Positions 1 through 64,000 of a stretch of 64,000 nucleotides of DNA are shown piece by piece (position 1 is the stretch's first letter; each line of letters opens with the position of its first letter). The stretch is from an uncultured Solimonas sp. (GTDB lineage Bacteria; Pseudomonadota; Gammaproteobacteria; Nevskiales; Nevskiaceae). The notes below the pieces were generated by a model. The model was not told where the DNA came from. It did not search any database and saw only the letters and a list, made by a program, of their open reading frames with translations. Made by a program: the position numbers and the translations under genes. The DNA lies in NCBI GenBank assembly GCA_946478985.1, contig CAMLDZ010000002.1, positions 1 through 64,000 on the forward strand. The letters are read 5' to 3'.

Positions 1-6
1 ATGGGA

Positions 7-83
7 TGGTGGTGATGAGTGGAATCGAACCACCGACCTCAGCATTATGAGTGCCGCGCTCTAACCGTCTGAGCTACATCACC
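7..83 (-). tRNA. tRNA-Met (anticodon CAT), probably elongator
   Basis: Read on the minus strand this folds as a complete cloverleaf. The 7-bp acceptor stem is GGTGATG/CATCACC with discriminator A and an encoded 3' CCA (positions 7-9). The D-arm has GTAGCTCAG, the anticodon loop is CTCATAA, and the T-arm has GGTTCGATTCC. The anticodon is CAT. The anticodon arm and TAGCTCAG...GGTTAGAGC body resemble elongator tRNA-Met. A lysidine-modified tRNA-Ile2 also carries a CAT gene anticodon and cannot be formally excluded. It lies downstream of ychF on the same strand. Confidence 0.93.
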
Positions 84-189
84 ACGGTGGGCCGCGAATT
101 GTAGGGAAAAGGTCTGCGGGCGTCGAGGTTTTTGTTGGTCGGCGCGGGGCTCGCGGACGCAGCGGCTGGCGCCGGACGCGGATGGCGGC

Positions 190-218
190 GAAGCCCTCGC
201 TGCGGGCGCGAGGGCTTC
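190..218 (-). terminator. Hairpin downstream of ychF
   Basis: GAAGCCCTCGC (190-200) and GCGAGGGCTTC (208-218) form a perfect 11-bp stem with a 7-nt loop, 16 bases past the ychF stop codon. There is no T-tract on the minus strand after the stem, so it is either a weak intrinsic terminator or a 3'-end-stabilising hairpin for the ychF operon. Confidence 0.4.
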
Positions 219-234
219 ATCGTGCCGGCTGTCG

Positions 235-1329
235 TCAGACGTTGAAGCGGAAGTGCATCACGTCGCCTTCGTGGACGACATATTCCTTGCCTTCCAGGCG
301 CCACTTGCCGGCTTCCTTGGCTCCGGCCTCGCCCTTGAACCTGATGAAGTCGTCGTAGCCGATCACTTCGGCGCGGATGAAGCCCTTCTCGAAGTCGGTG
401 TGGATGACCGCGGCGGCCTGCGGCGCGGTGGCGCCGACCTTGACGGTCCAGGCGCGGACTTCCTGCACGCCGGCGGTGAAGTAGGTCTGCAGGCCGAGCA
501 GCGCGTAGGCGCCGCGGATCACGCGATTGAGGCCCGGCTCGGTCAGGCCCAGGTCCTTGAGGAATTCGGCTTTGTCGGTCTCGTCGAGCAGGGCGATCTC
601 GGCTTCGATTGCTGCGCAGACGGCGACCACCTGCGAGCCTTCCTTGGCGGCGTAGTCCTGCACCTGCTTGAGATACGCGTTGCCGTTCTTCAGGCCGTCC
701 TCGTCGACGTTGGCGATGTACAGCGCCGGCTTGGCGGTGATCAGATTCAGATCGCGCAGCATCAGCCTTTCTTCCGGCTCCAGCGGCAGTGAACGTGCCG
801 GATTGCCGCCGTCCAGGTGCGCCTGCATGCGCTTGAGTACCTCGTACTTGGCCAGCGCTTCCTTGTTGCCGGACTTGGCGGTCTTGGCGAGGCGCTCGGC
901 GGATTTGGTGACGCTGTCGAGATCGGCCAGCGCGAGTTCGGTGTGGATGATCTCGATGTCGCGGATCGGATCCGGGCCGCCGGCGACGTGGATCACGTCC
1001 GGATCGTCGAAGCAGCGTGTGACATGCGCGATCGCATCGGTTTCGCGGATGTGGCCAAGGAACTGGTTGCCCAGGCCTTCGCCCTGCGAGGCGCCGGCGA
1101 CCAGGCCGGCGATGTCGACGAACTCGACCGCTGCCGGCACGACCTTCTGCGGCTTGACGATCTCGGACAGCGCTTCGAGCCGCAGGTCCGGCACGGCGAC
1201 GACGCCGACATTGGGATCGATCGTGCAGAACGGATAGTTCTCGGCGGCGATCTGCGCCTTGGTCAGCGCGTTGAAGAGAGTGGACTTGCCGACGTTCGGC
1301 AGGCCGACGATGCCGCATTGAATGCCCAT
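235..1329 (-). CDS. ychF: Ribosome-binding ATPase YchF (Obg family)
   Basis: This 364-residue protein has the family's usual length. It opens with [17 protein letters not shown], whose P-loop is [14 protein letters not shown] in the G3 region and a C-terminal TGS-like domain of about 80 residues ending HFRFNV follow. YchF is an Obg-family P-loop NTPase that prefers ATP, binds ribosomes and is linked to translation and oxidative-stress control. It starts 10 bp after the pth stop codon, so the two are almost certainly co-transcribed, an arrangement conserved in gammaproteobacteria. Identification rests on near-complete conservation of the N-terminal motifs and the context. Confidence 0.98.
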
Positions 1330-1339
1330 GTTCGCGTCC

Positions 1340-1945
1340 TTACTTCGTCTTGCCGTCGCTGGGCGACGGCGGAGTGTGCAATTGCATCAGCGCGCGGTCC
1401 CAGCCGCGCGTCAGCCAGGTTTCGGCGGCGCTGGCAGCGGCGTCGAGGCCAGCCAGAATCGCCTGCTCGTCGTCACGGCCGGGGCGGCCGAGGACGTAAT
1501 TGAGTACCAGATTCTTGTCGCCGGGATGGCCGATGCCGACGCGCAGTCGCAGGTAATCGGCACCCAGCACCTTGTGGATATCGCGCAGGCCGTTGTGACC
1601 GCCATGGCCGCCGCCGGCTTTCAGGCGCATTGTGCCGGCCGGCAGGTCCAGTTCGTCGTGCGCAACCAGAATCGCGCCCGGCGTCAGCTTGTAGAACTGC
1701 GCCAGCGCCTGCACCGCCTGGCCGCTGCGATTCATGAACGTCGACGGCTTGAGCAGCAGTACGTCGTGACCGCCCAGCTTGATGCGTGCGAACTCGCCGT
1801 GAAACTTCGACTCGACGCGAAACGGTACGCGCGCCGCAGCGGCGAGCCGATCGACGAACCAGAAGCCGGCGTTGTGGCGCGTGCGCGCATAGTCCGGTCC
1901 GGGATTGCCCAGGCCGATGATCGCACGTAGTTCTGAATTCGCCAT
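1340..1945 (-). CDS. pth: Peptidyl-tRNA hydrolase
   Basis: Pth cleaves the ester bond of peptidyl-tRNAs released during abortive translation and recycles tRNA in the cytoplasm. The product begins [16 protein letters not shown] and contains the catalytic-histidine motif [10 protein letters not shown] near residue 20, plus HDELD and the GHNGLRDI segment. I take the ATG at 1945 (201 residues) because GAGTGG sits about 9 bases upstream and family members start a few residues before the GLGNPG strand. An in-frame GTG at 1957 would add four residues. The gene is preceded by rplY and followed by ychF, the usual order. A terminator hairpin separates it from rplY, so it may also have its own promoter. 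Confidence 0.97.
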
Positions 1946-1963
1946 AAAGCGGTCCACTCAAAC

Positions 1964-1996
1964 AAAAAACCGCTCGCCGGGTAAGGGCGAGCGGTT
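1964..1996 (-). terminator. Rho-independent terminator of rplY
   Basis: ACCGCTCGCC (1969-1978) pairs with GGCGAGCGGT (1986-1995) around a 7-nt loop. On the minus strand the stem is followed by a run of T residues (A-run at 1964-1969). It lies between the rplY stop codon and the pth start, so it would end rplY transcripts and leave pth-ychF dependent on read-through or a local promoter. Confidence 0.85.
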
Positions 1997-2046
1997 GATG
2001 AGTCCCGTCAGGCCGCGGCGCAATGCGCCGCGTGCGGATCGGGGCT

Positions 2047-2706
2047 TTACTTCTTCTTCTCGTCCTTCTTGGCGGCGGCAGCCGGCGCTTCGGCGCCTTC
2101 CGCAGCAGCCGGCACTTCTTCCTCGACCGCGGCGCGCGGCAGATGGATCGACGCCACCGACTGGTCGTTGCCATGCTTGAGCTGCACCAGCGCGACGCCT
2201 TCCGGCAGCTTGAGCTGCGAGAGGTGCACCGACTCGTTGACGTTGAGCTGCGACAGGTCAACCTCGATGAATTCCGGCAGGTCCTTCGGCAGGCACTCGA
2301 CTTCGACCTGGTTGAGCTGATGCTCGACGATGCCGTTGCCCGGCTTCACGCCCGGCGCGATGTCGGCGCCGACGAAGTGCAGCGGCACATGCATCTTCAG
2401 CAGCTGATCGGCCAGCACGCGCTGGAAGTCGACGTGGATCGCCAGGCCGGTGACCGGGTGGCGCTGCAGGTCCTTGAGCACGACCTGCTGGGTCTGGCTG
2501 CCCAGGGTCAGCGTCAGCAGGTGCGAGTAGAACGCCTCGACCTTCAGGTGCTTGAACATCTCGTTGGCCGAAACGGCGACGGCGGTCGGTGCATCCTTGC
2601 CGCCATAGATGATGGCCGGGACCTTGCCTTCGCGACGCAGGCGGCGGCTCGCACCCTTGCCCTGATCAGCGCGCGATTCCGCGGCTACGACAAAATTTTC
2701 TTTCAT
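2047..2706 (-). CDS. rplY: 50S ribosomal protein L25, long Ctc form
   Basis: L25 binds 5S rRNA in the large subunit. The ORF can be extended upstream to 3060, but the true start is the ATG at 2706: GGAG lies 7 bases upstream, and the protein then begins MKENFVVAAESRADQGKG, matching the L25 N-terminus including RADQGKGASRRLRR. At 219 residues it is the two-domain Ctc/TL5 form rather than the short 94-residue E. coli form. Residues to about 95 are the RNA-binding domain and about 100-190 the beta domain. An Ala/Lys/Glu-rich low-complexity tail ends in KKDEKKK. It lies between prs and pth in the conserved cluster. Confidence 0.97.
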   Translation of the reverse strand: MKENFVVAAESRADQGKGASRRLRREGKVPAIIYGGKDAPTAVAVSANEMFKHLKVEAFYSHLLTLTLGSQTQQVVLKDLQRHPVTGLAIHVDFQRVLADQLLKMHVPLHFVGADIAPGVKPGNGIVEHQLNQVEVECLPKDLPEFIEVDLSQLNVNESVHLSQLKLPEGVALVQLKHGNDQSVASIHLPRAAVEEEVPAAAEGAEAPAAAAKKDEKKK

Positions 2707-2763
2707 GGGAGAACTCCGAAAATGCAAAAGGCTGCCACCCGCGACCAGGCGGCAGGGGCGCGG

Positions 2764-2769
2764 ATTGTA
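2764..2769 (-). promoter_or_regulatory. Possible -10 box for rplY
   Basis: Read on the minus strand this is TACAAT, 5 of 6 matches to the sigma-70 -10 consensus, 57 bases upstream of the rplY ATG. No convincing -35 box was seen at 16-18 bp, so the call rests mainly on the hexamer, which recurs before other genes in the window. Confidence 0.35.
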
Positions 2770-2797
2770 CAGAAAAGAAGGGTTGATGCCGAGCGGC

Positions 2798-2817
2798 GAT
2801 CCGCCCGAGGGCGGATC
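2798..2817 (-). terminator. Hairpin between prs and rplY
   Basis: GATCCGCCC (2798-2806) and GGGCGGATC (2809-2817) form a 9-bp inverted repeat with a 2-base centre. It lies 44 bases past the prs stop codon and upstream of the proposed rplY -10 box. With no adjacent T-tract on the minus strand it could be a weak terminator, an mRNA-stabilising hairpin or a protein-binding palindrome. Confidence 0.35.
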
Positions 2818-2860
2818 ACGCGGGCAGCCGGGCAGCCGGGCGGACGCGCGCCGGCGCGAA

Positions 2861-3814
2861 TCAGTCGACGTAGAGCGAGCTGACCGATTCTTCGGCGGAG
2901 ATGCGGCGGATCGTCTCGGCCAGCAGGCCGGCGATCGACAGCTGGCGGACCTTGGGGCAGGCGCGCGCCGCGGCGGACAGCGGAATGGTGTCGGTGACGA
3001 CCATCTCGTCCAGCTCGGAATTGCTGATGTTGGTAATCGCCGGGCCCGACAGCACCGCATGGGTCACATAGGCGACGACCTTGATCGCGCCTTCTTCCTT
3101 GAGCGCGGCGGCAGCCTTGCACAGCGTGCCGGCGGTGTCGACGAGATCGTCGACCAGCACGCAGGTCTTGCCGCTGACGTCGCCGATGATGTTCATCACC
3201 CGCGATTCGTTCGGCTTCGGGCGGCGCTTGTCGATGATCGCGAGTTCGGCGTCGTCGAGGCGCTTGGCCACCGCGCGGGCGCGGACCACGCCACCCACGT
3301 CGGGGGCGACGACGATCAGGTTCTCGTACTTCTGACGCCAGATCTCGCCCAGCAGCACCGGGCTGGCATAGACGTTGTCGACCGGGATGTCGAAGAAGCC
3401 CTGGATCTGGTCGGCGTGCAGATCGACCGTCAGCACGCGGTCGGCGCCGCACTCGCCGATCATGTCGGCGACCACCTTGGCCGAGATCGGCACGCGCGCG
3501 CTGCGCGGTCGGCGATCCTGGCGGGCATAGCCGAAGTAGGGGATGACGGCGGTGACGCGGCCGGCGGAACTGCGCTTGAGCGCGTCCAGCATCAGCAGCA
3601 GTTCCATCACGTTATCGTTGGTCGGCGCGCAGGTGGGCTGCACGACGAAGACGTCCTTGCCGCGGACGTTCTCCAGGATCTCGATCTGTACTTCGCCGTC
3701 CGAGAACTGCGCGACCATGGCCTGGCCCAGCGAAGTCTTCAGATAGCCCGCGATATCCTGAGACAGCTTCGGATTCGCGTTGCCGGAGAACAGCATCAGC
3801 TTGGAGTCGGCCAT
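2861..3814 (-). CDS. prs: Ribose-phosphate pyrophosphokinase
   Basis: This enzyme makes PRPP from ribose 5-phosphate and ATP, the precursor for nucleotides, histidine and tryptophan. The 317-residue length is standard. Visible motifs are the N-terminal [26 protein letters not shown] (divalent-metal/ATP region), the [13 protein letters not shown] segment and the PRPP-binding loop [12 protein letters not shown]. The start at 3814 fits the family N-terminus. It lies between tRNA-Gln and rplY in the conserved ispE-tRNA-prs-rplY-pth order. The purM and purN genes elsewhere in this window use its product. Confidence 0.98.
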
Positions 3815-3937
3815 GCGGGTGCCTGCGGTCTACCTTGCTTTGGTGTTGCGGTCACGGTCCGGGCTGGACCGTCTTGCGTGAAACCTGCGCCGGGAACGGC
3901 GTTCAGGGCTTGTAGCCGGATGTCTGCACGAACGATT

Positions 3938-4012
3938 TGGCTGGGGCGGATGGATTCGAACCACCGATTGGCAGGATCAAAACCTGCTGCCTTACCACTT
4001 GGCGACGCCCCA
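3938..4012 (-). tRNA. tRNA-Gln (anticodon TTG)
   Basis: On the minus strand the acceptor stem is TGGGGCG/CGCCCCA with discriminator G and an encoded CCA (3938-3940). The D-arm contains TCGCCAAG, the anticodon loop is TTTTGAT, giving TTG, and the T-arm has GGTTCGAATCC. The body closely resembles E. coli tRNA-Gln. It lies between ispE and prs, the conserved gammaproteobacterial position, and is probably co-transcribed with both. Confidence 0.95.
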
Positions 4013-4107
4013 AGACTGTCAAATCGACGTGACGCCAGCCGTCCGTCCTTCAAGCGGCGCGCATTATATCGGATGCGTGGCGAGGATCGGGCAGGCTTGC
4101 GGCAAAT

Positions 4108-4989
4108 TTAGGAGCGTGCCACCGCATCCAGCAGCGGCGAGCGGTTGCAGCCGCGCGCAACGATCTGGTTCCACGCCGCCGGTGCCCGCGCTGCGACCGC
4201 GCTGGCCGCCGCGCGATCGGCAAACGCCGCAAACACCGAGGCGCCGGTGCCCGACATCCGCGCCGCCGGCGCGTGCTGTCGCAGCCAGGCCAGGGCTTCA
4301 CCGACCTGCGGATAGCGGGCCACCGTGACCGCCTCGCAGTCATTGCCGACGTGGCCGGCGCGGAAATCATCGAGGGTGACCGGCGCGTGATCGCGGCGCA
4401 GCTCCGGCGCGCTGAAGATCTCTGCGGTCGGCACCGTCACCGGCGGCGTCAGGATCAGATACCAGGGTTCGTCGATCTGCACCGGGCGCAGGCGTTCGCC
4501 GATGCCCTCGGCCCAGGCCGCCAGTCCGCGCACGAACACCGGCACGTCGGCGCCGAGCCGCAGGCCGATCTGCGCGACCTCGTCGGTTGGAAAGCCGAGG
4601 TTCCACAGGCGGTTGAGTGCCACCAGCGTGGTCGCCGCGTTGCTGGAGCCGCCGCCGAGTCCGGCGCCGGTCGGCAGCCTTTTCTCGACGTGAATGTCGA
4701 TGCCCAGGTTGGCGCCGGAGGCCTGCTGGATCGCGCGCGCGGCGCGGAGCACCAGGTCGTCCTCGGCGGCCACGTCGAAGGGGCCACCGCTGCGCTGGAT
4801 CTGGCTGTCGCCGCGCGGCCGGAAGAACAGGCTGTCGCCAAAATCGACGAACTGGAACAGGGTCTGCAGCTCGTGGTAGCCGTCGTCGCGGCGACCGGTG
4901 ACATGCAGGAATAGATTCAGCTTGGCCGGTGCCGGCCAGGGGAATTCGGCCGTGAACGGGCCTTGGGTGATCGCGTGCATCGCCTGCAT
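4108..4989 (-). CDS. ispE: 4-diphosphocytidyl-2-C-methyl-D-erythritol kinase
   Basis: This GHMP-superfamily kinase phosphorylates CDP-methylerythritol in the MEP isoprenoid pathway. Evidence is the N-terminal WPAPAKLNLFLHV, the GHMP ATP-binding loop LPTGAGLGGGSSNAA near residues 105-120, and the C-terminal RMSGTGASVFAAF glycine-rich segment. The length of 293 residues is normal. Two in-frame ATGs compete: 4989 and 4980 (starting MHAITQ). Neither has a strong ribosome-binding site. It lies 60 bp downstream of lolB, an arrangement common in gammaproteobacteria. Confidence 0.96.
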   Translation of the reverse strand: MQAMHAITQGPFTAEFPWPAPAKLNLFLHVTGRRDDGYHELQTLFQFVDFGDSLFFRPRGDSQIQRSGGPFDVAAEDDLVLRAARAIQQASGANLGIDIHVEKRLPTGAGLGGGSSNAATTLVALNRLWNLGFPTDEVAQIGLRLGADVPVFVRGLAAWAEGIGERLRPVQIDEPWYLILTPPVTVPTAEIFSAPELRRDHAPVTLDDFRAGHVGNDCEAVTVARYPQVGEALAWLRQHAPAARMSGTGASVFAAFADRAAASAVAARAPAAWNQIVARGCNRSPLLDAVARS

Positions 4990-5049
4990 GTACTCAAAGG
5001 GAAGCGCCGGCCTGGTCGAGCCGTCGCTTCTGCGGATTCGGGGTGCGGC

Positions 5050-5682
5050 TTAGGACTTGGGGCTTTCTGCAGCCGCAGCGGGCGGGAGACCGTCCCAGCG
5101 ATCGACGATCAGCTTCAGCGTGATCCGGTCGTTGGCGGCCTCGATGCGGCGCGGCAAGGCAAACCCCTGCGCATCTTGATATTCGAGATAGAGGAAAGTC
5201 CAGCCATCCTGTTCGAGCCGTGCCAGCCGGCCATCCTCGTCGAAGCGTGTGCGCGCCGGCGCGCCCGGCGCCGGCAGCCCCAGGGCCCACCAGCGCAGGC
5301 CGCGGATCGGTACCGTCCAGCCGGCGCGCGCATAGAGCCAGGCTTCCGGGTCGTCGGTGACGTCGATGCCGTCCTTGCTGCGGATCTCGACCTCACGGTC
5401 GTTGCCGTGGATCGCCAGCGCGCCGGCGCCGAAAGGACCGGCGAGGCGCACGTCGAAGCGGCCATCGGCCTCCTGCTTCCAGCGCAGATCGGCCTTGACA
5501 CCGCCGCCGCCGGCAGCGCGGCCCTGCAGGCTGAACGTCTGGATCGTCGCCAGCAGCTGGCGATGGCGCTGCCAGGCCGCGCCGCCGTCCTCGCGCTGGG
5601 TCGGCGGTGCGACGGTGGCGCAGGCGCCGAGCAGCAGCAGGCCCAGCGCAGCCAGCAGGCCGCGCGCGGTCGCCGGACTCAT
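5050..5682 (-). CDS. lolB: Outer-membrane lipoprotein receptor LolB
   Basis: LolB accepts lipoproteins from the periplasmic carrier LolA and inserts them into the inner leaflet of the outer membrane. The 210-residue protein has a short signal peptide ending in the lipobox LLGAC, so the mature N-terminus would be an acylated Cys near residue 21. The remainder shows the LolB pattern: FSLQGR early, then DLRWKQ and repeated beta-strand sequences. Its ATG overlaps the stop codon of the upstream TPR gene (ATGA), which implies translational coupling. ispE follows, as in many relatives. Confidence 0.93.
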   Translation of the reverse strand: MSPATARGLLAALGLLLLGACATVAPPTQREDGGAAWQRHRQLLATIQTFSLQGRAAGGGGVKADLRWKQEADGRFDVRLAGPFGAGALAIHGNDREVEIRSKDGIDVTDDPEAWLYARAGWTVPIRGLRWWALGLPAPGAPARTRFDEDGRLARLEQDGWTFLYLEYQDAQGFALPRRIEAANDRITLKLIVDRWDGLPPAAAAESPKS

Positions 5683-7376
5683 TTATTGAGCCGCTGCACC
5701 GTCTCGAGCAGGACCGGGTGCTTGGGGCTGTCGCGCAGCGCCTGCTCCCAGACCGTGCGCGCTTCGTCACGGCGCCCCAGCGTCCACAGCACCTCGCCGA
5801 GGTGGGCAGCGACTTCCGGATCGGGAAAATCGGCAAAGGCCTTCTGCAGCAGTTCACTGGCGGTCTGCGCATTGCCGCGCTTGAACTCGACCCAGCCCAT
5901 GCTGTCGATGATCGCCGCGTCGTCCGGGTCCAGCTCCAGCGCGCGGCCGACCAGCTGGTGGGCCTCGTCGAGGCGCTTGGTGTGCACGGCCAGCATGTAG
6001 CCGAGCGCGTTCAGCGAGCGGGTGTCGTCCGGATCGCTCGCCAGCACCGCGCGCAGGTCCTTCTCGGCGTCGGCGATCTTGGCGGTGCGCTCGAACACCA
6101 GCGAGCGGCTGTACAGCAGATCCTGGTTGTCGGGCTCATCGATGAGGGCGCCGTTGAGCAGCTTCAGCGACTCGTCGAAGCGGCCCAGGTTCATCAGCAG
6201 CTCGGATTCGGCCAGCACGAAGCGCGATGCGAACTGCGGATAGTTGTCGCGCAGTTCCCGCAGTTCGCCGAGTGCTTCCTCGGTGCGGCCCATCTGCGCC
6301 AGCACCGCGGCCTGGCGGATGGCGGCGTCGAGGCCGCGCGCGCCGCGGGTGACGCGGTTGTAGTAGAGCAGGGCGTCCTCATAGCGGCCGCTGGCCTCGG
6401 CAAGGCGGCCGAGCTGGAACGCCGCATCCTCGCTGCGCTCGCCGTCGAGCAGCGGTTTCAGCCATTTCTCGGCGCTGCTGACATCGCGGTCGTTGGCGGC
6501 CATCACGCCGAGCGCGAACATCGCGTCCGGCTGGTTCGGCGTGCGCGCCAGCACCTTGTCCAGCTGCGCGCGCGCGGCGTCGCGCTGCCGGGATTCGAGC
6601 AGCAGCTTGGCGAAGGCCAGGCGCAGCTCATCGGCCTGCGGATCCTTCTTGACCACGGTCTCGATCAGCGTCTGCGCCTCGTCGTAGCGATCCAGCTTGA
6701 CCAGCACGCCGACGCGCAGCAGCTTCTCGTCGCGGCTCTTGGGGGCCAGCTCGACCGCCTTGCGCGAGGCCTGATCGGCCAGTTCGGCCTTGTTGAAGCG
6801 CAGCGCGACGATCGCCACCGCGTGCGCGCCGCCGGCGCTCTTGGGGTACTTCGCCGCCAGCCGCTGCACCGCAGCCAGTGCGGCATCGGCCTGCTCCGGC
6901 GCCGTCTGGCTGAGCACCGAGGCAACGATCGGGAAGGCGTCGTCGACGCCGCCCGCATGGCCTTGGACGATCGCATCGAGCTGCTGGTTGACGATCTCGA
7001 GGTCGTCATGGGCGAGCGCGATGCGCGCGATCACCTCGCGCGCGTCCATCGAACTGGGTTCCAGCTGCAGCCAGCGCTGCGCGCCTTGCAGCGCCAGGGC
7101 CTCGTCGCGAGCCGATATCGCCAGCATGGTGGCGCGTTGCGCCAGCGCTGCGTCGTCGACCGTCTCCAGCGCTGCCAGGAACTCGCGGGCGGCGACGCCC
7201 GGCTCCTTGCGGCCGGCCGCCATCTCGCCCGCCATCAGGTGAAACTGCGCGGCGACCTCGGCATCGCTGCGTTCGGCCGGCTCCGCCGGGTCGGCAGCGC
7301 AGGCGGCGCCCGCCTGCAGCAGCAGGCCGAGGAAAATGCCGGGAAGGATGCCGGTGAGGACTGATGAGGCGCGCAT
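5679..7376 (-). CDS. TPR-repeat protein, exported
   Basis: The 565-residue product begins MRASSVLTGILPGIFLG, an N-terminal signal peptide with a hydrophobic core and an Ala-rich cleavage region (AGAACAAD). The rest is a succession of tetratricopeptide repeats, with helices such as ALYYNRVTRGARGLDAAIRQ and LNALGYMLAV recurring about every 34 residues. GGAG 5 bases before the ATG at 7376 fixes the start, although the frame is open far upstream. Homologous TPR proteins precede lolB in many gammaproteobacteria. A role in envelope or lipoprotein biogenesis is inferred from context only. It is divergent from hemA and coupled to lolB by a 4-bp overlap. Confidence 0.88.
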   Translation of the reverse strand: MRASSVLTGILPGIFLGLLLQAGAACAADPAEPAERSDAEVAAQFHLMAGEMAAGRKEPGVAAREFLAALETVDDAALAQRATMLAISARDEALALQGAQRWLQLEPSSMDAREVIARIALAHDDLEIVNQQLDAIVQGHAGGVDDAFPIVASVLSQTAPEQADAALAAVQRLAAKYPKSAGGAHAVAIVALRFNKAELADQASRKAVELAPKSRDEKLLRVGVLVKLDRYDEAQTLIETVVKKDPQADELRLAFAKLLLESRQRDAARAQLDKVLARTPNQPDAMFALGVMAANDRDVSSAEKWLKPLLDGERSEDAAFQLGRLAEASGRYEDALLYYNRVTRGARGLDAAIRQAAVLAQMGRTEEALGELRELRDNYPQFASRFVLAESELLMNLGRFDESLKLLNGALIDEPDNQDLLYSRSLVFERTAKIADAEKDLRAVLASDPDDTRSLNALGYMLAVHTKRLDEAHQLVGRALELDPDDAAIIDSMGWVEFKRGNAQTASELLQKAFADFPDPEVAAHLGEVLWTLGRRDEARTVWEQALRDSPKHPVLLETVQRLNK

Positions 7377-7479
7377 GGGACTCCGAGGTCGCCGAAGCGA
7401 GGAATATTCAAGACAGACATTATCGCGTCCGGCAGGTTCCGGGCGAGCTGGCATGAATGCTGCGATCCGGCCGCTGACG

Positions 7480-7485
7480 TAAAAT
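7480..7485 (+). promoter_or_regulatory. Possible -10 box for hemA
   Basis: TAAAAT (5 of 6 matches to TATAAT) lies 26 bases upstream of the hemA ATG, in the 135-bp gap between the divergent TPR gene and hemA. No clear -35 hexamer precedes it, so support is limited. Confidence 0.3.
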
Positions 7486-7511
7486 ACCGACGTTTTCGTC
7501 GCGGATAGCCA

Positions 7512-8771
7512 ATGACCCTCGTCACGCTCGGTCTGAGCCATCATCGCGCGCCTGTCGAGGCGCGTGAGCGGCTTTCGTTCACCGAGCCGGACCTGCCGGC
7601 GGCGGTGACGCGGCTGCGCGCGCTGCCCGACGTCAACGAAGCCGCCATCCTGTCCACCTGCAACCGCACCGAAATCATGGCGGTGACGACGCTGGGGGCG
7701 GAGGAGCGGCTGCTGGAGTGGTGGCGCCGCGAGCGGCAAGCCCCTGAAGGCTATATCGAAAAGTTCGCTTACTCGCATCGCGACCTGGGCAGCGTCACGC
7801 ACAGCCTGCGGGTGGCGGCCGGCCTGGACTCGATGATCGTCGGCGAGCCGCAGATTCTCGGCCAGATGAAACAGTCGTTCGCGGTGGCCAGCGAGGTGCG
7901 CAGCCTGGGACCTGTGCTGTCGCGGCTGTTCCAGCATTCGTTCTCGGTGGCCAAGCTGGTCCGCTCGCAGACCCAGGTCGGCGCGCATCCGGTATCGGTC
8001 GCCTACGCGGCGCTGCAACTGGCGCGGCGCATCTTCACCGATCTGCACGGCCAGACCGCGGTGCTGATCGGTGCCGGCGAGATGATCCAGCTGGTGGCGC
8101 GCCATCTGCATCAGCACGGCGTCGGCCGCATCGTCGTTGCCAACCGCTCGCTGGACCGCGCCGATCGTCTCGCCCGCGAAGTGCATGGCTACGCGATCAG
8201 CCTGACCGATCTGCCGAACTATCTGGGCGACGCCGACCTGATCATCTCGTCGACCGCTGCCCGCGGCCTGGTGCTGGAGCGCGAGGCGATGGAGCGCGCG
8301 ATCCGCACGCGCCGGCGCAAGCCGGTGTTCATGATCGATCTCGCGGTGCCGCGCGACATCGATCCCAAAATCGCCCAGCTCGAAGACATCTACCTGTACA
8401 CGATCGACGACCTGCGCGCCGTCATCACCGAGAACCTCAAGCTGCGCGAGGAAGCGGCGCGACAGGCCGAGGTGCTGATCGAGACGCAGGCGCAGGAGTT
8501 CGCACGCTGGCTGGAGAGCCGCGACGCAGGCAGCACCATCCAGCAGCTGCGTGCCCGCGCGCGCCACAGTCGCGACGAGGTGCTGGAGAAGGCGCGACGC
8601 AAGCTGGCCGCCGGCGAGCCGGTCGAGGACGTGCTCGGCTTCGTCGCCGACACCCTCAGCAACAAGATCCTGCATGCGCCGTCGCAGACACTGCGCCGCG
8701 CCGACGCGGTCGAGCAGGCACTGTTGCTCAGCGCCACGCGTAAACTCTTCGACCTGCCCGAAGAGCCTTAG
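7512..8771 (+). CDS. hemA: Glutamyl-tRNA reductase
   Basis: HemA reduces glutamyl-tRNA(Glu) to glutamate-1-semialdehyde, the first committed step of the C5 tetrapyrrole pathway. The 419-residue protein has N-terminal [15 protein letters not shown] and the catalytic Cys50 in [22 protein letters not shown] lies in the substrate domain, the NADPH-binding GAGEM follows near residue 180, and a helical dimerisation domain completes it. It is the first gene of the hemA-prfA-prmC-moeB run, conserved in gammaproteobacteria, and diverges from the TPR-lolB-ispE operon. Confidence 0.98.
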
Positions 8772-8844
8772 CGGTCTTCCGCGGGTCCTGCGCGGGGCGC
8801 CTGCCGCTGCGCCATTTCTCTCTTTTGTTTCGGTTCTTCCCAAG

Positions 8845-9923
<1,079 letters not shown>

Positions 9924-9927
<4 letters not shown>

Positions 9928-10754
9928 ACATCGCCCAGGCCCTGCGCGACGCGCAGTCGCGTCTCGCCGCGCACAGCGACAGCGCGCGGCTCGACGCCGA
10001 ACTGCTGCTCGGCGCGCAACTGGGCTGGAACCGCGCGCAGCTGTTCGCGCGCGGCGATGCGGCGCTGTCGGAGCGCGATGCAGCGATTTTCGAGGCAAAG
10101 CTGCAGCGGCGCATGGCCGGCGAGCCGGTGGCCTACCTGACTGGCCGCCAGGGTTTCTGGTCGCTCGATCTGCAGGTCAGCGCCGCGGTGCTGGTGCCGC
10201 GTCCGGAGACTGAGCTGCTGGTCGAATGGGCGCTGGAGCTGCTGATGCCGGCGCATGCGCCGCGCGTCGCCGATCTGGGTACCGGCAGCGGCGCGCTGGC
10301 GCTGGCGCTGCAGGCGTCGAAGGCCGATGCGCGAGTGATCGCCAGCGATGTCTCGGCAGCCGCCCTGGGCGTCGCCCGTGCCAATGCGGCGCGCCTGCGC
10401 CTGCCGGTCGAGTTTCGCGAGGGCTCGTGGTGGCGGGTCTGTACGGCCGATGAGCGCTTCGATCTGGTGGTGTCCAATCCCCCGTATATCGCGCGCGACG
10501 ACACCCATCTGCCGGCGCTGCGGCACGAGCCGCTGCTGGCGCTCAGCGACGGCGCCGACGGCCTGCAGGCGCTGCGCGAGATCGTCAGCGCTGCGCCGGC
10601 GCACCTGCGGCACGGCGGCTGGCTGCTGGTCGAGCACGGCTGGCAGCAGGGCGAGGCGGTGCGCGCGCTGTTCGACGCCGCCGGGTTCTCGTCGATCCAA
10701 ACCCGACGTGATCTGGAACGGCGCGAACGCGCCAGCGGAGGCTGCCTCGCATGA
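9924..10754 (+). CDS. prmC: Release-factor glutamine N5-methyltransferase
   Basis: PrmC (HemK) methylates the GGQ glutamine of RF1 and RF2 using S-adenosylmethionine. The 276-residue protein has an N-terminal helical domain, YLTGRQGFW before the core, the SAM-binding motif [11 protein letters not shown] and the catalytic NPPY motif in [12 protein letters not shown]. It starts with GTG, overlapping the prfA stop by 4 bp, and ends overlapping the next gene by 4 bp, so three consecutive genes are coupled. Confidence 0.97.
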
Positions 10755-11503
10755 GTGACCTGCAACGCTACAGCCGCCAGATCGTGCTGCGCGAGGTCGG
10801 TGTCAACGGCCAGCAGCTGCTGCGCGATTCGACGGTGCTGATCATCGGGCTCGGCGGCCTGGGTTCGGCGGCGGCCGGGTATCTGGCCGGTGCCGGCGTC
10901 GGCACGCTGCTGCTTTGCGACCGCGATCGCGTCGAGGCCAGCAATCTGCAGCGGCAGACCCTGTACCGGCAGGCCGACGTCGGCCGCGCCAAAACGGCGG
11001 CGGCGGCCGCACAGCTTGCCGCACTCAATCCGCAGCTCGACATCGAGACGCTCGACGCCGAGGCAGGCCTTGCCGCCGTGCGCCGCGCCGACCTCGTGCT
11101 CGATTGCACCGACAACTTCCCGGCACGCTATGCGATCAACGCCGCCTGTGTCGCCGCGCGCCGGCCGCTGCTGTCGGCGGCGGCGATCCGCTTCGAAGGC
11201 CAGCTGGCACTGTTCGATCTGACGCGCGGCGGGCCGTGCTATCGCTGCCTGTATGCCGACATCGGCGAGGCAGCCGAGACCTGCGAAGAGGCCGGCATTC
11301 TCGGTCCGGTGGTCGGCACCGTCGGCACGATGCAGGCCTTGCTCGCTCTCAAGTGGCTGCTGGGCCTGCGTGACGATGCCGGCAAGCTGCTGCGCTGGGA
11401 CGCGCTGCGCATGCAGTGGCGCTCGCATACCATCAGCGCCGATCCCGATTGCCCACAATGCGGCGCCCCTGCCGGTGCCAAAGACGGAAATCCCCATGTC
11501 TGA
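10751..11503 (+). CDS. moeB: ThiF/MoeB-family adenylyltransferase
   Basis: E1-like enzymes of this family adenylate the C-terminal Gly-Gly of a small sulfur carrier (MoaD or ThiS). The 250-residue product starts with [13 protein letters not shown] and has the ATP-binding GLGGLGSAAAGYLAGAG. The DRDRVEASNLQRQ segment follows, then two zinc-ligand pairs (CYRC and CPQC) and the candidate catalytic Cys in ETCEEAGILGP. MoeB and ThiF are hard to separate by eye; position after prmC favours MoeB. It overlaps both neighbours, including the start of a small JAMM-like gene. Confidence 0.9.
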   Translation: MSDLQRYSRQIVLREVGVNGQQLLRDSTVLIIGLGGLGSAAAGYLAGAGVGTLLLCDRDRVEASNLQRQTLYRQADVGRAKTAAAAAQLAALNPQLDIETLDAEAGLAAVRRADLVLDCTDNFPARYAINAACVAARRPLLSAAAIRFEGQLALFDLTRGGPCYRCLYADIGEAAETCEEAGILGPVVGTVGTMQALLALKWLLGLRDDAGKLLRWDALRMQWRSHTISADPDCPQCGAPAGAKDGNPHV

Positions 11504-11846
11504 AACCGTAGCGGTCGCGCCACTGGTCATGCCACGCAGCCTGGCGATCCGCATCCTGCACGCGGCGCAGATCGCGCAGCCCGAATCGATTCGCGGCATC
11601 GTCGGCGCGCGCGATGGCGAACCCTGCAGCTTCCGCCAGAACGCCGGGCAGGCGCCCGCCGGCGAGACGCTGTGGGCGACGCTGTGGTCGCATCCGCAGG
11701 CCGAGGCCGTGCCCAGCGCCGCCGAACTGCGCGACGGTCAGCTCAGCCTGGTGGTGTCGCTGAACATCAAGGGCGTGCTGGAGATGCGCGCCTGGCGGCT
11801 GATCGCCGGCGCGGCCGTGGAGCAGGTCCTGCAGGTCCGCGACTGA
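11496..11846 (+). CDS. Small JAMM/MPN-like (M67) protein, active site altered
   Basis: This 116-residue protein starts inside the 3' end of moeB (8-bp overlap). Its pattern resembles the M67 metallopeptidase domain: a glutamate near the N-terminus (QPESIRGIVGARDG), then SHP followed by PSAAEL, then a beta-strand ending MRAWRL. Canonical members have HSHP...PSxxD, with two His and one Asp binding zinc. Here the first His is Trp (LWSHP) and the Asp is Glu. In relatives such proteins sit next to moeB or thiF genes and cleave the sulfur-carrier tail. If assigned correctly, this copy may be catalytically weak or inactive. Family assignment is moderately sure. Confidence 0.55.
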   Translation: MSETVAVAPLVMPRSLAIRILHAAQIAQPESIRGIVGARDGEPCSFRQNAGQAPAGETLWATLWSHPQAEAVPSAAELRDGQLSLVVSLNIKGVLEMRAWRLIAGAAVEQVLQVRD

Positions 11847-11852
11847 TCCGGC

Positions 11853-12251
11853 TCAGGCCGGCGGCCACTCGGGGTGCTGCGGCAGCGCGTCGCAGATCTC
11901 GAACCACGGCGCCTTGGAGGCGGCGAAGATGTGCGCGCCGGGGCCGCGTGGCGGCGGCGTATCCAGCGTGCCCAGGCGCAGGCGCACGAGTTCCGGCAGC
12001 GCATCGCGGCGGCTGATCAGCGGCGAGCCGCAATCGCCGCAGAACACGCGGTGTACGCCGGCCACGCTGAAGGTCTTCATCGCCGTCTCGCCGCGAGTGA
12101 CGACGAAGTCGCGCGCCTGCACGACGGCGTTGGACGCGAAGGCGCTGCCATTGGCCTTGCGGCAGCGCGAGCAGTGGCAGAAGAAGGCGGCTCCGATCTC
12201 GCCGCGCACTTCGTAATGGACGGTGCCGCACAGACAGCTGCCTTGGTACAT
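11853..12251 (-). CDS. GFA-family zinc-binding protein
   Basis: This 132-residue protein matches the GFA (glutathione-dependent formaldehyde-activating-like) fold. The zinc-binding cysteine clusters are SCLCGTVHYEV near residue 5, FFCHCSRCRKANGSAF near residue 30, and FCGDCGSPL near residue 93. The family name is historical and a catalytic role is not implied. It ends 7 bp from the convergent JAMM-like gene and starts 14 bp after the stop of the SLOG/cyclase gene on the same strand, so it may be co-transcribed with that gene. Confidence 0.88.
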   Translation of the reverse strand: MYQGSCLCGTVHYEVRGEIGAAFFCHCSRCRKANGSAFASNAVVQARDFVVTRGETAMKTFSVAGVHRVFCGDCGSPLISRRDALPELVRLRLGTLDTPPPRGPGAHIFAASKAPWFEICDALPQHPEWPPA

Positions 12252-12265
12252 GCCGGTCTCCGGTG

Positions 12266-14722
12266 TCAGTCGCGCCGCTGCAGCGCGAACAGGCGATAAG
12301 TGCCGGCGCGCTTGGCCAGCTCGATCTCGCCTGCGTAGTCGATGATGAAATCGGTGGGCGCTTCCAGCGCCACACGCGCCGCCAGCGGCTCGGTGATGTA
12401 GATCATGCCCGGCGGCGCCACCGGTTCGATGCGCGCGGTGAACAGCAGCTGCGTGCCATAGCAGGTCGGCTTGTGCTCGATCGGGTCGTAGCCATGATAA
12501 GCGGGCGCGAAATGGGCGGCGATGCGCAGTTCCAGATCGGAGAGCAGATCGCGATGGCTCAGGCGGCGCTGCTCGATGAAGTACTGGATGTCGGCGGCGA
12601 TGTGCGCGGCGGTGGCGGCATCGACGGTGGCGAGGTGGATCGCATCGCCCCAGCTCTTGGCCACCCTCACCTTGTCGCCATAGCGCGCGATCAAGGCGCC
12701 GATCGGCGTCATGATCTCGCGGTAGTAGCGCGGCAGCATCGCTTCGTCGAGGCGACGGAAGCTGGCGAAATCCGCGAACAGCAGACCGGCCGTCAGCCGC
12801 GAGGTCCGGGCGGTGGCCACGGGCGCGGCCTCGGGCGGCGGGGCCTCTGTGCGCAGCCGCGCGCCGTGCCGGCGCAACTGCAGGGGCTGCCAGTGCAGGC
12901 CGAGCCGCGCCGCGTTCAGATGCGACAGCCCCAAGGTCGTCGTCTCCGCCTCCGCGCACGCCCAGGCCATCTCGCGCGGCAGGAAACCGCGCTGCTCGGC
13001 GACACTGTCGGCGGCCTCGAGCAGGCGCTGCAGCCGCGCGCCGAACGTGCGCGTCGCCTCGCGGCCCCAGTGACGCAGCAGCGCCGGCGCCGGCGCCGGC
13101 AGGCTCAGATACAGGTGCGCGCCGAGCTCTCGCAGCTTCTCCGCCAGCAGCAGATCGGCCGGCGCACGCAGGCACAGGTGCAGCAGGGCGCGCGCCGCGA
13201 TCTGCCGGCGCAGGCTCATCGGCAGCGCCGCTGCCAGCGCCGCTTCGTCGATCTCGGCGCTGCGCGTCAGGTGGATCGCCGCCGGCAAGCGCAGCGCTTC
13301 GATCAGCGCGGGGTCGATGCGCAGCGCGCGGCACAGGCACAGCAGCTGCTGGCGGGTACGGCTGCGCCGCGTGAGGTCGTCCGGCAGCAGCGTGTCGGCG
13401 CGGCGCAGCGCGGCGGCGCAATCTTCTTCACGCCCCACCAGCAGCGCCGCCTCGGCGATCGTCACCAGGCGGTAGTAGCGCTCCGGCGCCGCGCCGGCCG
13501 CATCGGCGTCGATCTGCCGCAGCAGCCGTCGCGCGAGGCGTCGCGCGGCGGGGGCATCGCCCGACAGCAGCAGCATCGACGCCGCGTTGATGCCGCTGTA
13601 GTAGCCCGCGTAACGCCGGTAGGCGGCCAGGTAGGCGTGCGCGGCGCGCGCGAAGTGGCGTGTGGCTTCGCGCGCTTCGCGCAGCCCCAGATCCTTCTCC
13701 AGCCGGCCGTGCAGCGCCAGCCAGTCCTCGTCGAGTTCGCCGTCGTCGAGATCGAGGCTGCGATAGGCGTCGAGGGCGCGGGCGACGTTGCCGGTATCGG
13801 CCAGCGCCTGGATGCGCAGGTAGTCGAGCCGTCGTGAATGCAGGCCTCGCTGCAAGGCGCGGTTGACCAGATCCAGGCACAGCAGGTCATTGCCGGCGCG
13901 ACGCGCCTTGCCGGCAGCGCTCAGCGCCGCCTGCACGGTCAGTGCGGCCTCGTCGCCGCCCTTGAGCTTGCCATCGCCGCCACGGTCGCCGGGGTCGATC
14001 CGGTAAGTCTGCAGCGGCCCGCCGCTGCGGCCGGTATGCAGCTGCAGTTCGGCCGGAATCAGCGCCGGCTGGTGTCGCCAGGCGATGATCTCGGCGGTGC
14101 CGCCGGGCTCGACGGCGGTGCCCGGCCGCAGGATCGCGACGACCACGTCGGCGTGCTGGGCGATGATCGCCGCCAGACGGCGGTACTGATGCTGGCGGAA
14201 CGCGCGCGAGGCCAGCGTCTGTGGCCGCACATCATCCGGATACAGCGGCACGATGGTCCGGCAGCAGGCCAGCAGGGCGTCGACCTCGGCGCGCATGCGC
14301 TGCCGCGCCGCGCTGCCGACGCGCTGCTCGCCATCGCGCGCGCGCAGCACCCAGTCATTGAGCAACTGCGGCACCGGCACCGGCAGCAGTGCCGTCATCT
14401 CGAAGTCGATGTCGCGTGCGCGCAGCCAGTCGGCGGCGGTCTGCAGGAACAGCAGATCGGCGCCCGGCGCCAGGCCGACGAACAGCGACAGGCGTGCCTT
14501 GCTCGCCGCCAGTTCCGGCAACACGCTGTCGATGAGCTGCGCGCGCACGCTATGGATCTCGGTGCGGCTCAGCAGCAGGTGGCCGCAGGCGCCGACGCGC
14601 AGGCGCGGCGCACTCGCGCCGCTGCGCGACGCGCGCGTCAGCCACTCGCGCAGCGATCGCGTCAACGGTGCGGCGCTGGTGCGGTCCTGCCGACCAGGAT
14701 GCTGGCGACTCCCTGTACGCAT
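12266..14722 (-). CDS. SLOG-TPR-class III cyclase-like multidomain protein
   Basis: The 818-residue protein has three parts. Residues about 35-230 look like a SLOG nucleotide-binding Rossmannoid: LRVGACGHL, FVGLAPGAD and PGGTAEIIAW match the GH...GxAxGAD...GGTAE signature. Residues about 265-510 are TPR-like helices resembling the TRAFs-binding (TPR-S) module, with YYSGINAASMLLLSGD and TIAEAALLVG. Residues about 640-818 resemble a class III nucleotidyl cyclase, with metal-site candidates Asp651 (LFADFASF) and Asp693 (KSWGDAI); the usual Asn of VNxAAR is Leu (QLLFTAR). GAGGGGGAG 9 bases before the ATG at 14722 sets the start; upstream in-frame starts run into the divergent TIR gene. Function is inferred from domains only. 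Confidence 0.8.
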   Translation of the reverse strand: MRTGSRQHPGRQDRTSAAPLTRSLREWLTRASRSGASAPRLRVGACGHLLLSRTEIHSVRAQLIDSVLPELAASKARLSLFVGLAPGADLLFLQTAADWLRARDIDFEMTALLPVPVPQLLNDWVLRARDGEQRVGSAARQRMRAEVDALLACCRTIVPLYPDDVRPQTLASRAFRQHQYRRLAAIIAQHADVVVAILRPGTAVEPGGTAEIIAWRHQPALIPAELQLHTGRSGGPLQTYRIDPGDRGGDGKLKGGDEAALTVQAALSAAGKARRAGNDLLCLDLVNRALQRGLHSRRLDYLRIQALADTGNVARALDAYRSLDLDDGELDEDWLALHGRLEKDLGLREAREATRHFARAAHAYLAAYRRYAGYYSGINAASMLLLSGDAPAARRLARRLLRQIDADAAGAAPERYYRLVTIAEAALLVGREEDCAAALRRADTLLPDDLTRRSRTRQQLLCLCRALRIDPALIEALRLPAAIHLTRSAEIDEAALAAALPMSLRRQIAARALLHLCLRAPADLLLAEKLRELGAHLYLSLPAPAPALLRHWGREATRTFGARLQRLLEAADSVAEQRGFLPREMAWACAEAETTTLGLSHLNAARLGLHWQPLQLRRHGARLRTEAPPPEAAPVATARTSRLTAGLLFADFASFRRLDEAMLPRYYREIMTPIGALIARYGDKVRVAKSWGDAIHLATVDAATAAHIAADIQYFIEQRRLSHRDLLSDLELRIAAHFAPAYHGYDPIEHKPTCYGTQLLFTARIEPVAPPGMIYITEPLAARVALEAPTDFIIDYAGEIELAKRAGTYRLFALQRRD

Positions 14723-14739
14723 GCGTGGCTGCTCCCCCT

Positions 14740-14757
14740 CGATGAACATTATCATCG
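14740..14757. promoter_or_regulatory. Palindrome in the divergent SLOG/TIR promoter region
   Basis: CGATGA-acatta-TCATCG is a perfect 6-bp inverted repeat with a 6-base spacer. It sits in the 61-bp gap between the divergently transcribed SLOG/cyclase gene and the TIR/WD40 gene. TATCAT (14750-14755) overlaps it and could be a plus-strand -10 box. The gap must hold both start regions, so a shared operator is plausible, but no regulator gene is adjacent. Confidence 0.35.
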
Positions 14758-14783
14758 CGCCAAGCCACACATCGGGGAGAGCG

Positions 14784-17700
14784 GTGTCAGACACGGGGAC
14801 GACGCCGCGCTACTGGGCGTTCATCAGCTACAGCCACTATGACCGTGACTGGGCGCGCTGGCTGCATCGCCGGCTCGAAACCTATCGCGTGCCGCGGCGG
14901 CTGGCCGGGCGTCCGCACTGGGCCGGGGCGGTGCCGCGACGTCTGCTGCCGGTGTTCCGTGATCGCGACGAACTGCCCAGCTCGGCCGACCTCGGTGGTG
15001 TGGTACATCGGGCGCTGCGCGATTCGCGCTATCTGATCGTCATCTGTTCACGGCACGCCGCGCGCTCACGCTGGGTCAACGAAGAGGTCGAGGCGTTCAA
15101 GCGGCTCGGCCGCGAAGATCGTGTGCTGTGCCTGAAGATCGAGGATTCCGGGCTCGACGGCGGCGTCTTCGCGCCCGCCCTGCTGCAGCGCTACGGCCCG
15201 CAGGGTCAGCGTCTGGAGGTGCAGGCCGAGCCGCTGGCTGCCGATGTCTCCGCGCAGGCCGATGGCCGCGAGGGCGCAGCCCTCAAACTGATCGCCGGCA
15301 TGCTGGGCGTCGGTTACGACGATCTGCGTCGTCGCGAACGGCGGCGGCGCATCCAGCAGCATCTGCTGGCCGCCGGCGCGGCGGCGGCGCTGGTCCTGCT
15401 CGGCGTGCTCGGCTGGCACTGGCAGCAGGATGAAAAGCGCCGCGCGCTGGACACGCAGGCCTTGCAGGCGCGCATCGAGACGCTCTACAGCCGCGGCCGC
15501 GACGAATTGCTCGCGCATCGCGAAGCCCGTGCTGCGGTCCTGCTCGCGGAAGCCTACCGGCTGGGCGTGCAGACGCCGGCCTTGCGCTACATGCTGGGCC
15601 GCGCGATGCGCGTCGTCGATGCCCAGCAGCAGCGCATCCAGACGCCGATGCCGGTGCTGCTGGCGGACGGCGACGCGCAGGCGCGTCGGCTGATGGCGAT
15701 CGGTGACGATTCGCGGCTGCGGGTCTACGCACGCGCCGGCGGCGGTCCGCAGCTGGACATCGATCTCGGCGACTTCACGGCCGTCTACGGCGGCTTCAGC
15801 GACAAGGGTGGTCTGATCTGGATCGACAGCGAGCATCGCGAAGCGCCGCAGCGCCGGCTGCGACTCTACGCCACCGACGACGGCCGCCTGCTGCAGCAGT
15901 TCGGCGAGCGGCACATCGGCGATGGCGCCTCGCTGCCGCCGGTCGATGGCGACGATCGCCGGCTGGTCTACATCGACGAGACGCATGCGCTGAATCTGCA
16001 GACGCTCGGTGGCGGCGCGCAGCGCCTGCCGGGTGATTTCAGCGCGGCGCGCTTCTGCCGCGGCGATCGCGCGATCATCGTCGGCCGCAGCGACGGCACC
16101 GTCGAGCTGCGCGATCCGCAGGGCCTGACACTGCGCCGACAGTTCGATGGCCTGCGCGGCCGACCGGTGGCGCTGGACTCGACCGCCGACTGCGGGTCCA
16201 TCGCCGCCGGCAGCGCCGACGGCGCGGTGCGCGTCTGGGATGGCGGCAGCGGTGCGGTGCTGATGGGCGGCGGTCACGGCCGGCCGATCACCGACTTGCA
16301 GCTCAGCATCGATGGCACGCGGCTGATGACACTGACGCGCGCCGACATGGGCGTGTGGAACGGCCGCAGCGGCGTGCTCGCCTATGCCAGCCGCTTCTTC
16401 GACCCGCTGCGCAATCTGGCGGCGATGCAAGCCGGAGGCCGGGCGTTCGCGCGGCTCAGCGAGGGGCGCCTGGCGATCCTCGATCCGTACTCCGGTGTCG
16501 AACGTTACTCGCTGGACGCGCATCGCGGCGGGCCCGGCACGGCAGTGTTCGCACGCGTCGGTGCCGAACGCGACGATACGGCCGCGCAGCAGCTGATCAG
16601 TGGCGGCAGCGATGGCGCGATCGTGGTGTGGAACCTGCCGCCGATGCCGCTGCTGGATATCGCCAACCATGCCGGCGCCGATATCGCGCCGACGCCGGTG
16701 GCGACCGCTGCGAGCGGCGCGCGGATGTTCATCGCCGATGCCGGCGGCGGCTCGCTGTGGCAGTTCGCCGACCGGCAGCCGCGGCTGCGTCTCGACGGCG
16801 AGCCGACGCAGGCCGCCGCCTTCGGCACCGACGCACGGCATCTGGCGCTTGCCAGCGCCCGCAGCTTGCGCCTGGTCGATGGCGACAGCGGTGCGACACG
16901 CTGGTCGCAGGCGCTATCGGCGCCTCCGCTGCTGCTTGGCTTCGGCGGCGAAGACCGTTATCTGGCGGCGGCGCTCGGTGGCAATCTCGTCGAGGTCTAT
17001 GCCGTGCAGGACGGCACGCGACTGCTGCGTGTCGATCGCGACGAGGCGCGCGCGCAGGCGCTGTCACCGCGCGACGACAGCTTCGCGTATGGCCGCGATG
17101 GGGCCGTCAGCCTGTATGAGCTGAAGACACGGCAGCTGCGCTGGACGCGGCGACTGACCACGGGCGAGGACTACGCCGACGGCGTCGGCGTACTGGCCTT
17201 CAGCCTTGATGGCCGCCGCATGCTCGCCACCACACGACGCGCACACGCCTTCATCCTCGACGTGCACAGCGGCGCGGTACTGCAGCGGATCAGCGACCCG
17301 GCATCCGAATACTTCGCATCCGGCGAGTTCTCGCCGGATGGTGCGCAGGTGGCACTCGGCGACAGCGCCAAGGCAGTGCTGCTGTGGCGGCTGGCCGACC
17401 ATCGTCTGCGCCGGCTCGGCGGCCACAGCGGCAGCGTCCGCGTCACGCGCTTCAGCGACGACGGTGCCTTGCTGCTGAGCAGCGGCGACGATGGCCAGTT
17501 GAAGATCTGGGATGCGCAGCGCGCCGAGCCGATCGACTCCCTGCTCGCGCACGACGGTCCGGTGATGTGGAACAACGCCGGCTTCGGCGCGCAGTACCGT
17601 TATCTGCTCAGCGGCGGCGCTGATGGCATGGCAAGGGTCTGGGACACGGCGCCGGAGTTGCGCGATGCCGACGCGATCACGCGGCGGCTGCGCTGCCGCG

Positions 17701-17792
17701 TCAGCTGGCGGATCGAAGGCGTGGCGCTGGTATCGCGCGCCGTCGACACGCAGGACTGCGACGAGCAGGCGCCGCGCGTTTCCTCGCCATGA
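14784..17792 (+). CDS. TIR-transmembrane-WD40 protein
   Basis: The 1002-residue protein starts at GTG 14784, with GGGGAG 4 bases upstream. Residues about 8-160 are a TIR domain: YWAFISYSHYDRDWARW, RLLPVFRDRDELPSSADL, and SRWVNEEVEAF. Glu101 in WVNEE aligns with the catalytic Glu of TIR NADases. Residues about 189-210 (LLAAGAAAALVLLGVLGWHW) form one membrane helix. The rest is a WD40-like propeller with repeats such as GHSGSVRVTRFSDDG followed by DGQLKIWD. TIR domains either degrade NAD or signal by adaptor contacts; which applies here is unknown. The membrane helix would tether the TIR side in the cytoplasm and place the propeller across or along the membrane. It is divergent from the SLOG/cyclase gene. 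Confidence 0.88.
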   Translation: MSDTGTTPRYWAFISYSHYDRDWARWLHRRLETYRVPRRLAGRPHWAGAVPRRLLPVFRDRDELPSSADLGGVVHRALRDSRYLIVICSRHAARSRWVNEEVEAFKRLGREDRVLCLKIEDSGLDGGVFAPALLQRYGPQGQRLEVQAEPLAADVSAQADGREGAALKLIAGMLGVGYDDLRRRERRRRIQQHLLAAGAAAALVLLGVLGWHWQQDEKRRALDTQALQARIETLYSRGRDELLAHREARAAVLLAEAYRLGVQTPALRYMLGRAMRVVDAQQQRIQTPMPVLLADGDAQARRLMAIGDDSRLRVYARAGGGPQLDIDLGDFTAVYGGFSDKGGLIWIDSEHREAPQRRLRLYATDDGRLLQQFGERHIGDGASLPPVDGDDRRLVYIDETHALNLQTLGGGAQRLPGDFSAARFCRGDRAIIVGRSDGTVELRDPQGLTLRRQFDGLRGRPVALDSTADCGSIAAGSADGAVRVWDGGSGAVLMGGGHGRPITDLQLSIDGTRLMTLTRADMGVWNGRSGVLAYASRFFDPLRNLAAMQAGGRAFARLSEGRLAILDPYSGVERYSLDAHRGGPGTAVFARVGAERDDTAAQQLISGGSDGAIVVWNLPPMPLLDIANHAGADIAPTPVATAASGARMFIADAGGGSLWQFADRQPRLRLDGEPTQAAAFGTDARHLALASARSLRLVDGDSGATRWSQALSAPPLLLGFGGEDRYLAAALGGNLVEVYAVQDGTRLLRVDRDEARAQALSPRDDSFAYGRDGAVSLYELKTRQLRWTRRLTTGEDYADGVGVLAFSLDGRRMLATTRRAHAFILDVHSGAVLQRISDPASEYFASGEFSPDGAQVALGDSAKAVLLWRLADHRLRRLGGHSGSVRVTRFSDDGALLLSSGDDGQLKIWDAQRAEPIDSLLAHDGPVMWNNAGFGAQYRYLLSGGADGMARVWDTAPELRDADAITRRLRCRVSWRIEGVALVSRAVDTQDCDEQAPRVSSP

Positions 17793-17820
17793 AAAAAGCC
17801 GCCGCCCGGAGGGCGGCGGC
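17792..17820 (-). terminator. Rho-independent terminator of the histone H1-like gene
   Basis: GCCGCCGCCC (17798-17807) pairs with GGGCGGCGGC (17811-17820) around a 3-base loop. The minus strand continues with six T residues (A-run 17792-17797). It ends transcription from the H1-like gene at 17870-18127 and abuts the stop codon of the convergent TIR/WD40 gene. Confidence 0.85.
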
Positions 17821-17838
17821 TCGTCGGCCTTGCACTAA

Positions 17839-17857
17839 AGGACTGCCGGGCAGTCCT
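17839..17857. repeat. Perfect 9-bp palindrome
   Basis: AGGACTGCC-G-GGCAGTCCT is a perfect inverted repeat with a single central base. It lies between the terminator and the stop codon of the H1-like gene. It cannot close as a full hairpin, so it may be a protein-binding site or a hairpin with a few unpaired central bases. Confidence 0.4.
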
Positions 17858-17869
17858 GTGTCAGACGCT

Positions 17870-18127
17870 TCAGGCGGTCTTGGCGGGCGCCTTCTTGGCA
17901 GGCTTCTTCGCCACTTTCTTCACGGCCTTCTTCACCGCCTTCTTGGCGGCGACCTTCTTCGCCGGTGCCTTCTTGGCAACCTTCTTCACGGCCTTCTTCA
18001 CCGCCGCGGCCTTCTTGGCAACCTTCTTCACCACCTTCTTGGCGGCCTTGGCAACCTTCTTCACAGCCTTCTTCGGAGCGGCCTTGGCAGCCAGCGTCGG
18101 CGAGCCGGACTTCTTCACTTTACCCAT
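17870..18127 (-). CDS. Histone H1-like Lys/Ala-rich protein
   Basis: The 85-residue product is almost entirely Lys, Ala, Val and Pro in short repeats such as KKAVKKVAKK and KKAPAK, like the C-terminal tails of eukaryotic H1 and the bacterial AlgP/HctA-like proteins. Such proteins bind DNA non-specifically and affect nucleoid compaction or transcription. The ATG at 18127 follows GGGAGAG about 5 bases upstream, and a GTG two codons earlier is less likely. The internal codon repeats make the gene prone to expansion and contraction. It has its own terminator and a palindrome in its upstream region. Confidence 0.85.
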   Translation of the reverse strand: MGKVKKSGSPTLAAKAAPKKAVKKVAKAAKKVVKKVAKKAAAVKKAVKKVAKKAPAKKVAAKKAVKKAVKKVAKKPAKKAPAKTA

Positions 18128-18449
18128 TGACACTCTCCCTATAGAGCGATCTTGGTGGCATCGCGGCCCTCCCCCCGCAAGCGGAATAACGGACCCTCGA
18201 TGGTGGCGATGGCTTGCAAAAAAATTTGCACGGCGTCATTCGCGCAGCGCGACGGTAGCGTATTCACCAAGTGATCTTCAAATCTTGGCCGGCATGACAT
18301 CTCGTCGGCTGATGCTGAACGGCTGAGCCTTGCGCGATGCGGCTGCGCGCCGTGAAGCCTGTGCGAAGCGGCGCAGCGACGCACAACAGCATCACACGCT
18401 CTACAATCCGCGCCTCCGCAATCCCTCGTTCACCGCCGATACGACCGCC
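18128..18449. other. 322-bp intergenic region between the H1-like gene and proS
   Basis: No convincing gene is present. A minus-strand open frame (18139-18384) lacks recognisable similarity and a good start site. The region should carry both divergent promoters. TACAAT at 18402-18407 is a plausible proS -10 box, 42 bases before its ATG. An A/T-rich palindrome at 18215-18230 lies on the H1-like side. Confidence 0.6.
18215..18230. promoter_or_regulatory. A/T-rich palindrome upstream of the H1-like gene
   Basis: TGCAAA-aaaa-TTTGCA is a perfect 6-bp inverted repeat, the most A/T-rich patch in this intergenic region, 88 bases upstream of the H1-like start codon. It could be an operator or nucleoid-protein site. 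There is no direct evidence beyond symmetry and position. Confidence 0.25.
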
Positions 18450-20153
18450 ATGCGCCTTTCGCACTTTCCGCTTTCGACCACCAAGGAAACGCCTTCCGAC
18501 GCGCAGGTCGTCAGCCATCAGCTGATGCTGCGCGCGGGCTACATCCGCGCACTCGGCAGCGGTCTGTACAGCTGGATGCCGATCGGCCTGCGCACGCTCA
18601 ACAAGATCGCCGCGATCGTCCGCGAGGAGATGAACCGCGCCGGCGCGGTGGAGCTGCTGATGCCGGCCGTGCAGCCGGCGGAGCTGTGGCAGGAGTCCGG
18701 CCGCTGGAACCAGATGGGCGCCGAGATGCTGCGCTTCCATGATCGCCACCAGAACGATTTCTGCCTCGGCCCCACGCACGAGGAAGTGATCTGCCATCAC
18801 GTCCGCCAGGATTTCCGCTCGTATCGCCAGCTGCCGGTCAATCTCTACCAGATCCAGACGAAGTTCCGCGATGAGCGCCGGCCGCGCTTCGGCGTGATGC
18901 GTTCGCGCGAGTTCCTGATGAAGGACGCGTACTCGTTCCACATGGACGCCGCCGACCTGCATCGCGAATACCTCAACATGCGCGAGGCCTACGTGCGCAT
19001 CTTCACGCGCCTGGGCGCGCAGTTCCGCGCGGTGAAGGCGGACTCCGGCAACATCGGCGGAGCGCTGTCGGAGGAGTTCCACATCCTGGCCGGCAGCGGC
19101 GAGGATCTGCTGGCGGTGGCCGAGGGCGGCAGCTACGCGGCCAACGTCGAGGCGGCGGAAACCCGGCCCTCGGGCGTGGCGCGTGCGGCAGCGAGCAAGG
19201 CACTTGAGAAGGTTTCCACGCCGGGCCAGAAGACCTGCGAGCAGGTTTCGAAATTCCTGCAGGTGCCGTTGACGGCCAAGGTCAAGCTGCTGGTAGTGAA
19301 GGCCGCTGATGGCGGGCTGATCGGCATCGCGCTGCGCGGCGATCACCAGCTCAACGAGATCAAGGCGGCCAAGCATCCGCAGGTGGCGAGCCCGCTGACG
19401 ATGGCGGCGCCGGAAGATGTGCTCAAGGTGTTCGGCTGCGAAGTCGGCTACCTGGGTCCGGTCGGCTGCCCGATCCCGGTGATCGCCGACTTCGCGGCGG
19501 CCGAGGTGGCCGACTTCGTCTGCGGTGCCAACGACAACGACCATCACCTCAGCGGCGCCAACTGGGGCCGCGACTGCGGCGAGCCGCAGACGGCGGACTT
19601 GCGCATGATCGCCGAAGGCGATCCGAGCCCGGACGGCACCGGCACCATCAAGTTCTACCGCGGCATCGAAGGCGGCCACATCTTCCAGCTCGGCACCAAG
19701 TACACGCAGGCGATGAACGTCTCGGTACTCGACGCCGAAGGCAAGGCGGTGACGCCGGAGATGGGCTGCTACGGCATCGGCGTGACGCGTCTGGCGGCAG
19801 CGGTGATCGAACAGAGCCACGACGGCAACGGCATCATCTGGCCGGATGCGATCGCGCCGTTCCGCGTCGTCATCTGTCCGATCGGCAGTGACAAGTCGGC
19901 AGCGGTCAAGCAAGCGGCGGAAGGTCTCTACCAGGATCTGCTGGTGGCCGGCGTCGACGTCGCGCTCGACGATCGCGGCAATCGCCCGGGTTCGATGTTC
20001 GCCGACGCCGAGCTGCTCGGCATTCCGCATCGCATCGTCATCGGCGACAAGGGCCTGGCCACCGCGCAGTTCGAGTACAAGCATCGCCGCGCCGACAAGG
20101 CCGAGATGATCGCGGCCACCAGCGCCGCCGTGCTGGAGCGTCTGGCCGGCTGA
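18450..20153 (+). CDS. proS: Prolyl-tRNA synthetase (bacterial type with editing domain)
   Basis: ProS charges tRNA-Pro with proline. The 567-residue protein begins MRLSHFPLSTTKETPSDAQ. It shows class II motif 1 around LGSGLYSWMPIGLR, motif 2 in KFRDERRPRFGVMRSREFLMKD, and motif 3 near GIGVTRLAAA. The insertion at about residues 225-400 is the YbaK-like editing domain that clears mischarged alanine. A C-terminal anticodon-binding domain completes it. The ATG at 18450 matches family N-termini. The stop overlaps the next ATG (TGATG), coupling it to the lytic transglycosylase gene. Confidence 0.98.
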   Translation: MRLSHFPLSTTKETPSDAQVVSHQLMLRAGYIRALGSGLYSWMPIGLRTLNKIAAIVREEMNRAGAVELLMPAVQPAELWQESGRWNQMGAEMLRFHDRHQNDFCLGPTHEEVICHHVRQDFRSYRQLPVNLYQIQTKFRDERRPRFGVMRSREFLMKDAYSFHMDAADLHREYLNMREAYVRIFTRLGAQFRAVKADSGNIGGALSEEFHILAGSGEDLLAVAEGGSYAANVEAAETRPSGVARAAASKALEKVSTPGQKTCEQVSKFLQVPLTAKVKLLVVKAADGGLIGIALRGDHQLNEIKAAKHPQVASPLTMAAPEDVLKVFGCEVGYLGPVGCPIPVIADFAAAEVADFVCGANDNDHHLSGANWGRDCGEPQTADLRMIAEGDPSPDGTGTIKFYRGIEGGHIFQLGTKYTQAMNVSVLDAEGKAVTPEMGCYGIGVTRLAAAVIEQSHDGNGIIWPDAIAPFRVVICPIGSDKSAAVKQAAEGLYQDLLVAGVDVALDDRGNRPGSMFADAELLGIPHRIVIGDKGLATAQFEYKHRRADKAEMIAATSAAVLERLAG

Positions 20154-20728
20154 TGTACAAGCCGTTCGCCGGCCTGCTGTGCGTGGCGGCGCTGCTGTGC
20201 GGCGGCGCTGCGACGGCCGGTCCGACCGGCAAGCCGGAGCCGGAACTGCGTGCCTTGCTGGCCCAGGCGATCGATGCCAGCGACAGCTTCGAGCATCGTT
20301 ACGACGCCGAGGTCTGGCTGGTCGACATGTCGGCACGGCTGGCGCCGCTGATGCGCGACGAGGCGCAGCGCCTGCAGCTGCTGCGCCTGGTGCACAGCGA
20401 AGCGCGCCGCGCCAAGCTGGCGCCGGAACTGGTGCTGGCGGTGATCGAGGTCGAGAGCCGCTTCGACCGCTTCGCGGTATCGAGCGCCGGTGCGCAGGGC
20501 TTGATGCAGATCATGCCGTTCTGGCTCAAGGAGATCGGCAAGCCCGACGACAACCTCTTCCACGCGCGCACCAACCTGCGCATGGGTTGCACGATCCTGC
20601 AGTACTACCTCGACCGCTCGCGCGGCAATCTGATCGAGGCGCTGGCGCGCTATAACGGCTCCTACGGCAAGCCCGACTATCCGGCGCTGGTGGTCAATGC
20701 CTTGAACCGTCGCTGGTATCGCGCCTGA
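20153..20728 (+). CDS. Lytic transglycosylase, SLT domain
   Basis: This 191-residue exported protein probably cleaves peptidoglycan glycan strands. It has a signal peptide (MYKPFAGLLCVAALLCGGAATA). The SLT fold follows, with catalytic Glu in AVIEVESRFDRFAVS, then GAQGLMQIMPF, NLRMGC and ALARYNGSYG. Its ATG overlaps the proS stop codon. The gene ends 55 bp before wrbA. The exact subfamily is not resolved; the short length argues against full-size Slt70 or MltD. Confidence 0.9.
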   Translation: MYKPFAGLLCVAALLCGGAATAGPTGKPEPELRALLAQAIDASDSFEHRYDAEVWLVDMSARLAPLMRDEAQRLQLLRLVHSEARRAKLAPELVLAVIEVESRFDRFAVSSAGAQGLMQIMPFWLKEIGKPDDNLFHARTNLRMGCTILQYYLDRSRGNLIEALARYNGSYGKPDYPALVVNALNRRWYRA

Positions 20729-20768
20729 AGCCGCAGCGCGCGCCGACTACAATGCGCCGCTCGCCTGA

Positions 20769-21737
<969 letters not shown>

Positions 21738-21748
<11 letters not shown>

Positions 21749-22433
21749 CCGCGCTGCGCGCCGCGCCGAGCACGCTCTGCGCGAACGGCAGCGTCAGCCG
21801 GCGCTTCTCGCGCAGAGAAGCGCGATCGAGTTGTTCCAGCGCATCGAGCAGGGCGCCGGTGCTGCGCGCCTGCGTCTGCAGCAGCCAGCGCGCGACCTCG
21901 TCAGGCATCGTCAGGCCGCGTGCCTGGGCGCGATCTTTCAGCAGCGCGGCGCGCTCGGCGTCGGCCAGCGGCTGCAGGCCGAGCACCACGCAGGCCGACA
22001 GCCGCGTGCGCAGGTCGGGCAGCGGCAGTTGCAGATGATCCGGTGGCGCGGCGGTGGCGATCAGCACCGGCAGGCCGGCGGTGCGGCGACGGTCGAGCAG
22101 GCGCAGCAGCGCCACGGCCCAGTCATGCTGGTGGGCGACGACATCGAGATCGTCGAGGCACAGCAGCGCAGCGGCATCGACGCCGTCCAGCGCTTCATCG
22201 GCCGCGGCGCCCATCTGCGCGAATTCGGCCAGCGGCAGATAGCGGCCGCGCTGCGCGCGGCAGGCGGCCTGCAGCAGATGCGTGCGGCCCGATTGCGCGG
22301 CGCCGTAGAGCAGCGTCGGATGCGTCACCGGGCGCAGCGCGGCAACGCTGTCGGCGTTGCCGCCGGTCCAGTAGCTGTCGAAGCTCGCCGTCTCGCGCAA
22401 TTGCACGGCGAGCGTCAGTTGCCGGCCCTTCAC
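21738..22433 (-). CDS. hda: DnaA regulatory inactivator Hda
   Basis: Hda, with the DNA-loaded beta clamp, stimulates ATP hydrolysis on DnaA and prevents re-initiation. The 231-residue protein carries a short clamp-binding-like N-terminus (GRQLTLAVQLRE), then FDSYWTGGNADSVAALR, and a P-loop-like LLYGAAQSGRTHLLQA. LLCLDDLDVV (Walker B) and PDLRTRLSACVVLGLQPL follow. It starts with GTG at 22433, overlapping the stop of the upstream perM-like gene (GTGA). The P-loop GAAQSGRT is degenerate, as is common in Hda. Confidence 0.93.
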
Positions 22434-23560
22434 TCGGTACGGTCCGCCTCGGCGGCGGGTGGCGCGGCCACGGCCTCGTCGGCCGGCGCATCCTGCAGAT
22501 ATAACGGACTCTTCAGCCACTGCTCCTTGGCATGGCGCATCAGCACCGCCAGCACCGCCGACACCGGCAGCGCCAGCAGCACGCCAATGAAGCCGAACAG
22601 CTGGCCGCCGGCCATCACCGCGAAGATCACCGTCACCGGATGCAGGCCGATCTTGTCGCCGACCAGGATCGGCGTAAGGATCGCGCTTTCCAATACCTGG
22701 CCGATGCCGAACACCAGCGCTACCCACAGCAGCGGCAGCCATTCGTGGCTCTGCACCAGCATCGCGATCAAGGCGGCGCCGAAGCCCACCGCGAAGCCCA
22801 GGTACGGCACGAAGCTGAGCAGGCCGGCGATGACGCCGATGATCAGGCCGAGCTTGAGGCCGGTGAGCGTCAGGCCGATCGAGTAGATCGCCGCCAGCGC
22901 TGCCATCACCGTCAGCTGGCCGCGCAGGAAGTGACCGAGCACATCGTCGGCCTCGCGCGCGAACTGCCGCGACTTCGGCAGATGGCGCGGCGGAATCAGC
23001 GTGGCGATCCACGCCACCAGCCGGTCCCAGTCGCGCATCAGGTAGAAGCTGACGATCGGCACCAGCAGCAGGTTGGCGGCGGCGGCCATGATCGCCATGC
23101 CGGACTGCGAGACGCGCGCCCAGGCGGCCTTGGCGAAGCCGCCGGCTTCCGACCAGTGCTCGCTGAGCATCTGCTGGATGCCTTCGGCGTCCAGGCGCAC
23201 GCTCGGCGGCAGGCTGATGCCGAGCTGCGGCAGACCCTGCTCGACGATCCAGTTCAGCCACACCGGCAGATTGCGCACCAGCGCCACCGACTGCTCGTAC
23301 AGCAGCGGCGCCAGGGCCACCAGCAGGATCAACATCACCAGCGAGAACACCGCGAACACCAGCGATACCGCCAGCGAGCGCGACAGGCCGGCGCGTTCGA
23401 GGCGGTCGGCCAGCGGATCACCCAGATAGGCGATGCCGGCACCGATCACGAACGGCGCAAGGATCGGCGTCAGCCACCACAGCAGCACCAGCGCGGCGAG
23501 ACCGCCGGCATACCAGGGCCAGTGGCGCTTGAACGAAGCGTCGGCGTCGGCGGTGCTCAC
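22430..23560 (-). CDS. AI-2E/PerM-family transporter
   Basis: The 376-residue inner-membrane protein belongs to the PerM/AI-2 exporter-like family, with about eight membrane helices. The N-terminal pair includes [31 protein letters not shown]. The conserved region [17 protein letters not shown] follows, then [10 protein letters not shown] and [23 protein letters not shown]. Substrates are not defined for most members. It starts with GTG at 23560, overlapping the DUF2066 stop, and ends overlapping hda, so DUF2066-perM-hda is one operon, as in other gammaproteobacteria. Confidence 0.92.
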
Positions 23561-24168
23561 GGCAGCAGCCGCAGGCTCGGCCCTTCGGCCGTTTGTTCCT
23601 GAACGAACTGGCGGCTCGCCAGCAGCGCCGGGCCGACGCGGCTGGCGCCGCCTTCGGCGCGCACCGTCAGATGCAGGCGGTCGGCCTCGGCGCTGGCCAC
23701 GGCGACCGCGCGCACGCCGGGCACCGCGCGCACCGCGCTCATCGCGCGGCTGTAGCCCTGCGCGTCGCGCAGGCCGCTGATCAGCAGCACCACGTCCTCG
23801 GCCGGCGCCGCGGTGTAACCCCAGACCGGCAGGCCCAGCGAACGCAGTTGCTGGTCGAGCGCCGGGCGGTCGAAGGCGGCGACCAGTTCGAGCTGGTCGT
23901 CGGCACCGCGCTGGAAGCCGTAGCGCGACACCAGCTGCGGGGCGCGGGCGATGATGCCGGCGGCACTGGCCGGCGCGGACGGGCCGCTGACGCGGGCCAC
24001 GACCTGGCCGAGCGCCTCGCGCAGCGCCTGGTCGCGGCTGGCGGCGCTCTGGTCGGCCACGCCGACGCGGCCTTCGTAGGGGTTTTCGCCGGCGGCGGGC
24101 GCCTGCGCGTGCGTCGGCAGCGCAGCAGCGCCGAGCAGGACGATGACGACAGCCAGGAGTGCGCGCAT
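23557..24168 (-). CDS. DUF2066 exported protein
   Basis: The 203-residue protein begins [23 protein letters not shown], a signal peptide, at 24168. The frame is open to 24297, but only the inner start gives a signal sequence. The mature part has the DUF2066 pattern: [31 protein letters not shown], and a second half built around [18 protein letters not shown]. Function is unknown. It is the first gene of the perM-hda operon and diverges from purM across 138 bp. Confidence 0.85.
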
Positions 24169-24306
24169 GCGGAAAATGGGCTCGGTGCGGGTTCGACGCC
24201 AAATCGGGACGGGGTCGCGGCTAAAATAGCAGCCCCAACTGACCGCCAGTGTAACGCGGCGGTGCACCCTCTCCATGGCGAATCGCCAAACAGGCAAGAC
24301 CCCTCA

Positions 24307-25359
24307 ATGAAGAAAAGCAGCGGCCTCAGCTACCGGGATGCCGGCGTCGACATCGATGCCGGTGACGCGCTGGTCGACGACATCAAGAAGATCGTCAAGG
24401 CCACGCAGCGGCCGGAGGTGATCGGCGGTATCGGCGGTTTCGGCGCGCTGGTCGGTCTGCCGAAGAAGTACAAGAAGCCGGTGCTGGTGTCGGGTACCGA
24501 CGGCGTCGGCACCAAGCTGCGCCTGGGCATCGACAGCGGCCGCGTGCAGGGCCTGGGCCAGGACCTGGTCGGCATGTGTGTCAACGACGTGCTGGTGTCG
24601 GGCGCCGAGCCGCTGTTCTTCCTCGACTACTACGCCACCGGCAAGCTCGACAAGAAAGTGGCCGCGCAGGTCATCAAGGGCATCGCCCAGGGCTGCAAGC
24701 TCGCCGGCTGCGCACTGGTCGGCGGCGAGACCGCCGAGATGCCGGGCATGTACGCGCAGGGCGACTTCGACCTCGCCGGCTTCTGCGTCGCCGTGGCGGA
24801 GAAGTCCAAGCTGATCGACGGCGCCAAGATCAAGGCCGGCGACGTGCTGATCGCATTGCCCTCGTCGGGCCCGCATTCCAATGGCTATTCGCTGATCCGC
24901 AAGATCCTCGAAGTGTCGCAGGCCGATCTGGCGCAGCCGCTCGGCAAGGGCACGCTGGGCGACGCGCTGCTGGCGCCGACCACGATCTACGTCAAGCCCG
25001 TGCTCAAGCTGCTCGAACAGGGCTTCGCGATCCGCGGCATGTCGCACATCACCGGCGGCGGCATCACCGGCAACCTGCCGCGCTGCTTCCCCAAGGGCCT
25101 GGGCGCCGTGGTCGACACGCAGAGCTGGACGCCTCCGGCGGTGTTCGACTGGCTGCAGCAGGCCGGCGGCGTCGAGCAGGACGAGATGTGGCGGGTGTTC
25201 AACAACGGCGTCGGTTTCGTGCTGATCCTGCCGCGCCGCGAGGCGCCGGCGGCGCTGGCGGCGCTGAAGAAGCTCAAGCTCGCCGCCTGGCAGCTGGGCG
25301 AAGTGGTCGCCCTCTCCGGCAAGCGCGGCAAGAAGCAGGACGAAGTGCGCTTCGTCTGA
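24307..25359 (+). CDS. purM: Phosphoribosylformylglycinamidine cyclo-ligase
   Basis: PurM closes the imidazole ring to form AIR in purine synthesis. The 350-residue protein begins [20 protein letters not shown], and has [17 protein letters not shown], the [14 protein letters not shown] metal/ATP region, [16 protein letters not shown] and AHITGGG-like [11 protein letters not shown]. The ATG at 24307 is close to the family start. TAAAAT at 24222-24227 in the upstream gap may be its -10 box. It is followed by purN 25 bp later. Confidence 0.98.
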
Positions 25360-25384
25360 GCGCCGGCATGACACGGGGGAACGC

Positions 25385-26047
25385 ATGAGCGCGCGCATCG
25401 TCGTGCTGGTGTCCGGCGAGGGACGCAACCTGCAGGCGCTGATCGACGCCTGCAGCGCCGGCCACATCGATGGCCGCATCGTCGGCGTGCTCAGCAACCG
25501 CGCCGCGGCGCGCGGCCTGGCCCGCGCCGGCGAGGCCGGCATCGAGACGGCGGCGATCCCGCATCAGGCCTATCCCACGCGCGAGGCCTTCGACGCGGCG
25601 ATGGTCGAATGCCTGCAGCGCTGGCAGCCGGACATCGTCGTGCTGGCCGGCTTCATGCGGATCCTGACGCCGGTCTTCGTGCAGGCCTTCGCCGGCCGCA
25701 TGCTCAACATCCACCCCTCGCTGCTGCCCCGGCATCCGGGCCTGCATACGCATCAGGCGGTGCTCGACGCCGGCGATGCCGAGCACGGCGCCACGGTGCA
25801 CTTCGTCACCGAGGCGCTGGACGGTGGGCCGGCGATCATTCAGGGGCAATTCACGGTGGCGCCCGAGGATACGGCGCAAGTGCTCGCCCAACGTGTGATG
25901 TCGGAGATCGAGCTGAAGATCTATCCTCAGGCCGTCGCCTGGATGGCACGCGGCGATCTCCATCTGACCTCCCAGGGAGTCATGTTGAACCAGACCCTGC
26001 TCCGCGCTCCGCTCGGCCTTGCGGCCGTCGAGGCCTGCTTCCGATGA
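25385..26047 (+). CDS. purN: Phosphoribosylglycinamide formyltransferase
   Basis: PurN transfers the formyl group from 10-formyl-THF to GAR in purine synthesis. The 220-residue protein has the N-terminal VVLVSGEGRNLQAL, the folate-binding region FMRILTPVFVQAFAGRMLNIHPSLLP and HGATVHFVTEALDGGPAI, with catalytic residues expected in NIHPSLLP and the following Asp. It forms an operon with purM, and its stop overlaps the next ATG (ATGA). Confidence 0.97.
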   Translation: MSARIVVLVSGEGRNLQALIDACSAGHIDGRIVGVLSNRAAARGLARAGEAGIETAAIPHQAYPTREAFDAAMVECLQRWQPDIVVLAGFMRILTPVFVQAFAGRMLNIHPSLLPRHPGLHTHQAVLDAGDAEHGATVHFVTEALDGGPAIIQGQFTVAPEDTAQVLAQRVMSEIELKIYPQAVAWMARGDLHLTSQGVMLNQTLLRAPLGLAAVEACFR

Positions 26048-26769
26048 ACGCGCTCGCGCGCTGGATCTCCGCGCCGCTGCTGGCGTCGTCGCTGCTGGCC
26101 GCCGCCGCCGCCGCCGATCCGCAGGCGCCGCTGGCGGCGCGCAGCGACCGCTACTCGGTGGAGTGGGGCGGCATTTCGCTCGGCGAAGGCGTGATCTCGG
26201 TGACGCCGAAGGGTGACGACTGCTTCGAGTACCGTTCCACCACCGATCCGATCGCGGTGGTGCGCTGGACCTATGGCAAGCCGACCGAAACCAGCGAGTT
26301 CTGCGTGCGCGACGGCAAGGTCCGCGCGCAGCGCTTCGCTTACCGCAACGACAAGCGCAGCAAGGACAGTTTCACGCTGGACTTCGACTGGCAGGCGCAT
26401 CGCGCCAAGCTGATCCACGGCGGCGACGTCACCGAGATCAAGATCGAGGACGGCACCACCGATCGTTTCTCGGTGCGCGAGGCGGTGCGCTTGTGGGTGA
26501 TCGACGTCAAGGCCAGGACCGGCGCCGAACAGGACTTCAGCTTCATCGACGACGACGATCTGCGCCGCTATCGCTTCGCCATCAAGGGCGTCGAGACGGT
26601 GAAGACCGCGGCCGGCAGTTTCGAGACCATCCGCGTCGAGCGCATCGACAACCCGAAGAAGTCATACCGCTACTGGCTGGCACCGGCGCACGGCTATGTG
26701 CCGGTGAAGATCGAGCACATCAACAAGGGCAAGGTCGAGCTGCGCATGTCGCTGCTGCCGCCCAAGTAG
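26044..26769 (+). CDS. DUF3108 exported protein
   Basis: The 241-residue protein starts with a signal peptide (WISAPLLASSLLAAAAAADPQA) and continues with the DUF3108 beta-rich fold: YSVEWGGISLGEG, YRSTTDPIAVVRW, RYRFAIKGVETVKTAAGSFETIRVER and YRYWLAPAHGYVPVKIEH. Such proteins are predicted periplasmic, of unknown function, and commonly follow purN in gammaproteobacteria. It is coupled to purN by a 4-bp overlap and converges with the Nudix/MBL gene 10 bp away. Confidence 0.87.
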   Translation: MNALARWISAPLLASSLLAAAAAADPQAPLAARSDRYSVEWGGISLGEGVISVTPKGDDCFEYRSTTDPIAVVRWTYGKPTETSEFCVRDGKVRAQRFAYRNDKRSKDSFTLDFDWQAHRAKLIHGGDVTEIKIEDGTTDRFSVREAVRLWVIDVKARTGAEQDFSFIDDDDLRRYRFAIKGVETVKTAAGSFETIRVERIDNPKKSYRYWLAPAHGYVPVKIEHINKGKVELRMSLLPPK

Positions 26770-26779
26770 ATCGAACAGC

Positions 26780-28123
26780 TCAAGCGGCTTCGAGCGCGCC
26801 CTCGGCGCGCAGCTTGTCGAGATGGCTTTCGATGTTCATCCGCGCCAGCGGCAGCAGGCGCGAATCCAGGCCCGGATAGACCTGCGCGAGGATCGCGTCG
26901 AGATCGCGGCCACCGCGCCACAGCTCCAGCACCTGCTGCTCGCGCAGCTGCCGGTGCCGCAGCGTTTCCTCCAGCCGGTGCACGGTGCCCAGCGCCGGAC
27001 CGTGCGAGGGGATGATGACGCGCGGATTGAGCGCGATCAGCCGCTGCAGCGAGGCGTAGTACTTGCGCATGTCGCCTTCGGGCTTCTTGATGACGACGGT
27101 GCCGATGCCCTGGATCAGGTCGCCGACGATGCACCAGGCGTACGAGTCCGGCATCAGCGCCAGCTGGCCTTCATCGTGGCCGGGCACTTCGTAGATGCGC
27201 ACCGGCTCGCCGAGCCAGCGGCAGATCAGATCGCCGTCGCGGTAGTGATGGACGTCGAGATCGGCGAAGTAGTCCTGGCCGTGCGCGCCGAGGATGCGTC
27301 GCTGCGTGTCCTCCGACATGCCGATCGGCACGCCGAACTGCCGCGCCAGATCCGGCGCGCGCTCATGGTGATCCGGATGATGGTGAGTGAGGAAGACCTC
27401 GTGGATGCCGTAGTGCCGTACCAGTTCGCTCAGGCGCTGCATCTCCTCGTCGCTGGCCGGCGAGGGATCGACGAGGATGCGGTGCGACTGCGAGTCGCCG
27501 AGCAGGAAGCAGTTGGTATGCGCCGCCGGCGGCAGGGTGTTGGAGCGCACCATCAGGTTGCGCACACCGACCACGTGCTCGTAGGCCAGCAGCGGCGCCT
27601 GGAAGGCCTGATCCAGATCGTCGATCCGCGTCGCCTGCAGATCGCGCTCCAGCGCGCGCAGCACCGCCAGCGTCGGCGGCGCCAGCAGCAGCTCACCGCG
27701 CCGGTATTGCGCCAGCCAGTCGCGCGGCCGCGCCCAGCCGGCGTGGCCGATCTCCCGCGTGTCCGCCTGCAGCGCCGGCTTGTGGTCGAGCTGCACGCGG
27801 AAGAAATGCGTGTTGAAGCGCCAGGCGGCGCCGGGCGGTGTCAGCGCGGTGCCGAGCGCATCGATCCGCGGAGCCGCGGCGAGCGCCGCAAGGTCCAGCT
27901 GCAGTTCCTCCTGCAGCTCGCGCAGCAGGGCACGCATCAGCCGTGGTTCGTGCGCGCCGCAGAACGCCGGCAGCGGCGCGCCCTGCGCGTCTGCCTCGTC
28001 GACCTTGCCGCCGGGGAAAGCCTGAAAGCCGGAGAATGCCGCCAGGAACGGCTGGCGATAGACCATCAGCAGCTCCTCGCCGCAGAGGATCACCGCCGTC
28101 ACCGCTTCGAGGATTTTCGTCAT
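26780..28123 (-). CDS. Nudix hydrolase fused to a metallo-beta-lactamase-fold hydrolase
   Basis: The 447-residue protein joins two enzymes. Residues about 5-180 form a Nudix domain: AFPGGKVDEAD followed by RALLRELQEELQLD is a Nudix box with a longer-than-usual internal spacer. Residues about 190-445 form an MBL fold with the HxHxDH zinc motif in LTHHHPDHHERA, VPGHDEGQLAL, GDLIQG and IIPSHGPALG. A C-terminal winged-helix-like tail similar to LACTB2 follows. The combination suggests hydrolysis of a nucleoside-diphosphate-linked compound and of a thioester or phosphodiester, but the substrate is unknown. It converges with the DUF3108 gene and overlaps the ORF upstream of the esterase gene. Confidence 0.88.
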   Translation of the reverse strand: MTKILEAVTAVILCGEELLMVYRQPFLAAFSGFQAFPGGKVDEADAQGAPLPAFCGAHEPRLMRALLRELQEELQLDLAALAAAPRIDALGTALTPPGAAWRFNTHFFRVQLDHKPALQADTREIGHAGWARPRDWLAQYRRGELLLAPPTLAVLRALERDLQATRIDDLDQAFQAPLLAYEHVVGVRNLMVRSNTLPPAAHTNCFLLGDSQSHRILVDPSPASDEEMQRLSELVRHYGIHEVFLTHHHPDHHERAPDLARQFGVPIGMSEDTQRRILGAHGQDYFADLDVHHYRDGDLICRWLGEPVRIYEVPGHDEGQLALMPDSYAWCIVGDLIQGIGTVVIKKPEGDMRKYYASLQRLIALNPRVIIPSHGPALGTVHRLEETLRHRQLREQQVLELWRGGRDLDAILAQVYPGLDSRLLPLARMNIESHLDKLRAEGALEAA

Positions 28124-28172
28124 GCGGCATTATCGCGCCCTGCCGCCGCGACGGTCACGTGAGGGAATGTTC

Positions 28173-28961
28173 ATGCCGGCTGCCTATCGCCATCTGCTCA
28201 AGCTTGCCCTCGTGTTCGTGTCCGTCTGCGGCCTGAGCGGATGTCTGGGGCGCGCCAAGCCGGCGGAGCCGATGCCGACGCACTGGATCCCGTCACCGGT
28301 CGGCGATCCCGAAGCGCTGGTGATCGTGCTGCCCGGCCGCGCCGACGACGTCGCGGGTCTGTATGAGGCCGGCATCGCTCAGGCGATCCAGCGCGGCTGG
28401 CCGGAAGCCGATGTGCTGCTGGCCGGCGCGACGCTGCCGTACTACCTGGCAGGCGATCTGCCGCAGCGCCTGCACGATCGGCTGATCGCACCGCTGCGCA
28501 GTCGTTACCGGCAGATCTGGTTGCTCGGCGCTTCGATGGGCGGCCTGGGCACGCTGCTCTACGAACACGAGTATCAGGACCAGCTTGATGGCCTGGTGCT
28601 GATGGCGCCTTACATGGGCGAACGCAAGCTGATCCGGGACGTCCGCGACGCCGGCGGGCCGGCGCGGTGGCAGCCGGGGCCGCAAGCGGTGTCGCTGCAA
28701 GAGGGCGAACCCCGCCGCGAGGCCTGGCGCGTGGTCAAGCGCTGGAGCGAGCGGCCGGCGCGTGCGCAGCAGGTCTGGCTTGCCGTGGGGCGCGACGATC
28801 CGTTTCTGGAAGTCGCCGACATGATTGCGCCGCTGCTGCCGGCAGACCACTATCTGGCGCTCGACGGCGGCCACCGCTGGACCGTCTGGAATGCCGCCGC
28901 CACCGAAATCTTCGCCGCCGAGCGCCAGCGCTACCGTCAACATGAGCCGCACTCCGACTGA
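28173..28961 (+). CDS. Alpha/beta-hydrolase lipoprotein
   Basis: The 262-residue protein has a lipoprotein signal peptide ending in LSGC. It carries the nucleophile elbow GASMGG near residue 115, preceded by RQIWLLGASMGGLGTLLYE. Later GRDDPF (Asp) and DGGHRWTVW (His) complete a probable Ser-Asp-His triad. I chose the ATG at 28173 because GAGGGA lies 6 bases upstream; ATGs at 28167 and 28122 are alternatives. It is probably an envelope esterase, substrate unknown. Its 3' end overlaps the ABC exporter by 20 bp. Confidence 0.85.
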   Translation: MPAAYRHLLKLALVFVSVCGLSGCLGRAKPAEPMPTHWIPSPVGDPEALVIVLPGRADDVAGLYEAGIAQAIQRGWPEADVLLAGATLPYYLAGDLPQRLHDRLIAPLRSRYRQIWLLGASMGGLGTLLYEHEYQDQLDGLVLMAPYMGERKLIRDVRDAGGPARWQPGPQAVSLQEGEPRREAWRVVKRWSERPARAQQVWLAVGRDDPFLEVADMIAPLLPADHYLALDGGHRWTVWNAAATEIFAAERQRYRQHEPHSD

Positions 28962-30702
28962 CAGCAAAACCCGCCGCTTCGGCGCGCTCGCTGGCCTGAA
29001 GCCGTTCATCCGGCCCTACCGCTGGCGCCTGCTCGCCGCGCTGGCACTGCTGTGCCTCAGCTCCGTGGCGTTTCTGGTGGTGCCGCTGGCGTTCCGTGAT
29101 CTGATCGATCATGGCTTTGTCGGCGGTGGTGCCGTGGGCTCGCACTTCCTGCTGCTGTTCGTGATCGCGGTGCTGTGGGCGATCGCCACCGCGCTGCGCT
29201 TCTACCAGGTCAGCTGGATCGGCGAGCGCGTCACTGCCGATCTGCGCAGCGCCGTCTATCGCCGCATGCTGCAGCAGTCGCCGCAGTACTTCGAAACCAC
29301 GCGAACCGGCGAAGTGCTGTCGCGGCTGACCGGCGACACCACGCTGGTGCAGACCGTGGTCGGCTCCTCGGCGTCGATGGGCCTGCGTTCGCTGTTCCAG
29401 TTCGCCGGCGGCCTGCTGATGCTGGCGGTCACCAGCGCCACGCTGTTCGCGGTGACGCTGGTGCTGCTGCTGGTCGTGGTCGCGCCGCTGGTCTGGGCGG
29501 CGCGGCGCGTGCGCAAGCTGTCGCGTGAATCGCAGGACCGCATCGCCGACAGCTCGGCCGTCGCCGGTGAGGTGCTCAATGCGATCCCGACGGTGCAGGC
29601 CTTCACCAGCGAGGCATTCGAGGATGCGCGCTTCACGGGCGCCGTCGAGCGCAGCTTCTCCAGTGCGATGCGTCGCACGCGGATGCGGGCGTGGATGACC
29701 GGCGGCGTGATTGCCGGCGTGTTCGGCGCGATCGTCTTCGTGCTCTGGCTCGGTGCGCAGGCGGTGATCGCCGGCACCATGACTGCCGGGGCACTGGCCT
29801 CGTTCGTGATGTACGCAGCGATCACCGCCGGCGGTGTCGGCGTGCTTGCCGAAGTCTGGGGCGAGGTGATGCGTGCTGCCGGCGCCACCGAGCGGCTGAT
29901 GGAGCTGCTGGCGGTGCAGCCGAGCATTGCGGCGCCAGCGGCGCCGACGCAGCTGCCTGCCTGCACGCAGGCCCGCGTCCAGTTCGAACACGTGCAGTTC
30001 CGCTACCCGTCGCGGCCGCAGACGCCGGCGCTGGACGACTTCACGCTGGACATCGCTGCCGGCGAGACGGTGGCGCTGGTCGGGCCCAGCGGCGCCGGCA
30101 AGACCACCAGCTTCCAGCTGCTGCAGCGCTTCTTCGATGTCGACGGCGGTGTCATCCGCTTCAACGGCATCGATCTGCGCGAGCTCGATCCGCGGGCCTT
30201 GCGCGCGCAGATCGGCATCGTGCCGCAGGAGCCGGTGCTGTTTTCCGCCGACGCCTGCGAGAACATCCGCTACGGCCGCCAGGACGCCAGCGACGAGGAG
30301 GTGATCGCCGCTGCGCGTACCGCGCTGGCCGACGAGTTCATCAGGCGCCTGCCGGACGGCTACAAAACCTTTCTCGGCGAGCGCGGCCTGCGCCTGTCCG
30401 GCGGTCAGCGCCAGCGCATCGCCATCGCCCGCGCGGTGCTGAAGAACCCGCCGCTGCTGCTGCTCGACGAGGCCACCAGCAGCCTCGATGCGGAAAGCGA
30501 AGCACTCGTGCAGCGCGGCCTGGAGGCGGCGATGCGCGGCCGCACCACGCTGATCATTGCCCACCGCCTGGCCACCGTGCAGCGTGCCGACCGCATCGTC
30601 GTGCTCGAACGCGGCCGCATCGTCGAAATCGGCACCCCGGCCGAGCTGGCGCGCAGCGGCGGCCTCTACGCGCGGCTGGCGAGCCTGCAGCTGGTGGCAT
30701 GA
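28942..30702 (+). CDS. ABC exporter half-transporter (MsbA/LmrA type)
   Basis: The 586-residue protein fuses a six-helix transmembrane domain (residues about 15-310, e.g. WRLLAALALLCLSSVAFLVVPLAF) to an ATPase domain. Walker A is GPSGAGKTT, the signature motif LSGGQRQR, Walker B LLLLDEATSSLD, and the H-loop IAHRL. It is expected to function as a homodimer exporting lipids, peptides or drugs. Family level is clear; substrate is not. The ATG at 28942 lies inside the upstream hydrolase gene, so the two are probably co-expressed. Confidence 0.93.
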   Translation: MSRTPTDSKTRRFGALAGLKPFIRPYRWRLLAALALLCLSSVAFLVVPLAFRDLIDHGFVGGGAVGSHFLLLFVIAVLWAIATALRFYQVSWIGERVTADLRSAVYRRMLQQSPQYFETTRTGEVLSRLTGDTTLVQTVVGSSASMGLRSLFQFAGGLLMLAVTSATLFAVTLVLLLVVVAPLVWAARRVRKLSRESQDRIADSSAVAGEVLNAIPTVQAFTSEAFEDARFTGAVERSFSSAMRRTRMRAWMTGGVIAGVFGAIVFVLWLGAQAVIAGTMTAGALASFVMYAAITAGGVGVLAEVWGEVMRAAGATERLMELLAVQPSIAAPAAPTQLPACTQARVQFEHVQFRYPSRPQTPALDDFTLDIAAGETVALVGPSGAGKTTSFQLLQRFFDVDGGVIRFNGIDLRELDPRALRAQIGIVPQEPVLFSADACENIRYGRQDASDEEVIAAARTALADEFIRRLPDGYKTFLGERGLRLSGGQRQRIAIARAVLKNPPLLLLDEATSSLDAESEALVQRGLEAAMRGRTTLIIAHRLATVQRADRIVVLERGRIVEIGTPAELARSGGLYARLASLQLVA

Positions 30703-30766
30703 TTCGCCCGGGGCGAACGCCCGCGTTCGCTACACTTACATTCCAAACTTTAAAACCCCTCCCGCC

Positions 30767-31915
30767 ATGAACCGTCTACAGGCCGTCCACACGCTCGGGC
30801 AATCGCTCTGGATCGACTACATCCGCCGCGACCTGATTGCCAGCGGCGCCCTGCGCCGGCTGATCGAGCAGGACGCGATCCGCGGCCTGACCTCCAACCC
30901 GGCGATCTTCGAGAAGGCGATCGGCAGCAGCAGCGATTACGACGCCAGCCTGCAGGCGCAGGTCGCCGCCGGCGTGCGCGATGCCGGCGCCCTGTTCGAG
31001 CATCTGGCGATCGACGACATCCGCGCCGCCGCCGACGAGTTCCGTCGAATCTACGACCAGACGCGCGCCGCCGATGGCTACGTCAGCCTGGAAGTCTCGC
31101 CGCGGCTCGCGCATGACGCGGCGGGCACCATCGAGCAGGCGCGCCGGCTGTGGGCGGCGGTGGCGCGCGACAATCTGATGATCAAGGTGCCGGGCACGCC
31201 GGCTGGCGTCGAGGCCGTGCGCACGCTGATCGGCGAGGGCATCAACGTCAACATCACGCTGCTGTTCTCGCGGCCGGCGTATCTGGCGGTCGCGCAGGCC
31301 TACATCGACGGCGTCGAGCACTGGGTGCAGCGTGGCGGCGATGCCGGCCGCATCGCCAGCGTCGCGAGCTTTTTTGTCAGCCGTATCGATACCGCCGTCG
31401 ATGCCGAGCTCGAGCAGCGCGCCGCCAGCGCCGACGCGGCGACAGCAGCGCGCCTGCGCGCGCTGGCCGGCAAGACCGCGATCGCCAACGCGCGGCTGGC
31501 CTATCAGGACTTCAAGGCGCTGTTCGCCAGCGAACGCTGGCAGGCGCTGGCGCATCAGCACCGCGCGCGGCCGCAGCGCCTGCTGTGGGCCAGCACCGGT
31601 ACCAAGAATCCGGCGTTCCGCGACACGCTGTACGTCGAAGAGCTGATCGGCGTCGACACCGTCAACACCGTGCCACCGGCCACGCTGGACGCGTTCCGCG
31701 ATCACGGCGACGCGCGCTCGTTGCTCGAGCATGCGCTTGCCGATGCGCGCCAGGTGTTCGAGGACATTGCCGCGCTGCAGATTCCGTTCGCGACGATTGC
31801 CGAACGTCTGGTCGCCGAAGGCGTGCAGCTGTTCATCGATGCCGATGACAAGCTGCTGGCGGCAGTGGCCGCCAAGCGTGACGCGCCCGGATTCATCGAC
31901 ATGAGCGGTCGATGA
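30767..31915 (+). CDS. tal: Transaldolase (long TalAB form)
   Basis: Transaldolase moves a dihydroxyacetone unit between sugar phosphates in the pentose phosphate pathway. The 382-residue protein starts MNRLQAVHTLGQSLWIDYIRRDLI, and has GLTSNPAIFEKAI. The Schiff-base Lys lies in NLMIKVPGT, then VNITLLFS and LLWASTGTKNPAF follow. This matches the longer transaldolase subfamily (about 370 residues) found in actinobacteria and many proteobacteria, distinct from E. coli TalB. TACACT at 30731-30736 may be its -10 box. Confidence 0.96.
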   Translation: MNRLQAVHTLGQSLWIDYIRRDLIASGALRRLIEQDAIRGLTSNPAIFEKAIGSSSDYDASLQAQVAAGVRDAGALFEHLAIDDIRAAADEFRRIYDQTRAADGYVSLEVSPRLAHDAAGTIEQARRLWAAVARDNLMIKVPGTPAGVEAVRTLIGEGINVNITLLFSRPAYLAVAQAYIDGVEHWVQRGGDAGRIASVASFFVSRIDTAVDAELEQRAASADAATAARLRALAGKTAIANARLAYQDFKALFASERWQALAHQHRARPQRLLWASTGTKNPAFRDTLYVEELIGVDTVNTVPPATLDAFRDHGDARSLLEHALADARQVFEDIAALQIPFATIAERLVAEGVQLFIDADDKLLAAVAAKRDAPGFIDMSGR

Positions 31916-32021
31916 ATCGTAAGTAGCGGAAAATTAAGGGCGAATTCAGAGCCTCCTGACAGTATGGACGGGCACCGTCGGCACTTTGCCGGCGCGCCAT
32001 GTCGATAACAGGAGGTTCCCC

Positions 32022-32366
32022 ATGAAGATCCGCACTCTGATGTTGGCCACGGCCCTGACGTTCGCCGCCGCGCCGCTGCTGAGCGCCCACGCCGAGTCGA
32101 CGACGACCGCCACGGACGCCAGGAAGAGTGAAACCGGCCAGTACGTCTCCGACGCGGCGGTCACCGCCAAGGTCAAGTCGGCGCTGCTGGCCGAAAAGGG
32201 CCTGAAGGCCACCGACATCACGGTCGAGACCAGCAATGGCACCGTGCAGCTGGCGGGCTTCGTCGGCAACCAGGGGCAGATCGCCCAGGCCGAATCCGTC
32301 GCCAAGGGTGTCAAGGGCGTCAAGGACGTGAAAAACGATCTGCGCCTGAAGGCCGCAACCGAGTGA
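32022..32366 (+). CDS. BON-domain periplasmic protein (OsmY-like)
   Basis: The 114-residue protein has a signal peptide (MKIRTLMLATALTFAAAPLLSAHA) and one BON domain: YVSDAAVTAKVKSALLAEKGL, then ITVETSNGTVQLAGFVGNQGQ and VKGVKDVKNDL. OsmY-type BON proteins are periplasmic, bind phospholipids and are induced by osmotic or stationary-phase stress. AGGAGG sits 8 bases before the ATG, so translation should be strong. It is followed by a strong terminator and is a stand-alone gene. Confidence 0.92.
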   Translation: MKIRTLMLATALTFAAAPLLSAHAESTTTATDARKSETGQYVSDAAVTAKVKSALLAEKGLKATDITVETSNGTVQLAGFVGNQGQIAQAESVAKGVKGVKDVKNDLRLKAATE

Positions 32367-32387
32367 GTTCGATCTGCTTGCTCGCAC

Positions 32388-32419
32388 GCCCGCCGTCGCC
32401 ACGCGACGGCGGGCTTTTT
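32388..32419 (+). terminator. Rho-independent terminator of the BON-domain gene
   Basis: GCCCGCCGTCGC (32388-32399) and GCGACGGCGGGC (32403-32414) form a perfect 12-bp stem with a 3-base loop, followed by TTTTT (32415-32419). It also lies 15 bp past the stop of the convergent egtD gene. Confidence 0.95.
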
Positions 32420-32433
32420 CATGCCGCGCCGCG

Positions 32434-33408
32434 TCACACGCCGTGCAGCAGCAACACCGCGAAGCGATGCTCGCGATCGGTCCACAGCTGGCGCAGGGCC
32501 AGCCCGGCCTGCGAGGCGAAGTGCGCGAAGGGTGTCACCGCATATTTGTAGCTGCGCTCGACCAGCATCGCCTCGCCGGCGCCGAAGTCGATCACCGCCT
32601 CGCCCAGGCGCACGCGCTGCGTGCGGCAGCTGACGATATGGGTGTCGATGCGATGAGCCTGCGGGTCGTAGCGGGCGCGGTGGGCAAAGGCATCCAGATC
32701 GAAGTCGGCGCCCAGTTCGCGATTGAAACGCGCCAGCATGTTGAGCGTGAAGGCGCGCGTGACACCGGCCGCATCGTTGTAGGCGGCCTCCACGGTGGCG
32801 ATGTCCTTGCGCAGATCCAGGCCCAGCAGCACCGCGCCGCCTTCACCCACCACCTGACGCATGCGTCCGAGCAGCCGCAAGGCTTCCGGCGGGTCGAAGT
32901 TGCCAAGCGTCGAGCCCGGAAAGAACACCGCACGGCGGCGATGCGGCGGCCAGTCGCGATGATCGCCGTCGAACTGCGTGAAGTCGGCGCAGCAGGTCTT
33001 GATCGCCAGGGCCGGGAAGCGCGCGCGCAGACGCTGCGTGCTGTCCGCCAGCGCCGCTGCGGAAATCTCCACGGAGATGTAGCCGGCCGGCGCCGGCATT
33101 GCCGCCAGCAGGGCGCTGGTTTTTTGCGCGCTGCCGGCGCCGTATTCGATCAGCAGCACCTCGCGACCGAGCGCCTCGGCGATTTCGCTGCCGTGGGTCT
33201 CGAAAATCTGCAGCTCGGCGCGGGTCAGGTAGTACTCCGGCTGTACGCAGATCTCCTCGAACAGCTGCGAGCCACGCGCGTCGTAGAACCAGCGCGATGC
33301 CAGGCGCTTGGGCGTCGCACGCAGGCCGGCAAGCACCTCGGCGCGCAGGCCGATGCCGGCCTCGGCGGCAGCGGTGGCGGCGCGCGGCCGCGAGGCGGGC
33401 GGGCTCAT
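32434..33408 (-). CDS. egtD: L-histidine N-alpha-methyltransferase EgtD
   Basis: EgtD trimethylates histidine to hercynine, the first step of ergothioneine synthesis. The 324-residue protein starts at 33408 (MSPPASRPRAA). It contains the family signature WFYDARGSQLFEEI...PEYYLTRAE near residues 40-65, LLIEYGAGSAQKT for SAM binding, VFFPGSTLGNF and LLGLDLRKD. Its ATG overlaps the egtB stop codon (ATGA), so egtB and egtD are translationally coupled. No egtA or egtC is seen nearby. Confidence 0.96.
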   Translation of the reverse strand: MSPPASRPRAATAAAEAGIGLRAEVLAGLRATPKRLASRWFYDARGSQLFEEICVQPEYYLTRAELQIFETHGSEIAEALGREVLLIEYGAGSAQKTSALLAAMPAPAGYISVEISAAALADSTQRLRARFPALAIKTCCADFTQFDGDHRDWPPHRRRAVFFPGSTLGNFDPPEALRLLGRMRQVVGEGGAVLLGLDLRKDIATVEAAYNDAAGVTRAFTLNMLARFNRELGADFDLDAFAHRARYDPQAHRIDTHIVSCRTQRVRLGEAVIDFGAGEAMLVERSYKYAVTPFAHFASQAGLALRQLWTDREHRFAVLLLHGV

Positions 33409-34658
33409 GCGTCTTTTGCCAGGCGGATACCGCTGAACAACCAGCGCTCGCCCGGATGGAAGAAGTTGCGGTAGCTGGCGCGCAGGTGGCCAGCCGGCGT
33501 CACGCAGGCGCCGCCGCGCAGCACCTGCTGGCCGCACATGAACTTGCCGTTGTACTCGCCCAGGCTGCCGTCCAGCGGGCGAAAGCCCGGATACGGCGAG
33601 TACGCGCTGGCCGTCCATTCCCAGCAGTCGCCGAACATCTGCTGCAGGCCTTCGCCCTGTGCCGGTAGCGGCTGGTAGCAGCGGCGATCGGCGAAGTGCC
33701 CGTCCTGCGGGTTCAGCCGCGCGGCGGCGCTTTCCCATTCCGCCTCCGTCGGCAGCCGCGCGCCGGCCCAGCGGGCGAAGGCATCGGCCTCGTAGAAGCT
33801 GATATGGCAGACCGGGGCGTGGCCGACGATGTCGACGCGGCCATGCAGCGTGAACTGTGATTGCAGGTCCTCGTCCCAGTACAACGGACGCTGCCACTGC
33901 TGCGTGCACGCCATCGCCCAGCCGTCGGACAGCCACAGCTGCGGGTCCTGGTAGCCGCCGTCATTGATGAAGGCGCGGTATTCGTCATTGCTGATCAGGC
34001 GATTGGCCAGACGATGCGGCCTCAGCAGGCTGGCATGCCGCGGCCGCTCGTTGTCGAAGGCAAAGCCGCTGTCGCCGGCGCCGATCTCGACACTGCCGCT
34101 GCGGCCATCGAGATAGTGCAGCGGCGGCGCAACACCTCGCGGCAGGCGATGTGGCGGCCGGTACACCGGTCGCAGGGGATTGCACGAGAACAGGTGCAGC
34201 AGGTCCATCAGCATCAGCTCCTGATGCTGCTGTTCGTGCTGCAGGCCCAGGGTGATCAGAGCGTCGAGCGCGCCGCTGCTGTCGCGATCGATGGCCGCGG
34301 CAACCGCTTCGTCGATCTCGCGGCGGTAGGCGAGCACTTCGCTCAGCGTCGGGCGCGACAGCAAGCCGCGCTGCGCGCGCGCATGCATCGGCCCCACGCT
34401 CTGATAGTAGGAGTTGAACAGGAAGGACCAGCCGGCCCGGCGCGGCGTCTCGCGCGGATCGGCGCTCAGCACGAACTGTTCGAAGAACCAGCTGGTATGG
34501 GCCAGATGCCATTTCAGCGGGCTCGCATTGGGCATCGACTGCAGGGCGCAGTCTTCGGCCTCCAGGCCTTCGATCAGCGCGACGGTCTGTGCGCGGGCGG
34601 CCATGAACTGCTCGGCCCGCGTCAGCGCTGCGGGCCGTACTTTCATCAGCGCCGACAT
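33405..34658 (-). CDS. egtB: Ergothioneine biosynthesis sulfoxide synthase EgtB
   Basis: EgtB is an iron enzyme joining hercynine to a thiol (cysteine or gamma-glutamylcysteine) with oxygen to form a sulfoxide. The 417-residue protein has an N-terminal DinB-like half with iron-ligand His candidates in LAHTSWFFE and LQHEQQHQELMLMD. The C-terminal FGE-sulfatase half has the NDEYRAFINDGGY region, RLPTEAEWE, and GGACVTPAGHLRASYRNFF ending FSGIRLAKD. Thiol preference cannot be read by eye. It lies 2 bp after a small unknown ORF and overlaps egtD. Confidence 0.95.
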   Translation of the reverse strand: MSALMKVRPAALTRAEQFMAARAQTVALIEGLEAEDCALQSMPNASPLKWHLAHTSWFFEQFVLSADPRETPRRAGWSFLFNSYYQSVGPMHARAQRGLLSRPTLSEVLAYRREIDEAVAAAIDRDSSGALDALITLGLQHEQQHQELMLMDLLHLFSCNPLRPVYRPPHRLPRGVAPPLHYLDGRSGSVEIGAGDSGFAFDNERPRHASLLRPHRLANRLISNDEYRAFINDGGYQDPQLWLSDGWAMACTQQWQRPLYWDEDLQSQFTLHGRVDIVGHAPVCHISFYEADAFARWAGARLPTEAEWESAAARLNPQDGHFADRRCYQPLPAQGEGLQQMFGDCWEWTASAYSPYPGFRPLDGSLGEYNGKFMCGQQVLRGGACVTPAGHLRASYRNFFHPGERWLFSGIRLAKDA

Positions 34659-34660
34659 GT

Positions 34661-34918
34661 TCAGCTCGCGCTGCGGCTGCGCTTGCCCGGCGTCCTCCTG
34701 CGTCGCGACGGTGCCGGCTTCAAGGCGTCGCGCGCCTGAGCGTCGACGGGCGCGCGATCGTACCGGGCCAGATAGGCATCTAGGTCGCCCACCAGCCTGG
34801 TCAATTGCTCGAGCGCGAAATGCAGCTCGTGCACGCCTTCACGCAGCACCTGCCAGGATTCGGTCGGCCGCCTGGCGGCACCGACCAGCTTGTTCATTGC
34901 CGATCTGAGTTTGCGCAT
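34661..34918 (-). CDS. Small unknown protein upstream of egtB
   Basis: The 85-residue product begins MRKLRSAMNKLVGAARRPTES. It has a helical stretch (WQVLREGVHELHFALEQLTRLVGDLDAYLARY) and ends in a very basic tail (RRRRTPGKRSR). AAGGGG lies 4 bases before the ATG at 34918. It ends 2 bp before egtB and is probably its operon leader gene. I do not recognise a family. Reality is supported by the ribosome-binding site and tight spacing. Confidence 0.6.
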   Translation of the reverse strand: MRKLRSAMNKLVGAARRPTESWQVLREGVHELHFALEQLTRLVGDLDAYLARYDRAPVDAQARDALKPAPSRRRRTPGKRSRSAS

Positions 34919-34978
34919 GGTCCCCTTCCGTGGTTCTGATCTCACGCGAGAGCCGACCATCGCGCTGTGCAGGTGAAC

Positions 34979-35985
34979 TCAGGGTGAACGTGCCGTCTGC
35001 GCACGCTCGTCGCTGCGGCGCGCCTTGCGCGTGCGCGCGCCCGACGCGGCGCGCGTCGTCATCCGGGTGTAGACGCTGAGCTCGCGCGTGCGTGTGCCGG
35101 TCTGGCCGCTGCGCACGCGACCATCGCGCTGCGGCGCGTCGAGACTGTTATGGCTGCGGTCCTGCGGCGGCTGCTGGCTGCGCTGGCTGTCGAACAGGCG
35201 GCGCAGCACGCGGTCGGCGAGGGCGGGCGCCAAACGGCCGATGGTCGACATCGCCGCTGCGGCGCTGCCGACGAAGATATCGCGTTTGGGGTGCTCTGCC
35301 GCCGACAGGATCGCGTCGGCCACCGCCTCGGGCGCGTACAACGGCGCCGGCAGACTGGGCTCGGTGTCCAGATAATTCTTGGCGTGTTCGACATACATCG
35401 TGTCGATCGCCGCGGGCTTGATCAGCGTCACCGATACCGGCAGGCGATCGTGTTCGATCTCCAGCCGCAACGCGTCGGTGAATCCCCGGACGGCGTGCTT
35501 GGACGCCGAATACATGCCTTGCAGCGGTGCCGCGATGTCGGACAGCTCGCTGCCGACATTGATCAGCGCGCCGCCGCCATCGCGCAGCAGGCTGAGCGCC
35601 GTCAGGGAGCCGTGCACGGTGCCGCAGAAATTGGTATCGAACAGCTTGCGCTGCTCTTCCAGCGGCACCTCTTCGAGCTTGCCGAAGATCGACACCCCCG
35701 CGTTGTTGACCCAGGTGTCGATATGGCCGAAGTGTCGATGGCATCCTGCGCCGCCGACTGCAGCTGATCGAGCCGGCCGACGTCGGCGACGATCGCCAGC
35801 GCCGCAGCGCCGCGCAGCAGCAGCTCCTTCTCGATCTGCTGGAGTGCGGTACGGTTGCGGGCGATCAGTACGACGCGCGCTCCGGCTTCGGCGGCCAGAC
35901 GCGCCGTGGCAAGACCGATGCCGCTGCTGGCGCCGGTGATGACGATGGTCTGCTGGGCGAGCTTCTTGAGTGTGGGCTTCTGCAT
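34979..35985 (-). pseudogene. Short-chain dehydrogenase/reductase, frameshifted
   Basis: Two reading frames together make one SDR. The first, starting at 35985 (MQKPTLKKL, with AGGAG 5 bases upstream), has the NAD(P)-binding VITGASSGIGLATARLA and runs to AQDAIDT near 35740. The second frame picks up at FGHIDTWVNNAGVSIFG and contains the catalytic YSASK of GMYSASKHAV. The sequence ATCGACACTTCGGCCATATC appears to lack one base relative to an intact frame; the 1007-bp length is one short of 336 codons. It could be a real disruption or a sequencing error. The C-terminal tail is basic and unusual. Restored, the product would be about 335 residues. Confidence 0.85.
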
Positions 35986-36092
35986 GTTTTCTCCTGCGAT
36001 GTAAGGGCGCCTGGAATGGGCGCCTCGACCCGCAAACGCACGGGCACCGCGCTTGCGCCGCAAGCAGCAGACCCGACACCGTGAGGAGCAAG

Positions 36093-36380
36093 ATGGCCAT
36101 CACCCGAATCGCGATCCACCTGCCGGTGCATCGCGAGCGCGCGTTGCAGATCGAAAGCCGGAGCCGCGAAGCCGAACGCGCCTACGACCACAACATTGGC
36201 GGCTACATCGAGTTTCTGCGCGAACAGGCGCGCCTCGCCGGCTTCGACCTCGATACGGACCCGCTGGCATCAGGCGCCGTGTTCAGCATCCACGAGCTCA
36301 ACCACGCACAGAAGAAAGCCGCGCACGACTGGCTGGAGCAGCAACCGGACATCTGGAACTGGATGCCCAGCGCGAACTAG
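36093..36380 (+). CDS. Small unknown protein
   Basis: The 95-residue product starts at 36093 (MAITRIAIHLPVHRERALQIES) after GAGGAG. It is acidic to neutral, mostly helical, with FLREQARLAGFDLDTDPL and a C-terminus rich in Trp and His (HDWLEQQPDIWNWM). No signal peptide or membrane segment is present. I do not recognise a family. It lies divergent from the SDR gene with about 107 bp between them, and is followed by a terminator. Confidence 0.65.
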   Translation: MAITRIAIHLPVHRERALQIESRSREAERAYDHNIGGYIEFLREQARLAGFDLDTDPLASGAVFSIHELNHAQKKAAHDWLEQQPDIWNWMPSAN

Positions 36381-36436
36381 GGCCTGTTGACGCCATGGCC
36401 CGCGCGCCGCTTCGCCATTGCTGGTGAAGATCATGC

Positions 36437-36468
36437 AAAAAAGCCTCCCGTTCCCGGGAGGCTTTTTG
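36437..36468. terminator. Bidirectional rho-independent terminator
   Basis: GCCTCCCG (36443-36450) pairs with CGGGAGGC (36455-36462) around TTCC, flanked by an A-run on the left and TTTTT on the right. It can end transcripts from the plus-strand gene at 36093-36380 and from the minus-strand gene at 36519-36749. Confidence 0.9.
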
Positions 36469-36518
36469 ATTTGCATGGATGTCGCTGGGCTGATCGAGCG
36501 CTGCAGCGGCGTCGGGCC

Positions 36519-36749
36519 TCACTCGTCGGAGTGCGCACGGCTGCTGCCGCCGCCAGGCCGCTCGATGCGTTGGGGTTGTGCGGCCTGCGCTTTATGGCCG
36601 TGGCCGCCGCTGCCTTTGAATGCGGGATGCTGCTCGCCTTCGGCGGCATCTGTCGCGAGATTGCGTCTGCTGATATCGGCATTGGCGTCGAGGCGACGTT
36701 CGATCTCGACCTTGCGCGCGCCCGCGCCGCGATGCTGTTCCTGCGCCAT
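36519..36749 (-). CDS. Small hydrophilic unknown protein
   Basis: The 76-residue product starts at 36749 (MAQEQHRGAGARKVEIERRLD), with an excellent AAGGAGG ribosome-binding site 8 bases upstream. It is very polar and rich in Ala, Gly, Arg and His, with KGSGGHGHKAQ, and probably disordered. No family is recognised; such small hydrophilic proteins are often stress-induced. It is followed by a shared terminator. Confidence 0.65.
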   Translation of the reverse strand: MAQEQHRGAGARKVEIERRLDANADISRRNLATDAAEGEQHPAFKGSGGHGHKAQAAQPQRIERPGGGSSRAHSDE

Positions 36750-36824
36750 CGTTATCCTCCTTTCCGTAAGTGGACGCTCCGCAGGCATTCCCCGTTCGCC
36801 GGAGCGCACTGGAAGTCCGCAATG

Positions 36825-36856
36825 CGGCTGCCCGGCTGCCCGGCTGCCCGGCTGCG
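36825..36856. repeat. 8-bp tandem repeat, about 4 copies
   Basis: CGGCTGCC occurs three times in tandem (36825-36848), followed by a fourth copy with one mismatch. A two-copy tract of the same unit in reverse complement lies at about 2823-2838 near the prs stop codon. It is intergenic here and is probably slippage-derived. Confidence 0.7.
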
Positions 36857-36925
36857 CGGGCGTGCAAGCCTCAGCGGGCGCGCCGCTTGCTCCCGTGTCC
36901 GTGTCTCCACTGAGCAGAGCGCACG

Positions 36926-37501
36926 ATGACGCAGAGCCCGACGCAGCCCGCAGCACCGATCTCCATCTCGGCGTCACGCCACGACAGGATCTGGGGCGGC
37001 GTGCTCCTGCTGGCCGGCATCGCTGCGCTTTGCCTGCCGTTCGCGGCCGGACTGGGGGTGACGATGCTGAGCGGCTGGCTGCTGGGCATCGCGGGCGTCG
37101 TGCAGGGCTTTGCGGCCTGGTCGAACCGGCGGCGCGGCGCGGCGATCTGGCAGGTGCTGCTGGGCCTGCTGTATGTCGCCGCCGCCGTCTGGCTGCTGCG
37201 GGAGCCGGTCAGCAGTCTTGCATCGCTGACTTTGGTGATCGCTGCGCTGCTGATCGCCGAGTCGATCTGGCAGTTGCTCTGGTGGTGGCGCCTGCGACAT
37301 CGAACCGGCGCCTGGATTCTGCTTTGCAGCGCGTTGCTGTCGTTGCTGCTCGGCGGCGCCATCGTCGCCAGCTGGCCTTTCAGTGCGATCTGGGTGGTCG
37401 GGACCCTGCTTGGCATTGGCCTGATTCTCGCCGGCATCAGCCGCCTGCTGCACTGGCGGCTGGGGCAGTCGCCGGTGCCGATCGCCGCACCCCTGCCATA
37501 G
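36926..37501 (+). CDS. HdeD-family membrane protein (DUF308)
   Basis: The 191-residue protein has about six hydrophobic segments, such as IWGGVLLLAGIAALCLPF, MLSGWLLGIAGVVQGF and GTLLGIGLILAGISRLL, in the internally duplicated layout of HdeD. In E. coli HdeD takes part in acid resistance; in most genomes the function is unknown. It has its own ATG at 36926 and ends 10 bp before a convergent small gene. Confidence 0.85.
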   Translation: MTQSPTQPAAPISISASRHDRIWGGVLLLAGIAALCLPFAAGLGVTMLSGWLLGIAGVVQGFAAWSNRRRGAAIWQVLLGLLYVAAAVWLLREPVSSLASLTLVIAALLIAESIWQLLWWWRLRHRTGAWILLCSALLSLLLGGAIVASWPFSAIWVVGTLLGIGLILAGISRLLHWRLGQSPVPIAAPLP

Positions 37502-37510
37502 CCTGCCGCG

Positions 37511-37903
37511 CTAATGCCGCGCGGCGCGATGCGCCTGCGTCTGCGCGCGATGCATTTCAAGGCGCACCAGCACGATGTCGTGCAGATGCGGCATCGCGCC
37601 GGCCTGCAGGATCTCCTCCACCGAATCGAAGCGCTGCGCCTGGCGCGCGGCACGCAGTTCGGCGGCCTCGATATAGGCGCGCACGCGATCCAGATACTCC
37701 GCCTCGCGTTGCGATTCACTGATGCCGCCGCGCAGACGCTGCAGGGTTTCGCGATAGATCTCCGGGCGGCGCTGGCGCATCCGCCAGGTGAGGTAGCGTC
37801 CGGTCGCACCGCTGGCGCGGCGCGGGGCTTTCTCGACGTGCTCGATGTAGCGGCGGATCGCCAGCCACAGCGAGTGCGCGTCCATGTCGGCTCGAAGCTC
37901 CAT
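37511..37903 (-). CDS. Small helical unknown protein
   Basis: The 130-residue product, starting at the ATG at 37903 (MELRADMDAHSLWLAIRRYIE), is highly charged and helical with heptad-like spacing (RRYIEHVEKAPRR, REAEYLDRVRAYIEAAELRAARQ). There is no signal peptide or membrane helix. A longer frame to 38152 exists but overlaps the neighbouring gene. The weak ribosome-binding site makes the start uncertain. I do not recognise a family. Confidence 0.55.
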   Translation of the reverse strand: MELRADMDAHSLWLAIRRYIEHVEKAPRRASGATGRYLTWRMRQRRPEIYRETLQRLRGGISESQREAEYLDRVRAYIEAAELRAARQAQRFDSVEEILQAGAMPHLHDIVLVRLEMHRAQTQAHRAARH

Positions 37904-38011
37904 ATCGTTTCCGAAGAAGAGGTCCGCAGGCTTGGACAACGTCGCGCGCGATTTTGCTCCATGAGGGAATGAGGCCTGCTGCGCTGGCAGTGCATGCCAA
38001 CGGAGCCGAAC

Positions 38012-38287
38012 ATGGCCACTCTCACTGCAGGAACCTACCGACGTCAGGACGGCAGCAATCCCGACACGCTGCGCGACGAGATCGATCGACGCGCGCCGCC
38101 GCGCGACAGCGGCCCCACCACCGCAGACCCCGCCGGGCTCGAAGCGCCGCACGCCGCGACGCAGGCCGCTGCAGCGACGATGCGGCTACCGGCGTCGCCG
38201 CGCCCCTCGCTGCGTCTCTGGCTCGTGCCGCTGGCGCTGCTGCTCGCCTTGCTCGTCATGCTGTTCTGGATCGCGCCACCGCCATAG
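38012..38287 (+). CDS. Small single-pass membrane protein
   Basis: The 91-residue product, starting at 38012 with GGAG 6 bases upstream, has a polar N-terminal two-thirds (TLTAGTYRRQDGSNPDTLRD). One C-terminal membrane helix (LWLVPLALLLALLVMLFWI) ends APPP. This is a tail-anchored layout with the N-terminus probably cytoplasmic. No family is recognised. It is divergent from the helical protein at 37511-37903. Confidence 0.55.
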   Translation: MATLTAGTYRRQDGSNPDTLRDEIDRRAPPRDSGPTTADPAGLEAPHAATQAAAATMRLPASPRPSLRLWLVPLALLLALLVMLFWIAPPP

Positions 38288-38466
38288 CGTTAACAGGCCC
38301 TGGCGACGCAGGCTGACGATGTTCATCCCACGCAGCGCTCCCCAGGCGCGCCCGGAAAGCGTATCGTCTGCGCGGTCCGCGGCCGGCCGGCGTCATCAGG
38401 CGCCTGCACCTGACGTCCGCGTCACTCGACGACGAAGCACCTGCAGAGTGCTCGATGGAGGAGAGG

Positions 38467-38934
38467 ATGAAGAAAGACCTGGTGGTGTTCTATTCGCGCT
38501 CCGGAGCGACGCGACAGCTGGCGGAAACGCTGGCGGCCGCGCTCGACGCCGATCTCGACGAAATCCGCGAAGGCCGCAGCCGCAAGGGCTGGCAAGGCTT
38601 TCTGCGCAGCACCTGGGATGGCTTCAGCGAACGCGAGACGCCGATCGTCGCCACGCGCCGTTCGCCGCGCAAATATCAGCGCGTCATCGTCGGCAGTCCG
38701 GTGTGGGCCACGCATGTCGCCAGTCCGGTGCGCAGCTATCTGTCGGAGCACGGCAGCGGCCTGCAGAAGACGGCGTTCTTCTGCACCTACGGCCTCAGCT
38801 GCGGCCAGGCGTTCGAGGAAATGACGGCGCTGACGCGGCGCGAGCCGGTGGCGACGCTGGCGCTGAACGCGCACGGTGGTATCGACCTGCACAGCCCCAA
38901 GCTCACCGACTTCGTCGCGCAGCTGCAGCGCTGA
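38467..38934 (+). CDS. Flavodoxin-family protein
   Basis: The 155-residue protein begins MKKDLVVFYSRSGATRQLAETLA, with an FMN phosphate-binding loop (YSRSGATR). VIVGSPVWATHVASPVRSYL and FFCTYGLSCGQAFEEM fit flavodoxin-like quinone/flavin reductases. GGAGGAGAGG directly precedes the ATG at 38467; an ATG at 38455 is less likely. It is probably a redox carrier or quinone reductase of unknown partner, consistent with nearby stress genes. Confidence 0.85.
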   Translation: MKKDLVVFYSRSGATRQLAETLAAALDADLDEIREGRSRKGWQGFLRSTWDGFSERETPIVATRRSPRKYQRVIVGSPVWATHVASPVRSYLSEHGSGLQKTAFFCTYGLSCGQAFEEMTALTRREPVATLALNAHGGIDLHSPKLTDFVAQLQR

Positions 38935-39067
38935 AGCGGTCTGCGGGTTCCGGGAGCGAGGTGACGATCGCGCCGGGCCGCGCGGGCGCTGCTGGTGGCT
39001 GCACTCCGACTTGGCTCACCATGGCGACGAACTGCGGGTCCGTCGCCTACATCCGTCACAAGAACCC

Positions 39068-39766
39068 ATGAAGTCCGATTCGCATCGCGAGAAACATCGT
39101 CGCCATCACGCGGGCTGGCTGCGTGCCGCCGTGCTCGGTGCCAATGACGGCATCGTCTCGACGGCCAGCCTGATCGTCGGCGTCGCCGCCGCCGATGCCT
39201 CGACCGGCGCCGTGCTGGTCGCCGGCATTGCCGCGCTGGTGGCCGGCGCCATGTCGATGGCGGCCGGCGAGTACGTGTCGGTCAGCTCGCAGGCCGACGG
39301 CGAACGCGCCGATCTGGAACTCGAGCGTCGCGAGCTGGACAGCGATCCGGCGTACGAACTCGACGAGCTGACCAGCATCTACGTCGGCCGCGGCGTGGAG
39401 CCGGCGCTGGCGCGCGAGGTGGCGCAGCAGATGATGGCCAGGGACGCGCTGGGCACCCATGGCCGCGATGAACTCGGCATCACCGACGAAACGGCGGCGC
39501 GACCCTTGCAGGCGGCCGGTGCCTCGGCATTGAGCTTTGCCGCCGGTGCGAGCTTGCCGCTCGCCGTCGTCGCCGCCAGCCCGGCTTCGGCGCTGAGCAC
39601 GATCGTCGTCGCCAGCTCGCTGCTGAGCCTGGCCTTGCTCGGCGCGCTGGCGGCGCGCGTGGGCGGTGCGCCGGTCGGGCCGGCGGCGCTGCGCGTCACC
39701 GTCTGGGGCGCGGCGGCGATGGCGCTGACCGGCCTGATCGGCTCCCTGAGCGGTGGCCTGCTGTAG
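39068..39766 (+). CDS. VIT1/CCC1-family metal transporter
   Basis: The 232-residue protein belongs to the VIT family of Fe/Mn transporters: WLRAAVLGANDGIVSTASLIVGVAAA, GAMSMAAGEYVSVSSQAD near residue 65, and a charged cytoplasmic metal-binding region (ERADLELERRELDSDP). C-terminal helices SALSFAAGASLPLAVV and ALTGLIGSLSGGLL follow. Such proteins export iron or manganese. The stop lies just before the first UAS repeats of the efflux operon. Confidence 0.93.
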   Translation: MKSDSHREKHRRHHAGWLRAAVLGANDGIVSTASLIVGVAAADASTGAVLVAGIAALVAGAMSMAAGEYVSVSSQADGERADLELERRELDSDPAYELDELTSIYVGRGVEPALAREVAQQMMARDALGTHGRDELGITDETAARPLQAAGASALSFAAGASLPLAVVAASPASALSTIVVASSLLSLALLGALAARVGGAPVGPAALRVTVWGAAAMALTGLIGSLSGGLL

Positions 39767-39767
39767 C

Positions 39768-39800
39768 TGTCCGGACTGTCCGCGCAGCTGTTCGCGGACA
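39768..39800. promoter_or_regulatory. Upstream activator sites for the first sigma-54 promoter
   Basis: TGTCCGGACT (39768-39777) is followed by the perfect inverted repeat TGTCCGCG-N8-CGCGGACA (39777-39800). The same TGTCCG/CGGACA word is reiterated before the second sigma-54 promoter, and both lie 65-115 bp upstream of their -24 box. These are the positions expected for sites of the NtrC-family regulator encoded at 46103-47443. Confidence 0.65.
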
Positions 39801-39866
39801 CCGTGGCGAGCCTTTCCCGAAGATGTAAATCAAATAAAATCATGATGATGGGATCGTAAAAGCGCC

Positions 39867-39882
39867 TGGCACGGGCGCTGCG
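39867..39882 (+). promoter_or_regulatory. Sigma-54 promoter of the tolC-like gene
   Basis: TGGCACGggcgCTGCG matches the -24/-12 consensus TGGCACG-N4-TTGCW except at two of the less conserved positions; the invariant GG and GC are spaced correctly. The start codon used here is 33 bases downstream. An A/T-rich stretch at 39824-39840 between this and the UAS could help bending. Confidence 0.82.
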
Positions 39883-39914
39883 TTGATGCCCTGCAAACCA
39901 GCAGGGGAATGACG

Positions 39915-41297
39915 ATGCGGACGCCGTTTGCAGTGTGCTTGTGCCTGGCAATGGGTCTGATGGCCGGCGGTGGCGCGCAGGCGCACGGCCTGCTCGAGTC
40001 CTACCGCGCCGCGCAGCAGCGCGATCCCCAGTTCGCCGCCGCGCAGGCCGCGCGCGATGCGGCGGTCGAGGCGCAGCCGCAGGCCTGGGCGGCGCTGCTG
40101 CCGCAGGTGCAGGCCAGCGCCGCGCTCAGCCGCGAGCGCTATCGCTTCGAGGACGCGGCACCGATCAATGGCGATCCGACCCAGCCGCAGCCGGATGCCG
40201 CCGACGCGCGCCTGTCGGCGACGCGGCGCCGCTACGGACTCGATCTGACGCAGACCCTGTGGAGTCTCGAAGCCTTCCAGCGCCTGCGTGCCGCCAGCGC
40301 CGAGGCCGCGCGTGCCGAGGCCGAATACCGCGATGCCGAGCAGGCGCTGATGCTGCGCGTTGCCGAAAGCTATTTCGGCGTGCTGGCGGCGGCCGACACG
40401 CTAGCCGCCGGCCGCGGCGAGCGCACGGCCTATGGCGCGCTGGTCGAGCAGGCGCAGAAGCGCCTGCAGACCGGTCTGGGCGCCCGCATCGGCGTCGAGG
40501 AGGCGCAGGCCTTCCACTCGCTGACCGAGCAGAGCGTGATCGACGCCGAGCTGGCGCTGCTGGATGCGCAGCGCGGCCTGCAGCAGCTGACCGGCAGCCT
40601 GCCGGCGCTGACGCCGCTGCGCGCCGAGATCCCGCTGCTGGCGCCGCAGCCGGCCCGCGCCGAGGACTGGCTGCGCGCCGCGCACGACGGCAACTACGCG
40701 CTGCAGGCCGCCGCGCTGCGGTCGCAGGCGGCCGAGCGCTCGGTGGCGGCGGTGCGCGGCCGCTACCTGCCGACCGTATCACTGCAAGGCTCGCTCGGCA
40801 GGACCGAACTGATTCCGGAGCTGGGCGGTGACCAGCGGCTCGACAGCATCGGCGTGGTGGCCTCGTGGCCGCTGTTCCAGGGCGGTCAGCTGCGTTCGCA
40901 AAGGCGCGAGGCGACGGCGCTGTTGAACCAGGCGCAGGCCGAGGCCGAAGGCCGCAGCCGGCAGGTCGAGCGCGACACGCTGGCGGCGTTCCGCGGCGTG
41001 GTCGCCGGCATCCGCGGCGTGCAGGCGGCGCAGCGCGCGGTCGCCGCCAACCGCACCGCGGTCGAGGCCAGCCAGAACGGCGTCGAGGCCGGCACGCGCA
41101 CCGAGTTCGATCTGCTCAATGCGCAGAACAACTACTACGCGGCGCTGCGCGCCTACTACCGCTCGCGCTACGACTACCTCAACAACACGCTGCGGCTCAA
41201 GGCGCAGGCCGGCCGCCTGAGCCTGGCCGATCTGCAGGCGGTGGATGCGCTGCTCGGCGACGACGCCGTGGCGCTGCCGCCGGAGCCGGACAGCTGA
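39915..41297 (+). CDS. TolC-family outer-membrane efflux channel
   Basis: The 460-residue protein has a signal peptide (MRTPFAVCLCLAMGLMAGGGAQA) followed by the TolC duplication. ESYRAAQQRDPQFAAAQAARDAA begins the first repeat, and long Ala/Gln-rich helices alternate with beta segments. The second repeat includes AALRSQAAERSVAAVRGRYLPTVSLQGSLG. ATG 39915 has AGGGG 7 bases upstream; the ATG at 39909 is too close. It forms the outer-membrane exit of the tripartite pump encoded downstream. Confidence 0.93.
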   Translation: MRTPFAVCLCLAMGLMAGGGAQAHGLLESYRAAQQRDPQFAAAQAARDAAVEAQPQAWAALLPQVQASAALSRERYRFEDAAPINGDPTQPQPDAADARLSATRRRYGLDLTQTLWSLEAFQRLRAASAEAARAEAEYRDAEQALMLRVAESYFGVLAAADTLAAGRGERTAYGALVEQAQKRLQTGLGARIGVEEAQAFHSLTEQSVIDAELALLDAQRGLQQLTGSLPALTPLRAEIPLLAPQPARAEDWLRAAHDGNYALQAAALRSQAAERSVAAVRGRYLPTVSLQGSLGRTELIPELGGDQRLDSIGVVASWPLFQGGQLRSQRREATALLNQAQAEAEGRSRQVERDTLAAFRGVVAGIRGVQAAQRAVAANRTAVEASQNGVEAGTRTEFDLLNAQNNYYAALRAYYRSRYDYLNNTLRLKAQAGRLSLADLQAVDALLGDDAVALPPEPDS

Positions 41298-41343
41298 GCT
41301 GTCCGCAGTGTCCGCGACTGTCCGCCGGCACTGTCCGCGGACG
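41287..41343. promoter_or_regulatory. Cluster of upstream activator repeats for the second sigma-54 promoter
   Basis: The word TGTCCG occurs at 41300, 41309, 41319 and 41332. The first belongs to a perfect palindrome, CGGACAGCT-G-AGCTGTCCG (41287-41305), which includes the tolC-like stop codon. The last belongs to TGTCCGCGGAC. The repeats match those before the first sigma-54 promoter and are the likely binding sites of the operon's NtrC-type regulator. Confidence 0.65.
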
Positions 41344-41381
41344 CCGCCGGTGCCGCGATCGAATCAAGACATCTTTCAAAA

Positions 41382-41394
41382 AATCAACACGTTG
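41382..41394. promoter_or_regulatory. IHF site between the UAS and the second sigma-54 promoter
   Basis: AATCAACACGTTG matches the IHF consensus WATCAA-N4-TTR at every defined position. It lies between the activator repeats (41287-41343) and the -24/-12 element (41411-41426), where IHF bends DNA to bring an NtrC-type activator to sigma-54 polymerase. It overlaps a small palindrome ATCAAC-ac-GTTGAT. Confidence 0.6.
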
Positions 41395-41410
41395 ATCGTT
41401 ACGCAAGCGC

Positions 41411-41426
41411 TGGTACGGGGCTTGCG
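41411..41426 (+). promoter_or_regulatory. Sigma-54 promoter of the efflux adaptor-ABC genes
   Basis: TGGTACGgggcTTGCG matches the -24/-12 consensus at nearly all positions with correct spacing (only the consensus C of TGGCACG and the final W differ). It lies 28 bp upstream of the adaptor ATG and allows the pump genes to be transcribed separately from the channel. Confidence 0.88.
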
Positions 41427-41453
41427 CCCCAGCCAGACCAAGGGAAGCAGGCA

Positions 41454-42734
41454 ATGAACACCATGATCCGCGACACCAGTGCCCAGGACCGTCCGCTCGA
41501 CACGGGCCGCCGCATCACGCGTTTGCGCAAGCCGCTGCTGATCGGCGGCGGCATCGCGCTCGCACTGGTCGGCCTGCTGGCGCTGCTGACCGGCTCGCTG
41601 TCGGCGTCCAGTTCGGTGAGCCGCGAGCGCCTGGCGCTGGCCACCGTCGCCCGCGGCGCGTTCACGCGCGACATCGCCGCCGAGGGCCGCGTTATCGCCG
41701 CCGTCAGCCCGACGCTGTACGCCGCCGCCGCCGGCAGCGTCCACTACCTCGCCGCCGCCGGCCAGACCGTGCAGCAGGGCGAGGTGCTGGGCCGCGTCGA
41801 CAGTCCGGAGCTGAGCAGCAGACTGGCGCAGGAACAGGCGGCGCTGCAGGGCATGCAGATCGATTACGCCCGCGCCCAGCTCGATGCGCGCCAGCAGGCG
41901 CTGGTGGCCGAGCAGACGCTGGAGCAGGCGCGCATTGATCGCGCCACCGCCGCCACCGAGCACGAGCGCACGCAGAAGGCTTTCGGGCTGGGCGTCACGC
42001 CGGAGATCGAAGTGCTGCGCACGCAGGCGGCGCTGGCCAAGGCCGAGATCGCCTTCAAGCGCGCCGAGACCGATCACGCGCTGCAGCAGGACGGCCGCCG
42101 CTTCGACGTCGAGGCCAAGCGGCTGATGCGCGACCGCCAGCAGCTGCAGGTCGACGAGCTGCAGCGTCAGGTCGACGCGTTGACCCTGCGCGCGCCGGTC
42201 GCCGGCCAGATCGGCCAGCTGATGGTGAGCGAGCGCGCCACGGTGGCCAAGGACGCAGCGCTGCTGTCGGTGGTCGATCTGTCGGCCTTCGAGGTCGAGC
42301 TGAAAGTGGCGGAAAGCTTCGCGCGCGATCTGGCGGTGGGCATGCCGGCCACCGTCAGCGGCAATGGCAAGCAGTGGCCGGGCACGCTCTCGGCGGTGTC
42401 GCCGGAGGTGGTGGCCGGCGAGGTCACCGCGCGCGTGCGCTTCGATGGCGAGGTGCCGCAGGGCCTGCGCCAGAGCCAGCGCCTGTCGGTGCGCGTCGTC
42501 CTCGATCAGCGCGCCGACGTGCTGACGGTGGTGCGCGGCCCCTTCGTCGAGATCGGCGGTGGCCGCAGCGCCTACGTGGTGCACGGCGACGTCGCCGAGA
42601 AGCGCGCGATCCGCACCGGCGCCTCCAGCCTCGACAAGGTGGAGATCGTCGAGGGCCTGCAGCCCGGCGAGCAGATCGTGATCTCCGGCAGCGAACACTT
42701 CCAAAACGCCGAGCGCGTGACGCTCAGCCGCTAA
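41454..42734 (+). CDS. HlyD/MacA-family periplasmic adaptor
   Basis: The 426-residue membrane-fusion protein has an N-terminal cytoplasmic segment, one membrane helix (PLLIGGGIALALVGLLALLTGSL) and a lipoyl half-motif around AGSVHYLAAAGQTVQQGEVLGRVDSPEL. A long coiled-coil hairpin (residues about 125-225) is followed by the second lipoyl half (LRAPVAGQIGQL) and beta-barrel strands (DLSAFEVELKV). It would join the inner-membrane ABC transporter to the TolC-like channel. Its own sigma-54 promoter precedes it, and the ATPase gene follows after 29 bp. Confidence 0.94.
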   Translation: MNTMIRDTSAQDRPLDTGRRITRLRKPLLIGGGIALALVGLLALLTGSLSASSSVSRERLALATVARGAFTRDIAAEGRVIAAVSPTLYAAAAGSVHYLAAAGQTVQQGEVLGRVDSPELSSRLAQEQAALQGMQIDYARAQLDARQQALVAEQTLEQARIDRATAATEHERTQKAFGLGVTPEIEVLRTQAALAKAEIAFKRAETDHALQQDGRRFDVEAKRLMRDRQQLQVDELQRQVDALTLRAPVAGQIGQLMVSERATVAKDAALLSVVDLSAFEVELKVAESFARDLAVGMPATVSGNGKQWPGTLSAVSPEVVAGEVTARVRFDGEVPQGLRQSQRLSVRVVLDQRADVLTVVRGPFVEIGGGRSAYVVHGDVAEKRAIRTGASSLDKVEIVEGLQPGEQIVISGSEHFQNAERVTLSR

Positions 42735-42763
42735 TCTGAATACGCAGAACCGAGGACATACCG

Positions 42764-43480
<717 letters not shown>

Positions 43481-43481
43481 G

Positions 43482-44789
43482 ATGAGCGCGCCCCTGTTCA
43501 ACTACTACGGCTGGCTGGCGCTGCGCAGCTTCCGCCGCAACCCGGCGCTGACCGCGCTGATGGTGATCGCGATCGGCCTCGGCATCGGCGCCAGCATCAC
43601 CACGCTGACGGTGCTGCGCGTGCTGTCCGGCGATCCGCTGCCGCACAAGAGCGCGCGGCTGTTCCAGCCGCAGATCGATCCGCAGAGCATGGATGACTAC
43701 CACCCGGGCATCGAGCCGGAAGATCAGGTGACGTATCCGGACGGCGTCAATCTGCTCAGGGCGCGGCGCGCCGACCGCCAGGCGCTGATGGGCGGCGGCA
43801 GCGTGGTGGTGCAGCCGGACGATGCGGCGATCGAGCCCTACCTGGCCGATGCGCGCTATACGACGGCCGACTTCTTCGCGATGTTCGACGTGCCGTTCCG
43901 CTACGGCGCACCGTGGAGCGCAGCCGATGACGACGCGCACGCGCGTCACGTGGTGATCTCCCGCGAGCTCAACGACAAGGTCTTCAACGGTGGCGACAGC
44001 GTGGGCAAGAAGCTGCGCCTGCGCGGCACCGATTTCCGCGTGATCGGCGTGCTCGACACCTGGCGGCCGACGCCGCATTTCTACGATCTGCACGTCAGCA
44101 CCTACGCCGACAGCGAGGAAGTGTTCATGCCGCTGGAGACGGCAATTGAACTGAAGCTGCCGCGCAACGGCTCGATGAGCTGCTGGGACGAGGCGCCGGT
44201 GCCGGAGCGCTCGCCCAACTGCGTGTGGCTGCAGTTCTGGGTGCAGATCGACGAGCCCGCAAAGCGCGCCGAGTACGAAGCCTTCCTGCGCAACTACTCC
44301 GACGAGCAGCGCGCGCAGGGCCGCTTTCCGCGGCCGACCAATGTGCGTCTGCGCAATGTCATGGAATGGCTGGATTCGCAGAAGGTGGTGCCGTCCGACG
44401 TGCGCCTGCAGGCCTGGCTGGCGCTCGGCTTCCTCGTCGTCTGCCTGGTCAACACCGTCGGCCTGATGCTGGCCAAGTTCCTGCGCCGCGCCGGCGAGAT
44501 CGGCGTGCGCCGCGCGATCGGCGCCTCGCGCCGCGAGATCTTCCTGCAGTTCCTCGTCGAGGCCGGCGCGGTCGGCGTGGCCGGCGCCTTGCTCGGCATC
44601 GCGCTGACCCTGCTCGGGCTGTGGGGCGTGCGCCAGCAGCCCGGCGACTACGCCAGCCTCGCGCATCTGGACCTGGCGATGCTGGCGCTGACGCTGCTGC
44701 TGGCGCTGGCGGCCAGCCTGATCTCCGGCCTGCTGCCGGCCTGGCGCGCCTGCCAGGTGGCGCCGGCGCTGCAACTCAAGAGCGATTGA
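43482..44789 (+). CDS. MacB/FtsX-type ABC permease, first subunit
   Basis: The 435-residue protein has an N-terminal helix (NPALTALMVIAIGLGIGASITTLTVL) and a large MacB-like periplasmic domain (residues about 45-310). Three C-terminal helices follow, with conserved GEIGVRRAIGASRREIFLQFLVEA. This is the MacB/FtsX topology without a fused ATPase. It works with the ATPase at 42764 and the second permease that follows, in a probable heterodimer. Substrate unknown. Confidence 0.93.
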   Translation: MSAPLFNYYGWLALRSFRRNPALTALMVIAIGLGIGASITTLTVLRVLSGDPLPHKSARLFQPQIDPQSMDDYHPGIEPEDQVTYPDGVNLLRARRADRQALMGGGSVVVQPDDAAIEPYLADARYTTADFFAMFDVPFRYGAPWSAADDDAHARHVVISRELNDKVFNGGDSVGKKLRLRGTDFRVIGVLDTWRPTPHFYDLHVSTYADSEEVFMPLETAIELKLPRNGSMSCWDEAPVPERSPNCVWLQFWVQIDEPAKRAEYEAFLRNYSDEQRAQGRFPRPTNVRLRNVMEWLDSQKVVPSDVRLQAWLALGFLVVCLVNTVGLMLAKFLRRAGEIGVRRAIGASRREIFLQFLVEAGAVGVAGALLGIALTLLGLWGVRQQPGDYASLAHLDLAMLALTLLLALAASLISGLLPAWRACQVAPALQLKSD

Positions 44790-44800
44790 GGGACACGACC

Positions 44801-46018
44801 ATGGACATCCTTCCGATTCTCGCCGCGCTGAAGCGGCAAAAGACTGCGGCGGCGCTGATCGCCATCGAGATCGCGCTGTCCTGCGCGATCATCTGCAACG
44901 CGCTGTTCCTGATCATCAACCGGCTCGAACGCAGCCGGGTCGAAAGCGGCGTCGCCGAGAGCGAGTTGATCCGCATCCGCACCGCCGGCCTCGGCGGCGA
45001 CGAGAACCCGGGCGTGCGGGCGCGCGAGGACGCCGCGGCGCTGGCGGCGCTGCCCGGCGTCAGGAGCCTGACGTTTACCAACCAGCTGCCGTTCGGTAAG
45101 TCGTCGTGGAACACCGGCGCGCGCCTGAGCCGCGAGCAGCGTGCCGGCTTCGTCAGTGTCGGCACCTATTACGGCGACGAGCAGCTGCTGGAGACGCTGG
45201 GCGTCAGGCTGATCGCCGGCCGCGACTTCGAGGCCAACGAGTACGTCGATTTCGAGGAGGTCCTCGGTTCGGGTGCCGAGGAATCGACCGTGGCCATCAT
45301 CACCAAGGCCACTGCCGTGAAGCTGTTCGGCGATGCCGATCCGCTCGGCAAGGAGTTCTACCTGGGCGACACCGCCACGCGCGTGATCGGCGTGGTGGAG
45401 CAGCTGATGCGGCCGCGCTTCGACGGCGACCTGTCGGTGGCGCAGAGCAGCGTGATCCTGCCGGTGCGGCTGTCCGCGCAGTACGGCATGTTCGTGCTGC
45501 GCGCCGCGCCGCAGGACCGCGCCGCGGTGATCGAGGCGGCCAAGCGCAAGCTGCGCGAGATCTCGCCGAACCGCATCGTCCTCGACGCCGACACGCAGGA
45601 GAAGATCCGCGACGATTTCTTCAAGCAGGATCGCGTGATGGCGGGTCTGCTGATTGCCGTGGTGATCTCGCTGCTGGTCGTCACCGCACTGGGCATCGTC
45701 GGCCTGGCCAGCTTCTGGGTGCAGCGCCGGCGCCGGCAGATCGGCATCCGCCGTGCGCTGGGTGCCACGCGCGGGCAGATCCTGCGCTACTTCCAGACCG
45801 AGAATTTCCTGATCGTCACGGCCGGCATCGTCGCCGGCATGGCGGCGGCCTACGGCATCAGCGGCTGGCTGATGCAGCACTACGAGCTGCCGCGGCTGCC
45901 GTGGTTCTATCTGCCGGTCGGCGCGCTGGCGCTGTGGGCGCTCGGACAGCTGGCGGTGCTGGCGCCGGCGCTGCGTGCCGCCGCGGTGCCGCCGGCCACC
46001 GCGACGCGTTCGGTGTGA
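44801..46018 (+). CDS. MacB/FtsX-type ABC permease, second subunit
   Basis: The 405-residue protein repeats the architecture of the first permease: an N-terminal helix (TAAALIAIEIALSCAIICNALFLIIN), periplasmic MacB-like core, and three C-terminal helices with RQIGIRRALGATRGQILRYF. The ATG at 44801 lies 12 bp after the first permease stop. The frame is open far upstream but overlaps the first permease there, so the inner start is used. Two different permeases suggest an asymmetric pump. Confidence 0.93.
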   Translation: MDILPILAALKRQKTAAALIAIEIALSCAIICNALFLIINRLERSRVESGVAESELIRIRTAGLGGDENPGVRAREDAAALAALPGVRSLTFTNQLPFGKSSWNTGARLSREQRAGFVSVGTYYGDEQLLETLGVRLIAGRDFEANEYVDFEEVLGSGAEESTVAIITKATAVKLFGDADPLGKEFYLGDTATRVIGVVEQLMRPRFDGDLSVAQSSVILPVRLSAQYGMFVLRAAPQDRAAVIEAAKRKLREISPNRIVLDADTQEKIRDDFFKQDRVMAGLLIAVVISLLVVTALGIVGLASFWVQRRRRQIGIRRALGATRGQILRYFQTENFLIVTAGIVAGMAAAYGISGWLMQHYELPRLPWFYLPVGALALWALGQLAVLAPALRAAAVPPATATRSV

Positions 46019-46065
46019 GGGCGACCGTTATGATGATTTCTTTGGGCGTCTCATCTCTTTCAACC

Positions 46066-46084
46066 GCGCCTGTATCGCAGGCGC
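46066..46084 (+). terminator. Hairpin between the second permease and the response regulator
   Basis: GCGCCTG (46066-46072) pairs with CAGGCGC (46078-46084) around a 5-base loop. There is no following T-run, so it could attenuate read-through from the pump operon into the regulator gene or simply stabilise the pump mRNA end. Confidence 0.35.
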
Positions 46085-46102
46085 CTGTGCAAGTGTGCTG
46101 AC

Positions 46103-47443
<1,341 letters not shown>

Positions 47444-47455
47444 GGCCGGGGCCGT

Positions 47456-49000
47456 TCATGCCGGCCGCGGTCCGGGGCTTCCCTGCACGACGACCAGGCT
47501 GTGGCGGGTGTGGCAATCGCTGTCGGCGCGATTCAGGTCATCGACCATGCGCAGGTCGGCCCGTACCCGTTCCTTGTCGAAATCCAGCAGCAGGTAGCCG
47601 CTGCCATGCAGATCGACCGCCTGTACATGCGGATTGTTGGCGCGGACGTTTCCGAAGCGCGCAGCCTCGGGGTTGCGGGAGGCCAGACTGGTCGTGACGA
47701 ATTCGCTGGCCACCGTCGGCGACCCGGGCCTGTCGAAATCCGCCTTGACGTCGGCTGCCCAGAACGAATGGATGTCGCCGCCCAGCATCAGGGCGTTGCG
47801 TACGGACGGCTGCTGCAGGGCGAGGAGCAGCCGATCGCGGTTGGCGCGATAACCGTCCCAGAAATCCGACCACGAGGCCAGCCCCGGGGCATCGTCAAGA
47901 TCGAGCTGCGAAAAAAGAAGCTGCTGTGCGATCACGCTCCAGCGCGCACTTTCCTGCTGCAGGCCCCGATACAGCCACGCCTCCTGCGATGCGCCCATCA
48001 GGCTGCGGGCGGGATCGCGCAACTGGGGGCAATCGCGCAGCGCGCGGCCGCTGAGTTCGCCGGGCACCGCGCAGGCCTGGTCATCGCGATACTGGCGCGT
48101 ATCCAGGACGTGCAGGCTTGCCAGTTCGCCCCACTGGAAACGCCGGTACAGATCCACGCCACCATCGGCGCGCAGCATGCTCGGGCGCAGGGGCATGTGT
48201 TCGAAGTAGGCCTGGTAAGCCTGCGCGCGACGTCTGGCAAATGCGTCGGCAGGCTGTCCCTGTCCGCTGGCCAGGCCGGCGTAGTCGTTGGCCACTTCGT
48301 GATCGTCCCAGCTGGCGACGAAGGGCAGCGCCGCGTGCGCGGCCTGCAAGTCCGGATCGGTCTTCCACTTGGCGTGACGCGCGCGGTAGCTGGCGAGGTC
48401 AACCGCTTCCGCCAGGCCGTGCGCTCGCGCGAACGGCGGCTCGCCCCAGCTGCGTTCGTAGATGTAGTCACCGACGTGCAGCACCAGATCGAGGTTCTGC
48501 TGCTGCATGTCGCGATACGCGGTGAAATAGCCGTGGTCCCAGTTCTGGCAAGACACCAGCGCACAGCGCAGACGGCTCGCGCGGTTCGGCAGGGTCAGGC
48601 TGCGGCCGGCGCGGCTCACCGCATCGCCGGCCAGAAACCGGTACCAGTAAGGCCGGCCGGGGCGCAGGCCCTTGAGTTCGACGTGTACCGAATGGCCGAG
48701 CTCCGGTATCGCGCTGTAGTCGCCGTGATGGACGATGCGCTTGAAGCCTTCATCCTCGGCGAGTTCCCAGCCGACGCCGATCGGGCCCGCTGGCAGGGTC
48801 TCGCCGACCAGACGCGTCCAGATCACGAAACCGTCACTGGCCGGTTCACCGGAGGCCACGCCCAGCGCGAACGGATCGCTGGCGAATCGCGCCGGCGCGG
48901 CGCCACGGCGGGCGCCGGTGGAGCAGGCGGCCAGCCACTGCGGCAGCAGGGTCGAGGCCAGGGCGCTGGTGAAGGCGCGGCGGCTGAGCCCGCTGCTCAC
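47456..49000 (-). CDS. PhoD-like alkaline phosphatase/phosphodiesterase
   Basis: The 514-residue protein carries a twin-arginine signal (GLSRRAFTSALAS). The PhoD-type metallophosphoesterase follows: PFALGVASGEPASDGFVIWTRL, LHVGDYIYERSWG, FVASWDDHEVANDYAG and MLGGDIHSFW. PhoD enzymes are calcium/iron-dependent and release phosphate from mono- and diesters in the periplasm. It starts with GTG at 49000, overlapping the TonB-receptor stop codon (GTGA). It converges with the response-regulator gene 12 bp away. Confidence 0.94.
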   Translation of the reverse strand: MSSGLSRRAFTSALASTLLPQWLAACSTGARRGAAPARFASDPFALGVASGEPASDGFVIWTRLVGETLPAGPIGVGWELAEDEGFKRIVHHGDYSAIPELGHSVHVELKGLRPGRPYWYRFLAGDAVSRAGRSLTLPNRASRLRCALVSCQNWDHGYFTAYRDMQQQNLDLVLHVGDYIYERSWGEPPFARAHGLAEAVDLASYRARHAKWKTDPDLQAAHAALPFVASWDDHEVANDYAGLASGQGQPADAFARRRAQAYQAYFEHMPLRPSMLRADGGVDLYRRFQWGELASLHVLDTRQYRDDQACAVPGELSGRALRDCPQLRDPARSLMGASQEAWLYRGLQQESARWSVIAQQLLFSQLDLDDAPGLASWSDFWDGYRANRDRLLLALQQPSVRNALMLGGDIHSFWAADVKADFDRPGSPTVASEFVTTSLASRNPEAARFGNVRANNPHVQAVDLHGSGYLLLDFDKERVRADLRMVDDLNRADSDCHTRHSLVVVQGSPGPRPA

Positions 49001-51312
49001 AGCCGCGTCCGCAGGCGCAGGAAATATTCGCGACCGTCGACGCCGATGGCCCCGGTCTCGGTGTATTGCAGGCTGCCGCCCTGCAGCAAGGCACGCTCCG
49101 CGATCCGTTCCGGATATTCGTCGGTGGCATTGATGACGCCGCCTTCCAGGCTCAGCCGCTCGTTGAGCTGGTAGCTCAGGCCCAGGTCGACGGTGATGGA
49201 GGCGCCGAATTGCTGTTCTTGGACCACCGGTACGCTGCGGAAGCTGCCGAAACGCGACACATCCAGCGTGGCCGACCAGGCGCGCCACTCGACGCGGGTG
49301 TTCAGCACCAGCTTGTCCTCGGGCTGCGCGGTGGTCAGCAGCGCGATCGACGACGGTCCCAGCAATGGCAGTGCCGGCACCACCGGATTCGCGTCCAGAT
49401 GCCGCAGATCGGTATCCACCGCGGTGTAGCCCAGGGCCAGGTTCACGCGCGCGCCGTGGCTGAGCTCGCGCCGCCAGGACAGCGTCAGGTCGTAGCCGTC
49501 GGTCCGCGTGCGGGCGGCGTTGGTGAAGAAGCGCAGCTGCGAGACATTGGTGATCCCCGCTGCGGTCAGGGCCGCATTGACGGCCGGGCCGCTCAGGGAT
49601 TCGCTGAGGACGATGCGATCGTCGATGTCGATATGGAAGAAATCCAGCGACAGGCTGAGTTGCCTGAGCGGGGTGAGGATCAGGCCGCCGCTGAGCTGCC
49701 GCGAGGTCTCGGGCTTGAGCGCGCTGGCGCCGAGCGCGCGTGCGACGGGATCGTCGACGCCGAAGGTGCCGACGTTGACCAGCACGCCGGCGCTGGACTG
49801 GCTGCTCACCGTGGCGAAATGGCCTTGCTGCAGCGAAGGGGCGCGAAATCCGCTGCCGCCGCTGGCGCGCAAGCCCAGCCACGATGCCGGTCGCGCAAAG
49901 GCCGACAGCTTGCCGATGGTTTCATTGCCGAAATCATCGTAGTGCTCGTGCCGCACGGCGGCGCCCAGATTCAAACCCGGCATGACGGCGAGCTCCAGGT
50001 CGAGATAAGCGCTCAGCGCGCTGCGGTTCTCGTCGACTGTGCCCGGCGGATTGAAGCCCGGGAAGCCCTGCGCGCCGGCGCCGCTGAGCGAGGCCGGCTC
50101 GCCGCGCTGCAGTTCGAAAGCCTCGTAGCGGTATTCGACGCCGGTGGCGACATTCAGGCCTTCCAGCAGATCCGCGAACAGACGGGTGAACCCCAGATCG
50201 ACCAGGTCCTGCAGGTAGCGGGTTCCACCGGCGTCGAAACGGGTCGGACTGGCCGCGCCCAATGAAGTATTGGCGGTGTCGCTCACCTGAAAGTCGGCGC
50301 GATTGAAGCCTGCGGTATTGCTCAGATCCCAGTCCCAGCCGGCCACGCGACCACGCAGGCCGATCGTGCCGCCGAGGTCGACCATGTCGAGTTCGATCAG
50401 CGGCAGAAAGCCATCCGGATACAGCGCCGCTGCGACCGTCGGCGCGCGGAACTGCGCTGCGCTTTCCGACTTGCGCTGCGCCAGCGTGGCATTGGCGTAT
50501 GTCGTTGCCGCCGCGCTGACCGGCTTTTCCAGCTTGGCCACCAGATTCACGTCGACGGAATCCGGGTCGCCCTGGCGATTGGTGACGCGGTCGAAACGAC
50601 TGTCGATTGCGGCGCCGTTGGTATGCCGCCGCGAGCGGGCCTCGCCGGACAGGGCCAGCATGCCGTCGTCACCGATCGCGACGCCCTTGTGGGCAGCGCC
50701 GATCAGGCTCTCGCCGTCGCCGTCTTCAGTGACGCCGCCCTGGATCGATGCGAAGCCATCGCCACGGCCGGCACGCAGCACCACATTGATGACGCCGGCA
50801 ATGGCATCGGAGCCGTACTGCGCGGCGGCACCGTCGCGGAGGATTTCGATGCGCTCGATCGCGCTCATCGGGATGGTGTTGAGGTCCACCGGCACCGAAC
50901 CGCGGCCTACGACGTTGTTGAAGTTGATCACCGACGAGGCATGGCGGCGTTTGCCGTCGATCAGCACCAGGACCTGATCGGGGCTCAGGCCGCGCAGGCT
51001 GATCGCCCGCGTATTGGCCGCCGACGGGCCTGTCGCGGTGCGCGGATAGTTCACCGACGGCGCCAGGAACTGCAGCGTTCGCGCCAGGTCGGTAAAGCCC
51101 CGGGCTTGCAGCTCTGCCGCGGAGAAGGAGTCGACCGGCACCGGCGTCTCGGTCGCCAGGCGCGGCGCCGCGCGCGAGCCGACCACGACGATCTCTTCGA
51201 CCGTGTCGCTTGCGGGGGCGTCCTCGGTGGCGACCTCCTGGCTGCGCGCGATCGATGTTTGCATCAGCAGAATGACCACGGTGCCGCCCACCATGGTGGT
51301 GCGTTTGAACAT
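48997..51312 (-). CDS. TonB-dependent outer-membrane receptor
   Basis: The 771-residue protein has a signal peptide (MFKRTTMVGGTVVILLMQTSIARS) and a plug domain whose TonB-box region is EEIVVVGSR. It contains RAISLRGLSPDQVLVLIDGKRRHAS and IERIEILRDGAAAQYGSDAIAGVINVVL. A long beta-barrel ends in an aromatic residue-bearing tail (GREYFLRLRTRL). The coupling to phoD suggests uptake of a phosphorylated compound or a metal needed by PhoD, but that is inference. A 118-bp gap separates it from the MFS gene. Confidence 0.95.
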   Translation of the reverse strand: MFKRTTMVGGTVVILLMQTSIARSQEVATEDAPASDTVEEIVVVGSRAAPRLATETPVPVDSFSAAELQARGFTDLARTLQFLAPSVNYPRTATGPSAANTRAISLRGLSPDQVLVLIDGKRRHASSVINFNNVVGRGSVPVDLNTIPMSAIERIEILRDGAAAQYGSDAIAGVINVVLRAGRGDGFASIQGGVTEDGDGESLIGAAHKGVAIGDDGMLALSGEARSRRHTNGAAIDSRFDRVTNRQGDPDSVDVNLVAKLEKPVSAAATTYANATLAQRKSESAAQFRAPTVAAALYPDGFLPLIELDMVDLGGTIGLRGRVAGWDWDLSNTAGFNRADFQVSDTANTSLGAASPTRFDAGGTRYLQDLVDLGFTRLFADLLEGLNVATGVEYRYEAFELQRGEPASLSGAGAQGFPGFNPPGTVDENRSALSAYLDLELAVMPGLNLGAAVRHEHYDDFGNETIGKLSAFARPASWLGLRASGGSGFRAPSLQQGHFATVSSQSSAGVLVNVGTFGVDDPVARALGASALKPETSRQLSGGLILTPLRQLSLSLDFFHIDIDDRIVLSESLSGPAVNAALTAAGITNVSQLRFFTNAARTRTDGYDLTLSWRRELSHGARVNLALGYTAVDTDLRHLDANPVVPALPLLGPSSIALLTTAQPEDKLVLNTRVEWRAWSATLDVSRFGSFRSVPVVQEQQFGASITVDLGLSYQLNERLSLEGGVINATDEYPERIAERALLQGGSLQYTETGAIGVDGREYFLRLRTRL

Positions 51313-51430
51313 TGCCGTCCCCGTTGGATGTGTTGGACCAGAATCAGGTCGACAAACTAGCCCCGGGGACGCGGCCCGCCCATCGGCCATTGCGCAACGC
51401 CGGTTGCGGTCGGTGCAACCGCTTTGTCGT

Positions 51431-52735
51431 TCAGGCCGGCTGTACGCTGCGGGCGCGGGCATAGGCGCCAAGCCCGAGCGCGCCGAGCGCCGCGGAGAAC
51501 AACGACATCATCGCTGCGGCGATGCCCAGGGCCTCGCCGATACGGGCGGGATCGCCGAAGCCGTAGTCACTGAGCAAGGCCACCAGCGTCGGTCCCAGGC
51601 CTAGCCCGAGCAGGTTGACCATCATCACGCCCAGCGCCGAGGCGGTGCCGCGCATGCGGCCCGGCACGATCTCCTGCAAGGCAGCCGGGCCGCTGCCGAT
51701 GATGACGGTGATGAATAGCGTCGCCAGCGCCAGCGGCGCGAGGGCGATGGTCGCAGTCGGCATGTGCGGCATGGCCGCGATGCAGGGCGCGGCGGCCAGC
51801 GCGCTCCAGCACATCAGCCGCAGCCTTCCGGCGCGGTGGCCGCGAGCGACCAGGGCGTCGCCCAGCAAGCCGCCGATGACGACGCCGCTCAGGCCGCAGA
51901 TCGATACGACGGCGCCATAGGCGACGCCGGCCTGGCCGGCATTGAGGCCGTGCTGGCGGATCAGGAAGCTGGGAATCCAGGCATTGCTGGCGTAGTTCGT
52001 CATCGCCGCGCAGCTCATGCACAGCCCCAGACACAACAGCGCGCGCGCATGCTGGCGAAGATACCGGGCCGTCTCGCGCAGCGTCGGGGCGTGCCGCGCA
52101 TCATGTCGCCGCGGCGGCTCGCGCAGGCTCGCCACCCACAAGGCGAGCGGCAGGCCCGGCAGGCCCACGGCGATGAAGATCAGCTGCCAGGACCGCAGCG
52201 CACCGATCACCGGCAGCTCGACGGAAACGCCCTGCAAGCGGCCAATGGCGAAGGCGCCGATGCCGAGGGCGAGGCCGCCGCCGATGTAGACGCCAGCGGT
52301 GTAGAGACCGAGCGCGAGCCCCAGGCGGCGCGGCGGAAACAGATCGCCGATCAGCGAATAGGCGGCGGGCGTCAGGCTGGCCTCACCGGCGCCGATCCCC
52401 ATGCGGCAGACCATCAGGGAGCCGAAGCTGCGCGCCAGTCCGCACGCCGCGGTCATCAGGCTCCAGATCGCCATGCCCGCTGCGACCAGCGCGATGCGCC
52501 GGCCACGGTCGGCCTGTCGCCCCGCCGGCAGGCCGCAGATGGCAAGCAGTGCCGCGAATGCCAGCCCATGGAGCAGGCTGAACTGGGTATCGCTGAGTTC
52601 GAGATCCTGCTTGATCGGCTCGACCAGCAGACTGAGGATGTGACGATCCAGGAACGCCAGCGCGTAGGCCAGGATCAGCAAGCCCAGCGTGTACCAGGCG
52701 TAGGCGCCGGCCGCCTCCGTCGAGCCCGAGTTCAA
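51431..52735 (-). CDS. MFS transporter, Spinster-like
   Basis: The 434-residue protein has twelve predicted helices and MFS signatures: LDRHILSLLVEPIKQDLELSDTQFSLLHG and GLPAGRQADRGRRI (the A-motif). GIGAGEASLTPAAYSLIGDLFPP and RMRGTASALGVMMVNLLGLGLGP fit the Spinster/sugar-phosphate-antiporter-like branch. It lies 7 bp downstream of the LysR gene, so the two are co-transcribed. The substrate cannot be assigned; context with phoD and a TonB receptor hints at an organic phosphate or its product. Confidence 0.93.
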   Translation of the reverse strand: MNSGSTEAAGAYAWYTLGLLILAYALAFLDRHILSLLVEPIKQDLELSDTQFSLLHGLAFAALLAICGLPAGRQADRGRRIALVAAGMAIWSLMTAACGLARSFGSLMVCRMGIGAGEASLTPAAYSLIGDLFPPRRLGLALGLYTAGVYIGGGLALGIGAFAIGRLQGVSVELPVIGALRSWQLIFIAVGLPGLPLALWVASLREPPRRHDARHAPTLRETARYLRQHARALLCLGLCMSCAAMTNYASNAWIPSFLIRQHGLNAGQAGVAYGAVVSICGLSGVVIGGLLGDALVARGHRAGRLRLMCWSALAAAPCIAAMPHMPTATIALAPLALATLFITVIIGSGPAALQEIVPGRMRGTASALGVMMVNLLGLGLGPTLVALLSDYGFGDPARIGEALGIAAAMMSLFSAALGALGLGAYARARSVQPA

Positions 52736-52742
52736 GGCGAGG

Positions 52743-53669
52743 CTATTGCGAGACGACCAGCCGCAGACCCTCGCGCTCGCTGCTCTGGCGCGCGGCCTCG
52801 GCAGTCAGCCACTGCCAGAAGATCTGCACCGCTTCGTGCCGACGAAATTCCGGCAGCGCCGCGACGTAATAGCCGCCGGAAACGGCGTGGCTGGCGGTGA
52901 AGATCCGCGACACGCGGCCTTGATCGATGAACGCGTCCACCAACGGCGAGACCCCGAGGGCAATGCCAAGGCCCTGGGCCACCGCCTCGTACATGACCAT
53001 GGCACTGTCGAAGCACTGCGGTTCTCGCTGCGGCAGCGGCAGGCCCTGCAGCGACAGCCACTCCATCCACTGATTGGCCGGATGGATCAGTTCCAGCAAG
53101 GGGTAGTGTCCGAGCTGATCCAGCCGCGCCGGCGCCGCGCGGCCATCGGCCAGCGTCGCGGCGCAGACCGCATACGCGTCGAGGCTCAGCAGTTTCTGCG
53201 AGTCGAAGCGATCCCAGAGGCCATCGCCGAACAGGATGCGGATGTCGGCGGCGCCGCCGATGAGATCGACGGAGTCCGCGCTGGTCTGCAGCACCAGTTC
53301 GATGTCCGCGCGCTGTGCATAGAAGCGCGGCAGGCGCGGGACCAGCCAGCCGACGGCAAAGGACTGGGAAACGCCCACGCGCAGGGCGCGCCGGCGAGGA
53401 TCGGGCGCCATCCAGTCGGTCGCGGCACGCATCGCTTCGAAGCTGGGCTGCAGGCGCTGCAAATATCGTTCACCGGCGACCGTCAGCACCGGCGCCTGGC
53501 CGCTGCGATCGAACAGGCGGACGCGGACATGATCTTCCAGTGCCTGGATGCGCCGCGAGAACGCGGCCGGGCTCAAGGCGAGGCGCGCGGCCGCCTCCTT
53601 GAAGCTGCCGGCACGGCTGGCCGCGATAAAGGCTTCGATGGCGCCCCAGGGCGGCGCTCGGCGTTGCAT
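52743..53669 (-). CDS. LysR-family regulator (GcvA-like)
   Basis: The 308-residue protein has an N-terminal winged helix (GAIEAFIAASRAGSFKEAAARLALSPAAFSRRIQALED) and a periplasmic-binding-like effector domain. This GcvA-like subfamily often controls neighbouring transport genes. It is the first gene of the minus-strand block LysR-MFS, followed by the TonB receptor and phoD. A near-palindrome, GGGATCCG-N6-CGGAATCCC (53675-53697), lies just upstream of its start codon and may be an autoregulatory site. It diverges from the kinase gene across 195 bp. Confidence 0.93.
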   Translation of the reverse strand: MQRRAPPWGAIEAFIAASRAGSFKEAAARLALSPAAFSRRIQALEDHVRVRLFDRSGQAPVLTVAGERYLQRLQPSFEAMRAATDWMAPDPRRRALRVGVSQSFAVGWLVPRLPRFYAQRADIELVLQTSADSVDLIGGAADIRILFGDGLWDRFDSQKLLSLDAYAVCAATLADGRAAPARLDQLGHYPLLELIHPANQWMEWLSLQGLPLPQREPQCFDSAMVMYEAVAQGLGIALGVSPLVDAFIDQGRVSRIFTASHAVSGGYYVAALPEFRRHEAVQIFWQWLTAEAARQSSEREGLRLVVSQ

Positions 53670-53864
53670 GGGAAGGGATCCGGACGGACGGAATCCCAGT
53701 TGAGGCTAAGCCACCGGTATGACGTTCCTGCGACAACTGCATCGCGCCGCCGGCGTTGCAGGCCCGCGGGCCTGGCTCGAGCGCCTGCAACATCCGCGCG
53801 CGTGCCCCGGATGGGTGCCGCCCGCCGCCTGCTAACCTTGCTGCCGATCCTTGCCCCTGTCGCC

Positions 53865-55160
53865 ATGTCGCTCGAAGCCCGCTATGCCCTGGTCCTGATG
53901 GTGATCGCCACGCTGGCGATGGCGACCAGCATGGCGGTCCGGCACTGGCTGGGCGCGCCATTGCTGGCCCTGCTGGCAGGGCTGGCGATCGCGCTGATCG
54001 GCGCTCTGCTCGCCGCGCGGCAGCTGACCCGCCCGACGCTGCAACTGCTGCGCGCGCTGCAAGGCGCGGTGGCCAGCTATCGCGACGGCGACTTCAGCTT
54101 CTCGATCACCAGCGCCCGCCGCGATGAGCTGGGCGAACTGGCGCGGCTGCACAACATGCTGAGCCATACGCTGCGCGAGCAGCGCCAGCACCTGGCGCAG
54201 CGCGAGCTCTTGCTCGACACCGTCGTGCAGAACACGCCGGTGGCACTGGTGCTGGTCGAGGAGAACGGCCACGTCGTCTACGCCAATCTCGCGGCGCGGC
54301 AGCTGTTCAACGACAACCGCAGTCTTGCCGGGCTGTCGTTCCAGGCGATCGTCGATGGAGGTCCGGCGTCGATGCGCGAAGCGCTGGCTCAGGAGGGCGA
54401 CGCGCTGTTCAGCGTCGACTTCGCCGAAGGCGAGGAAACCTTCCATCTCTCGCAGCGCGGCTTCCGGCTGCAGGGCCGTGCGCACCGGCTGTACCTGTTC
54501 CGGCGCATGACGCGCGAACTGTCGCGGCAGGAGGTCGCCACCTGGAAGAAGGTGATCCGCGTGATGAGCCATGAGCTCAACAACTCGCTGGCGCCGATCT
54601 CGTCGATGGCGCATTCCGGCGCCGAGCTGGCGCGGCGCGGCCAGATTGAGCGGCTGCCGGAGGTGTTCGCCAGCATCGGCGGCCGCGCCCGGCATCTGCA
54701 CGGCTTCATCGAAGGTTATGCGCGCTTCGCGCGGCTGCCGGCGCCGCGGCTGGAGCGCGTGCCGCTGCGGACGCTGATCGATGCGCTGTCCGGCCAGCGG
54801 CCGTTCCGGTTGGCCGGCGAGCTGCCGGACGCGCAATTGCATATCGACGCGGCGCAGATCGAGCAGGTGCTGATCAACCTGCTGAAGAACGCGCACGAGG
54901 CCGAAGGCCCGGCCGAGGCGGTGGAGCTGGAAGTGCAGCGCGCCGGCGCGCAGTGGCGCATCGAGGTGCGCGACCGCGGCAGCGGCATGAGCGAGACCGT
55001 GCTGGCCAATGCGCTGCTGCCGTTCTACTCGACCAAGCGTGCTGGCACCGGCCTGGGCCTGGCACTGGCGCGCGAGATCGCCGAGGCGCATGGCGGCCGC
55101 CTGCAGCTGGCCAACCGCGAGGGCGGCGGCCTGCGCGTGACCCTGAGCCTGCCGGCATAG
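53865..55160 (+). CDS. Sensor histidine kinase
   Basis: The 431-residue protein has two membrane helices close together (ALVLMVIATLAMATSMAV and LLALLAGLAIALIGALLAAR), a HAMP-like segment and a PAS-like region starting near VVQNTPVALVLVEENGHVVYAN. The H-box is VMSHELNNSLAPI, with His236 as phospho-acceptor, followed by an ATPase domain with N, G1 (RDRGSGM) and G2 (GTGLGLAL) boxes. The periplasmic loop is very short, so sensing is probably in the membrane or cytoplasm. The start is uncertain; an ATG at 53811 adds 18 residues. NtrB-like H-box and location suggest pairing with the NtrC-family regulator at 46103. Confidence 0.9.
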   Translation: MSLEARYALVLMVIATLAMATSMAVRHWLGAPLLALLAGLAIALIGALLAARQLTRPTLQLLRALQGAVASYRDGDFSFSITSARRDELGELARLHNMLSHTLREQRQHLAQRELLLDTVVQNTPVALVLVEENGHVVYANLAARQLFNDNRSLAGLSFQAIVDGGPASMREALAQEGDALFSVDFAEGEETFHLSQRGFRLQGRAHRLYLFRRMTRELSRQEVATWKKVIRVMSHELNNSLAPISSMAHSGAELARRGQIERLPEVFASIGGRARHLHGFIEGYARFARLPAPRLERVPLRTLIDALSGQRPFRLAGELPDAQLHIDAAQIEQVLINLLKNAHEAEGPAEAVELEVQRAGAQWRIEVRDRGSGMSETVLANALLPFYSTKRAGTGLGLALAREIAEAHGGRLQLANREGGGLRVTLSLPA

Positions 55161-55217
55161 ACCGCGCGCCGGCGGCGTGCTGTGATGCGAAGGACTTCTT
55201 CGCCGCACAGGGCTCAC

Positions 55218-56165
55218 ATGCAGGCATTTCCCCATCGCCGGCGCTGGATCGGCGTCTATCTGCTGCTGATGGCCGGCTTCGCCGCCGCCTTGTACGCGGC
55301 CAGCCAGCGCGTCGACTACAACTGGAACTGGCAGCGCATCCCGCAGTATCTGGTCAGCAACGCGGGCACCGAACTGCGCGCGCCGTTCGACGGCTTCGTG
55401 GCGATCACCGATGACGGCAAGCGCCTCACGTTCAGCGAGCTCAAGGGTGCGCGCGAGCAGACGCTGACGGGCTTCGACGAGCTGCTGGTCGGCGAGGGCG
55501 ATCTGGTGTTCCAGGACGATCCGGTGGCGCGCAAGCACGGCATCGTCGCCGGGCCGCTGGCGGTGGGCCTGTGGGTGACGCTGAAGATCTCGGCACTGTC
55601 GCTGCTGTTCGCACTGCTGCTGGGCCTGCTCGCCGGCCTCGGCCGCGTGGCGCGCAATCCGGCAGCGCAGCTGCTGGCGACGACCTACGTGGAGCTGATC
55701 CGCGGCACGCCGTTGCTGGTGCAGATCTTCATCTTCTATTTCTTCGTCGGCACCGTGCTGCAGCTGTCAGCCCTGACCGCCGGCGTCGCGGCGCTGGCGG
55801 TGTTCACCGGCGCCTACATCGCCGAGATCGTCCGCGCCGGCATCGAAGCGGTGCCGCGCGGGCAGATGGAGGCGGCGCGCAGCCTGGGCCTGTCGGTGCC
55901 GCAGGCGATGCGCCATGTGGTGCTGCCGCAGGCGCTGAAGAAGACGCTGCCGCCGCTGGCCGGGCAGTTCATCAACCTGATCAAGGATTCCTCGCTGGTC
56001 TCGGTGATGGCGCTGACTGATCTGACCAAGGCCGGCCGCGAGGTCGTCGCCTCCACCTTCAGTCCCTTCGAGGTCTGGTTCACCGTGGCGCTGCTGTACC
56101 TGCTGCTGACCGGCACACTGTCGGTGTTCGTGCGGCGCCTGGAGCGCAGGCTCGCGCATGACTGA
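55218..56165 (+). CDS. Amino-acid ABC transporter permease (HisM/GlnP type)
   Basis: The 315-residue permease has one N-terminal helix, then an unusually long extra-helical segment of about 80 residues (31-112). The standard core follows, with the EAA-like loop [30 protein letters not shown] and [20 protein letters not shown] 55218 is used; the ATG at 55182 has no better support. It overlaps the ATPase gene by 8 bp. No solute-binding protein gene is present in the window, so the partner must be elsewhere. Confidence 0.92.
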
Positions 56166-56904
56166 ACAGCCGGAGGTGCTGATCGACGCGCGCGAGGTGC
56201 GCAAGGTCTATCCCAATGGCGTCGTCGGCCTGCGCGGCGTTTCGCTGCAGGTGCGCCGCGGCGAGGTGGTCTGCATCGTCGGGCCGAGCGGCTCGGGCAA
56301 GTCGACGCTGCTGCGCACGCTCAATGCGCTGGAGTCGATCAGCGCCGGCGAGATCACCGTGCTGGGCCAGTCGCTGCACGGCGGCGCCTGCGATCTGGAT
56401 GCGCTGCGCGCACGGGTCGGCATGGTGTTCCAGAGCTTCAACCTGTTTCCGCACCGCAGCGTGCTCGACAACCTGATGCTGGCGCCGCGCATCGTCGCCC
56501 GGGTTTCCGCGCAGGAGGCCCGCGCGCGCGCCGAGGCGCTGCTGGCCAAGGTGGGGCTGGCGGACAAGGCAGATGCCCATCCGGCGCAACTGTCCGGCGG
56601 CCAGCAGCAGCGCGTGGCGATCGCCCGCGCGCTGGCGATGCAGCCGCAGATCATGCTGTTCGACGAGCCCACCTCGGCGCTGGACCCGGAGAAGGTCGGC
56701 GAGGTGCTGGACGTGATGAAACTGCTGGCACGCGAGGGCATGACGATGTGCGTGGTCACGCACGAAATGGGCTTTGCGCGCGCCGTCGCCCACCGTGTGG
56801 TGTTCATGGACGGCGGCGAGATCGTCCATCAGGACGCGCCGCAGGCATTCTTCGAGGCGCCGGGCAATGAGCGGCTGCGGACTTTCTTGGGGAAGGTGTT
56901 GTGA
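56158..56904 (+). CDS. Amino-acid ABC transporter ATPase (GlnQ type)
   Basis: The 248-residue ATPase has Walker [34 protein letters not shown] (GlnQ/HisP pattern), signature LSGGQQQR, Walker [14 protein letters not shown] and the H-loop [20 protein letters not shown]. It pairs with the permease it overlaps by 8 bp. The downstream intergenic repeat supplies hairpins for termination. Confidence 0.95.
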
Positions 56905-56907
56905 AGG

Positions 56908-57007
56908 CCCCTCACCCCCAACCCCTCTCCCGCGGTGCGGGAGAGGGGAGCTGCTTTTCCCTTCTCCCGCGTCGCGGGAGAAGGTGGCGCGTAGCGCCGG
57001 ATGAGGG
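56908..57007. repeat. Hairpin-rich intergenic repeat element
   Basis: About 100 bp contain three inverted repeats. CCCCTCTCCCGC (56922-56933) pairs with GCGGGAGAGGGG (56937-56948), CCTTCTCCCGC (56960-56970) with GCGGGAGAAGG (56974-56984), and GGCGC with GCGCC (56986-56998). The ends are CCCCTCA and TGAGGG, an inverted terminus. It resembles the CCCTCACCC...GGATGAGGG palindromic elements common in Xanthomonadales and other proteobacteria, from memory. It separates two convergent genes and probably terminates both. Confidence 0.75.
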
Positions 57008-57013
57008 CGCGCG

Positions 57014-57631
57014 CTACGCCGGCACCGCCACGCCCCGTGTCACGTACACCATCGGCTTTGGCCCTTTCAGATAGCTGGCGGCGATCTCCACCGTCTTGAA
57101 GCCGCCGGCGCGCAGCATCTCGCGCACGTCGCGGTTGAGGTGGCAGCCGCCGGCGATCGGCTTCCACAGCGGCGTCAGCCGGTCCTGCCAGCGCTGCACG
57201 CTGCCTTCGGGCGCACGACCGTGCTCGCAAAAAAGTAGCTGTCCGTCCGGCTTGAGCACGCGGCGCATCTCGCGCAGCGCGCGGACCGGATCGGGGATCG
57301 TGCACAGCGTGAAGGTGCAGACCACGGTGTCGTAGCTGGCGTCATCCGCCGGAATCGTCTCGGCGGACAGCGTCAGCAGATCGACGTCGAGCCGCGCCCG
57401 GCGCGCGCGCTTGCGCGCCTGCGCGTTCATCTGCGCGGCCGGGTCCAGGCCCTGCAGGGACTCGATCTGGCGGCCGTCGTAGAACGGCAGGTTGCGGCCG
57501 GTGCCGATGCCGATCTCCAGCACCTTGCCGTGGGCGCGCGGAATCAGCTTGGCGCGCTGGTCCTGGATCGCCTTCATGCCGCAGCAGGCGTCGATCAGGC
57601 GCGGCATCAGGTAACGGTCGTAGAGGTTCAT
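57014..57631 (-). CDS. Class I SAM-dependent methyltransferase
   Basis: The 205-residue protein starts MNLYDRYLMPRLIDACCG. It contains the SAM-binding GKVLEIGIGTGRNLPFY, LDPAAQMNAQARKRA, then YDTVVCTFTLCTIPDP and LREMRRVLKPDGQLLFCEHGRAPEG. This pattern fits the phosphatidylethanolamine/ubiquinone-methyltransferase-like group, but the substrate is not resolved. It lies 8 bp after the enoyl-CoA hydratase gene, so they are co-transcribed. Confidence 0.9.
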   Translation of the reverse strand: MNLYDRYLMPRLIDACCGMKAIQDQRAKLIPRAHGKVLEIGIGTGRNLPFYDGRQIESLQGLDPAAQMNAQARKRARRARLDVDLLTLSAETIPADDASYDTVVCTFTLCTIPDPVRALREMRRVLKPDGQLLFCEHGRAPEGSVQRWQDRLTPLWKPIAGGCHLNRDVREMLRAGGFKTVEIAASYLKGPKPMVYVTRGVAVPA

Positions 57632-57639
57632 CGGCGGTC

Positions 57640-58428
57640 TCAGCGGCCCTGGAAGTTCGGCGTGCGGCGTTCGACGAAGGCCATGATGCCTTCGCGCGGA
57701 TCGCTGCCGCCGGCGACGCGCGACAGCGACTGCGCCTCGTCTTCCAGCTGGGTCTCGAACGGCGTGCAGGTGGCGCGGTAGAACAGCCGGCGCAGTTCGC
57801 CGTAGGCGCGCGTCGGGCCGCGGCTGAGGCGCACGGCCTCGGCCTCGGCGGCCTTGAACAGCTCGGCGTCGTCGACCACGTGATCGACCAGGCCCAGGCG
57901 GCCGGCTTCGGTCGCATCGAACATCTCGGCGCCGAGCAGAAAGCGCCGCGCACGCGCCAGCCCCATCCGCGACGACAGGCCGAACACCGCGCCCAGATCG
58001 CAGGTGTAGCCGATCTGCGTGTAGCCGGCGCCGAAGCGTACCGAGCGCGCCGCGTAGACGAAGTCGCAGTTGGCGATGATCGCGCAGGCGCCGCCGATGC
58101 AGGTGCCGTGGATCGCCGCGACGATCGGCGCGTCGAGCCGCGCCAGGCGCGCGGCGCCGACGTGCAGGCCGGCGGTCCACTCGCGCAGCTTGTCCGGCAG
58201 CGTGTCGAGATTCTGCGAGAACATCTTGACGTCGCCGCCGACGCTGAAGAACTTGCCGCGCGCGCTCAGCAGCACCGCGCGCACATCGTGGCGCGCCGCC
58301 AGATCGTTGGCGACCTGTGCCCACTCCGCGCAGAAGATTTCGTTGAACGGATTGCCGAGTTCCGGCTGGTTCAGCGTCAGCCGCGCCAGGCCGTCCTCGA
58401 CCCTCAGGTCCAGTGATTGATACGGCAT
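57640..58428 (-). CDS. Enoyl-CoA hydratase/isomerase-family protein
   Basis: The 262-residue crotonase-fold protein begins MPYQSLDLRVEDGLARLTLNQPELGNPFNE. It has the oxyanion-hole regions (ARGKFFSVGGDVKMFS and AAIHGTCIGGACAIIANCDFVYA). Its ATG at 58428 follows AGGAGAGAAG. The catalytic glutamates of true hydratases are not clearly placed, so isomerase or other activity is possible. Gene order hydratase-methyltransferase suggests a small lipid or CoA-ester pathway, unproven. Confidence 0.9.
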   Translation of the reverse strand: MPYQSLDLRVEDGLARLTLNQPELGNPFNEIFCAEWAQVANDLAARHDVRAVLLSARGKFFSVGGDVKMFSQNLDTLPDKLREWTAGLHVGAARLARLDAPIVAAIHGTCIGGACAIIANCDFVYAARSVRFGAGYTQIGYTCDLGAVFGLSSRMGLARARRFLLGAEMFDATEAGRLGLVDHVVDDAELFKAAEAEAVRLSRGPTRAYGELRRLFYRATCTPFETQLEDEAQSLSRVAGGSDPREGIMAFVERRTPNFQGR

Positions 58429-58481
58429 CTTCTCTCCTGATGATGTTCTGTCATGCCGGCGTGCCGGTCCGGCACTGTACG

Positions 58482-60203
58482 TCAGCGAACGGTAGTCCGC
58501 GCGGCCCGCAGCTGCTCTTCGCGGATCGCCTTGAACTCGGAGCCTGGCTTCCACTGCGGCCAGGCGCCATCGTTGGCCACTGCGTGGCCGGTCTCGAACA
58601 GCAGCTGCTCGTCGGCGGCGGCGCCGCCGAGGTCCCAGTCGGCTTTCACCTCGTCCGAGGGCTTGTGGTAGTCCTTGGCGATGTACTCGGCGCGCCTGGC
58701 GGCGCCGTAGCCATCCGGCTGGCCGATCACCTGCACGCCGGCCTTGGGGTACAGCGCCGGCACGCCGCGCTTGGCGAACTCGAACTGGTCCGAGCGGTAG
58801 TAGAAACCCTTGGCCGGATCGGTGTCGGCGGCGATGACGCGGCCGTGCCGCTGCGCGACGGCGGCGAAGCTGTCCTCCAGCGTGTTCTGCCCGTAGCCGA
58901 TCACCTGGATGTCGCGCGTCGGCCCGACGGTGTTGAGCACGTCCATGTTGAAGTTGGCGAGCGTCTGCGCGAGCGGGTAGAGCGGTTGCGTGGCGTAGTG
59001 CTGCGCGCCGAGCAGGCCCTGCTCCTCGGCGGTGACGGCGAGGAACAGCACCGAGCGCTTCGGCGGCTGCGGCAGCGCGGCGTAGGCCCTGGCGATCGCC
59101 AGCAGGCCGGCGACGCCGGAGGCGTTGTCGGCGGCGCCGTTGAAGATCGGGTCCGGCAGCCTGTCGTCGCGGCCCAGGTGATCCCAGTGCGCGGTGTAGA
59201 CGATGTGCTCGTCGGCCAGTCTGGCATCGCTGCCGGGCAGTCGCGCGACGACGTTATGCGATTCGACCTCGCGGATCTGGTTGCGGATCGTGAAGCTGGC
59301 CCGCGGCCGCAGCGGCAGCGGCTTGAAATCGCGCGACTGCGCCGCCTTCTTCAGCGTGGCGAAATCCAGTCCGGACGCCATGAACAGCTGCTTGGCCTTG
59401 TCGAGCGTGATCCAGGCCTGCACCGGCAGGCGGCTCATGTTCTTGTCGGCGGCGGCCAGGCTGAACTGCTCGCCACCCCAGCTGTGCTCGACCACTTCCC
59501 AGGGATAACCGGCCGGGCCGGTCTCGTGGATGATGATGGCGGCGCTGGCGCCGAGCCGGGCGGCGATCTCGTACTTGTAGGTCCAGCGACCGTAGTAGGT
59601 CATCGCCTCGCCCTTGAACAGCGCCGGGTCGAGCCGGCCCGGATCATGGGGATCGGGCACCGCCGGATCATTGATCAGCATGACCACCGTCTTGCCTTTG
59701 AGATCGACGCCCTTGTAGTCGTCCCAGCCATATTCCGGGGCCTGCACGCCGTAGCCGACGAAGACCAGCGGCGAGTCCTTGAGGCGCACCTCCGGCACGA
59801 AACGCTGCGTGACCGCGACGAAGTCCTGCGCCGGCCTGAGGCGCATCGACTGGCCGGCGAGCTTGAAATGCATCGTCGGCGTGCCGGCGATGCCGACCAG
59901 CGGCACCTTCTGCACATAGCTGCCGTCCGGGTTGCCGGGCGCCAGGCCCAGGGCGCGGAACTGCTCGCTGAGATAGGCGACGGTCTTGTCCTCGCCGGCG
60001 GAGCCGGGCAGGCGGCCTTCGAACGCGTCGGAGGCCAGCACCTTGATGTGCTCGAGGATGAAATCCGGCGTGATCGCCGCGCTGGCGGCCGGCAGCGGAT
60101 CGGTGGTGGTTTGCGCGGTCTGCGGTGCGTTCGCCGGCGGTGGCGTCGCGCAGGCGGCGAGCATGCCGAGCGAGGCGGCGCCGAGCAGCGCTGGCAACCT
60201 CAC
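58482..60203 (-). CDS. M28-family metallopeptidase, lipoprotein
   Basis: The 573-residue protein has a lipoprotein signal ending in LAAC. A PA-domain insert follows around VGYGVQAPEYGWDDYKGVDLKGKTVVML. The M28 catalytic domain has zinc ligands in TAHWDHLG, GAADNASG, TAEEQGLLGAQ and FNMDVLN, and GFYYRSDQFEFAKRG near the end. It is an envelope aminopeptidase or dipeptidase. It starts with GTG at 60203, overlapping the S9 peptidase stop (GTGA), consistent with a peptide-degradation operon. Confidence 0.94.
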   Translation of the reverse strand: MRLPALLGAASLGMLAACATPPPANAPQTAQTTTDPLPAASAAITPDFILEHIKVLASDAFEGRLPGSAGEDKTVAYLSEQFRALGLAPGNPDGSYVQKVPLVGIAGTPTMHFKLAGQSMRLRPAQDFVAVTQRFVPEVRLKDSPLVFVGYGVQAPEYGWDDYKGVDLKGKTVVMLINDPAVPDPHDPGRLDPALFKGEAMTYYGRWTYKYEIAARLGASAAIIIHETGPAGYPWEVVEHSWGGEQFSLAAADKNMSRLPVQAWITLDKAKQLFMASGLDFATLKKAAQSRDFKPLPLRPRASFTIRNQIREVESHNVVARLPGSDARLADEHIVYTAHWDHLGRDDRLPDPIFNGAADNASGVAGLLAIARAYAALPQPPKRSVLFLAVTAEEQGLLGAQHYATQPLYPLAQTLANFNMDVLNTVGPTRDIQVIGYGQNTLEDSFAAVAQRHGRVIAADTDPAKGFYYRSDQFEFAKRGVPALYPKAGVQVIGQPDGYGAARRAEYIAKDYHKPSDEVKADWDLGGAAADEQLLFETGHAVANDGAWPQWKPGSEFKAIREEQLRAARTTVR

Positions 60204-62293
60204 TTGGCTGCTCCGTCGCCGATCCAGCGCTGCAGCCAGGCCTGCACGGTGTCGTGCCACTGCACGCTGTTCTGCGGCTTGAGCACCCAGTGGTTCTCGT
60301 CCGGGAACACCAGCAGCTGCGACGGCACGCCGCGGCGCTGCAGGGCGGTGAAGGCGGCGATGCCCTGCTCGACCGGGATGCGGAAATCCAGCTCGCTGTG
60401 GATCACCAGCATCGGCGTCTTCCACCGGGTGACGTGATTGGCCGGATTGAATTTCTCGTAGGCGGCCGGGTCCTCGTACTGCGGCTTGCCGTGCTCCCAC
60501 TCGTCGAACCACAGCTCCTCGGTCGCGTAATACATCATGCGGCTGTCGAACACGCCGTCGTGGTTGACGATGGCCTTGAATGCGTCCGGCCACTGCCCGG
60601 CGATCCAGTTCATCATGAAGCCGCCGTAGCTGGCGCCGAGCGCGGCGGCGCGCGTGCCGTCGAGGAAGTCGAAGGTCTTCAGCGCGTGCGCCCAGCCCTT
60701 CTGCAGATCTTCGAGCGGCTTGCCGCCCCAGTCGCGCGAGATCGAATCGGTGAACGCCTGGCCGTAGCCGGTAGAGCCGTGGAAATCGATGAACACCACC
60801 GCATAACCCCAGCCGGCGTAGATCGCCGGATTCCAGCGGTAGTGCCAGCTGTCGCCCATGCTGCCCTGCGGTCCGCCGTGAACGATGAAGGCGACCGGAT
60901 ACTTCTTTCCCTTTTGCCAGTTCCACGGCTTCATCACATAGCCGTGCACGGTGTCGCCCTTGGCGCCGGCAAACGTGAACTGCTCGTAGGCGCCGAAGCG
61001 CACGTCCTTCAGCGCTTCGGCGTTGACCTGCGTCAGCCGCTGCGGCGCGGCGCTGCCGGCCAGCGGCAGCCGGTAGAAATCGGCCGGTGCGTTGAGCGTG
61101 TCCAGCGCGTAGACCAGCGTGTCGCCGGCGACGTCGAAGCCGCTGACGTGGCCGTCACCGGTCAGGGCGCTGACTGTGCCGCGGGCGACGTCGATCGCGA
61201 ACACGCGGTGCTGGCCCCGGTCGTCGGCGTGCGTGTACAGCGTCCTGCCGTCGGCGGAGAACAGCAGGCCGTCGGCGGAGCGGTCCCAGTCGGGTGCGAC
61301 TTCGCGCGTCTTTCCGGTTTTCAGATCGCGCAGCTGGATCGCGTAGCGGTCGGCCTCGAAGCCGGCGCGCTTCATCGCGCGGTAGGCGAGGTAACGGCCG
61401 TCCGGCGAGAACACCGGGCCGGTGTCGGTGGCGGAATTGGCCGCGGTGAGATTCAGCGGTTTGCCGCTGCCGTCGGCCGGCACCTGCCAGAGATCCAGAT
61501 TGGTGCTCCAGGCTTCCGTGCGGCCGGCGATGCGTGCGGTGAACACCACGGTCCTGCCGTCCGGCGAGAACGCGTACTCGCTGTCGTCGCCGAACGGCTT
61601 GGACGGCACGTCGCCGTCGATGTCGCGGCTCAGCAGCACCGGCGTGCCGAGCCTGCCGTCGTCGCCGATGACGGCGCTGAACAGCTGGCTGCGCGTGCCG
61701 GTGTACCAGGTGTCCCAGTGGCGGATGAACAGGCGGTCGAAGACCTTGCCGGTGTTCTTCTGCGCCGCCTGCGCGTCGAGCTTTTTCTTGCTGCAGGCCA
61801 GATCGCCGGCGCAGTCCGGAAACACTTCGAGCGAGAAGGCGATGCGCCTGCCGTCCGGCGCCAGCTTGAAGCTGCCGACGTCGAGCGGCAGCGCGCTGAC
61901 CGCCTGCGCCTCGCCGCCACCGAGATCGAGCCGCCAGATCTGCGCGCTGCCGCTGCGCGTGGAGCTGAAGTAGAGCTGCGTGCCGTCGCGGTTCCAGCGC
62001 GGGCTGCTGTTGCTGCCGCTGCCGGTCAGCACGCGACGCTGGCCGCTGGCGATATCCAGCAGCCAGATCTGCGTGATGCCCTTGTTGGCGTCGTAGTCGG
62101 TCGAGCGCTGCGTGTAGGCCAGGCGCGCGCCGTCGGGCGACAGCTGCGGATCGGAAACGCGTTCGAGGCGGACGAGGTCGTGGACGGTGATCGGGCGCGG
62201 TTTCATCGGGGCGGCGGCGTGAGCGGGGACCAAAGACACGATCGTGGCGAGCGCGACGCCCGCGAGCAAGCAGGACGGCCAGGGAGCCTTCAT
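60200..62293 (-). CDS. S9-family prolyl-oligopeptidase-like peptidase
   Basis: The 697-residue protein has a signal peptide (PSCLLAGVALATIVSLVPAHAA). An N-terminal beta-propeller is built from repeats such as DPQLSPDGARLAYTQR and SEYAFSPDGRTVVF. A C-terminal alpha/beta-hydrolase has nucleophile GASYGGFMMNW, IVNHDGVFD and acid/His in PVEQG and ENHWVLKPQN. It resembles dipeptidyl-peptidase/acylaminoacyl-peptidase S9C enzymes and is probably periplasmic. It is coupled to the M28 gene and divergent from the peptide transporter. Confidence 0.94.
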   Translation of the reverse strand: MKAPWPSCLLAGVALATIVSLVPAHAAAPMKPRPITVHDLVRLERVSDPQLSPDGARLAYTQRSTDYDANKGITQIWLLDIASGQRRVLTGSGSNSSPRWNRDGTQLYFSSTRSGSAQIWRLDLGGGEAQAVSALPLDVGSFKLAPDGRRIAFSLEVFPDCAGDLACSKKKLDAQAAQKNTGKVFDRLFIRHWDTWYTGTRSQLFSAVIGDDGRLGTPVLLSRDIDGDVPSKPFGDDSEYAFSPDGRTVVFTARIAGRTEAWSTNLDLWQVPADGSGKPLNLTAANSATDTGPVFSPDGRYLAYRAMKRAGFEADRYAIQLRDLKTGKTREVAPDWDRSADGLLFSADGRTLYTHADDRGQHRVFAIDVARGTVSALTGDGHVSGFDVAGDTLVYALDTLNAPADFYRLPLAGSAAPQRLTQVNAEALKDVRFGAYEQFTFAGAKGDTVHGYVMKPWNWQKGKKYPVAFIVHGGPQGSMGDSWHYRWNPAIYAGWGYAVVFIDFHGSTGYGQAFTDSISRDWGGKPLEDLQKGWAHALKTFDFLDGTRAAALGASYGGFMMNWIAGQWPDAFKAIVNHDGVFDSRMMYYATEELWFDEWEHGKPQYEDPAAYEKFNPANHVTRWKTPMLVIHSELDFRIPVEQGIAAFTALQRRGVPSQLLVFPDENHWVLKPQNSVQWHDTVQAWLQRWIGDGAAK

Positions 62294-62392
62294 GGCGGTT
62301 CGAGGTTCAGGATGACGGACCGATGGTAAACGCGCGCCGTGTTTGGCGATTGAGGGGAATTCCGCGGCGCGGCGCTGCCATACTGGCCGCGC

Positions 62393-63991
62393 ATGAATGC
62401 CCCCGGCAAAACTGACTGGTTCGGCCATCCGCCCGGACTGACGATCTGCTTTCTCACCGAGATGTGGGAGCGCTTTTCGTTCTATGGCATGAAGGCGCTG
62501 CTGCTGCTGTACCTGATCAAGTACCACCTGTTCAGCGACGAGCACGGCTACAACCTGATCGGCGCCTATGGCGGCCTGGTCTACGCGGCGCCGGTGTTCG
62601 GCGGCCTGGTCGCCGACCGCTGGCTCGGCATCCGCAAGAGCGTGTTGCTCGGCGGCGTGCTGCTGGCCTGCGGCCATTTCGGTCTGGCCTACGAAGGGCA
62701 GGCAGCGCGGCTGATCGACGGCACGGTGGTGCGCGACGCCTTCGCGCTGCAAGTCTTCTATGCCTCGCTGGCGCTGATCGTGGTCGGCGTCGGCTTTCTC
62801 AAGCCGAACATCTCGACGGCCGTCGGTCGCCTCTACGCCGATGGCGATCCGCGCCGCGAGGCGGGCTTCTCGGTCTACTACGCCGGCATCAATCTCGGCG
62901 CGGTGCTGTCCAGCCTGGTCTGCGCCTGGCTCGGCGAAACCTACGGCTGGCGTTACGGCTTTGGTGCCGCCGGCGCCGGCATGCTGATCGGCCTGTGCAC
63001 GTTCGTCGCCGGCCAGCGGCATCTGGGCGCCGCCGCCGCGCCGCCACAGCCGCAGCGGCTGCGCGAGCCTGTCGTCGGCCCTTTGCGCCGCGAGCCGCTG
63101 ATCTATCTGCTCGCGCTCGCCGGCGTCGCGGTGGCGGCGCTGCTGCTGCAGGCGCATTCGCTGATGCTGACGCTTGCCGGTCTGCCGCCGATGAGCGCGG
63201 TGCTGTGGGCGATGCATGCGGTCAGCGCCGTGCTGCTGACCGGCATCGGCTGGTTCATGCTGCGGCACTGCAATGCGCTGCAGCGCCGGCAGATGGCGGT
63301 GCTGCTGCTGCTGATCGTCTGCGCGCTGGCGTTCTTCACGCTCTACGAGCAGACCTACGGGTCCTGGCTGCTGTTCTCGGACCGCGTGATGGATCGTCGC
63401 ATGCAGCTGTTCGGCTGGAGCTACGAATGGACCGCCGGCCAGCTGACGTTCCTCGGCGCGCTGTTCATCCTGCTGCTGGCGCCGCTGTTCGCCTGGCTAT
63501 GGCCATGGCTGGGCCGGCGCGGACTCAATCCGGACGCACTCACCAAGTCGGCGCTGGGGCTGGTCTTCGCCGGCCTGTCGTTCCTGCTGCTGGTGTGGAG
63601 TGCGCGGCATCCGCTGCACAGCGGCCTGACGGCGCTGTGGTGCTTCGTCGCCGCCTACTTCGTGCTGGAAGTCGGCGAGATGCTGTTGTCGCCGATCGGT
63701 CTGGCCGCCGTTACCGAGCTGTCGGTACCGCGCGTCGCCGGGCTGATGATGGGTGCCTGGTGGCTGGGCACCGCGTATTCGGAGGTGCTGGCGGCGCTGT
63801 TCGGCAGGCTGGCGGCGGTCGAGCTGCCGGACAGCGGCGTCGTCGACGTCGCCGATGCCCTGGGCCGCTACGACGCGCTGTTCCTGCTCTGCGCGCAGCT
63901 GGGCATCGCTGCCGGCGTACTGCTGCTGCTGATCGCGCCGCTGCTGCGGAGGGCCTGGCGCTCAGCGCCGGCGCAGGCCCAGCAGCAGTAG
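62393..63991 (+). CDS. Proton-dependent oligopeptide transporter (POT/PTR family)
   Basis: The 532-residue protein has the PTR signature FLTEMWERFSFYGMKALLLLYL (ExxERFxYYG-type), then YAGINLGAVLSSLVCAWLGETYGWRYGFGAAG. About fourteen membrane helices are predicted. Such symporters import di- and tripeptides with protons. It starts 99 bp from, and divergent to, the S9 and M28 peptidase genes, so uptake and hydrolysis of peptides are encoded together. The stop codon TAG lies 9 bp before the window end. Confidence 0.95.
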   Translation: MNAPGKTDWFGHPPGLTICFLTEMWERFSFYGMKALLLLYLIKYHLFSDEHGYNLIGAYGGLVYAAPVFGGLVADRWLGIRKSVLLGGVLLACGHFGLAYEGQAARLIDGTVVRDAFALQVFYASLALIVVGVGFLKPNISTAVGRLYADGDPRREAGFSVYYAGINLGAVLSSLVCAWLGETYGWRYGFGAAGAGMLIGLCTFVAGQRHLGAAAAPPQPQRLREPVVGPLRREPLIYLLALAGVAVAALLLQAHSLMLTLAGLPPMSAVLWAMHAVSAVLLTGIGWFMLRHCNALQRRQMAVLLLLIVCALAFFTLYEQTYGSWLLFSDRVMDRRMQLFGWSYEWTAGQLTFLGALFILLLAPLFAWLWPWLGRRGLNPDALTKSALGLVFAGLSFLLLVWSARHPLHSGLTALWCFVAAYFVLEVGEMLLSPIGLAAVTELSVPRVAGLMMGAWWLGTAYSEVLAALFGRLAAVELPDSGVVDVADALGRYDALFLLCAQLGIAAGVLLLLIAPLLRRAWRSAPAQAQQQ

Positions 63992-64000
63992 CGGCAGCAA

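What the first reader, a model, noticed from the sequence alone, without database searches (positions are those of the whole stretch)
12266..17792. Divergent SLOG-TPR-cyclase / TIR-membrane-WD40 pair: candidate nucleotide-signalling conflict system
Seen: a 818-residue protein with a SLOG-like domain (GACGH, GLAPGAD, PGGTAE), TPR-S-like helices and a class III cyclase-like C-terminus, divergent over 61 bp from a 1002-residue TIR protein with a membrane helix and WD40 repeats. Known: SLOG domains bind nucleotide-derived ligands, TIR domains can cleave NAD with a Glu as catalyst (here Glu101), and TPR-S and cyclase domains recur in predicted immune and death-signalling systems. Inference: one partner makes or senses a nucleotide signal and the other responds by NAD depletion or membrane signalling. 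Absence of flanking phage genes leaves a housekeeping signalling role open.
Basis: partly seen in the sequence, partly recalled or inferred. Interest (0 to 1): 0.85.

Follow-up and report, generated by a model that had tools for sequence, protein, structure and literature searches.

The report
Membrane TIR receptor with cyclase partner
Two neighbouring bacterial genes encode a membrane protein of the TIR (Toll-like) type and a soluble multi-sensor nucleotide cyclase; relatives of the two recur together in several bacterial groups, which suggests a two-part signalling relay that could be tested in the laboratory.

Summary
ORF A (818 aa, minus strand) and ORF B (1002 aa, plus strand) start 61 bp apart. 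A is a YpsA-type SLOG domain, TPR-S repeats (the ASK1-type sensor), a second degenerate SLOG-like domain and a class III cyclase with both metal aspartates. B is an N-terminal TIR with catalytic-type Glu101, one membrane helix and WD40 repeats. The pairing is not chance. In the order of Solimonas, 29 of 31 genomes with A carry a B-type TIR, against 2 of 54 without A. In 40 hand-picked Sphingomonadales loci with A-like proteins, 33 have a TIR gene within 5 kb, against 0 of 40 loci of other class III cyclases. The link outlives the cyclase: 20 of 23 loci lacking its second metal motif keep the TIR gene. The TIR thus goes with the SLOG/TPR-S sensor. Best reading: B is a TIR receptor whose NAD+-derived product, or contact, gates A's sensor and so the cyclase. 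Direction, chemistry and purpose are inferred. In Solimonas the pair sits among housekeeping genes. Related loci carry pNTSase1, a predicted nucleotide synthetase, so this looks like a new variant of a predicted kind.

The parts
12266..14722 (-). ORF A: SLOG - TPR-S - SLOG-like - class III cyclase protein, 818 aa
13988..14605 (-). A residues 40-245: N-terminal YpsA-type SLOG domain (GxxGH, GxAPGxD, PGGxAE)
13295..13954 (-). A residues 257-476: TPR-S helical repeats (Pfam hit at residues 283-384)
   Evidence: PF20308 1.1e-12 over its cut-off; ASK1 sequence match E 0.005
12845..13285 (-). A residues 480-626: second, degenerate SLOG-like alpha/beta domain
   Evidence: model; profile match to the N-terminal SLOG over 66 columns, probability 86.6, E 4.4e-6; GH and GxxxGxD motifs present in class 2 relatives
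12269..12805 (-). A residues 640-818: class III nucleotide cyclase domain; metal Asp 651 and 693, Arg 764
14723..14783 (.). 61-bp divergent intergenic region
   Evidence: no sigma-70 consensus found
14784..17792 (+). ORF B: TIR - membrane helix - WD40 protein, 1002 aa
14820..15146 (+). B residues 13-121: TIR domain; Glu101 (15084-15086) at the catalytic position
   Evidence: PF13676 1.4e-12; E in 23 of 23 aligned relatives and in 30 of 30 TIRs within 1 kb of an A homologue
15360..15422 (+). B residues 193-213: single hydrophobic (membrane) helix, strongly positive on its N-terminal side
   Evidence: hydropathy only
15501..17738 (+). B residues about 240-985: WD40 beta-propeller region
   Evidence: the same region fused to Ser/Thr kinases in P0079, P0081, P0083

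Best explanation
A and B are a two-part signalling module. B is a membrane receptor: a WD40 sensor (probably outside the cytoplasm), one membrane helix and a cytoplasmic TIR. When triggered, the TIR either makes an NAD+-derived nucleotide with Glu101 or contacts A. A's SLOG and TPR-S domains sense that signal and control the cyclase dimer at its C-terminus, which then makes a cyclic nucleotide. Shown: the anatomy, the statistical link between the TIR and the SLOG/TPR-S protein, and conservation of the TIR Glu and, in class 1, of the cyclase metal aspartates. Inferred: membrane topology, TIR enzyme activity, direction of signalling, ligand, and cyclase product.
For: Divergent TIR gene within 1 kb of A in 9 of 28 fetched class 1 loci plus the window. 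In the 85 genomes searched in the order: A+B+ 29, A only 2, B only 2, neither 52. In distant SLOG/TPR-S(-cyclase) loci, TIR within 5 kb in 33 of 40, against 0 of 40 other class III cyclases from the same order with like flanks. TIR in 20 of 23 of those loci without the cyclase's WGD motif and in 13 of 17 with it, so it tracks the sensor part. A membrane helix after the TIR passes a hydropathy threshold in 24 of 30 adjacent partners, followed by WD40, TPR, PQQ, LprI or short tails. The WD40 part of B also occurs fused to Ser/Thr kinases at 41-43% identity, as expected of a sensor with swapped output domains. The N-terminal SLOG is closest to YpsA; PMC9503650 (passages) says the YpsA-like clade includes members that sense cADPR. 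Metal Asp and Arg in 45 of 45 cyclase domains aligned, out of 78 found.
Against: No activity, binding or topology was measured. In 19 of 28 class 1 loci no TIR lies within 1 kb; of the 16 such genomes searched by handle, 14 have a B-type TIR elsewhere. Two genomes with A have no B-type TIR found (G007, G016), and in L009 (G007) A sits beside proS without B. In class 2, 29 of 49 loci have no TIR within 1 kb. The cyclase lacks the usual transition-state Asn, and the base-selecting position varies, so activity is unproven; the cyclase is degenerate or absent in many sphingomonad relatives. In one actinobacterial sample only 1 of 198 genomes matched, so the family is rare there. The co-occurrence statistic is not corrected for phylogeny. 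The WD40 region was not shown to lie outside the cytoplasm.
Confidence: 0.45

Rival explanations
1. Pycsar-like order: A senses a trigger through SLOG/TPR-S, its cyclase makes a cyclic mononucleotide, and the product switches on the TIR of B, which depletes NAD+.
For: Class III cyclase next to a TIR gene, with the metal Asp and the catalytic-type Glu kept. PycTIR is a Pycsar output that depletes NAD+ (PMC11224242, passages, section 6 and part 1 of 2 of section 7 seen).
Against: No cyclic-nucleotide-binding domain among the families shown for B (best 25 of 35) or in ten TIR partners with complete lists at E up to 0.01 (L034, L043, L049, L058, L077; L029, L022; L170, L196, L202). TIR kept in 20 of 23 loci without the cyclase's WGD motif. 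No PADLOC match for A; BcPycC 7r65 only E 0.31.
Confidence: 0.15
2. Non-enzymatic complex: the TIR and the related Rossmann-like SLOG domains (or TPR-S) bind each other, the TIR acting as scaffold; A's cyclase is gated by assembly, as ASK1's kinase is by its N-terminal domains.
For: TPR-S matches ASK1 (E 0.005), in which N-terminal domain and TPR contact the kinase dimer (PMC10972558, passages). The TIR link persists without an intact cyclase.
Against: The catalytic-type Glu is kept in 30 of 30 adjacent TIRs of differing sequence and architecture, more than a pure scaffold needs.
Confidence: 0.2
3. An antiphage system of the predicted conflict-system type: B and A detect infection and stop growth through NAD+ loss or a toxic cyclic nucleotide.
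For: Some Sphingomonadales loci carry pNTSase1 (PF20301, predicted novel nucleotide synthetase) between TIR and TPR-S genes. TPR-S hits A and a ThsB-like TIR model hits B.
Against: Solimonas locus syntenic with proS on one side and moeB-prmC on the other. Among ten neighbours scanned in the window, PADLOC hits only the ThiF/MoeB protein. No PADLOC match for A or for four A relatives.
Confidence: 0.3
4. Chance neighbours with unrelated roles.
For: A occurs without a TIR within 1 kb in 19 of 28 class 1 and 29 of 49 class 2 loci.
Against: 33 of 40 against 0 of 40; genome co-occurrence 29 of 31 against 2 of 54.
Confidence: 0.04

Closest known systems
TPR-S / pNTSase1 / TIR predicted conflict systems (Burroughs and Aravind 2020; recalled, paper not held; Pfam names PF20308 and PF20301)
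   Same: TPR-S protein with a TIR gene nearby; distant relatives of A lie beside pNTSase1 and TIR genes in some Sphingomonadales.
   Different: The window pair is divergent with no third gene between; A has an extra N-terminal YpsA-type SLOG; B carries WD40; PF20301 found in 0 of 31 genomes of the Solimonas order that carry A (the tool warns that this is not proof of absence).
Thoeris (TIR ThsB + SLOG-bearing ThsA)
Pycsar (PycC + PycTIR/PycTM)
   Same: Class III cyclase with a TIR partner.
   Different: No cyclic-nucleotide-binding domain listed in the TIR partners scanned; no PADLOC match for A; added SLOG and TPR-S domains.
ASK1 (MAP3K5) N-terminal sensor architecture
   Same: TPR-S repeats behind a globular N-terminal domain and ahead of a dimeric catalytic domain.
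   Different: Cyclase instead of kinase; SLOG instead of the thioredoxin-binding domain.

Membership tests
SLOG superfamily (YpsA-like) | Rossmann-like SLOG fold | tested here: met
SLOG superfamily (YpsA-like) | glycine-rich signature motifs (recalled as typical of SLOG) | tested here: met
   G7, G10, H11, G46, A48, P49, G50, D52, G170 invariant in 25 of 25
TPR-S | Pfam PF20308 above cut-off | tested here: met
   48.8 bits against 27.6
Class III nucleotide cyclase | fold | tested here: met
Class III nucleotide cyclase | two metal-binding Asp | tested here: met
   D651 and D693 in 22 of 22 and 45 of 45
Class III nucleotide cyclase | transition-state Arg | tested here: met
   Arg in 21 of 22 and 45 of 45
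Class III nucleotide cyclase | transition-state Asn | tested here: not met
   Leu in the window; Asn in 1 of 45. Ma1120, solved as an adenylyl cyclase, has Ala there in the printed alignment
Class III nucleotide cyclase | conserved purine-selecting residues | tested here: inconclusive
   window Lys689 and Thr757, but relatives show K/Q/S/A/H/R/N/D at the first position
TIR NADase | TIR domain with catalytic-type Glu | tested here: met
TIR NADase | NAD+ cleavage | not testable with these tools
   needs an assay
Thoeris | ThsA-type effector (e.g. SIR2-SLOG) recognised in A | tested here: not met
   no SIR2 family in A by Pfam; no PADLOC match for A at E up to 1
Pycsar | PycC-type cyclase | tested here: not met
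   no PADLOC match for A; BcPycC E 0.31
Pycsar | cyclic-nucleotide-binding domain in the effector | tested here: inconclusive
   none among the 25 of 35 families shown for B; none in ten TIR partners with complete lists
TPR-S/pNTSase1 predicted system | pNTSase1 gene | tested here: inconclusive
   0 of 31 genomes of the Solimonas order with A (tool warns it is not proof of absence); 8 of 26 Sphingomonadales genomes, 7 over the cut-off

The most novel reading that the evidence does not exclude
A bacterial receptor relay with two successive nucleotide messengers: a transmembrane TIR receptor makes an NAD+-derived signal that a YpsA-type SLOG and TPR-S sensor reads, and this switches a class III cyclase of unusual base specificity. 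It would be a prokaryotic counterpart of Toll-type TIR reception feeding an ASK1-like sensor. Many sphingomonads would keep the TIR-to-sensor step after losing the cyclase activity.
Probability: 0.33. Interest if true: 0.82.

Novelty: new variant of a known kind. Interest (0 to 1): 0.6.

Why it matters
TIR and SLOG proteins are known to signal to each other in antiphage defence, and TPR-S is the repeat that is also found in animal ASK kinases. Here they are joined in one conserved module with a membrane receptor and a cyclase, in a stable chromosomal position. If the relay works as proposed, it links NAD+-derived signalling to classical cyclic nucleotides. It also gives a tractable system to find what TPR-S and YpsA-type SLOG domains bind, which I believe is still open.

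Tried and rejected
Searching the window's own genome and its relatives failed because none is held. SLOG was first sought by sequence: Pfam gave nothing for A and the PDB profile search gave nothing useful; the single-domain model settled it. A generic clustering of neighbouring ORFs was swamped by antisense ORFs in these GC-rich genomes and was replaced by domain profiles. A homemade gene caller was used only to pick coordinates. No sigma-70 promoter or terminator consensus was found in 14650-14850. The fold matches shown for the whole model cover only the cyclase; the TPR and second SLOG-like parts were not searched alone. A first control with 1.5-kb flanks was too small (0 of 8 against 12 of 30) and was redone with 5-kb flanks. 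Considered and dropped: B as an ordinary WD40 scaffold (the TIR Glu is invariant) and a mobile or phage origin (synteny). Papers: searches for the domain combination listed no paper that by title or abstract describes this pair (listings only, plus passages of PMC7159879); the most relevant paper by recall is not held. Selections before counts: 4 genomes with weak cyclase-only hits were not counted as A+ (G036, G037, G048, G066). 75 of 85 genomes match the B alignment at E up to 1e-3, mostly by WD40 alone; only matches that include the TIR (start at or before profile position 10, E below 1e-40) were counted. L024, cut at a contig end, is counted in class 2. The A alignment holds 22 of the 52 homologues, the B alignment 23 of the 120 listed. 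The 40 Sphingomonadales loci were picked by hand from the 65 matches; for 15 of them I had already seen 1.5-kb flanks, in which 3 showed a TIR (L131, L155, L156). L204 has a shorter flank on one side. The 40 controls were picked by hand from the list.

Full report
WHAT IS THERE. The two ORFs are as described: A at 14722-12266 on the minus strand (818 aa), B at 14784-17792 on the plus strand (1002 aa), 61 bp apart. Public predictions give the same protein lengths. By equal contig length, 16 of the 52 homologues of A appear to lie on the same contig as a homologue of B (best 120 of 1880 listed).

ANATOMY OF B. B has TIR_2 (1.4e-12) and ThsB_TIR (1e-7) at its N-terminus, Glu101 at the catalytic position (23 of 23 in the alignment; 30 of 30 TIRs within 1 kb of an A homologue), a hydrophobic helix at 193-213 with a basic N-terminal flank, and WD40 repeats. 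Of the 30 adjacent TIR proteins, 24 pass the hydropathy threshold for such a helix; the others are five TIR-WD40 proteins (L001-L004, L023) and one cut off by a contig end (L071). The WD40 part recurs fused to Ser/Thr kinases at 41-43% identity (P0079, P0081, P0083). This suggests a sensor with exchangeable output domains. That the WD40 lies outside the cytoplasm is inferred, not shown.

PAIRING. In 77 loci from named genomes plus the window, a TIR gene lies within 1 kb of the A homologue in 10 of 29 class 1 loci (window included) and 20 of 49 class 2 loci. Around the 77 fetched loci the TIR density is 29 in 149 kb near A against 6 in 1066 kb further out. The TIR profile was seeded from genes near A, which favours the near count. 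The arrangement and TIR sequence differ between groups (divergent or co-directional; WD40, TPR, PQQ, LprI or short tails), so the association is not one inherited arrangement. At genome level, among the 85 genomes searched in the order of Solimonas variicoloris (Nevskiales in NCBI), 31 carry A, 31 carry a B-type TIR and 29 carry both (Fisher p 4.5e-18, not corrected for descent). In several of these the two genes are on different contigs.

CONTROL AND DISCRIMINATION. In Sphingomonadales (order of L043's genome), 64 of 296 genomes match the class 2 alignment. I fetched 40 of the 65 places with 5-kb flanks. TIR lies within the flanks in 33 of 40: 13 of 14 with TPR-S, SLOG and a recognised cyclase, 3 of 6 SLOG-cyclase without TPR-S, and 17 of 20 found mainly by TPR-S and SLOG. 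In 40 loci of other class III cyclases from the same order with like flanks, TIR was found in 0 of 40. In the group of 20, the cyclase profile hits only one tail (L175, E 2e-5), and an iterated profile hits 13, so most are diverged remnants. None of the 20 has the WGD motif of the second metal Asp or the AR(K)xE motif; in L206-L208 WGD is also gone. Taken together, TIR is present in 20 of 23 loci without WGD and 13 of 17 with it (counted). The TIR therefore tracks the SLOG/TPR-S part, which argues against the cyclase product being the switch for the TIR.

RELATION TO PREDICTED SYSTEMS. In many of these loci a gene of about 150-300 aa lies between TIR and A. Two of the seven such proteins scanned hit pNTSase1, 'Predicted novel nucleotide synthetase' (L170, L196). 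A genome search found that family in 8 of 26 of these genomes (7 over the cut-off), each beside the A homologue by coordinates, and in 0 of 31 genomes of the Solimonas order with A (the tool warns that nothing rang in its control set). TPR-S and pNTSase1 are, as I recall, families from Burroughs and Aravind 2020, which is not held. PMC9503650 (passages) states that the YpsA-like SLOG clade includes cADPR sensors. PMC8195603 (passages) states that ASK signalosome components originate in bacterial conflict systems. PADLOC has no match for A or for four A relatives. In a sample of the phylum of L031's genome (an actinobacterial MAG by its title), only that genome itself matched, 1 of 198.

LOCUS. 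Upstream in the window lie hemA, prfA, prmC and a ThiF/MoeB gene; a GFA-family gene follows A closely; proS and a transglycosylase gene follow B. Six Solimonas loci (L001-L004, L015, L018) have the divergent pair; proS is on the B side in five and moeB on the A side in five. In L009 A sits by proS without B. This is a stable chromosomal position in Solimonas, with no sign of a defence island. PADLOC hits among ten neighbours were confined to the ThiF/MoeB protein, whose E1-like domain is shared with defence proteins.

CONCLUSION. The pair is real, conserved and very probably functionally linked. The best mechanism is a membrane TIR receptor feeding a SLOG/TPR-S sensor that controls a cyclase. 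The direction and chemistry need experiments, and the purpose (stress signalling or defence) is open.

Noticed in passing
window 11853-12251 (-): A GFA-family gene (PF04828, E 6.3e-29) starts 14 bp after A's stop on the same strand; no tblastn match in the 28 class 1 loci searched.
   Followed up: partly
P0079, P0081, P0083; G010:C75 and G027:C4: Ser/Thr kinase proteins share the WD40 region of B: a swap of kinase for TIR on the same sensor; similar WD40-only matches in long ORFs in two genomes.
   Followed up: partly
L170-L189, L206-L208: Graded erosion of the cyclase domain in sphingomonad relatives while the TIR neighbour mostly stays.
   Followed up: yes
L005, L006, L020, L021, L027, L028: The N-terminal SLOG is in a separate frame just upstream of the TPR-S-cyclase frame, so class 1 proteins may have arisen by fusion or been split.
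   Followed up: no
L067 2801-4759; L055 7468-9618: Other genes immediately upstream of class 2 A homologues: a TrkA_N plus RyR protein, and a YfbK-like VWA protein.
   Followed up: no
L046 5431-9675: A 1414-aa A homologue with some 850 extra N-terminal residues without Pfam hit in that part.
   Followed up: no
window 17789-18326: Low-complexity open frames between B and proS; by eye they could be the antisense of a Lys/Ala-rich histone-like gene.
   Followed up: no
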